Notes: generated by a model from the letters alone, not told the origin. Shown: positions 1 through 33,743, counted from the stretch's first letter. The stretch is DNA of 33,743 nt from Pseudomonadota bacterium (GCA_018897105.1 JAHILF010000123.1:1-33743), one strand, 5' to 3'. A program made the numbers and translations.

Positions 1-95
1 AAAACGGTGCGGGCTGCCCTTTTCCCCTTGGTTGAGATCGCCTCCAAGTCTTCTCTTTCCTCTTTTGCTAATGTCACTCTGTATCGTGGCGCCAT
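1..95 (-). mobile_element. IS630-family transposase, N-terminal fragment cut by window edge
   Basis: An open frame on the minus strand starts with ATG at 95-93 and runs off the left edge after 31 codons. It begins MAPRYRVTLAKEERE and continues with a Lys/Arg-rich stretch ending AARTV. This matches my memory of the N-terminus of IS630/Tc1-mariner-type transposases, where a short beta-strand and a helix-turn-helix start follow 'RYxVxLxxEEREELE'. A strong Shine-Dalgarno, AGGAGG, lies 8 nt before the ATG. The catalytic DDE domain would lie outside the window, so intactness cannot be judged. The inverted-repeat end of the element should lie to the right of the start codon, but cannot be placed without the other end. 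Assignment to IS630 is by sequence resemblance only. Confidence 0.7.
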
Positions 96-869
96 GTCGT
101 CGTCCTCCTTGTATTTTGAAGACGACTATAACAAATATCACGCAAAAATACGAATGTTTAAATTTTACATTGTACTAGTCTCTTTTAAAAAGACAACAAG
201 GGCCATGTTCATCTGTCTAACCGGCGCGATGCATACTAACAGTTCAGCCAGCAAAGACATATTGGCGAAAACAAGTGCAATTTGATGCAATAGGTGATGG
301 GGAGAAGCAAAGATAGCATAGCTGTCCCTTATCTTGTCCAGAGGATAAGATAAGGATACTTTGTGTTGGATAAAAACTATGCTTTGAAACATGCCAACCA
401 CCGGGGGAAGGTGGCCTGGTCACTTCATCGCAAAAAGTGGGGAGAAAAATCAAGATATGTTGGGGGAGTTCATATCATGATATTTTGATATTAATCTAAA
501 GCAAAAATCTTGCCGTTATGGTCAAAAAAATGGACTAAGAGTCTAAATGATAACGACACGATTTTATAGAAAAATATTTATTGCCAATTTCCCCTCTCAT
601 TGTCTGGTTTCCCGATATGTACAGAACCACAACATCGCTGTATATTTTTTGTACAGCAGCACATGCTTCTGGGTATCCGTTCACATTTATTTCCATGAAT
701 AAGGAAAGAAAATTCCTGGAAAATGGATTTCACGAGAGGGGGATTGACGTAACGATGAGCGAAAAGCGACAGGACCTCTACAACCCGGAAATAACTTATT
801 TTACCGCCACACGGCTCAATTTCCTGGATCTGCTGCAAACAAAAAAAACAAGGAGGGAACTATATTGCC
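96..869. other. AT-rich gene-poor stretch between the IS fragment and the STN/PDZ gene
   Basis: About 770 bases with no gene I can support. The first 550 bases are visibly more AT-rich than the rest of the window. Structures seen are a hairpin at 327-355 (9-bp stem), a 12-bp perfect palindrome ATATCATGATAT at 472-483, and two small adjacent hairpins around 398-440. Short open frames exist on both strands (for example plus 581-931 and minus 578-838), but they overlap each other, have mixed composition, and match nothing I know. The IS right end must lie somewhere in the first part. Confidence 0.5.
327..355. repeat. 9-bp inverted repeat (hairpin)
   Basis: CCTTATCTT at 327-335 is the exact reverse complement of AAGATAAGG at 347-355, with an 11-nt loop. 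It lies in the AT-rich gene-poor stretch and has no poly-T run that would make it a clear terminator. Confidence 0.4.
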
Positions 870-1712
870 TTACTGCAGTTCAAGATAAATCGGGTCAATT
901 TTGCCATCCCGCAACCTTTCAATGCGTATAACCGACACATCACTATCAGGCTGCGTGGACAAGAGCTGGACAAGATCTGCCGCAGAACCGACCGGGTTAC
1001 CGTTGACATTCATGATCAGATCACCTTCCTGCAGGCCGATCTCTGTTAACGGCGAGGGACCGGAAAGCCTGGTGATCTTGATACACCTTTGCTGTTCATC
1101 TTCAATTAACGGAGATGGCTCCGCATCGATTAATCCTGCTGCGTCGATTGATTTTGCGTCAATGTCAAGCAGGACTTTTTTACTGTTTGAAAAAACAGCG
1201 GCAATATCTTGTTTCTTATACTTTTTCAAGTGGTCCTGTGGGGGGTGTTCTTTTTCTTCAATGCGAGCAAGACGAGGTGGATTATCATCCGCCGCGTCAG
1301 CAGACATACGGTGCGGGTTTCGGTTAATGACCCAGAGGGTGTCGGGAACAGAGTGCCCCTGGCTGTCTTTTGTGTAGAGCAAGGCGTAGTTCCAGTGGTC
1401 CAGCAACTTCTCCAGACCTTCTGCCAGGGTGACGGAATGGAGACGACAGGAAATCAACTCCGTGGCCTGGTCAGCTGATCGCAGCGTGAGTCCGCACTTA
1501 CGGGAAATTGCCTTGAGAATTTCCCGCAAAGGCACATCTTCGGCAGCCAGGTCTACAAGTGAATCATGCATTTCAAGGGTGAAAGAAGAGGGCTGGTCGC
1601 CGGCATTGACAGGGAAGACGGTTATCCCCAGCAGGATGAGCGTTACCATGGCTGAACCCAAAAACACCCTGATCCTGTCGGACAAAAGAAAATATGGATT
1701 TTTATCTACCAT
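870..1712 (-). CDS. Exported STN-domain plus PDZ-domain protein
   Basis: 280 residues. A hydrophobic segment at about 16-36 ends in a possible signal peptidase site (FPVNA). Residues about 43-115 resemble an STN domain, the short N-terminal domain of secretins and TonB receptors ('LREILKAISRKCGL' and 'LHSVTLAEGLEKLL'). A charged linker follows (135-170). Residues about 208-280 form a PDZ-like domain similar to those of GspC ('GPSPLTEIGLQEGDLIMNVNG'). This would be a periplasmic or inner-membrane-anchored protein of a secretion or pilus-type assembly, but no other type II secretion or type IV pilus gene is in the window. The ATG at 1712 has no clear Shine-Dalgarno. It lies downstream of the PKD/FN3 gene on the same strand with a hairpin between them. 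Function is inferred from domain resemblance only. Confidence 0.75.
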   Translation of the reverse strand: MVDKNPYFLLSDRIRVFLGSAMVTLILLGITVFPVNAGDQPSSFTLEMHDSLVDLAAEDVPLREILKAISRKCGLTLRSADQATELISCRLHSVTLAEGLEKLLDHWNYALLYTKDSQGHSVPDTLWVINRNPHRMSADAADDNPPRLARIEEKEHPPQDHLKKYKKQDIAAVFSNSKKVLLDIDAKSIDAAGLIDAEPSPLIEDEQQRCIKITRLSGPSPLTEIGLQEGDLIMNVNGNPVGSAADLVQLLSTQPDSDVSVIRIERLRDGKIDPIYLELQ

Positions 1713-1754
1713 TATTTATAGAGGCGGAAGATTTTTTTCGTACCGCGAAATAAC

Positions 1755-1788
1755 CGCAAGCCGGCCGCCTGAAGGCTGCCGGCTTGCG
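1755..1788 (-). terminator. Candidate terminator hairpin after the PKD/FN3 gene
   Basis: CGCAAGCCGGC (1755-1765) and GCCGGCTTGCG (1778-1788) form an 11-bp perfect stem with a 12-nt loop, starting about 32 nt beyond the stop codon of the minus-strand gene at 1820. The T-run that would follow on the minus strand is weak and set back by about 15 nt, so it may act as a partial terminator or an mRNA-end stabiliser. Confidence 0.5.
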
Positions 1789-1819
1789 ACAAGTATCAAC
1801 TCAAAATTACTGCTGTAAG

Positions 1820-4318
1820 TTATCTGGTTCTGAGTGAAGGCACAACGCTTACCGCAACAGAACCACAGTTATTACTATCAACCACACGGTACCAGTATGT
1901 TGTGCCAATGGTTACCGGGCTGTCCAGATAGGTGGCATAGTCGGTTACGTGATCATCGGCTATCAAAGTGAAACCGGAGTTGGGGCCCGTTGTACTGCGG
2001 TAAATATCATAACTTGCAGCACCGGTGGAGGTCCATACCAGTTGCACCTTATCCAACTTGGGCCGGGCACTCAGGGTGCACATCTGGCAATCCCCGGAAA
2101 CGTCAACAGAACTAAAGTCAGTATCGGTGAGGTTGGGATCACCACTGCCGGGATAGGCGGCGGCAGTATTGTCGGTTACCCTGAGGCCGACATTATGCGA
2201 TCCGGCGGTAAAATAATCGCCGGGCACAACGGTGACGATCTCGCCTGATTCGTCATCAAAACCGGTGAGAGGCGGGGTCAGATCCCAGCCCCAGTCAGTG
2301 ATGGTGTCATCCGGACAGGTTGCGCATCCCGCCTCATGGGTTCCTTCGTTCGGATCAAATGAAGCCGAGCCGTCCAGGGTCAGAGAGTCAGCAGTACAGA
2401 GGGAAACCATGTACGGCCCATCAGCATCGGCAGAGGGCGGATGCGGCGGATTAGTGATATCAATGTCCATGGTATAGGTTGCGCTCAGACTGTCCGGATC
2501 ACTGTCATCCGTGACCCGCAGGGTGACAGGATAGACGCAGGGCAGAGAGGCGCAGGCAAAGGAATGGGTTACAGCATCCGGGTCGACGGTACTCTCATCA
2601 TAGACGCCGTCATGATTCCAATCCCATTCAAACGAGACCAGGTTACTGATATCCTTGCCGGTTTCAGAGTGATCGGAGCAGGCAGGGTCAAAGGAAATGA
2701 CCGCATCAGGATAGGTCGGATTGGGATCGGCATTAAAACAGGCAACGGGCGCCGCCCGGAACAGGGCCGGCCGCAGGGTGATGATCATCCAGGCGGTTGA
2801 CAAGGGCGTGTTGGTGTAGGTGCCGTTCCAGTAACCTGTGGAATTCTGTAAGGAGACGATCTTGTCGGCAAGGCTCGGATACCAGTCCAGATTATTGTAG
2901 AGCAACCGTTCCACCGGTTGCGGCACGGCCAGCCGCATGGCCTTGGCAAAGGCATACCAGCCATAGGTATTGTTTGAGCTTAAGAAGTTACTCCAGTAAT
3001 AGGCAAAATAATTCTCGGTGCGGACCCACTTTATGTCGCGGTCATCGCCGACCGTGGCGGGATCGTCATAACCAACCTGGCCGTCAAAGGCCATCTGCAC
3101 CAGGCCCGAGGGAGAGGTGCCATAACCATTGCCCGATCCGGTATAGCCGAAACCGCCGACATTGAGTGTGCCCACATACCAGCTCTGATGGCTGTAATTC
3201 AACCAGTTGGCGTTATAGGTTTTCACCCAGCCCGGAACCGTACAGCTCCAGGGCGCTTCCTGGGACGGGCTCATGCCGATTGCTCCCCACTGGCAGGCGG
3301 AGTTATCGGGTCCCTGGTTCCAACTGTAGCGCCAGCCACCAAGAATACCATAGGTAGAATTGCCGTCATACTGGCCCCAGGCATACATGTCCACCATGTC
3401 CTGCAGCAGTTCGCCATAGGTCCAGGCGGAACCCCTGGAGGTGAAATCGCGGTTGGTGCTGTCCCCAGGTTGTACGCCGGAGGAGATGATGGCATCCATA
3501 ACCTGTCCGCCTTCATAGATTGGGTAGTACGTATAACTCCTCACCTGAATGCCTACACCGTTTGGCGCAGCCTGCCCCTCTTCCGGGTCATCGACACCAT
3601 GCTGCAGTCCAATAGACACCGTCTGCAGCATGGGATAGGAGGTGGTGTAATAATAACCCTGCACCAACCAGTTCATCCCCAGTTGTACCGCCTCCACATA
3701 GGGATCCTCATTGATATTGCCGGTTGTTTTGTGGTTATTGATGGCAAAAGCCTGCACCGCTGAGGCAGTGGGAGAAGCCCAGGTGCTGGAGTATGAAGTT
3801 TGATTCCAGGCCATAAACGGCGATCCGTCAAAAGTATGCAGGTAGCTGTCAGTATAGTTGTTGGTATAGAGCCACCACAACCCTTTGTCTATGGCGATAT
3901 TGACCCGGCTATCCAAGGATGAGTCCTGGAGTTTGACAAGATAATTGTCGCTTACGGCATTCGCCATAGTGTTGTCAACACTGTCCACCTGCAACTGGGC
4001 GGTGAACGGTGTTTCCGCGGCGCCGGTATAGGTATGGGTGGTGGCAACTTTATATTGGGTGGCGCCGCTCAGCGCGGTTACCGTGGATTCGGTGCCGTCG
4101 CCGTAGACCCATTTGTACCAAACCGTGGCAGTGCTGTCGGTGGTGATGACCGCCTTCAGTTGTGCACTCTGGCCGCTGAGCGCCGTGTGGTATTTTGCCG
4201 GGTCACCCTGCCAGACGATGCAGCGAACTTTATCCACCGCCGCTGAGGCCAGAGATGCTGCCAGCAACAACCCGACTCCGGTCAGGGCCGCAATGGTGTA
4301 TAATTTTTTATTCTTCAT
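1820..4318 (-). CDS. Large secreted protein: alpha-toroid-like repeats, PKD-like domains and C-terminal FN3
   Basis: 832 residues with a Sec signal peptide (residues 1-27, cleavage near ASA-AV). Residues about 40-130 look like a PKD-type beta domain ('WYKWVYGDGT'). Residues about 135-515 are rich in Trp, Tyr, Asn and Gly. They carry recurring segments such as 'GLWWLYTNN', 'GMNWLVQ', 'GGWRYSW' and 'SLQNSTGYWNGT...LSTAWMIITL', reminiscent of prenyltransferase/squalene-cyclase-type alpha-toroid repeats. Two PKD-like domains follow (about 525-625 and 628-742; 'FEWDWNHDGVYD'), then an FN3 domain (about 748-825; 'YDIYRSTTGPNSGF'). There is no PEP-CTERM or LPXTG anchor, so it is probably secreted or surface-associated. 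The ATG follows AAAGGGGG. It lies 120 nt downstream of the PEP-CTERM gene and is likely co-expressed with it. The substrate or role is unknown. Confidence 0.8.
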   Translation of the reverse strand: MKNKKLYTIAALTGVGLLLAASLASAAVDKVRCIVWQGDPAKYHTALSGQSAQLKAVITTDSTATVWYKWVYGDGTESTVTALSGATQYKVATTHTYTGAAETPFTAQLQVDSVDNTMANAVSDNYLVKLQDSSLDSRVNIAIDKGLWWLYTNNYTDSYLHTFDGSPFMAWNQTSYSSTWASPTASAVQAFAINNHKTTGNINEDPYVEAVQLGMNWLVQGYYYTTSYPMLQTVSIGLQHGVDDPEEGQAAPNGVGIQVRSYTYYPIYEGGQVMDAIISSGVQPGDSTNRDFTSRGSAWTYGELLQDMVDMYAWGQYDGNSTYGILGGWRYSWNQGPDNSACQWGAIGMSPSQEAPWSCTVPGWVKTYNANWLNYSHQSWYVGTLNVGGFGYTGSGNGYGTSPSGLVQMAFDGQVGYDDPATVGDDRDIKWVRTENYFAYYWSNFLSSNNTYGWYAFAKAMRLAVPQPVERLLYNNLDWYPSLADKIVSLQNSTGYWNGTYTNTPLSTAWMIITLRPALFRAAPVACFNADPNPTYPDAVISFDPACSDHSETGKDISNLVSFEWDWNHDGVYDESTVDPDAVTHSFACASLPCVYPVTLRVTDDSDPDSLSATYTMDIDITNPPHPPSADADGPYMVSLCTADSLTLDGSASFDPNEGTHEAGCATCPDDTITDWGWDLTPPLTGFDDESGEIVTVVPGDYFTAGSHNVGLRVTDNTAAAYPGSGDPNLTDTDFSSVDVSGDCQMCTLSARPKLDKVQLVWTSTGAASYDIYRSTTGPNSGFTLIADDHVTDYATYLDSPVTIGTTYWYRVVDSNNCGSVAVSVVPSLRTR

Positions 4319-4438
4319 TTTTCCCCCTTTATCTTGTTTTTCACTTCCCCACTTCTGTTTTTTTATCCAAACATCAGCTAACTCGCTTTACCAGCACCGT
4401 TTTCCCCCGAAACCGGTTTTGGCCAGCATTTTACCCTT

Positions 4439-5131
4439 TTATGCTTTTTTCATTTTTTTCCGGCCGATACCGAGCAGTCCGGCAAGACCAGTACCCATGA
4501 GCAGCATGGTGGCAGGCTCGGGAACTGGCTCCGTGCCGCCGCCGGAGATATCCAAACTGCTGAAAAAATAAATACTTTCCTGAGAGTCGGGATCAAACTG
4601 TGCCAGATAAAAGCCGGACACAGGCGCCGTATCGGAAAGACTCAAGGTGATAGTGGCAGTCTCATCGGCGCCCAAAATAAAGTCCCAACCCATGGCCCAG
4701 GAGACGTCATCCGGTGCGCTATCCGGCACCCCATTCAATCCATCCAGCGTCCCGGCTACAAGATTGTCGTAAATATCGCCAAACACAAAGCCAGGCTCAT
4801 CGATCTCCCAGGATTGTCCGGCAGCAGCATCCCCCACGTTGACTGCTTCAGCATTCTCATTAAAATAAGTATTTATCCCCTCATCGATTTCATAATCGAA
4901 AAAGGCGAGAAAACTGTGACTGCCGACAACGCTTGTTGACCAGGTGAGTGTTCCCAGACCAGTGCTTGCGTCAAGACTACCCACAGTCGGCATTGAGTCG
5001 CCAAGATAATTTTCCAATGTCGTGCCATCGACATTGAAAGCCCAATCGAACAGAGAGCTTGTTGCCATGGCCGGTGAGGCACTAAGCCCTACAGTCATGA
5101 GCGCCAGAACTGCCAGTTTGTACTTCTTCAT
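4439..5131 (-). CDS. PEP-CTERM sorting-domain exported protein
   Basis: 230 residues. A signal peptide (1-23, ending AMA) precedes an acidic beta-rich body with several Asp/Gly turns. The C-terminus carries VPEPAT (203-208), a hydrophobic helix (about 207-222) and a basic tail RKKMKK, which is the classic PEP-CTERM signal recognised by exosortase. Such proteins are thought to be anchored, then cleaved and released to the outer surface or biofilm matrix. I chose the ATG at 5131 over an in-frame ATG 45 nt upstream because AGGAGG lies 6 nt before it and the signal peptide then starts MKKYKL. The gene has a sigma-54-type promoter about 240 nt upstream. No exosortase gene is in the window. The body resembles no family I can name. 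Confidence 0.9.
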   Translation of the reverse strand: MKKYKLAVLALMTVGLSASPAMATSSLFDWAFNVDGTTLENYLGDSMPTVGSLDASTGLGTLTWSTSVVGSHSFLAFFDYEIDEGINTYFNENAEAVNVGDAAAGQSWEIDEPGFVFGDIYDNLVAGTLDGLNGVPDSAPDDVSWAMGWDFILGADETATITLSLSDTAPVSGFYLAQFDPDSQESIYFFSSLDISGGGTEPVPEPATMLLMGTGLAGLLGIGRKKMKKA

Positions 5132-5367
5132 TTTTTCCTCCTTTTTGTCATTCGTCTTCGCCAACTTACCCAACAAACCATGCAGGCCGCTTCCATTTAC
5201 ATTTTACCTTGCCCGGAAGCACCCAAGACAACAGGACAAGCTTTGCCAAAGCCGCAAAAAAATACCTTCTTACAAACAACTCTTCAGAATCACTACAGAA
5301 ATATCACCTAAAAAAACAAACATACTCCGCAACTAATTTTTACCAAAAATAAATAAAATAAATAGAA

Positions 5368-5383
5368 AGCAAAAAACACGCCA
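5368..5383 (-). promoter_or_regulatory. Sigma-54 (-24/-12) promoter for the PEP-CTERM gene
   Basis: Read on the minus strand the sequence is TGGCGTGTTTTTTGCT. Against the RpoN consensus TGGCACG-N4-TTGCW it matches 10 of the 12 fixed positions, with exact GG-N10-GC spacing (GG at 5382-5381, GC at 5370-5369). Transcription would start near 5357 and run into the PEP-CTERM gene. The gene immediately upstream on the same strand encodes a sigma-54 activator. Confidence 0.65.
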
Positions 5384-5446
5384 TCGATTTATTATTTTTT
5401 TTGTGAATAAATACAAGAGTTAATAGGATATCACCCCAGGTCTTCA

Positions 5447-5480
5447 CGCTATTTTTTCCTCAAAACCGGAAAAAATAGCG
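5447..5480. repeat. 13-bp perfect inverted repeat: activator site or terminator
   Basis: CGCTATTTTTTCC (5447-5459) pairs perfectly with GGAAAAAATAGCG (5468-5480) around an 8-nt loop. It starts about 87 nt past the response regulator stop codon, so it could terminate that operon. It also lies about 90-120 bp upstream of the predicted sigma-54 start site, which is the usual distance for an enhancer bound by an NtrC-type activator. The A/T-rich stem with GC ends fits either role. Confidence 0.6.
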
Positions 5481-5566
5481 GATAACGGAAAAATAGAATT
5501 TCCCCTGCACCCTTTATATTAGTCCTTTCTCAGCATAAGCGGTTTATTAAGCCGGCAACACAAAGG

Positions 5567-6967
5567 CTATAAGCCGTGATTTTTCATCTTTTGCCGCAAA
5601 GTGGAGCGATGGATACCGAGCATCTGGGCGGCATGCACCTGATTGCCGTTGCAAACCCGCAATGCCTCGTCAATGATCGTCTTTTCAACGATACCGACCA
5701 TATACTCCATGAGCAGGGGGGGATTGGCATCCGCCTTGAGCAATGAAGCGAAAAGCTGCCTGCTGGCATCGACAAGGGATGATGCAGAGATTTGCCCGGA
5801 GGGTTGTGTCTGGGAAGAAAACTCAAAATATTCGTCAATGAGAATATCATCGCGGGAGAGGACCATAGCCCGCTTGATCTGGTTTTCCAGCTCCCGCACA
5901 TTGCCCGGCCAGGAATACCCCTGAAAGGCCTGCATGACGGAAGCGGCCACGCCGCATACCTTGCGGCTCTGTTCCCGGTTGAACCTGCTGATGAAATGAT
6001 CCACCAGCAGCGGAATATCCTCCCGCCTTTCCCGCAGGGCGGGGATATTGATGTGGACCAGATAGAGCCGGTAAAAGAGATCCTTGCGAAAACGACCGGC
6101 CAGCATCTCGGCATGAAGCTCCTTGTTGGTGGCGGCAATAATCCGGGCCTGGACCGGCACCGGGCTGTTGCCCCCCACCCTTTCAAAGCTTTTCTCCTGC
6201 AACACCCGCAGCAGTTTTACCTGTAGAGATGGCTGCAGTTCGCCTATTTCGTCCAGGAATATGCTGCCGTGGCCGGCCGCCTCGAATTTGCCCATCTTTC
6301 TAGCGCCGGCCCCGGTAAAAGCCCCCTGCTCGTAGCCGAACATCTCCGACTCCAGCAGATTCTCCGGCACCGCCCCGCAATTGACCGCCACAAAAGGCTC
6401 CAACCGGCGGGGGCTATTGTCATGGATGGCCCGGGCAACCAGTTCCTTGCCGACCCCGCTCTCGCCGGTGACCAGCACCGTGACATCCTGGGTGGTGAGC
6501 AGGCCGATCATCTTGTAAATTTCCTGCATGGACGCGCTCCGCCCCACCATCTGATCCAGGGAGACCGCCGGCAGCGACTGGCCTTGGCCAAGCGAGGCGA
6601 TCGTATTCCTGCCGGTCAGGATCCGGTGGATAATATCCCTGACCTTGGCCAGATCAAAAGGTTTGGTCAGATATTCATAGGCACCGAGCTGCATGGCCCG
6701 GATGGTTACATCCATGGTGCCAAAGGCTGTCATGAAAATAACGGCAGCTGTTGGGAGCAGATTCCTGATTTCCGCAAGAAGCTCAAGGCCATCACGGGTC
6801 GAAAGTCGGTAATCCAGGAAGATAATTTCCGGTTTGTGCACCCTGACCTGTTCCAGAGCTGATTCACCGTCTTCCGCCAGCAGGGCGGAGTGCCCCTCGT
6901 CCTTGAGAAACTCGGCAAAGGCCAAGCGGATCATCTGTTCATCATCAACCACCAGAATTTTGCTCAT
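5567..6967 (-). CDS. Sigma-54-dependent response regulator (NtrC family)
   Basis: 466 residues, the usual NtrC-family length. The receiver domain (about 1-118) has acidic residues D8/D9, phospho-acceptor D52 and conserved K102. The AAA+ domain (about 140-370) has Walker A GESGVGKE (168-175), the sigma-54 contact loop GAFTGA (215-220) and Walker B IFLDEIGE. The C-terminus has a Fis-type helix-turn-helix (about 440-466; 'NQVHAAQMLGIHRSTLRQKMK'). Phosphorylated dimers should oligomerise at enhancers and drive RpoN open-complex formation. It overlaps the upstream histidine kinase gene by 4 nt (ATGA), so the two are almost certainly partners. The nearest sigma-54 promoter is that of the PEP-CTERM gene just downstream, an attractive target though not proven. 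Confidence 0.95.
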   Translation of the reverse strand: MSKILVVDDEQMIRLAFAEFLKDEGHSALLAEDGESALEQVRVHKPEIIFLDYRLSTRDGLELLAEIRNLLPTAAVIFMTAFGTMDVTIRAMQLGAYEYLTKPFDLAKVRDIIHRILTGRNTIASLGQGQSLPAVSLDQMVGRSASMQEIYKMIGLLTTQDVTVLVTGESGVGKELVARAIHDNSPRRLEPFVAVNCGAVPENLLESEMFGYEQGAFTGAGARKMGKFEAAGHGSIFLDEIGELQPSLQVKLLRVLQEKSFERVGGNSPVPVQARIIAATNKELHAEMLAGRFRKDLFYRLYLVHINIPALRERREDIPLLVDHFISRFNREQSRKVCGVAASVMQAFQGYSWPGNVRELENQIKRAMVLSRDDILIDEYFEFSSQTQPSGQISASSLVDASRQLFASLLKADANPPLLMEYMVGIVEKTIIDEALRVCNGNQVHAAQMLGIHRSTLRQKMKNHGL

Positions 6968-8364
6968 GACTCCCCTTCTCCAACCGGCAGATGAATGGTG
7001 GCTGTGGTCCCGCCTTCGGAGCGGTTGGCAAGTTCAAGCGCGCCGCCATGCTTTTCAACAATTTTACGGCTGGTGGAAAGCCCCAGCCCCAGGCCTTCGG
7101 GCTTGGTCGAGTAAAAAGACTTGAAGCAGATATCAACATTGCCGTCTTTTATGCCCATGCCTGTGTCGGCAAAGGTAATTTCAACGCCACCGGGTACAGG
7201 AGACGAGGCAATCTCAATCCTTCCGCCTTTGGGCATGGCCTCTCTGCTGTTTATAAGCAGATTCCAGAAAACCTGCTTCATCTTTTCCGGGTCATAGTAA
7301 AGTTCCGGCAGCGCGTCAGAGAGACGGCTCTCCAGAAGAATATTACCAGCCTGCAGTGATGGCGCGGCAAGGGCCAGCAACTCGGTAAGCTGATCGTTAA
7401 TATTGCCCCGTCTCCTGCATAGCTCGCCGGGCCGGGCGCGCTCAACAATCTGCTCGATAATGCGCTCCAGTCGCTCGATTTCCTGAACAAGGGAGGCAGC
7501 CATCTTCTGATTATCCTGCTGGCCATGCAGACGACCGTGCAGAACCTGGACAAACATCTTGATGCTGGTCAGCGGGTTTCTGATTTCATGGGCCAGGCCG
7601 GCAGCCATCCGGCCAGCGGTTGCCATCTTTTCAGACTCGACCAGCCTCTTTTCATAACTCTGCAGCTGATCCATCATACGGTTGAAAGACTGCGCCAGCA
7701 TACCGATCTCATCTTTGCTGCGCACCACAGCCCTCTGGCTGAAATCGTTTCCAGCAATCTTACTTGTCACCCCAACCAGTTCCTCAACCGGCAAGGTGAT
7801 CGTTCTGACAATCAAATACCCCAACAGGGTCATCCCCAGAATGCCCACCAGTGCCAGCCAGCCCGTGGTGACAAAAATCCGTGTCTGCAGCTGATCCGAT
7901 TCCCCGGCAGGCTTCCAGAGACTCAGAAAGCCCTGTCCCCGCCCTGGAATGGTTAAAGATTGGGTGATGGTATTATAGTGCACGCCCTGAAACTCTATGA
8001 TGGGCTCACCGGCATTTTCAGCCCTGAAACCTTTGCCGACAATCTCCCTGGCCACAACGTCCCCTTCACATCCGGCAATGGTGCAATTTAAAATTCTGCC
8101 CTGGTCATCAAAGAGGATAATCTCGGCATTGATCACATCCTTCATCTGCAGGAGAATAAGAGGATTCAAAACATAACTGGACTGGGATATGACCCTGGCA
8201 ACTCTGACCATCTGCTGCCTCAGGTCATCCTGCAGATAACGGCCGATGAGATAGGAGGAGAGCAGCCAGAATGTGACTGTGGTAATTGAAAATAACAGGG
8301 CAAACGGCAGGATGATACGAATAAGAATCCGTTTTGCCCCATAGCCGAATTCATGATGGCTCAC
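6964..8364 (-). CDS. Membrane sensor histidine kinase, partner of the adjacent NtrC-type regulator
   Basis: 466 residues. Two membrane helices (about 15-38 and 163-186) flank a periplasmic sensor of about 120 residues that contains two cysteines (CTIAGC, C94 and C99). A HAMP linker (about 187-240) leads to a HisKA dimerisation helix with AGLAHEIRNPL (phospho-acceptor H259). The HATPase domain has N-box N372, DTGMGI (D400) and GLGLGLS. The start is GTG at 8364 with GGAG about 8 nt upstream. It autophosphorylates and passes phosphate to the regulator encoded immediately downstream. A TTGACA-N17-TAGTTT promoter lies about 55 nt before the start. The signal is unknown; the two periplasmic cysteines could hint at redox or metal sensing, but this is speculation. 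Confidence 0.93.
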   Translation of the reverse strand: MSHHEFGYGAKRILIRIILPFALLFSITTVTFWLLSSYLIGRYLQDDLRQQMVRVARVISQSSYVLNPLILLQMKDVINAEIILFDDQGRILNCTIAGCEGDVVAREIVGKGFRAENAGEPIIEFQGVHYNTITQSLTIPGRGQGFLSLWKPAGESDQLQTRIFVTTGWLALVGILGMTLLGYLIVRTITLPVEELVGVTSKIAGNDFSQRAVVRSKDEIGMLAQSFNRMMDQLQSYEKRLVESEKMATAGRMAAGLAHEIRNPLTSIKMFVQVLHGRLHGQQDNQKMAASLVQEIERLERIIEQIVERARPGELCRRRGNINDQLTELLALAAPSLQAGNILLESRLSDALPELYYDPEKMKQVFWNLLINSREAMPKGGRIEIASSPVPGGVEITFADTGMGIKDGNVDICFKSFYSTKPEGLGLGLSTSRKIVEKHGGALELANRSEGGTTATIHLPVGEGES

Positions 8365-8419
8365 TCAAGACACTCCATTTTTATTGATAACCGAGAACAG
8401 AAACAGAAAATATGCAATA

Positions 8420-8448
8420 AAACTAGATGGGCTCGCAGGGATTGTCAA
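8420..8448 (-). promoter_or_regulatory. Sigma-70-type promoter for the histidine kinase/regulator pair
   Basis: On the minus strand TTGACA (8448-8443) is followed after 17 nt by TAGTTT (8425-8420). The -35 is perfect and the -10 weak. The start site would be near 8413, about 50 nt before the GTG start codon at 8364. Confidence 0.5.
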
Positions 8449-8449
8449 G

Positions 8450-8465
8450 CGGCAAATACTTCGCT
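8450..8465 (+). promoter_or_regulatory. Weak sigma-54-like element upstream of the secretion-like trio
   Basis: CGGCAAATACTTCGCT has GG-N10-GC spacing (GG 8451-8452, GC 8463-8464) and partial RpoN consensus. It would start transcription near 8476, about 140 nt before the plus-strand gene at 8616, and abuts the divergent sigma-70 promoter of the kinase operon. The match is poor outside the core dinucleotides. Confidence 0.25.
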
Positions 8466-8615
8466 TGCCCTTCAACATTTTCAGGCGAAACATGGGTAAA
8501 ATTGATTTCCCCTGCCGTATTGCGAAGATTTATCTTTTATTTTCCCCGCCTCATCTGCTAGCCTAATATACGAACAACAACCTCTAACATCTTTTAAAAT
8601 CTGGAAAAACACACG

Positions 8616-9917
8616 ATGCGTCTTCTCCTCACCATTTCATTGTTCATGATTTTGCTGCCCCGCCCTGCGATCGCGGCAATGCCGCCGTCCGACTTTAAGC
8701 AGGGCAAGCAGCTCTTCCTTTCCGGCAACTATGCCGAGGCCCGCACCTATTTTGACAAGGCCTTCCGTGAGGACCCGGCCAACCCTGACATCAACTTCTA
8801 TCTCGGTCGCACCGCCTTTGAACTGGGTGACTATGAAACCGCGCTCATGGCCTATGACCGGGTACTGATCATGGACCCAGGCGCCACCCGGGTCAAGCTG
8901 GAAATCGCCCGCTGCCATCTCCGTCTGGGTTTCAAGGAAATGGCCAAACAGTATTTCCGGGAGGTGCTGGCCACCAATCCGCCGGAGCCGGTGTGGAAAA
9001 ATATTGAAAAATATCTGGCGGCCATTGAGGAGGGGGAGAGGCGGCATTTCTTCACCGGTACCCTGACCGCCGGGGTCAACTGGGATGACAATGTCTACCA
9101 GTCGCCGGTTTCCGATATCATTCTGGGCTCCCTCCAGCTTACCGGTCCCACGGCCACACCGACAAGCGACCAGATTTATGACACCACCGCGGTGATCAAC
9201 CATGTGTATATTTTTGAGGATCAGCGCTTCTCCTGGAAGACCACCTTTACCAATTATAATGCCCTGTACGAGAACCAGCAGGATCTTGATGTCTACTATT
9301 TCGGCCTGAACACCGGCCCGGTCTGGAAGACCGACAAATTCATGTGGAGTAACAGCGTAACCGCCAAGCATATTGATGTGGAGCATGACCGCTACCAGGA
9401 ATCCCTCGGCTTTGCCACGGCCCTGACCCTGCCCATCGAGCGCATGCTCTTCAACTTCGGCGGCCGCCTGGAGGAAAAAAACAATTTTACGGACGGCTTC
9501 CGGGATGCCACCAACTACTTGCTTTATTTCAACCCAGTGCTGGTGGTCGGCGCCAACCGGCTTTCCACCAATTTTTACCAGGAAGTGGAAGATGCCGAGG
9601 CCAAGGTCTTCGGTTACGACCGCATCGGCTGGACCCTGCAGTATGACCGGCAGCTGAGCGAAGACATCTCCGCCTTCGCCAGCATCGGCATGCAGAAGAG
9701 CGACTATCAGGGACCGGATCCCTTCTTCCTGGTCACCCGCTCCGATACCATTGAGGATTTGCGGGCAGGCCTGGCAAAAATGCTCTGGCAGTCCGAGGAC
9801 GCCCGCAGGACCCTTTCAGCCCAGCTGGTTTACGCCTATCTGGACTCGGAATCCAATATCGAGATTTACACCTACCGGAAAAATATCATCACGCTGTCAC
9901 TGACCTTGGGATTTTAA
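8616..9917 (+). CDS. TPR plus outer-membrane beta-barrel protein, Slam/type XI secretion-like
   Basis: 433 residues. A signal peptide (1-20, cleavage AIA-A) is followed by about three TPR units (about 25-120; 'GKQLFLSGNYAEARTYFDKA', 'GDYETALMAYDRVL'). From about 145 to the end there are alternating amphipathic strands rich in Tyr, Asn, Asp and Gly, beginning 'GTLTAGVNWDDNVY' and ending in ITLSLTLGF with a terminal Phe, the signature of Bam-inserted barrels. An N-terminal periplasmic TPR domain fused to a C-terminal barrel is the layout of surface lipoprotein assembly modifiers (Slam, type XI secretion). The next gene ends in a TbpB-like barrel motif, the known type of Slam cargo. It is somewhat shorter than typical Slams. 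The alternative is a generic TPR porin. The Slam assignment is inference from layout and neighbour. Confidence 0.75.
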   Translation: MRLLLTISLFMILLPRPAIAAMPPSDFKQGKQLFLSGNYAEARTYFDKAFREDPANPDINFYLGRTAFELGDYETALMAYDRVLIMDPGATRVKLEIARCHLRLGFKEMAKQYFREVLATNPPEPVWKNIEKYLAAIEEGERRHFFTGTLTAGVNWDDNVYQSPVSDIILGSLQLTGPTATPTSDQIYDTTAVINHVYIFEDQRFSWKTTFTNYNALYENQQDLDVYYFGLNTGPVWKTDKFMWSNSVTAKHIDVEHDRYQESLGFATALTLPIERMLFNFGGRLEEKNNFTDGFRDATNYLLYFNPVLVVGANRLSTNFYQEVEDAEAKVFGYDRIGWTLQYDRQLSEDISAFASIGMQKSDYQGPDPFFLVTRSDTIEDLRAGLAKMLWQSEDARRTLSAQLVYAYLDSESNIEIYTYRKNIITLSLTLGF

Positions 9918-9950
9918 AACAGCCCTGCAAGAATACCAGGTACCCATGCC

Positions 9951-12242
9951 ATGAAGAAAAGAAGCTGCCTGCCCACTCCATACATCAGAGCCTATTTTAG
10001 CCTGCTTGTCCTGCTGCTGCTCCTGCCGACCGCGGTCCAGGCCGAAGAATCAGGGGAGGCGGCGGCAACCGTGGTGGCCTGCCGCGGCAAGGTGCAGGCC
10101 ATCAACGCCAGGGGCGAGATGCGCAAACTGGTGGTTAAGGCGCCGATCCATGTCGAAGACACCATCAAGACAGCCAAGGGCGGCCGCATCCAGATCCTCT
10201 TTACGGACAACACCATCTACAGTCTCGGCCAGAACAGCGAAATGAAGATCGCCGAATACCATTGGCAGCCGGAAGAGAATACCGGCACCCTGAAAACAAA
10301 GGTCAAGGAGGGAGTTTTCCGGGTGATGGGGGGCGCTATCACCAAGGCCTCCCCGCAGAACTTCACCACCGAGACCCCGGCCGCCACCATCGGCATCCGC
10401 GGCTCCATGTACGCCGGCACCGTGACCGCCTCCACACTGGCCGTGGTATTCCAGGGCGGCAGGGGCATTGATGTCACCAATTCCTTCGGCACGGTGGCCA
10501 TTTCCATTCCGGGGCACGGCACCAGCGTCACCATGAACAGTGCGCCCGAGCCGCCGCGCAAGCTGTCCGAGCAGGATCTGGCCGCCTTCAGCAATGAGCT
10601 GGCCGCAGCCGGCGAAGCGGACGAAGAGGCCACCGGCGCCGGGGAAGAGGGAAGCAGCGACGAGTCCGCCCCCCAGGATGAGCAGGCCGTTGACGGCAGC
10701 GAAGATGAAGGAACCGCCCAACCGGCGGCAGAACCGGCAGCCCGTGAAACCGCGGTGGAAGAACCGGTTGCCGACGAGCCGATTAACGATCAGACCGACA
10801 GTTTTGCCGATATCACCCCTTTGACCACAGATACGACTGTTGACACGCCGGTCATTGAGCTGCCGCCGCCCAATGAACTGGCTCCGATTATTGATACCTC
10901 GCCCGCCGCAATCACTGTCCCGGCTGACGGGATTTCCAGCTACCTCGGCACCCTTGCCGGCACCGCAAACAACACGGTCGGCACAATCAGCACCATTAAT
11001 GAGGAGTTGTGGATGGAAGTAAACTGGCACAGCGGCAAGGTATTGGGCCGCATTAAGGGCCAGCCCGGCGATCCCCCTGTTTTCTTTATCGGCAAGGTGA
11101 GCGGCAATCAGATCACCGATGTCAAAATCCTGGGCAGCAATCTGGAATCGCCCTCCGGTAGCACCGCCACCGACCCGCAAACGGTCACGGCACTCTACGG
11201 CTCGGCCAGCGGCACCATTGCCGGCACCGCCTCCGACCTCTTCAACTTCACCGGCTCTGGCAGCGCCTTTGCAGTCGAGCCGTTCAACCAGCCGCTGCAT
11301 GACTCCTGGTCCGTGCAGGGCACCGGCACCAAAGAGCCCCAGGACCCGGCCGACGTGACTTCTCCCCGGGGAGTTGCGGCCTGGAAAGGTTTTGTGGCGG
11401 GGGTTTCCGAAAATATGGCGTCCATCGACACAGACAGACGCTTATTCATGAACAGCAGCCCCGGGGACTTTGCCTTTACCATGGACAAGGACAACGGCAC
11501 CTTAACCGGCAGTCTGTCCGCCATTGACATGAACGGCTCCAATACCCGGCTCACCGGCATCAATCTGGGAGGGGCGCTGGCCTCGGCCTTGGTGCTGGAG
11601 GATAATTTTGCCGCGGAACTGGGCTGCGCCTCCGGCAACTGTGTTTCCAGCGGGACGGCAACGCCCGCCGGCCTGAAAAAATACGGCAATTACCTGGTCT
11701 CGGCCGATCCGGCGAAAAACAATATCAGCGACTACGTCACCTGGGGCTACTGGGAGGTTGCCTATCAGGACCCGGCCAGCGGCGCCCAGTACCACACCCA
11801 TGTCCCCGGCTCCCGCTGGATTGCCGGCGAACCCACCTCGGTGGCCGAGGTCAATGAACTGGTCAGCACCAATTTCATCGGCCATTACAGCGGCACCGCC
11901 TTTGCCAGCAGGATCGACCCCGCCGCCGCCCAGCAGGTGACCGATCTCACCGGTACCGTTGCCATCGACGTTGACTTCGGCAACCTCAATGCCGCCAGCG
12001 CCGTGCAGGGAGTCATCAAGCTGGACGGCATCGATCTGTACGTCAACAGCGGTCCGGCCGGCAACGCCTCTGCCAGCGGCTTCAGCAACAATGTCTACGC
12101 CGTGTCCGCTCCCGGCATCATGCCGAACGGTACCTTCAACGGCGCCTTTTACGGCCCCAAGGCAAAATCCATAGGCGGCAACTTTTATGCCCCGTTCAGC
12201 TCGGGCATGAGCTATGTCGGCATTTACGGCGGCACTCGGTAG
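9951..12242 (+). CDS. Secreted FecR-domain protein with C-terminal TbpB-like barrel domain
   Basis: 763 residues. Signal peptide 1-31 (ends VQA). Residues about 40-195 are a FecR-type domain ('GRIQILFTDNTIYSLGQNSEMKIAEY', 'TETPAATIGIRGSMY'). There is no N-terminal anti-sigma region or FecR-type transmembrane helix, so it is exported rather than a classical sigma regulator. Residues about 205-320 form a very acidic, Pro/Ala-rich linker. The rest is Gly/Ser/Thr-rich beta structure, ending with 'GTFNGAFYGPKAKSIGGNF' (about 727-745) and a final aromatic strand. The FYGPxA..GG.F motif is typical of TbpB/HpuA-type barrel domains that route proteins through Slam exporters. It lies 33 nt after the Slam-like gene. 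Likely cargo of that exporter, though its ligand is unknown. Confidence 0.78.
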   Translation: MKKRSCLPTPYIRAYFSLLVLLLLLPTAVQAEESGEAAATVVACRGKVQAINARGEMRKLVVKAPIHVEDTIKTAKGGRIQILFTDNTIYSLGQNSEMKIAEYHWQPEENTGTLKTKVKEGVFRVMGGAITKASPQNFTTETPAATIGIRGSMYAGTVTASTLAVVFQGGRGIDVTNSFGTVAISIPGHGTSVTMNSAPEPPRKLSEQDLAAFSNELAAAGEADEEATGAGEEGSSDESAPQDEQAVDGSEDEGTAQPAAEPAARETAVEEPVADEPINDQTDSFADITPLTTDTTVDTPVIELPPPNELAPIIDTSPAAITVPADGISSYLGTLAGTANNTVGTISTINEELWMEVNWHSGKVLGRIKGQPGDPPVFFIGKVSGNQITDVKILGSNLESPSGSTATDPQTVTALYGSASGTIAGTASDLFNFTGSGSAFAVEPFNQPLHDSWSVQGTGTKEPQDPADVTSPRGVAAWKGFVAGVSENMASIDTDRRLFMNSSPGDFAFTMDKDNGTLTGSLSAIDMNGSNTRLTGINLGGALASALVLEDNFAAELGCASGNCVSSGTATPAGLKKYGNYLVSADPAKNNISDYVTWGYWEVAYQDPASGAQYHTHVPGSRWIAGEPTSVAEVNELVSTNFIGHYSGTAFASRIDPAAAQQVTDLTGTVAIDVDFGNLNAASAVQGVIKLDGIDLYVNSGPAGNASASGFSNNVYAVSAPGIMPNGTFNGAFYGPKAKSIGGNFYAPFSSGMSYVGIYGGTR

Positions 12243-12267
12243 ACCATGATCAATATAATCCAGACAT

Positions 12268-12295
12268 GAAGGGGTACCCCTTGCGGGTACCCTTC
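12268..12295 (+). terminator. Hairpin after the FecR-domain gene
   Basis: GAAGGGGTACCC (12268-12279) pairs with GGGTACCCTTC (12285-12295) as an 11-bp stem with one bulged G and a 5-nt loop. No U-tract follows, so it may attenuate rather than stop readthrough into the cyclase gene, which begins about 100 nt later. Confidence 0.4.
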
Positions 12296-12394
12296 TCCCC
12301 TCGCGAACAAGGGCAACCACAAGGGTTGTGCACTTTTATAAGCCGCAACCCCTGACAACCAAAACCAACAATTCACGGCAACCCGCCACCCCGG

Positions 12395-14620
12395 ATGATA
12401 CGCTCATACCTCAAACCCACACCCTTTAAAATCGGCTGCCTGGTGGTGATCGCCTCCCTCGTCCTCTTCAATTTTTTCGGCAGCCGCAAGCCCCAGCTGC
12501 TCACCTCCTTTGACAACCGGTTGACCGATCTTATGTTCACCATCCGGGGCAAAAAACCCACCAGCGGCCAGGTGGTGATTGTTGACATTGACGATGCGAG
12601 CCTGGCTCGGATCGGACAATGGCCATGGCCCAGAAATATTGTGGCCGACCTGGCAGCGCAGATTCATCATGCCGGAGCCCGGGTTATCGGCTTTGATATT
12701 GTCTTTGCCGAGCCGGACAGGACCTCCCCGAAAAATCATCTGGACGGCATCATCGATCTGCTGGCCACCCCTGTTGCCGAGGACGAACGAAATGCTCTGC
12801 GCGCCAATCCTTCGCTCGATCACGACCTGATCCTGGGGGACACCCTGGCGACCATGCCCAGTGTCCTGGGCTATGTCTTTCTCACCAGCCCGCAACACGG
12901 CCTTGCGGCCAATACCCCCTTTCCATCCTGCACTATCCATCTTGATCCCTCCTCTACCCCGCTGCCCTCGATCAATTTCATTCAGGCCAGCAATGCCATT
13001 GTCAATATCACTGATGTATCCCAGGGGGAAAGCGAAGGTTTTTTCAATGTCTTCCCTGATCCCTCAGGCACCATCCGCAAGGTGCCCCTCTTCATGGCTT
13101 TAAACGACGTGCCCTATCCTTCCCTGGCCCTGGAGACCATGCGCATCGGCCTGGGGAAACAGGAGGTGACCATCCACCTCTCCCAACAGGTGGAGACTGC
13201 CAGAAAAGGCATACTGGGTATTACCGCGGGCGGCGGATTTATCCCGACCGATGACCAGGGCCAGCTCACGGTCAACTACCGGGGCCCGGTGAAAACCTTT
13301 CCCTATCTGCCGGCGGCCGATGTGCTTGCCGGCCTGCACCTTGACAGGCTCAAGGATAAATACGTGCTCATCGGCACCTCGGCGGCCGGACTGCTTGACC
13401 TGCGGGCCACCCCCTTTGCCAGCATCTTCCCCGGGGTGGAAATTCAGGCAACCCTCATGGACAACTTACTGGGCGGCGATCCGCTCACCTATGATCTCTA
13501 CACGGAAATCGGCCTGACCTACGCCCTGGTGGCAGGCGGCGGCCTCCTGCTCAGCGCCCTGCTGGCCTATGCCACCCCCCTGATCGGAGCCCTGGCCGGT
13601 CTGCTGTGTCTGCTGGCCACCGTCGGCGGCTCCTATTTTTTCTTTTTAAACAACAAGATCATCGGCATTACCTATCCGCTGCTGACCATTATCACGGTTT
13701 TCCTGGTAGTGACCCTGAGCAATTACTTTTTTGCCGGCCGGGAAAAACGATTTCTGCGGGATGCCTTCGGTCATTATGTCTCACCTGATGTGGTGAGCGA
13801 AATCATCAAGAATCCGGCCAATCTCTCCCTTTCGGGCCAGGTAAGGAATTTGACGGTTTTTTTCAGCGATATCCGTGATTTTACGACAATTTCCGAAAAA
13901 ATGGCGCCAACCCAGCTGGGTCGCTTCATGAATCGCTATCTCACCGCCATGAGCTCGGTGCTGCTGGAGCATGGCGGCACGGTGGACAAATATATCGGCG
14001 ATGCGATCATGGCCATCTGGGGCGCGCCTCTCTTAGACAACGATCACGCGGCCAGGGCCGTGCGGGCCTCGCTGGCCTCGATCAGACAACTGGCGGAACT
14101 GCAGCAGGAACTCCAGGAAGAACAGCAAGGGGAAATACAAATCGGCATCGGGCTCAACACCGGCGAGATGAATGTGGGGAATTTCGGCAGCACCCAGCGT
14201 TTTGACTACACGGTGATCGGCGACAATGTCAACCTGGCCTCCCGCCTGGAGGGACTGACCAAGATTTACGGCTGCCGCATCCTGATCAGCGAATCAACCA
14301 GGGATGCGGCGGGACCAGATTTTTTCTGCAGTTTTATCGATCGGGTGCGGGTCAAGGGCAAAAAACTGCCGGTCAACATCTTTGAGCCGCTCTGCGAGGG
14401 TGAACCGGCGGGAGAGCTGCAGAGGGAGGTGACAAGTTTTCAGCAGGCGCTAACCGCCTATCAGCAGCGGGATTTTATTGCGGCCAGGCAGATCATGAGC
14501 CAATTGCACGAGCAAAACAATCGCAAGCTCTACCGCCTCTATCTGGAAAGAATCGAGGTTTTCCTCAGCGCCCCGCCGCCGCCGGACTGGGACGGGGTCT
14601 TTGTCTTTACCAGCAAATAG
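12395..14620 (+). CDS. CHASE2-domain class III adenylate cyclase
   Basis: 741 residues. An N-terminal membrane helix (about 11-28) leads into a CHASE2 extracytoplasmic sensor (about 35-365; 'VVIVDIDDASLARIGQWPWPR', 'DKYVLIGTSAAGLLDLRATPF'). Three further membrane helices (about 370-445) follow, then a class III nucleotidyl cyclase domain (about 482-660). Metal ligands are D492 (FFSDIRDF) and D536 (DKYIGDA). K532 and D604 are the adenine-selecting pair, so ATP is the likely substrate. N613 and R617 (DNVNLASRLE) fit the transition-state residues. A short TPR-like tail (about 680-720) ends the protein. It should make cAMP in the cytoplasm in response to a periplasmic cue. FecR-domain secreted proteins and CHASE2 cyclases are often neighbours. 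The ATG has no strong Shine-Dalgarno. Confidence 0.92.
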   Translation: MIRSYLKPTPFKIGCLVVIASLVLFNFFGSRKPQLLTSFDNRLTDLMFTIRGKKPTSGQVVIVDIDDASLARIGQWPWPRNIVADLAAQIHHAGARVIGFDIVFAEPDRTSPKNHLDGIIDLLATPVAEDERNALRANPSLDHDLILGDTLATMPSVLGYVFLTSPQHGLAANTPFPSCTIHLDPSSTPLPSINFIQASNAIVNITDVSQGESEGFFNVFPDPSGTIRKVPLFMALNDVPYPSLALETMRIGLGKQEVTIHLSQQVETARKGILGITAGGGFIPTDDQGQLTVNYRGPVKTFPYLPAADVLAGLHLDRLKDKYVLIGTSAAGLLDLRATPFASIFPGVEIQATLMDNLLGGDPLTYDLYTEIGLTYALVAGGGLLLSALLAYATPLIGALAGLLCLLATVGGSYFFFLNNKIIGITYPLLTIITVFLVVTLSNYFFAGREKRFLRDAFGHYVSPDVVSEIIKNPANLSLSGQVRNLTVFFSDIRDFTTISEKMAPTQLGRFMNRYLTAMSSVLLEHGGTVDKYIGDAIMAIWGAPLLDNDHAARAVRASLASIRQLAELQQELQEEQQGEIQIGIGLNTGEMNVGNFGSTQRFDYTVIGDNVNLASRLEGLTKIYGCRILISESTRDAAGPDFFCSFIDRVRVKGKKLPVNIFEPLCEGEPAGELQREVTSFQQALTAYQQRDFIAARQIMSQLHEQNNRKLYRLYLERIEVFLSAPPPPDWDGVFVFTSK

Positions 14621-14654
14621 CAGGGTCTACGATTGATAGCCAATTGCTATTCCC

Positions 14655-14682
14655 GTAGGGGCGGTTCGCGAACCGCCCCTAC
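14655..14682. repeat. 28-bp perfect palindrome between convergent genes
   Basis: The left half GTAGGGGCGGTTCG (14655-14668) is followed directly by its exact reverse complement (14669-14682). It lies between the stop codons of the plus-strand cyclase gene and the minus-strand RNase G gene, so it can serve as a bidirectional terminator. The motif resembles a palindromic repeat seen scattered in many unrelated bacterial genomes. A smaller imperfect palindrome (ATAGC...GCTAT) sits just to its left. Confidence 0.7.
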
Positions 14683-14751
14683 AGCCCCTGGCATGAACCA
14701 AGGATAATTCTTGCGGGGTTCCCATAGCGTATAAATCTATCAGTCCCCCCC

Positions 14752-16281
14752 CTACTTCACCTTATCCCAGCTGATCTCATATTTTTCCACATGCAGCTCC
14801 CGGTTAGGGAAAATAACCAGGGTCATTTTGATCTCGTCTTCAAGATTCTTGATGGTAACCGCCTCATCTTTGAGCATCATGGCCGCCACCTTGGGGTTGA
14901 CATTAATAGTTACCGTTGAGGCCTTCATCTTGTCGGCATCCCTGGCAATGGTTCGGAAAATTTCATAGGAGGTGGTCCGGGCTGATTTGATCCTGCCCGA
15001 ACCGCTGCAGCAGGGGCAAGGCTCACACATGATGCGGGTCAGATCATCCCTGTTTCGCTTGCGGGTGAGCTGAATCAGCCCGAATTCCGAAAACTTCAGG
15101 ATATTGATGCGGCTCTTGTCCTTTTTGATCGCCTCGTGCAGAACCCGAAAAACCTCTTCCCGGTGCTCCTCGCTTTCCATATCGATAAAGTCGATGATAA
15201 TGATGCCTCCGATATTCCGCAGACGCAGCTGATAGGCAATCTCCTTCACCGCCTCCATATTGGTCTTGAAAATCGTCTCCTCCAGGTCGGTCTTGCCCAC
15301 ATAGCGGCCCGTGTTGACATCAATTACGGTGAGCGCCTCAGTTGCCTCGATAATGATATAGCCGCCACAGCGCAGCCAGATTTTTCTGGCCAGGGCCCGG
15401 TTGATATCCATCTCAACCCCATAGGCGGTAAAGATCGGAATTTTGCTGTCGTAATGGTGCACCTTGGAACGCAGATGGGGAATGAACGTTTCAACAAAAT
15501 TAATAACCCGCTCATAGGTCCGCCGGTCATCAACCACAACCCGATCAATGTTTGGCGAAAAGATATCGCGCACCACCCGCAGAATGATATCCAGATCCTC
15601 GTAGACCAGGGTCATGCAGGGCGCCTTTGCCTCTCTGTCACGAATTTCGCTCCACAGATGCAGCAGAAACTCCATGTCAGCCTCGAGTTCTTCATTGCTT
15701 GCCCCTTCCGCCACCGTCCTGACGATAAAGCCGGTGCCGGCCGGCCGCAGCTTCTCGATATCATGGCGAAGTGTTTCCCGGATCTCCTCGTCCTCGATCT
15801 TTCTTGATACGCCGATATGGTCGGTCATGGGCATGAAAACCAGGTTGCGGCAGGGCAGGGTTATGTGGCCGGTCAGCCTGGCCCCCTTGCTGCCCATGGG
15901 CTCCTTGCAGATCTGTACCAGCAACTCCTGGCCCTCCACCAGCAGGTCATCGATGCTCTTGCCGGGTATCCTGTTGCTCAGCGATTCAGGGGCCTCATTG
16001 CAGCAGCACTCCTCCTCATCCGGATTCTGGTAGCGTTTTTCAAAATCAACCCGGTTGACGTGGATATCATCCACATAGAGGAAACCGGTACGCTCCAGGC
16101 CGATATCGACGAAAGCCGCCTGCATGCCGGGCAGGACGCGGACGACTTTTCCCTTATAAATATTGCCGACCAAACCCTTCTCGGTGGGCCGCTCCAGATA
16201 AAACTCCACAAGATTGCCGTGCTCAATCAAGGCAATGCGGATCTCAAAGGACGTTGCATTGATGATTAAATCAGTTGCCAT
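14752..16281 (-). CDS. rng: Ribonuclease G (RNase E/G family endoribonuclease)
   Basis: 509 residues, the usual RNase G length and without the long C-terminal scaffold of RNase E. An S1-like domain (about 38-125) starts 'GNIYKGKVVRVLPGMQAAFVDIG'. The catalytic DNase I-like domain has metal ligands D321 (TVIDVNTG) and D364 (IIIDFID). The zinc-link cysteines are in CEPCPCC (C419, C422, C424/C425). It cleaves 5'-monophosphorylated RNAs in AU-rich single-stranded regions and matures rRNA ends. An unusual insertion inside the S1 domain carries three consecutive cysteines (C92-C94). The ATG overlaps the radical SAM stop codon by 1 nt (TAATG), implying translational coupling. It is the last gene of its operon. 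Confidence 0.95.
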   Translation of the reverse strand: MATDLIINATSFEIRIALIEHGNLVEFYLERPTEKGLVGNIYKGKVVRVLPGMQAAFVDIGLERTGFLYVDDIHVNRVDFEKRYQNPDEEECCCNEAPESLSNRIPGKSIDDLLVEGQELLVQICKEPMGSKGARLTGHITLPCRNLVFMPMTDHIGVSRKIEDEEIRETLRHDIEKLRPAGTGFIVRTVAEGASNEELEADMEFLLHLWSEIRDREAKAPCMTLVYEDLDIILRVVRDIFSPNIDRVVVDDRRTYERVINFVETFIPHLRSKVHHYDSKIPIFTAYGVEMDINRALARKIWLRCGGYIIIEATEALTVIDVNTGRYVGKTDLEETIFKTNMEAVKEIAYQLRLRNIGGIIIIDFIDMESEEHREEVFRVLHEAIKKDKSRINILKFSEFGLIQLTRKRNRDDLTRIMCEPCPCCSGSGRIKSARTTSYEIFRTIARDADKMKASTVTINVNPKVAAMMLKDEAVTIKNLEDEIKMTLVIFPNRELHVEKYEISWDKVK

Positions 16282-18785
16282 TATCGGATCACTCTTTCTT
16301 CAATTTTCAGCACGCGTGCCTGCTGAAGCTCTTTTTCTGTGCAAGAAAAAACAGCGGAGACAATCTCCAGAGGTTTCAGACCCGCCTTGCATATTTCGTT
16401 AATCAGCGACAGCCTCAGCCTGCCGTCCTCGCTGAAATCAAGTGAGGCAACCTGGGGTCGGGCATCGATTTCCCGCTCTCTTTTCTTTCTGACCACGTTA
16501 ATCGGATAACTCGCGCTTGCCATGAAGGCGCGAGCTTTCTCCCGCTCAATTTCGCCTTCAATTTTTATAAGATAAACATTTTCGACCTTTTCAGGAATAT
16601 TCTTTTCATCGCAGGCAACGATGGCGGTGATGGCAAGCCCCTCTGGCAGCTGTCTGTTCAGCCTTTCCTGCCACTCTCCCGGATCAGCCAGCGGCTCATG
16701 GGTGTCAATGACCAGGTATTCCGCCAGGCTCTCGGTGCCCAAGGGTAAAGCAGGACTGAAAGAAACCTTGGGACTCGGATTGAACCCTTGCGAAAAATTA
16801 AGCGGCAGGTCCGCCCGGCTGAATGTCCGGAAAAAGAGCTGGAGCAGCTCGAGATGGCTGATAAAACGCGCCCTGCCGGTCCGCTGATAGGCAAACCGAT
16901 AGAAAAAATGGGCTGGGGGTTGCGGTTCGTCCGTGGGAACCTCACCCTTCTCCTCACCCTCACTGTCTTGCCTGCTTGCGTTTACCACCGGCCTGATCTT
17001 TTTAAAATCACAGAGCCCGCACTGCTGGCAGCCGTTAGTGCGGCAGTCCGGGGTGTATCCCTCGGCCAGTCCCTTTTCCAGCTCCTGCCTGAAAAAGTCG
17101 GGATCAAGGCCCACATCGAGATGGCTCCAGGGCAGCGGCTCATCAAAAGCGCGGCGTCTGAGATAGTGCTCAAGCTCCATGCCAAGGGAAACGGCAGCCT
17201 GCCGCCAGATGTCAACATTGAGATGATCGGTCCAGGCATCAAGCCGGGCGCCATTGTGCCAGGCGGCAACAATCAACTGCGACAAGCGGCGATCACCCCG
17301 GGACATGACCCCTTCCAGAAAACTCTGGCGGGGATCACCCCAGCGTAGCTGGATTCGCCTGTCCCGCAGGTTTTTCTTCAGAAAATCGATACGGTTGAAA
17401 CCCTCCTCAATGTTCAGCTGCGGCTCCCACTGGAAGGGGGTATGGGGTTTGGGCACAAAGGTGGAGACGCTTACCGTGATATTGGCCCTTTTGCCGGGGC
17501 ACTGGGCCATGGCCTTGCGGGCAAGTTCGCCGATGGCCGCCAGATCCTCCTCGGTTTCCGTGGGCAGGCCGAACATGAAATAGAACTTGATCAGTTTCCA
17601 GCCCAGGGCAAAGGCCGATTTGCAGGTGGCAAGCAGGTCTTCCTCGGTGATGCCCTTATTGATGACCCGCCGCAGCCGGTCGGTACCGGCCTCCGGCGCC
17701 ACCGTAAAGCCTGTTTTGCGCACCCGCTTGATCTGCCGCATGATCTCGGGCGTCAGGGTGCCCACCCGCATGGAGGGCATGGACACGGAAACTTTTTTCG
17801 GCACAAAGGTATCCATCAGTTCGGTAAGCAGCGGCGCCAGGCAGGCGTAATCGCCGCTGGACAGCGACAACAGGGCGATCTCTTCAAAACCCGAGGAAGC
17901 GATGCCCGCCTTTGCCAGCCGCATGACCTCCTGGGGGCTTCTCTCCCGCACCGGCCGGTAGATGATTCCGGCCTGGCAGAAACGGCAGCCGCGGGTGCAT
18001 CCCCTGGCAATTTCAATGCCCAGCCGGTCATGGACGATTTTAAACAGCGGCACCAGCGGGGCAAAGGCGGCATCGCTTTCCAGAGAAGGCAATACCCGCC
18101 GCAGCACAGATTCATAGCCTTTTTTTAATGGGGTCATCCCGGCAAAATTACCGTCCGCATCATACTCGGGACGGAAAAAGGCCGGGACATACACCCCTTC
18201 TATCTCTGTCAGACGCTCAAGAAGCCGAGCCCTGCGCCATTTCTCTTTTTTGGCCGCAATCAGCAGGTCGGCAATGTCAAATATGGCCTCTTCCCCGTCA
18301 CCAAGCAGGATGGCATCAAAGAAATCGGCAATCGGCTCGGCATGAAAGGCGCACGGACCACCGCCAATGACCAGCGGATGCTCTTCATTTCTCTCACTGG
18401 CAAAAAAAGTCAGACCGCTGCGGGCAAGTATGGTCAGAATATTGGAGTAGCAGAGCTCATAGGGCAGGGTAATGCCCAGCATATCAAAATCCGCCACCGG
18501 CCTTCTCGACTCCAGAGCAAAGAGCGGGGTATCGTTTTCGACAAGCAGTCTTTCCAGATCTATATCCGGGGCATACACCCGTTCAGCCAGCAGGTCCGCC
18601 CGGCTGTTGAGCAGCTGATAGAGGATCTGCAAACCCTGATGGGACATGCCGATTTCATAGAGATCGGGAAAACAGAGCACCACTCGCAGGTCGGCGTTGT
18701 GCCAATCTTTTTTGATGATATTGAATTCATTGCCGCTGTATCGCCCGGCTTTGCGGACCAGCGGCAGAAAATAATCAGGATTCAC
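16281..18785 (-). CDS. Fused B12-binding-type radical SAM protein with DUF2344 domain (TIGR03960/TIGR03936-like)
   Basis: 834 residues. Residues about 25-200 form a B12-binding-like N-terminal domain. The radical SAM core begins with 'GCTRGCRFC' (C263, C267, C270 ligate the 4Fe-4S cluster) and runs to about 500. A four-cysteine patch (C581, C586, C589, C592) precedes residues 625-815, a DUF2344/TIGR03936-type domain ('RFISHLELLQLFFRTFSRADLPLNFSQGFNP'). In many bacteria the two halves are separate neighbouring genes next to rng or rplU; here they are one polypeptide. The reaction is unknown. The conserved link to RNase G and ribosomal genes suggests RNA or ribosome modification. It starts with GTG overlapping the lipoprotein stop (GTGA). 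Confidence 0.9.
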   Translation of the reverse strand: MNPDYFLPLVRKAGRYSGNEFNIIKKDWHNADLRVVLCFPDLYEIGMSHQGLQILYQLLNSRADLLAERVYAPDIDLERLLVENDTPLFALESRRPVADFDMLGITLPYELCYSNILTILARSGLTFFASERNEEHPLVIGGGPCAFHAEPIADFFDAILLGDGEEAIFDIADLLIAAKKEKWRRARLLERLTEIEGVYVPAFFRPEYDADGNFAGMTPLKKGYESVLRRVLPSLESDAAFAPLVPLFKIVHDRLGIEIARGCTRGCRFCQAGIIYRPVRERSPQEVMRLAKAGIASSGFEEIALLSLSSGDYACLAPLLTELMDTFVPKKVSVSMPSMRVGTLTPEIMRQIKRVRKTGFTVAPEAGTDRLRRVINKGITEEDLLATCKSAFALGWKLIKFYFMFGLPTETEEDLAAIGELARKAMAQCPGKRANITVSVSTFVPKPHTPFQWEPQLNIEEGFNRIDFLKKNLRDRRIQLRWGDPRQSFLEGVMSRGDRRLSQLIVAAWHNGARLDAWTDHLNVDIWRQAAVSLGMELEHYLRRRAFDEPLPWSHLDVGLDPDFFRQELEKGLAEGYTPDCRTNGCQQCGLCDFKKIRPVVNASRQDSEGEEKGEVPTDEPQPPAHFFYRFAYQRTGRARFISHLELLQLFFRTFSRADLPLNFSQGFNPSPKVSFSPALPLGTESLAEYLVIDTHEPLADPGEWQERLNRQLPEGLAITAIVACDEKNIPEKVENVYLIKIEGEIEREKARAFMASASYPINVVRKKREREIDARPQVASLDFSEDGRLRLSLINEICKAGLKPLEIVSAVFSCTEKELQQARVLKIEERVIR

Positions 18786-19609
18786 TGAACCACGACTCTG
18801 TCAAATGAGGGAGGAGAATCATAGGTAAAATCATCTCGTGAAAAGGAGGGGGCATCCAGCCAATCGGCAAGACGGATCTCCATGGTACTGTTATGGACCA
18901 AAGCGGTAACGGTGATCTTGCCGGGCAAGGGGCAGGAACCTTCCGTATATTCATCATAGAGCACGTTGAAAATTTTTTCATCTTTGTCATTAATCACAAT
19001 ATGGCGGAGAAGGACGCGCTGCTGCTCGTCAAAAAGAACCAAACTTCGCGTGCCATTACCATAGCTTATTTCAAACCAGTACCCCTGTCCCTGCCCATCA
19101 AGAGTCACATCCAGAATCGTAATCCTGCCGGGATAGAGCCGGCCGATCAGCCAGTAGAAACCATGCTCCGGCAGAAAACCGGGCGGGGCATATTTTGCAT
19201 AGGTGGTGCCCGTCACCTTGCCCTCATATTGTTTTGCCTCAAAAACAGACACATAACGGAAAGAATCACCATCCGTGACAAAGATAGCCATGGTCTGACC
19301 AAGCGGGTTGACGGCAAGAAATTTCAGAGAGGAAGGGGCCATGGCCTGCAGATAACCACTGAGCGTCCCTTTCTGCCAGATAGAGGAAAAAGACACGGTG
19401 GCCTGGGCGTCGATACAGCAGTGACAAGACTGCTGCCGGGCAACTATTTCCCGGAACTCCTGTGTAAGCCGCTCTTTTTCCCGGGCAGAGATTTCTTCCA
19501 TACCGGGCAGAGCGGCACAGTCGGCCAGACAGAAAAGACAAAGGCAGAGGACAGCCCCCTGCCAGAATCCCGCCCGGGCCTGCCTGCTGCGGTTAATCCT
19601 TTTTGTCAC
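18782..19609 (-). CDS. LolA/LolB-like outer-membrane lipoprotein of unknown function
   Basis: 275 residues. A signal sequence (about 14-30) ends near a cysteine in LADCAAL. The Asp at -1 makes this an imperfect lipobox, so the lipid anchor is likely but not certain. The body has the convex beta-sheet flavour of the LolA/LolB/LppX and DUF4292 families ('LKFLAVNPLGQTMAIFVTDGDSFRYVSV', 'GFYWLIGRLYPG'). Such folds shuttle or sense lipids and lipoproteins in the periplasm. The GTG start lies 17 nt inside the end of the TPR gene, and its stop overlaps the start of the radical SAM gene, so it is translationally coupled on both sides. A CHCC cysteine motif follows the N-terminal region. No closer family could be recognised. 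Confidence 0.7.
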   Translation of the reverse strand: MTKRINRSRQARAGFWQGAVLCLCLFCLADCAALPGMEEISAREKERLTQEFREIVARQQSCHCCIDAQATVSFSSIWQKGTLSGYLQAMAPSSLKFLAVNPLGQTMAIFVTDGDSFRYVSVFEAKQYEGKVTGTTYAKYAPPGFLPEHGFYWLIGRLYPGRITILDVTLDGQGQGYWFEISYGNGTRSLVLFDEQQRVLLRHIVINDKDEKIFNVLYDEYTEGSCPLPGKITVTALVHNSTMEIRLADWLDAPSFSRDDFTYDSPPSFDRVVVQ

Positions 19610-21383
19610 TGTTTTGCAAAGCCTTCATCTCAGCCAGGGCATGGGCCTTTTTCATGTCATCGGTATACAGGCTCACGGCCTTGCCGTAGGCCTCCACAGC
19701 CTTCTGCATTTGGCCGTCCTTCTGATAGGCATCGCCGAGATGCTCCTGAATGGTCGGATCATCGGGCTGCATGCCTGCGGCTGCCTCAAGTTCCTTGACA
19801 GCCTCTCCGTACCTAGCCATCTTGAAAAAGACCCAGCCGAGGGAATCGCGGACAAATCCGTCATCAGGTTTGAGGTCCACCGCCCGTTTGATATACTCCA
19901 GGGCCTTTTCCAGGTTGATGCCCCGGTCCGCCCAGGTATAGCCCACATAGTTCAGGGCGTAGGCATCCTCCGGCGTCATGGCCAGCACCTGCTCCATCTT
20001 GGCCACTGCCTCATCAGGCTTGCCGAGACGATCGAGATATAGGCCGTATTCGAAAAAGACCTTGGAATTTTCCGGAAAGGCCTGCACGGCCTGATCGAAT
20101 ACCTTACTGCCTCCATCGGGATCACCCTCCTCCCGCAACAGGCTGGCAAGGAGAAAGTAAAAAGAAGGCCGCCGGGTGTCTTCACCGGCAATGACATTGC
20201 GCAATAGCGTGACGGCGCGCTGGTTGTCTTTTTCGCCGATCAGGATCTGGGCCAGCATCAGAATGGACTCCTCGTAATCCTTGCTGGTGACAGGAACCTC
20301 CTGCAGCATCTTCTTGGCCTTATCCTTGTCACCTGACTCGTAATACGTCAGGGCAAGCATTGTTCTGGCCACGTCCTTGTTCTCCTTCTGCTCAAGCATC
20401 TTCTCAAAGAGGGAGATTGCCTCTGGATACCGTTTTTCGTCCAGCAGCACCCGGCCAATGGCCAGATCGACCACCCCCGTGTCAGAGGAGTAATTTTTCA
20501 GCTCCTGCAACTCGGCCAGCGCTTCATCGATTTTGCCCTGCACGATATAAAGGCGTGCCAAGCGGCCCCGGATTTTGGTATTTGCCTCGTCATCCTCCAG
20601 CAATCGCTTATAAATCGCCGCGGCCTCGTCATACTTCTGCCGGTATTCATAGAGATCGGCAGCCTCATAGGCCAGCATGGGCGACCAGTTCAAAGCCAAC
20701 GCCTTTTCATAGGCCTCCATGGCCTTGTCGTAATAGTTGAGTTCCCGGTACAACTTGGCCAGATAGCTGTAACCGGCATAAGACTTATCGTCCACCGTCA
20801 CCAGTCTTTCCAGGATCTTCTGGGCCTGCTGGTAATCCCTGTCACTGGCGTAAAGGGCGCCGAGCATGAGCAAGGTGTGGGGATCATCCGGGGCAATCTT
20901 CAGGATAGCCTCATACACGGCTCGCGCCTGATCATTTTGGCCCATGGAGCTGTAAATATTGGCCAGCAGCAGTCTGTTCTGGATATTGGCCGGGTCCTCC
21001 GCGATCATCTTCTCCAGTTGGACAATGGCCTGCTCCTTTTTGCCCATGTTGAAAAGCAAAACGGCCAGTTTCTGATCCACATAAACGGCCTGGGGATCGC
21101 AGACCAGGGCCTTTTCATAAGCCTCCATGGCCTCTTCGTACTTCTGTTCGTCCTCAGCGGATTTGCCCCAGAGAAAGTAAAAATAGGAGCAAGCGGCATC
21201 AGCTGGCTCATCATTGGTTTCGGCAGTGACGGAATCAGCCGCTTTCAGGCTATTGCCCGTGCCCTGGCTGCCGCCTGAGCAGGAGCTGTTGCCTAGGAAA
21301 AACAGCATTGACAGGCTTATCACCCCGGCGGAAGCCAGGTGCCTTTTCCAGGAAGGATGTAGGGAAAGTAATTTTTTCAGCAT
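19593..21383 (-). CDS. TPR-repeat lipoprotein
   Basis: 596 residues. A signal sequence (about 15-33) ends in GNSSCSGG, a probable lipobox cysteine at about 34. From about 65 to the end there are roughly a dozen TPR units of 34 residues ('YEEAMEAYEKALVCDPQAVYVDQ', 'YDKAMEAYEKALALNWSPM', 'LEKALEYIKRAVDLKPDDGFVRDSLGWVFFKMARYGEAVKELEAAAG'). It is a periplasm-facing protein-interaction scaffold anchored in the outer membrane, possibly acting with the LolA/LolB-like lipoprotein whose gene overlaps its 3' end by 17 nt. It is the first gene of the operon ending in rng. The ATG lacks a good Shine-Dalgarno, so the exact start is uncertain. Its partner is unknown. Confidence 0.85.
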   Translation of the reverse strand: MLKKLLSLHPSWKRHLASAGVISLSMLFFLGNSSCSGGSQGTGNSLKAADSVTAETNDEPADAACSYFYFLWGKSAEDEQKYEEAMEAYEKALVCDPQAVYVDQKLAVLLFNMGKKEQAIVQLEKMIAEDPANIQNRLLLANIYSSMGQNDQARAVYEAILKIAPDDPHTLLMLGALYASDRDYQQAQKILERLVTVDDKSYAGYSYLAKLYRELNYYDKAMEAYEKALALNWSPMLAYEAADLYEYRQKYDEAAAIYKRLLEDDEANTKIRGRLARLYIVQGKIDEALAELQELKNYSSDTGVVDLAIGRVLLDEKRYPEAISLFEKMLEQKENKDVARTMLALTYYESGDKDKAKKMLQEVPVTSKDYEESILMLAQILIGEKDNQRAVTLLRNVIAGEDTRRPSFYFLLASLLREEGDPDGGSKVFDQAVQAFPENSKVFFEYGLYLDRLGKPDEAVAKMEQVLAMTPEDAYALNYVGYTWADRGINLEKALEYIKRAVDLKPDDGFVRDSLGWVFFKMARYGEAVKELEAAAGMQPDDPTIQEHLGDAYQKDGQMQKAVEAYGKAVSLYTDDMKKAHALAEMKALQNSDKKD

Positions 21384-21545
21384 TGCAAAAGTATCGAGAT
21401 TATTTAATAAAATTGAGTGTAAAGGCTATTCTACCATTCAACATCAGGGAATTCCAGCATTTAATAGCTGAAGGGCCATGACGTCGTAGTCAGCCCGGAC
21501 AGAATCACCGGCCAAAATGCACGTTTTTCAACCCGCTTGTCGATG

Positions 21546-21652
21546 TTACCCAAGCCTGGGTAAATGTTGATTACCACTGACTTTCAGCCGAAGGAACGAG
21601 AAAACTCGCATGCTGACTCTCCCCTTCCTGGTTTGGTAAAAAATGGTAATCA
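21546..21652. repeat. Structured intergenic segment with two inverted repeats
   Basis: TTACCCA (21546-21552) and TGGGTAA (21557-21563) form a 7-bp hairpin with a 4-nt loop. TGATTACCA (21568-21576) is repeated inverted as TGGTAATCA (21644-21652), 67 nt apart and ending just before the stop codon of the P-loop gene. The segment lies upstream of the TPR gene and downstream of the P-loop gene. It may include the terminator of the pdxA cluster. Confidence 0.35.
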
Positions 21653-21656
21653 GCCT

Positions 21657-22220
21657 TCAGATTAATTTCAGCACTTCTCCGACCCGCTCATCGAGATCAA
21701 CAATGCCTCTGCTCATCAAGGTAAACCGGCAATGCAGCCGCTCATCACAACAGAGCCCCTTGACCAGCATGTTCAGGTGCTCCATGTAGGACCGGTTCAG
21801 GGCTGCCTTTCCCTCCTCATGCACCAGCGGAATGGCAGGCTGGATCACCACCAGGTCCGAAAAGAATCCGTTTGTTACGGTAAAACAGTGATCCAGATAC
21901 TTCTCCAGTTCGGCAAAATCAACCACTGTACCACCCTGAATATCAGCCAGGGTATAGGCCATCATGTCTATGGGCGTCCGGTCGCTTATAAAAGGGCCGC
22001 AGGCTCCCTGCCATACTGCTTCGGCCGACTCCACCACCTTATGCTGGATCCAGAGGCGGGTATGGAAATCCATGGCCGAGGAAGGATCCAGACCATTGCG
22101 GGCAAACACCTCGCTGGTTGTGGTCTGCAGAAATTCCATGCCGGTGCGCGCGGCAATCTCGCGGGCCAGGGTCGTTTTGCCGGTGCGATGGCTGCCGCAG
22201 AGGCCGATGCCCTTGTTCAT
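21657..22220 (-). CDS. Small P-loop ATPase/kinase of the AAA_28/NadR type
   Basis: 187 residues. A Walker A motif GSHRTGKTT (9-17) opens the protein, followed by 'REIAARTGMEFLQTTTSEVFARNGLDP'. This layout resembles the AAA_28 and NadR-like nucleoside or nucleotide kinases, and phage-encoded relatives. 'FISDRTPIDMMAYTL' is in the place of the usual substrate-binding Asp/Arg segment. A Walker B-like hydrophobic stretch (SDLVVIQPAIP) follows. It overlaps pdxA by 4 nt (ATGA) and is therefore co-translated with it, which suggests a small-molecule phosphorylation task related to vitamin or nucleotide metabolism. The substrate cannot be read from the sequence. Confidence 0.7.
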   Translation of the reverse strand: MNKGIGLCGSHRTGKTTLAREIAARTGMEFLQTTTSEVFARNGLDPSSAMDFHTRLWIQHKVVESAEAVWQGACGPFISDRTPIDMMAYTLADIQGGTVVDFAELEKYLDHCFTVTNGFFSDLVVIQPAIPLVHEEGKAALNRSYMEHLNMLVKGLCCDERLHCRFTLMSRGIVDLDERVGEVLKLI

Positions 22221-23227
22221 CGGGCACCTCTGCTCCGGTTGGCAATGATCTCCCGGGCCATGGCAACTGCCGCCGCAAGACTTGCCGGATCGGCCTTGCC
22301 CTGACCGGCAATATCATAGGCCGTGCCGTGGTCAACCGATGTCCGGACAATGGGAAGACCGATGGTCACATTCACCCCATCCTTGAAATGTAGCAACTTA
22401 AAGGGAATCAGCCCCTGGTCATGATACATGCACACCACAACGTCATAGTCCCCGGAAGCGGCCTTGTAAAAAACCGTATCGGCAGGATAGGGACCGCTGA
22501 TTCTCCACCCGGCCCGCTGGGCTCGCAGGACGGCCGGCCGGATCAGGGTCTCTTCCTCATCACCGAACAGGCCATCCTCGCCGGCATGGGGATTAAGCGC
22601 TGCCACCGCCAGACGGGGCACGGCAATGGCAAAATCCTGCTGCAGGGATCTTGCCGTCATCTCAATCAACTTATCCAGTTTTTCAGGGGTCAAGGCGCCG
22701 GGCACGGCATGCAGTGGGGTATGGATGGTAACCAGGGTAACCCGCAGTCTGGTGCCGGCCATCATCATGGCATAGTCACTGCTGCGGCAAAGCGAGGCCA
22801 GCATCTCGGTGTGACCCGGGAAGGCATAGCCAGCTTCATTGAGGGATTTTTTGGTTATGGGACAGGTGGTCATGCCGCTGAAAATCTGCTGCCGGATCAG
22901 TTGGACCGCAGTTTCAATACAACAGCCCATGCCCCTGCCGGTTCGACTATCCGGCCTGCCCCAGATGAGCGTTGCGGGATCAAGATCAGGAAAATCAGTT
23001 GGCCGCAGGACAGGAATAACCTGCGGCTCCACTTGATCACCGGGCTGCCAGGCAACAACCCTGGCTGGTATCGAAAGCTTGCGGCTGCACCACTCCAGAA
23101 CCCCCGGGTCCCCAACAACAACGACCGGGGCAGCCGAGGCGAGAAGGTCTGCGGCAGCAAAATACTTGAGAATGATTTCCGGACCGATCCCTACAGGGCA
23201 GCCCATGGTGATGGCCAGCGGTTTCAT
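22217..23227 (-). CDS. pdxA: 4-hydroxythreonine-4-phosphate dehydrogenase
   Basis: 336 residues, full length. PdxA oxidises 4-phosphohydroxy-L-threonine with NAD(P), the step that supplies the amino-ketone used by PdxJ in DXP-dependent pyridoxal phosphate synthesis. The metal-binding histidine motif FPGHTEML (His of HTE), the C-terminal 'MYHDQGLIPFKLLHFKDGVNVTIGLPIVRTSVDHGTA' block and the N-terminal GIGPEI are present. The usual 'GDPAGIGPE' is here 'GCPVGIGPE', a departure at the Asp position. The ATG is preceded by AAGGTGA at a rather long spacing. It lies 116 nt after yraN. The D-threonate-4-phosphate dehydrogenase PdxA2 is the main alternative. Confidence 0.9.
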   Translation of the reverse strand: MKPLAITMGCPVGIGPEIILKYFAAADLLASAAPVVVVGDPGVLEWCSRKLSIPARVVAWQPGDQVEPQVIPVLRPTDFPDLDPATLIWGRPDSRTGRGMGCCIETAVQLIRQQIFSGMTTCPITKKSLNEAGYAFPGHTEMLASLCRSSDYAMMMAGTRLRVTLVTIHTPLHAVPGALTPEKLDKLIEMTARSLQQDFAIAVPRLAVAALNPHAGEDGLFGDEEETLIRPAVLRAQRAGWRISGPYPADTVFYKAASGDYDVVVCMYHDQGLIPFKLLHFKDGVNVTIGLPIVRTSVDHGTAYDIAGQGKADPASLAAAVAMAREIIANRSRGAR

Positions 23228-23343
23228 GTATAAAAGAATTTCACCTTACCCTTCAGCCATAAGCATTTTTAACAAGCCGCTTATCCAGCAGTGAAAAAAA
23301 TTCTGCCGTACTGCCGGACTGCGCAGGCATACGCCCTTTCTTT

Positions 23344-23709
23344 TCAGGGGCTGAGATCAAAGGCGTTCTGCACAATCTCCACTTCCGCCGTATCTCCCGG
23401 CCGCACGGAGACGACATCAAACCGGGCCGGTTGCTCCGTACCGCCATGGGTGATCAGATAGTGCTGGGCGACCCTGGAAATATTCAGGCATTTCCTGGCG
23501 GTCAGGGCATCAAAGGGGGAGCCGAACCTATCCTGGGTGCGGGTCTTCACCTCGATAAAAACCAAGGTGGCGCCATCTCTGGCAATCAGATCGATTTCAC
23601 CATGCCGTGTCCGGTAATTTGCCGTGATGATTTTATAGCCGCGCTTTTCCAGATACCTGCGAGCGATTTCCTCGCCCTCTTTTCCGATGCTCTGCCGATG
23701 TCGGCTCAT
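23344..23709 (-). CDS. yraN: YraN/UPF0102-family endonuclease-like protein
   Basis: 121 residues, the typical size. It carries the UPF0102 hallmarks: 'GEEIARRYLEKRGYKIITANYRTRHGEIDLIARDG', with the restriction-endonuclease-like active-site pattern GEIDLI followed by 'LVFIEVKTR', and a C-terminal 'FDVVSVRPG'. The family is related to Holliday junction resolvases in fold, but its biological role is unsettled. It sits 15 nt downstream of rnhB, an arrangement common in many bacteria. Confidence 0.9.
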   Translation of the reverse strand: MSRHRQSIGKEGEEIARRYLEKRGYKIITANYRTRHGEIDLIARDGATLVFIEVKTRTQDRFGSPFDALTARKCLNISRVAQHYLITHGGTEQPARFDVVSVRPGDTAEVEIVQNAFDLSP

Positions 23710-23724
23710 GACTACCCTTGCCCA

Positions 23725-24357
23725 TTACCGTGCCAGCAGCTCCTGCACTCCGCTGAACGTCTTGCGGTGGATCTCGCAGGGACCGAAATGTACCAGCAGG
23801 TCTCGATGCTCTTTGGTCGGATATCCTTTATGCTGCTTGAAATTATAAAGGGGATACGCGGCGTGATAATCCCGCATGATGCGATCCCGAGTCACCTTGG
23901 CGACAATGGAGGCGGCAGCAATGGAAGCGCTCTTTGATTCACCTTTGACAAGCGCTTGCTGGTTCACTGTAAGAGGAACGGTAAACTTACCGTCAACAAG
24001 AAGAAAATCAGGCATTGCAGGCAAATCAAGCACAGCCCTTTTCATGGCAAGCAGAGAGGCCTGCAGAATATTGATCTCATCGATCTCTGCAGGAGTTGCG
24101 ACCCCGACCCCAATGGGAATCCCCATGCCGATCAGGGTCGCAAACAGAGTTTCTCTTTGGTTCTCTGTCAGCTTTTTTGAATCCTTGAAGAGAAAATACT
24201 GACAATCGGCCGGCAGAATAACAGAGGCAGCGACAACGGGACCGGCCAGCGGTCCCCGGCCGGCCTCATCCACCCCGGCAATAAGACGGACACCTTTTCC
24301 GGTCAGTTCACGCTCAAAGGAAAAGGTATCCAACTCTGCAGGCAACGCGGCCGACAA
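23725..24357 (-). CDS. rnhB: Ribonuclease HII
   Basis: 210 residues. Catalytic acids are D30 and E31 (GVDEAGRGPLAGP), D122 (LLVDGK) and D158 (VTRDR). The C-terminal 'YPLYNFKQHKGYPTKEH' is typical of the family. It nicks RNA in RNA/DNA hybrids and removes single ribonucleotides from DNA. The start is TTG, placed immediately after the rplS stop codon (TAATTG). GAGAAAGG about 9 nt upstream could serve as the ribosome site. No better in-frame start precedes the DEAGRG motif, so this alternative start codon is probably real. Translation is likely coupled to rplS. Confidence 0.93.
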   Translation of the reverse strand: MSAALPAELDTFSFERELTGKGVRLIAGVDEAGRGPLAGPVVAASVILPADCQYFLFKDSKKLTENQRETLFATLIGMGIPIGVGVATPAEIDEINILQASLLAMKRAVLDLPAMPDFLLVDGKFTVPLTVNQQALVKGESKSASIAAASIVAKVTRDRIMRDYHAAYPLYNFKQHKGYPTKEHRDLLVHFGPCEIHRKTFSGVQELLAR

Positions 24358-24705
24358 TTAATTAATACCTTTCTCCCGGATTCTGGCAGCCTTGCCGCGG
24401 AGGTTGCGGAGATAGTACAGTTTGGAACGCCTGACCCTGCCTTGGCTGTTCACCTCGATTTTCTCAATACGGGGAGAATGGGTGGGAAAGGTCTTTTCGA
24501 CCCCGATACCATGGGAAATCTTGCGAACGGTGAAATTCGCTCCCATGGTTCCGCGTTTTCTGCCGATGACTACGCCCTTGAAAATCTGCACCCTCTCTTT
24601 GGCGCCCTCGACAATACGAATGTGCACGCTGACGGTATCCCCGGTCCGGAATTTGGGGATGTCATAACGCATGTTCTCTTTTTCAATCCGCTCTACCATA
24701 TTCAT
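24358..24705 (-). CDS. rplS: 50S ribosomal protein L19
   Basis: 115 residues, full length. Conserved blocks are '[35 protein letters not shown]', '[28 protein letters not shown]' and '[20 protein letters not shown]'. L19 sits at the 30S-50S interface. ATG with AGGAAGAG 7 nt upstream. It follows the RNA methyltransferase gene by 74 nt and its stop codon touches the start of rnhB. Confidence 0.98.
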
Positions 24706-24779
24706 AATGCTCTCTTCCTGTTTTTTTCTGGTGTTAATTCTATCTGAAATACACTGTTAAATGTCTCTATTATTAGCCT

Positions 24780-25376
24780 TTATTCATCACGTCTGCCAAG
24801 CAGTCTGTCAAACACGATGGACACCGCCGACCGCACCGAAAGATGCCGGTAATCGCCATAGCCGCTGATGGGGGGCAACATGTGGTCCACTCCCGCCAGA
24901 GCCTGCTCGGTAAGGCCCCAGGCAGTGCCGAAAAGGAGCAGCACATGGCTGCCCTCGTGTATCTTTTGGCGCATGGCACCAAAGGAGATGCTTCTGTCAT
25001 GCTCCCGGGCACTGGTAGCCACCACCAGTGGTTTGTGTCCGTTCACTGCTGCCAGCGCATAGAGGCTCTGCAGGTCGTCACAAATCTTAATTGAGGCAAA
25101 GGCCTCTTTTCTGTCCGTGTTGTAACGGGCTCCGTAGCCTTCCTGCCAATGGCTGACGATCTCCCCCACCAGTTTCTGCTGATCCTGGTAAGGGGTGACA
25201 ATGTAATAGGTGCCGATCCCGAAGGTCCTGCCTGCCCTGGCAATATCGTGGATATCAAGATTGGTTACCGCCGAACCGATGATTTCCTGATTCTTGTTGT
25301 AAACAGGATAATGCACCAGAGCCACATCCACATGTACCGGCCAATGCGCTACAGGGCAATCGAGTTTCGCGCTCAC
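24780..25376 (-). CDS. SPOUT-like SAM-dependent RNA methyltransferase (Methyltrn_RNA_4/TM1570 type)
   Basis: 198 residues from the GTG at 25376. The sequence 'VALVHYPVYNKNQEIIGSAVTNLDIHDIARAGRTFGIGTYYIVTP' and the C-terminal 'LLLFGTAWGLTEQALAGVDHMLPPISGYGDYRHLSVRSAVSIVFDRL' fit the SPOUT-related family typified by TM1570. The Gly-rich trefoil-knot region binding SAM is near the C-terminus. I chose GTG at 25376, which overlaps the trmD stop (GTGA, 4 nt). Another in-frame GTG lies 9 nt upstream, and an upstream ATG reading would overlap trmD by over 130 nt. The target nucleotide is unknown. The position between trmD and rplS suggests tRNA or rRNA. Confidence 0.85.
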   Translation of the reverse strand: MSAKLDCPVAHWPVHVDVALVHYPVYNKNQEIIGSAVTNLDIHDIARAGRTFGIGTYYIVTPYQDQQKLVGEIVSHWQEGYGARYNTDRKEAFASIKICDDLQSLYALAAVNGHKPLVVATSAREHDRSISFGAMRQKIHEGSHVLLLFGTAWGLTEQALAGVDHMLPPISGYGDYRHLSVRSAVSIVFDRLLGRRDE

Positions 25377-26122
25377 GCTTCGCACTTTGTTCCAAGCAGC
25401 ACGCCGTGCTTTTTGAGCACCTGCAGTTCCTTTTTGCTGAAAGTCATTGCCGCCAGCAGATCCGGACGTTTTTCCCGGGTCATTTTGATGCCGGCCACAA
25501 ATCGCCACTCGGCTATTTTCTGGTGATCGCCGGAAAGCAGAATTTCCGGCACCTCATATCCTTCAAAATCCCGGGGCCGGGTGTACTGGGGATACTTGAT
25601 CCCCCCCCTGCTGAAGGTATCACAGGTAACTGATCCTTCGCAGCCGAGCACACCGGGCAGCAGACGGGTCACGGAATCGATGATCACCATGGCCGCCAGT
25701 TCACCGCCGGTGAGAATGTAATCGCCGATGGAAATCTCCTCATCGACGAAATGCTGCCGAATCCGTTCATCCACCCCTTCATAGCGTCCGCACACCAGAA
25801 CCAGATCATCCAGGCGGGAAAATTCGTCCGCCACATCCTGATTGTATTGCCTGCCCTGGGGCGAGAGCAGCACCACATGGATCTTATCATGTTTCAGCCT
25901 GGTCTGCCGGATTGCCGCGGCCAGGGGCTCAGGCTTCATAACCATTCCCTCGCCGCCGCCAAAAGGCCGGTCGTCGGTCATGGTATGTTTATCCGTGGCA
26001 AAATCCCGGATATCGACCAGTTCAACCTCAATTTGGCCTGCCAGCAGAGCCCGACGGATAATTCCTTCCTGCAGAGGCGATTCCAGCAGATTCGGGAAAA
26101 TGGTCAGGACATGAAAACGCAT
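25373..26122 (-). CDS. trmD: tRNA (guanine-N1-)-methyltransferase
   Basis: 249 residues. It makes m1G37 next to the anticodon of certain tRNAs, preventing +1 frameshifting. Landmarks are 'RFHVLTIFPNLLESPLQEGIIRRAL', the knot region 'LLSPQGRQYNQ', 'LVCGRYEGVDERIRQHFVDEEISIGDYILTGGELAAMVIIDSVTRLLPGVLG', and 'YTRPRDFEG' near the substrate-binding linker. ATG overlaps the rimM stop by 1 nt (TGATG). The stop overlaps the next methyltransferase start. Confidence 0.98.
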   Translation of the reverse strand: MRFHVLTIFPNLLESPLQEGIIRRALLAGQIEVELVDIRDFATDKHTMTDDRPFGGGEGMVMKPEPLAAAIRQTRLKHDKIHVVLLSPQGRQYNQDVADEFSRLDDLVLVCGRYEGVDERIRQHFVDEEISIGDYILTGGELAAMVIIDSVTRLLPGVLGCEGSVTCDTFSRGGIKYPQYTRPRDFEGYEVPEILLSGDHQKIAEWRFVAGIKMTREKRPDLLAAMTFSKKELQVLKKHGVLLGTKCEA

Positions 26123-26670
26123 CAGTCGTTTATTTCCAGAAGTCCTTCCGGAAGATCAACCGTAATCGTTCCGGTCTCTGCGTCGATTGCCACAACAAAT
26201 TCATCAAGGGCGGGAATCAGATACTCCCGTCCACGGTCTACCACCACAAGTATGTCATGGGCTCCGGTGGCCATCAACCGGCTCACCGTGCCCAACTGCC
26301 GCCCCTGGGCGGTCACTACGGTCATACCCTGCAGATCGTCCCAGTAAAACTCATCATCGTCCAGTTCCGGGATCTCCTGCCGTTCAACCAGAACCTGGCA
26401 GCCCGTCAACAGGTCGGCCTGACTACGGGTATCAACCCCGGCAAGCTTTATGACGGCAGCTGGCCCCTGGATGCGGCAGCTGAGAAGTTCATATGACTTC
26501 GCCGTGCCCTCTCCAAGCGGGTGAACAATCAGTTTTCTGTACGATTTAAAATTTTCAGGATTACCTGAATAGGGATAAACTTTTATTTCTCCCTTGATGC
26601 CGTGGGGCCTGCCAATTTCAGCAACCGGCAATTCCTGGCCCTCTTTCGGCGCATTTTCATCGCTGTTCAA
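26122..26670 (-). CDS. rimM: 16S rRNA processing/ribosome maturation factor RimM
   Basis: 182 residues from the TTG at 26670. The N-terminal RimM domain begins 'LPVAEIGRPHGIKGEIKVYPY'. The C-terminal PRC-barrel has 'DEFYWDDLQGMTVVTAQGRQLGTVSRLMATGAHDILVV' and ends near 'YLIPALDEFVVAIDAETGTITVDLPEGLLEIND'. RimM assists maturation of the 30S head by binding S19. An in-frame ATG exists at 26745, but it would overlap the KH-protein gene by about 50 nt and add an unrelated Arg-rich leader. The TTG at 26670 has GGAG about 10 nt upstream and gives a family-typical length. Other TTG codons at 26700 and 26703 are possible. Confidence 0.93.
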   Translation of the reverse strand: MNSDENAPKEGQELPVAEIGRPHGIKGEIKVYPYSGNPENFKSYRKLIVHPLGEGTAKSYELLSCRIQGPAAVIKLAGVDTRSQADLLTGCQVLVERQEIPELDDDEFYWDDLQGMTVVTAQGRQLGTVSRLMATGAHDILVVVDRGREYLIPALDEFVVAIDAETGTITVDLPEGLLEIND

Positions 26671-26692
26671 CGGTTTACGTCTCCGGGACGTA

Positions 26693-26923
26693 TTATTCAA
26701 CAATTTCCAGCCTGGCTCTCTTGTTCTGCCGTGTTGCCGCAGCACTCAAAAGAACCCTGATAGCCCTGGCGGTCCGCCCCTGCTTGCCGATAACCTTGCC
26801 CAGGTCATCCTTGGCCACACGAAGTTCAATCACCACCGCATCTTCCTGGGCAGTTTCATTCACCTCCACCGCCTGCGGCTGGTCAACAAGCGATGCTGCA
26901 ATAAAATTTACCAGTTCTTTCAT
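26693..26923 (-). CDS. khpA: KH-domain RNA-binding protein KhpA (YlqC family)
   Basis: 76 residues, a single KH domain with the [14 protein letters not shown] loop that binds RNA. The typical N-terminus '[21 protein letters not shown]' and the end 'KRARLEIVE' are present. In other bacteria KhpA pairs with KhpB and influences cell division and mRNA stability. Its position between rpsP and rimM is the standard one. Confidence 0.95.
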
Positions 26924-26951
26924 AGGAATTTTCTGCCAAACAGTCGCAAGA

Positions 26952-27194
26952 CTATGCAGTTACCGCCATTTTCAAAATATTTTTTACGGTATCAGTGGGC
27001 TGAGCGCCCTGGTCCAACCAGCTCTGCAGCTTATCCTTGTGGATGGTGATTGCCGCAGGCTTCTGCATCGGGTCATAGGTTCCCACAATCGCCAGGAACT
27101 TGCCATCACGCTTGGACTCTGAATTTGCCACAACGATACGATAGAAAGGTTTTTTCTTTTTGCCCAGTCTGGTGAGTCGAATTCTTACTGCCAT
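26952..27194 (-). CDS. rpsP: 30S ribosomal protein S16
   Basis: 80 residues, full length: '[46 protein letters not shown]' is diagnostic. S16 helps assemble the 30S central domain. The ATG has GGAGG about 9 nt upstream. Confidence 0.98.
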
Positions 27195-27213
27195 ACTCTG
27201 TTTTCCTCCGTAA

Positions 27214-27226
27214 CCGGCTTTGCCGG
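27214..27226. repeat. Small GC hairpin between ffh and rpsP
   Basis: CCGGC (27214-27218), a 3-nt loop, then GCCGG (27222-27226). It lies between the ffh stop codon and the rpsP ribosome site. Too short and without a T-run to be a confident terminator; it may tune readthrough. Confidence 0.25.
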
Positions 27227-27268
27227 GGTTGTTTATTGACTTTAAAAATTGAATTTTATCTCTATATG

Positions 27269-28633
27269 TTAACGGAACATGCCCTTGGGCAGTTTGCGCC
27301 GCTTCTGGCCGCTTACGGTCACGGGAACGCCCCCGACTTTACCCTTCATCTTCTTCATCATCTTCAACATCTCACTGTAGCTCTTGATGACCTTGTTCAC
27401 ATCCTGCACAGTGGTGCCGCTGCCTTTGGCGATCCTCTGCCGGCGGCTGGAATTGATAATCTGATATTTGCGCCGCTCTTCAAAGGTCATGGAGCGGATA
27501 ATCGCCTCAACCTTGCCCAGCTCCTTTTCATCCGGTTTGGGCATATCCTTGAGCTGCCGCATCCGGTTCAGGCCCGGAATCATGCCCATGATCTGTTCCA
27601 GACTGCCCATCTTCTTGATCTGCTGGATCTGATCGAGAAAATCCTCCAGGCTGAAGGTGCTTTTCTGGATCTTCCTGGCGAGCGTCTCCGCCTTTTTCCG
27701 GTCAACAACCTCTTCGGCCTTTTCAATCAGGGTGAGCACGTCACCCATGCCGAGAATACGTGAGGCCATGCGGTCGGGATGAAAGACCTCCAGGGCATCG
27801 AGATCCTCGCCGGTACCGATGAACTTGATCGGCCGCTGCGCCACGTTGGCGATGGAGAGAGCTGCACCGCCCCTGGCATCGCCTTCCATCTTGGTCAGGA
27901 TAACGCCGGTGATGGACAGATCTTTGTTGAACTTGTCGGCAACCGTCACCGCATCCTGACCGGTCATGGCATCGGCCACGAACAGTATCTCAGCAGGGTT
28001 TACCGCTGCCTTGATATTGGCCAGTTCGCCCATCAACTTCTCATCGATATGCAGGCGACCGGCCGTATCGATCAGCAGGGTGTCATAATTGCTGTTTTTC
28101 GCAACGGTAATCGCATTTTTACATATGGTGACAGGGTCCTGGTCAGTCTGCGAGGGATGCACCGGCACATCAATGGACCGGCCAAGCACATGCAACTGCT
28201 CGATAGCCGCCGGACGATAGATGTCGGCAGGTACCAGATAAGGCCTTCGCCCCTGTTTTTTCAGCAGTTTGGCAAGCTTTCCCGCCGACGTCGTCTTACC
28301 TGAACCCTGGAGTCCCACCATCATCAGAATGGCAGGGGTCCTCCCGGCAAGATCCAGCCCTGCCGTGGTGCCGCCCAGCAGGCCGATCAACTCTTCATGG
28401 ACAATCTTGATAACCTGCTGCCCGGGGGAGAGGCTTTCAAGCACCTCCACCCCAACGGCCTTCTCGGCAATGGCGGCAATAAACTCCTTGACTACCTTGA
28501 AGTTGACATCAGCCTCAAGCAGGGCCATGCGTACTTCCCGCAGGGCATCATCAATATTCTTGTCGGTAAGCTTGCCGTGGCCGCGGAGGTCTTTAAATAC
28601 CTTATGTAAGCGATCCGAAAGATTTTCAAACAT
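27269..28633 (-). CDS. ffh: Signal recognition particle protein Ffh (SRP54)
   Basis: 454 residues. N domain 1-85. The G domain has GLQGSGKTT (107-115), 'DIYRPAAIEQL', DTAGR, TKMEGDARGG and 'GTGEDLDALEVFHPDRMASRILGMGD'. The C-terminal M domain (about 300-454) is methionine-rich, with 'KYQIINSSRRQRIAKGSGTTVQDVNKVI' as the 4.5S RNA-binding helix-loop-helix. It binds signal sequences on ribosomes and delivers them to FtsY. ATG preceded by AGGA. A strong sigma-70 promoter lies 73-101 nt upstream, so ffh probably starts the transcript that includes rpsP and the downstream genes. Confidence 0.98.
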   Translation of the reverse strand: MFENLSDRLHKVFKDLRGHGKLTDKNIDDALREVRMALLEADVNFKVVKEFIAAIAEKAVGVEVLESLSPGQQVIKIVHEELIGLLGGTTAGLDLAGRTPAILMMVGLQGSGKTTSAGKLAKLLKKQGRRPYLVPADIYRPAAIEQLHVLGRSIDVPVHPSQTDQDPVTICKNAITVAKNSNYDTLLIDTAGRLHIDEKLMGELANIKAAVNPAEILFVADAMTGQDAVTVADKFNKDLSITGVILTKMEGDARGGAALSIANVAQRPIKFIGTGEDLDALEVFHPDRMASRILGMGDVLTLIEKAEEVVDRKKAETLARKIQKSTFSLEDFLDQIQQIKKMGSLEQIMGMIPGLNRMRQLKDMPKPDEKELGKVEAIIRSMTFEERRKYQIINSSRRQRIAKGSGTTVQDVNKVIKSYSEMLKMMKKMKGKVGGVPVTVSGQKRRKLPKGMFR

Positions 28634-28705
28634 AATATCCTGTCTCTAGTTTACAATGCCCTTCTGCTGGTGCAAGAAAGGCAGATTACTCACAGTAAAC
28701 AAAGA

Positions 28706-28734
28706 AAAATAATTGGATATGAACAGAATGTCAA
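28706..28734 (-). promoter_or_regulatory. Sigma-70 promoter for ffh
   Basis: On the minus strand TTGACA (28734-28729) is a perfect -35, followed after exactly 17 nt by TATTTT (28711-28706) as -10. Predicted start near 28699, about 65 nt before the ffh ATG. Confidence 0.65.
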
Positions 28735-28749
28735 GATTTTAAATACTGA

Positions 28750-28780
28750 CCTTCTGCTCCTTTGCGCAGAGAGCGGAAGG
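28750..28780 (-). terminator. Hairpin after fabD
   Basis: CCTTCTGCTC (28750-28759) and GAGCGGAAGG (28771-28780) form a 10-bp stem with one mismatch (G.U on the plus transcript, A.C on the minus one) and an 11-nt loop, 21 nt past the fabD stop codon. Only a weak T-rich stretch follows on the minus strand. Confidence 0.35.
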
Positions 28781-28801
28781 AATCACCAAGAATCCCCCGT
28801 C

Positions 28802-29764
28802 TCAGGGCTGCAGGGTTTGCAGGCAGAACTTAAGCGAAGCAGGATCCTCCACCTGCAGACAGGTGCAGTCATGTCCCTTGGGCAGGATCTTCTTCAGCAG
28901 TCCGGTGAGCACGTTTTTCGGTCCCACCTCGATAAAGGTGGTCACCCCCTGCTGCCGCATGGCGAGGATGGTGTCGTACCACCTGACCATGGAGGCGATC
29001 TGGCGGCTCATGATGGAACGAATCGCAGCAGGATCGTTTTCCGGGGACGCGGTGACGTTAAAAAAGATCTTGCCAACGGGCGCATGAAAGGTGATCTGCT
29101 CCATGGCCTTTTCAAAATCCGGCACCGCATCGGCAACCAGCGGGCTGTGCCAGGCACCGCTCACCGGCAGGGCAACTGCCTTGCCGCCTTTCTGGGCGGC
29201 CAGGGCGGAAGCGGCCTCAACACCTGCGGCATCGCCGGAAATGACGATCTGCATTTCCGAATTGTGGTTGGCGGCCACAACCACTCCTTTTGCCGCAGCA
29301 GCCTGCACCACCTCCTGTACCGCGGCCAGACCTAGCTTCAAAATGGCGCTCATGGCGCCGGGATGGACGGCACTTTCCCTTTCCATCAACCGGCCGCGTT
29401 CCGTCACCAGGCGAAGGGTGTCTTCGGCGCTCAACACACCCGCCGCCGCCAGGGCGGAGTATTCACCCAGGCTGTGGCCGGCAAAAAACTCGGCGTTGAT
29501 TCCCGCCTGCCGCAAAGCCTGCAGACAGATGAGGTCCAAAACGGTCATGCCCGGCTGCAAGTGCAGGGTGCGGGTCAGCTCGGCAAGGGGGCCTTCCAGG
29601 CAGAACTGCTCAAGAGGAAAGCCGCTGACCTGCTCAGCCATACTCATCAACCGGCGGGCGTCATCATACTCAGCAAGAAAATCCCTGCCCATGCCGACAA
29701 ACTGCGATCCCTGCCCGGGAAAAAGAAAAGCCGTTTTCGCGGCATTGTTTATAGTATCTGTCAT
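28802..29764 (-). CDS. fabD: Malonyl CoA-acyl carrier protein transacylase
   Basis: 320 residues from the ATG at 29764. It transfers malonyl groups from CoA to ACP for fatty acid synthesis. Landmarks are 'FLFPGQGSQFVGMG', the nucleophile elbow GHSLGEYSALAAAG (S98), and the catalytic histidine in 'VSGAWHSPLV'. An in-frame ATG 93 nt further upstream would add a non-conserved leader. The chosen ATG has AAGGAAGG 5 nt before it and gives the family-typical length. It stands alone: no other fab gene is nearby. A hairpin-containing repeat shared with ileS lies 24 nt upstream of the start. Confidence 0.95.
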   Translation of the reverse strand: MTDTINNAAKTAFLFPGQGSQFVGMGRDFLAEYDDARRLMSMAEQVSGFPLEQFCLEGPLAELTRTLHLQPGMTVLDLICLQALRQAGINAEFFAGHSLGEYSALAAAGVLSAEDTLRLVTERGRLMERESAVHPGAMSAILKLGLAAVQEVVQAAAAKGVVVAANHNSEMQIVISGDAAGVEAASALAAQKGGKAVALPVSGAWHSPLVADAVPDFEKAMEQITFHAPVGKIFFNVTASPENDPAAIRSIMSRQIASMVRWYDTILAMRQQGVTTFIEVGPKNVLTGLLKKILPKGHDCTCLQVEDPASLKFCLQTLQP

Positions 29765-29787
29765 CTCATCCTTCCTTTTATCAATAA

Positions 29788-29823
29788 TGATGAACTCGTA
29801 TTTATGCCCCCTGAGGGTAAAAA
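29788..29823 (-). repeat. Hairpin repeat upstream of fabD (shared with ileS)
   Basis: The plus strand reads TGATGA, then 4 nt, GTATTTATGCCC, and a short hairpin ending in AGGGTAAAAA. The same layout occurs at 33322-33376 before ileS with identical internal spacing. It starts 24 nt before the fabD ATG, so it would be in the mRNA leader or promoter. Confidence 0.55.
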
Positions 29824-29832
29824 GTCTTTTTT

Positions 29833-29915
29833 CCACCACGGAGCACACAGAGATCACAGAGAAATATTTTTTTATTACAGCTAGTTAGAGCTGTTGGCTT
29901 TGTGCTCTCTGTGGT
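29833..29915. repeat. Imperfect inverted repeat of the 'accacagagcacacagag' type
   Basis: ACCACGGAGCACA (29835-29847) faces TGTGCTCTCTGTGGT (29901-29915), inverted with a 2-nt length difference. The left arm continues into a tandem-like CACAGAG pattern. It resembles dispersed CACAGAG-type repeats often found between genes in deltaproteobacterial and other genomes. It lies between lspA and fabD and may act as an operon-end structure. Confidence 0.5.
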
Positions 29916-29991
29916 AAATTTTCAGATGTTACGAGTCCATCAATAATCCTCAACCCAAAACGCAAATCCCGAACAGCCAACCCAGCCCCGC

Positions 29992-30495
29992 TCAGGAAGA
30001 CTCCCCATCCTTGTCCAGCAGACTGGCCATCAGAAAAAGGCCGACACCGACCACGATGGCTGAATCCGCCACGTTAAAGGCCGGCCAGTGATACCTGGAT
30101 ACATAAAAATCGAGAAAATCAACCACCGAGCCGAAGCGGACCCGGTCAATCAGATTGCCCACCGCACCTCCGGCAATAAAGGCAAAGGAAAAGACATACA
30201 CCGGGCTGCGCTGCCGAAACTGCCGAAAGGCAAAAAAGACAAACACCAGCGCCAGGAGTGCGATCCCGATAAAAAAATAGGGCCGCCAGGCCGGGTTGGC
30301 ATTGGCCAGCAAGCCGAACGCCGCGCCGGTGTTGTGCAGATAGGTCAGGTTGAAGAAACCCGGCACCACCACCTTGAACTCATACAATCCGAAACGGGAC
30401 ATGATGAGCCACTTGGTCAGCTGATCGACAACAATGATCAATCCGGCCAGCAGCACCAGCAGCAGAGATGATTGCGATCTGTCCCGTTGCCCCAT
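29992..30495 (-). CDS. lspA: Lipoprotein signal peptidase (signal peptidase II)
   Basis: 167 residues from the ATG at 30495, with four membrane helices. The conserved 'YLHNTGAAFG' (N55), 'GGAVGNLIDRV' (catalytic D117) and 'FNVADSAI' (catalytic D144) are all present. It removes the signal peptide from prolipoproteins after lipid modification in the inner membrane. Two starts are possible: ATG at 30495, overlapping the ileS stop by 1 nt (TGATG), or GTG at 30498, overlapping by 4 nt (GTGA). Either way it is coupled to ileS, a classic pairing. Likely needed for the TPR and LolA/LolB-like lipoproteins in this window. Confidence 0.95.
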   Translation of the reverse strand: MGQRDRSQSSLLLVLLAGLIIVVDQLTKWLIMSRFGLYEFKVVVPGFFNLTYLHNTGAAFGLLANANPAWRPYFFIGIALLALVFVFFAFRQFRQRSPVYVFSFAFIAGGAVGNLIDRVRFGSVVDFLDFYVSRYHWPAFNVADSAIVVGVGLFLMASLLDKDGESS

Positions 30496-33296
30496 CACTC
30501 GCCTGCTGGTTCGATCTGGGCGATAACCGAGGAACAGCGGCCGCAGATGGTCGGATGATCGGCGTTCTGCCCCACGGTCTCGCTGCGCATCCAGCAGCGC
30601 TCACATTTTTCCGAGGCAGCGGACTTGACCAGAATGGCCAGCCCCGGGATCTCGGTGCTGGTCATGGCCCCTTCCTGCGCTTTTTCCACCCTGTACAGCT
30701 TGGAAACGATACAGATGCTTTCCAGCGTCTGCCATTTATTTTCCAGAAAATCGGCAAGATCAGCAGGGACTGCCAGCCACACCTCGGCCTCCAGCGAATG
30801 GCCGATAATCTTGTCCTGCCTGGCCACCTCCAGCACCTTGGTGATCTCGTCCCGTACGCCTTTCAGCCTCTCCCAGGTGAGGTTCAGATCCTTATTGAGA
30901 TTGCCCTCTTTTATCGGCGGAAAACCGGCCAGAAAGATATTTTCCTCCCGGCCGTCATCCGCGGGCAGATGATTCCACACCTCGGCGGAGGTAAAGGTTA
31001 GCACCGGGCTCATCAGCCGGGTCATGCCGTCAAGAATCTCATAGAGAACCGTCTGGGCCGATCTGCGGGCCAGGGAACTATCAAGCTCCGTATAGAGGCG
31101 GTCTTTCAGGATATCGAGATAAAAGGCGCTCATGGTCACGGTGCAGAAATTGTAGAGGGCATGGAAAACCGTGTGAAACTCGAAAAATTCATAGGCATTC
31201 ATGACCCTGCGCTTGACCAGCTCGAAGCGGGAGATGGCCCATTGGTCAATCTCAGGCATATCGGCGATCGCCACCATATCTTTAGCCGGCGAAAAATCGC
31301 TGAGATTGCCCAGCATGTAGCGGACGGTATTGCGGATCTTCCGATAGGCGTCGGACAGGCGCCTGAGGATCTCACCGGAAATCTTGATATCATCCCGGTA
31401 ATCCTCGGAGGATACCCACAGCCGCAGAATATCCGCGCCATATTCCTTGATGATTTCACCGGGGGCGATGACGTTGCCGATACTCTTGGACATCTTGCGG
31501 CCCTGACCGTCCACCACAAAACCGTGGGTCAGCACTCCCTTGTAGGGCGCCCTGCCCCTGGTGCCCACCGAGGCGAGCAGCGAGCTCTGGAACCAGCCGC
31601 GGTGCTGATCGCTGCCCTCAAGATAAAGATCAGCCGGGGTTGGCAGACCGCGCTCCTCGACCACCGCGGCAAAGCTTACGCCGGAGTCAAACCAGACATC
31701 GAGAATATCCGTCTCCTTGGCAAACTCCGTGCTGCCGCATTTGCCGCACCTGGTTTCCGCCCCGAGAAAATCCTGCAGCTCATGGGAGAACCAGGCATCG
31801 GCCCCTTCCTTTAAAAACAGCTGCTCTATCCTGCTGTTGATCGCCTCATCGTTAATAATATGCCCACACTTACTGCACATGATGGCCGTGATCGGCACGC
31901 CCCAGGCCCGCTGCCGCGAGAGACACCAGTCCGGCCGACCCTCCACCATGCCGTAGATACGCTCCATGCCCCAGGAAGGGGTCCAGTTGACCTCTTTGAT
32001 CGCCGCCAGGGCTTTCTTGCGCAGGTCATTGTTATCCATGCCGATGAACCACTGTTCCGTGGCCCGGAAGATGACCGGCTTCTTGCAGCGCCAGCAATGG
32101 GGGTAACTGTGGGAAAGCTTGGACTGTTCAAGCAGATAGCCTGCGGCGCGCAGATCATCGCAGATCCGCGGATTCGCCTCCAGGATATTCATGCCGGCAT
32201 AGGGACCGGCCTCATCGGTGAACCTGCCGGTATCATCCACCGGCGAAAGCACCGGCAGGCCATAACGCAGCCCGGTGAGATAGTCCTCCCGACCATGACC
32301 CGGTGCGGTATGCACGCAGCCGGTACCGCTGTCCAGGGTCACATAATCAGCCAGCACGATGACGGATTCCCGTTCCAGAAAGGGATGTTTACATTTTTTC
32401 CCTTCAAGGGGTCCGGAGGCAAAGGTGGCAAGAATCTCATAGCCGGAGATGCCGCAGGCCTCACAGGCCCGCTCCACCAGCCCCTCGGCCATGAGCAGCA
32501 CCTCATCGCCGTTCTTTACCGCCGCATAGGTAAACTGGGGATGCAGGGCCACGGCCAGGTTGGCCGGCAGGGTCCAGGGGGTGGTGGTCCAGATGACGGC
32601 AAAAACCTTTTTGGCGGCCAGCTCGGGAACCACGTCGTCCAGATCCTCAGCCAGCGGGAATTTCACATAAATGGAAGGAGAGGCATGGTCTTCGTATTCC
32701 ACCTCGGCCTCGGCCAGGGCGGTGACGCAGGAGGAACACCAGTACACAGGTTTCTTACTGCGGGTGACGGAGCCGTTGGCCAGAAAACGGTTGAACTCCC
32801 TGGCAATGGCCGTCTCATATTTGAAATCAATGGTGAGGTAGGGATTGTCCCAGTCGCCCAGCACGCCCAGCCGTTTAAAATCCGCCTTCTGTTTTTCAAT
32901 CCATTTCTGGGCGTATTTACGACAGGAGCCGCGGAAGGCGAGCTTACCGATGACTTTCTTCTTCTCGCCCAGCTCCTTGTCAACATTATGTTCAATGGGC
33001 AGGCCGTGGCAGTCCCAGCCGGGGATATACGGACAGTGGAAGCCGGCCATGCGCTTGGATTTGAGGATAATATCCTTTAATACCTTATTGAACGCGGTAC
33101 CGAGATGGATGAAGCCGTTGGCATAGGGAGGTCCGTCATGGAGCAGATAAATGGGCCTGCCTGCAGTGGCCTGCTGCACCTTGTTGTAGAGCCCCTCCTG
33201 TTCCCAGATCTTTAACAGCTCAGGTTCCTTCTGCGCAAGGTTGGCCTTCATCTTGAAACTGGTCTGGGGCAGATTAAGCGTCGCCCGGTAGTCCAT
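30495..33296 (-). CDS. ileS: Isoleucyl-tRNA synthetase
   Basis: 933 residues, full length. HIGH motif as HLGT (64-67, within 'PYANGFIHLGTAFN'). The editing CP1 domain has 'WTTTPWTLPANLAVALHP'. KMSKS at 601-605. The C-terminal zinc finger is 'CERCWMRSE...CGRCSSVI', and a further Cys pair is in 'CSKCGHI...CGKCGS'. It charges tRNA-Ile and hydrolyses mis-charged valine. ATG with GGAG about 10 nt upstream. The zinc finger and overall layout mark it as the standard bacterial (mupirocin-sensitive-type) form, but sensitivity cannot be judged from sequence alone. It is followed directly by lspA. Confidence 0.98.
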   Translation of the reverse strand: MDYRATLNLPQTSFKMKANLAQKEPELLKIWEQEGLYNKVQQATAGRPIYLLHDGPPYANGFIHLGTAFNKVLKDIILKSKRMAGFHCPYIPGWDCHGLPIEHNVDKELGEKKKVIGKLAFRGSCRKYAQKWIEKQKADFKRLGVLGDWDNPYLTIDFKYETAIAREFNRFLANGSVTRSKKPVYWCSSCVTALAEAEVEYEDHASPSIYVKFPLAEDLDDVVPELAAKKVFAVIWTTTPWTLPANLAVALHPQFTYAAVKNGDEVLLMAEGLVERACEACGISGYEILATFASGPLEGKKCKHPFLERESVIVLADYVTLDSGTGCVHTAPGHGREDYLTGLRYGLPVLSPVDDTGRFTDEAGPYAGMNILEANPRICDDLRAAGYLLEQSKLSHSYPHCWRCKKPVIFRATEQWFIGMDNNDLRKKALAAIKEVNWTPSWGMERIYGMVEGRPDWCLSRQRAWGVPITAIMCSKCGHIINDEAINSRIEQLFLKEGADAWFSHELQDFLGAETRCGKCGSTEFAKETDILDVWFDSGVSFAAVVEERGLPTPADLYLEGSDQHRGWFQSSLLASVGTRGRAPYKGVLTHGFVVDGQGRKMSKSIGNVIAPGEIIKEYGADILRLWVSSEDYRDDIKISGEILRRLSDAYRKIRNTVRYMLGNLSDFSPAKDMVAIADMPEIDQWAISRFELVKRRVMNAYEFFEFHTVFHALYNFCTVTMSAFYLDILKDRLYTELDSSLARRSAQTVLYEILDGMTRLMSPVLTFTSAEVWNHLPADDGREENIFLAGFPPIKEGNLNKDLNLTWERLKGVRDEITKVLEVARQDKIIGHSLEAEVWLAVPADLADFLENKWQTLESICIVSKLYRVEKAQEGAMTSTEIPGLAILVKSAASEKCERCWMRSETVGQNADHPTICGRCSSVIAQIEPAGE

Positions 33297-33321
33297 GGTC
33301 GTATCTCCGTATATAAAAAAT

Positions 33322-33376
33322 TGATGATTCGGTATTTATGCCCTTTAAGGGTATTCATGCCCCTGAAGGGTAAAAA
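33322..33376 (-). repeat. Duplicated hairpin repeat upstream of ileS (shared with fabD)
   Basis: TGATGA, then 4 nt, then two tandem 19-bp copies of GTATTyATGCCCyTkAAGG (33332-33350 and 33351-33369), followed by GTAAAAATA. The fabD leader has a single copy of the same unit in the same register. It lies 26 nt before the ileS ATG. Each copy can fold as a short CCCTT...AAGGG-type hairpin. Confidence 0.6.
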
Positions 33377-33443
33377 TATCCGACTGAGTCCTGACAGTCG
33401 CTCGTCAATACCCAAAAAACATGCGTCTTATAACAAACCAGAT

Positions 33444-33471
33444 AGAATACCAATTCGGTTCCAACTTGCAA
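33444..33471 (-). promoter_or_regulatory. Candidate sigma-70 promoter for ileS
   Basis: On the minus strand TTGCAA (33471-33466), a 16-nt spacer and TATTCT (33449-33444). Start near 33437 would give a leader of about 140 nt containing the duplicated hairpin repeat. Confidence 0.35.
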
Positions 33472-33518
33472 GGGTTTAATGAAGCAAAAGGGACAAGAAG
33501 CTTTTTTTATTGAGCCAA

Positions 33519-33553
33519 GGTTGACGGTTCACGGTTTACAGTTTACGGTTTAC
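33519..33553. repeat. Heptamer tandem repeat GGTTBAC x5
   Basis: Five consecutive 7-nt units: GGTTGAC, GGTTCAC, GGTTTAC, AGTTTAC, GGTTTAC, followed by a degenerate GGTAATT. Period 7, so not codon-related. Confidence 0.8.
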
Positions 33554-33640
33554 GGTAATTTCGTTTTCCCAGTCAATTTCCGAAAAATACTGATCCGTAA
33601 ACCAATGTCATTAACTTAAGGAATTTTCCTCAATAAATAC

Positions 33641-33668
33641 TTGTAATTTCAATATGTTAGTGTTAAAT
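33641..33668 (+). promoter_or_regulatory. Candidate promoter for the right-edge gene
   Basis: TTGTAA (33641-33646), 16-nt spacer, TTAAAT (33663-33668). The start would be near 33675, about 45 nt before the ATG at 33719. Confidence 0.3.
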
Positions 33669-33718
33669 TCAGCCATATTGTTCCACTTGAGCAACTCTAT
33701 TTTAAAAAGGAAGGAAAC

Positions 33719-33743
33719 ATGGCTCATTTTTTTGAAAACAGTC
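33719..33743 (+). CDS. Start of an unidentified gene, cut by window edge
   Basis: ATG at 33719 opens MAHFFENS and runs off the window. AAGGAAGG lies 4 nt upstream of the ATG, a strong ribosome site, and a plausible promoter is at 33641-33668. Eight residues are too few for identification. Confidence 0.6.

Follow-up and report, generated by a model that had tools for sequence, protein, structure and literature searches.

Three plus-strand open reading frames lie in a row at 8616-9917, 9951-12242, and 12395-14620 of the window (the whole 33,743-nucleotide stretch that was analysed), and encode proteins of 433, 763, and 741 aa. A gap of 33 bp separates gene 1 from gene 2, and another of 152 bp separates gene 2 from gene 3. 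On either side the trio is bounded by a gene on the minus strand: to its left one for a histidine kinase, to its right a member of the ribonuclease G family. The open reading frames and Pfam matches agree with the positions and domain layouts that a first-pass annotation had given for three plus-strand genes in this order.

Gene 1 (8616..9917) encodes a Slam-type outer-membrane protein in which a periplasmic TPR domain (residues 26-138, 8691..9029) precedes a C-terminal outer-membrane barrel (residues 145-433, 9048..9914) whose terminal Phe (F433) is invariant across 24 homologues. The barrel matches the Pfam family SlipAM (PF04575) over residues 208-430 at 28.4 bits, above the curated cut-off of 22, as do 21 of the 24 homologues at E<=0.01 (best 2.9e-17); in the N-terminal region TPR_16 scores 61 bits, and the TPR_Slam model stays under its cut-off (18.5 vs 35.2 bits). 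An AF2 model with only two sequences as input has paired helices in the TPR domain (pLDDT mostly 60-88) and does not resolve the barrel, which in Slam proteins is expected to have 14 strands (pLDDT about 25; 41 overall). Membership of the Slam family with an N-terminal TPR domain, as first proposed, stands at the sequence level, and gene 1 is a Slam-family barrel plus TPR protein, predicted to be the translocator of a cargo.

Gene 2 (9951..12242, plus strand) encodes the presumed cargo, a FecR-domain protein with a TbpB-type C-terminus in which i) a Sec signal peptide (about residues 1-31, 9951..10043; ...LLLLLPTAVQA before the cleavage site and EESGE after it), read by eye and without a lipobox at that site, is followed directly by ii) a FecR domain (PF04773; about residues 37-204, 10059..10562), iii) an acidic, disorder-like linker (residues 205-320, 10563..10910) that is 83% PTSGADENQ with a net charge of -30, and iv) a surface unit defined by phmmer (residues 321-763, 10911..12239) ending in a TbpB-type beta-barrel domain (PF01298; residues 645-763, 11883..12239). 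Both Pfam domains exceed their cut-offs (FecR, 35.5 bits vs 24; TbpB_B_D, 34.3 bits vs 26), and among 22 homologues FecR is found in all 22 at E<=0.01 and TbpB_B_D in 21 (best 9.3e-17). A profile of these homologues matches, at its C-terminus, PDB structures of TbpB C-lobes (E=3.7e-10) as well as GNA2132 and hemophilin (1.2e-3), so that the TbpB-type C-terminus of the earlier reading is upheld by sequence comparison. Among homologues the linker can be as short as 48 aa or as long as about 390 aa, two long homologues (L056 and L050) carry the surface unit in 2-3 tandem copies according to phmmer, and AF2 on residues 321-763, again with two sequences as input, gave a pLDDT of 32. No lipobox was read by eye at the signal-peptide end in any of the 22 homologues; lipobox-like VVAC in the window protein lies inside the FecR domain, LTSC in L036 precedes the hydrophobic core, and we attribute both to chance. 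A signal peptide, a C-terminal barrel of the TbpB_B_D or lipoprotein-C kind, and an adjoining Slam-type gene together mark type XI secretion (T11SS) cargo; gene 2 shows this set, with a TbpB-type barrel, and is presumably such a cargo.

The FecR profile of gene 2 also matches structure 5ix9 (E=9.9e-8) over the front half of FecR; this entry, labelled 'Antifreeze protein', is one which we take to be the part of the Marinomonas primoryensis adhesin responsible for its retention. The NCBIfam model retention_LapA remains under its cut-off on gene 2 (32.7 vs 50 bits). The M. primoryensis adhesin has a membrane-anchoring domain, and retention modules remain in the periplasm (PMC13090378). We rejected a FecI-FecR-type anti-sigma regulator, as there is no anti-sigma part before FecR and neither a sigma gene nor a TonB receptor in the trio.

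Gene 3 (12395..14620, plus strand) encodes a CHASE2 class III adenylate cyclase (CHASE2, 198 bits; Guanylate_cyc, 81 bits; both above the Pfam cut-offs). Hydropathy places the CHASE2 domain (PF05226; 12473..13480) in the periplasm, between transmembrane residues 6-31 and a transmembrane cluster at 372-448. The catalytic domain (PF00211; 13838..14365) has the complete catalytic set, with the two metal Asp, the base Lys, and the Asn and Arg; across 20 homologues D492, K532, D536, N613, and R617 do not vary and position T606 holds T or S, in full agreement with the cyclase first annotated here. The Lys-Thr pair suggests ATP as the substrate and cAMP as the predicted product. A PADLOC match to Pycsar reflects the shared cyclase fold only, since gene 3 encodes a CHASE2 membrane protein and the trio contains no Pycsar effector. 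Elsewhere in the same genome there are two more genes each for CHASE2 and FecR, together with 12 proteins that bind cyclic nucleotides, which make cAMP receptors plausible.

The trio is not a chance arrangement, for its three genes stay together in many genomes. A scan of genome contigs gave one close relative only, and the distribution is therefore drawn from other genome sets and from plasmid records; no relative was found in the viral contigs searched. Full-length relatives of gene 2 are spread across numerous genomes belonging to the same order, where gene order and strand are kept in about 25 genomes (allowing for contig ends) and where, unlike the trio, the genes flanking it in the window are common only to close relatives. 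Beyond the order but within the phylum, the trio recurs in L072 (whose cyclase sits at the expected place, though absent from the ORF picks), L073+L074, L075, and L076. A tree of gene 1 gathers 26 trio members into a single clade (96/94). Plasmids of two Alphaproteobacteria, Shinella sp. H4-D48 and Paracoccus aminophilus, encode a TPR protein, a FecR protein, and a cyclase, the Paracoccus case resting on how its genes are annotated and on a match of 43% that covers 40% of the Shinella FecR protein. The Shinella barrel gene matches gene 1 at E=3e-20 over the TPR and the start of the barrel and has no SlipAM match; its later strong profile scores are circular, because the gene was included in the training alignment. 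These occurrences bear out the co-occurrence that the first-pass annotation had left to be checked. What looked like a fusion of FecR and CHASE2 genes in L049 proved to be an assembly run of N, and a similarly odd joined ORF in L081 was not counted as a fusion.

Two gene linkages also recur outside the complete trio. In a sample of 297 genomes of the phylum, which are phylogenetically non-independent, TbpB_B_D is rare (13) and CHASE2 common (182); all 13 TbpB_B_D genes adjoin a Slam-type gene, 12 of them on the same contig (one pairing is inferred across a contig break, one gene is truncated at a contig end, and for one the assembly is broken). A CHASE2 gene is adjacent as well in 9 of these 13. 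TbpB-Slam pairs also occur without FecR (L079, by our own profile; L080; L085, on a VWA protein; and L087), and such pairs speak for the TbpB barrel and the Slam-type gene going together. The second linkage joins FecR to CHASE2: a FecR domain lies within three genes of CHASE2 in at least 11 of 36 CHASE2 loci, a lower bound obtained with our own FecR profile on loci hand-picked from the best-scoring matches rather than at random. The FecR partner at these loci is a TPR-barrel protein in L108, L110, L123, and L126 and an OmpA-type lipoprotein in L113 and L124, and FecR-bearing RTX/cadherin type 1 adhesins adjoin CHASE2 cyclases in L061 and L069. In Sinorhizobium meliloti, NsrA is an outer-membrane receptor experimentally required for CHASE2-cyclase signalling (PMC7529298, PMC13001267). 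We located it on pSymB, in a record without annotation, from where it lies relative to the CHASE2 cyclase, on the upstream side; the protein, 1219 aa, has FecR (57 bits), TPR, and a long C-terminal region that we read as the barrel, and its gene immediately precedes that of the CHASE2 cyclase CyaK. Clusters of FecR, TPR, CHASE2-cyclase, and phosphodiesterase genes have likewise been published for Campylobacterota (PMC9239204), so the signalling logic has precedent.

Since CHASE2 is periplasmic, FecR must be periplasmic to be read; a FecR protein exported in full would be unreadable by CHASE2, and the FecR domain is therefore most likely periplasmic. Conservation is distributed as expected for such a topology. 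Mean pairwise identity is 54% for FecR, 51% for TPR, 51% for CHASE2, and 55% for the cyclase, whereas the outer barrel reaches only 36% and the surface unit 34%, and FecR identity exceeds surface unit identity in 104 of 105 pairs (which are not independent). The contrast would fit, as indirect evidence, a conserved periplasmic interface, where FecR, TPR, and CHASE2 face one another, and a variable surface part.

From the domain content, the conserved trio, the catalytic residues, and the linkage of Slam to TbpB genes and of FecR to CHASE2 genes, all of them observed, we infer a relay in which the three genes connect the cell surface with cAMP in the cytoplasm, and to which we give about an even chance of being right. 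The Slam-type protein would move the C-terminal TbpB-type unit or units of the FecR protein across the outer membrane; the N-terminal FecR domain would fold and remain in the periplasm, tethered by the long acidic linker and retained much as the retention domain of a LapA-type adhesin is; the periplasmic FecR domain would dock on the cyclase's CHASE2 domain or be offered to it; cAMP synthesis would then change as the surface unit binds a ligand, is pulled, or alters its state of display; and Crp-type receptors would read the cAMP.

Some of the comparative data weigh against the export step of this relay: TPR-barrel, FecR, and CHASE2 cyclase units without TbpB exist (L077, L083, L084, L108, L110, and L126), some with barrels that match SlipAM (L077, L084, and L110). 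Slam-type barrels thus also stand beside TbpB-less FecR proteins, and barrel similarity alone is no proof of transport; nor does the SlipAM score cleanly separate the partners of TbpB-bearing from those of TbpB-less FecR proteins. Because of these units, we regard as the main and serious rival, albeit a rather unlikely one, a receptor without export: the TPR-barrel protein would be an NsrA-like receptor split in two genes, with the FecR protein wholly periplasmic, its TbpB-type barrel docking on the TPR/barrel protein and its FecR domain relaying the state of the receptor to CHASE2. NsrA itself, with FecR, TPR, and outer-membrane barrel in a single chain beside a CHASE2 cyclase, is a model for such an arrangement, and the seven verified T11SS exporters all fall in cluster 1, whereas other clusters may have changed function (PMC12282271). 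A receptor of this kind would, however, leave the known mark of Slam cargo on a protein that is not exported; in the phylum sample TbpB-type barrels are always found with Slam-type genes, on non-FecR proteins too (L085, L080, and L087); and the surface units are fast-evolving and tandemly repeated, unlike a periplasmic adaptor.

Retention, the second step of the proposed relay, departs from T11SS precedent: all other known T11SS cargo crosses the outer membrane completely, and no retained cargo is described in the T11SS literature searched. If the whole FecR protein were likewise exported, CHASE2 might sense only the unexported periplasmic pool and so report secretion status, or the cyclase might merely be co-regulated; the type I signal peptide without a lipobox, as in soluble T11SS cargo such as hemophilins (PMC12282271), would suit this. 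We think it improbable, given the long linker and retention-domain likeness of FecR, and given that FecR remains linked to CHASE2 where it is part of a barrel protein of the outer membrane (NsrA) or where its gene neighbours that of an OmpA-type lipoprotein (L113 and L124), neither of them an export checkpoint. The 5ix9 match might mean that FecR is a retention plug and nothing else, holding the surface unit as in LapA adhesins, with the cyclase governing display or its timing instead of reading it; LapA-type retention modules are indeed controlled by cyclic nucleotide signalling, from the inside to the outside (PMC13090378). This strikes us as very improbable, since CHASE2 senses and passes its signal on to a cyclase, which makes the flow outside-in, and in S. 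meliloti it is the outer-membrane protein that lies upstream of CHASE2 cyclases.

We wish to extend the relay, tentatively and at slightly less than an even chance, to a wider proposal: FecR may be a general periplasmic 'retained end' of surface proteins and CHASE2 enzymes its readers, with Slam-type export as one of several interchangeable surface modules (the others being the NsrA barrel, RTX adhesins, and OmpA/LysM proteins), such that cAMP would be set directly by the display of T11SS cargo or by binding to it. To our knowledge, nearly all T11SS cargo studied so far serves host-associated bacteria. The trio, which looks like a conversion of cell-surface events into an internal chemical signal (cAMP), offers a partner for CHASE2 that can be put to the test and a possible role for T11SS in signalling.

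Each known system to which the trio can be compared shares part of it. As in type XI secretion (Slam/DUF560, PF04575, with TbpB, HpuA, or hemophilin cargo), a TPR plus barrel protein adjoins a Sec-exported protein with a C-terminal TbpB-type 8-stranded barrel domain; unlike it, the trio has no lipid anchor and no TonB or iron genes, a cyclase gene lies alongside, and an N-terminal FecR is absent from the cargo architectures in the main texts of two T11SS surveys, which likewise contain no FecR, CHASE2, or cyclase. In NsrA-CyaK, too, a CHASE2 class III cyclase has FecR, TPR, and a barrel of the outer membrane encoded next to it, but there the 1219-aa chain carries FecR on the barrel protein itself, whereas in the trio FecR is on a separate TbpB-barrel protein. 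The Campylobacterota clusters (PMC9239204) bring together a FecR outer-membrane protein, a TPR protein, and a CHASE2 adenylate cyclase; neither Slam nor a TbpB domain is reported there, and no phosphodiesterase gene like theirs was identified beside the trio in the window. In the BiofilmReg operon of Burkholderia (PMC5192318), a periplasmic FecR protein adjoins a CHASE2 sensor, but this FecR forms a fusion with LysM, and its CHASE2 neighbour belongs to the histidine kinases. Retained adhesins of the LapA/MpAFP type have an N-terminal domain resembling the front half of FecR (5ix9) and a C-terminal surface part, but rely on type 1 secretion and release by the LapG protease rather than on a Slam-type exporter. 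The first-pass annotation had described the locus as an undescribed link between surface secretion and second-messenger signalling. In the open-access main texts searched, no paper joined FecR with Slam/T11SS, or Slam with FecR and cAMP; for the signalling half the claim goes too far, as a path from an outer-membrane receptor to a CHASE2 cyclase has already been published for NsrA/CyaK, and FecR/TPR/CHASE2-cyclase clusters for Campylobacterota. We conclude that the novelty of the locus is FecR on Slam-type cargo, a conserved new combination of two known kinds of system with putative export and signalling steps.

The genome that carries the window has further FecR genes. On its contig C96 (L124:3741-6905; L-numbers denote compared loci, with coordinates internal to each), consecutive genes encode a small FecR protein, an OmpA-like lipoprotein of 200 amino acids, and a CHASE2 protein, and this row is a second FecR-CHASE2 unit of the genome; the same row occurs in L113. 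A third FecR-domain protein, 808 amino acids long, is encoded on contig C13 (L133:6359-8785), and no CHASE2 match was found anywhere on that contig.

FecR domains also occur in other architectures and with other partners: i) in L061:3715-11430 and L069:4818-11817, a FecR-domain RTX/cadherin protein adjoins a CHASE2 cyclase, apparent type 1 secretion genes are present, and FecR is again N-terminal in the exported adhesins; ii) the FecR protein at L077:5117-6832, which has a SlipAM-type protein on one side and a CHASE2 cyclase on the other, carries a C-terminus of about 280 residues of Asp-Thr-rich repeats; and iii) at L067:6558-8082 and L068:6487-7985, close homologs of the TPR and FecR domains of the window trio form pairs of a TPR-only and a FecR-only protein, with neither a barrel nor an adjacent CHASE2. 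The TbpB-type barrel is likewise borne by a VWA-domain protein (L085:152-3454), followed by a Slam-type TPR gene that the contig end interrupts.

Divergent from the window trio, genes at 5567-8364 on the minus strand encode an NtrC-family response regulator and a histidine kinase, a possible regulator of the trio. Of the alphaproteobacterial trios, the one in Shinella (L070:9056-15886) adjoins export genes of the NHLP type as well as a cyclic-nucleotide-binding protein, and the one in Paracoccus (L139:1240-3066) adjoins a cyclic-nucleotide-binding patatin protein; both have a DUF3307 gene downstream.
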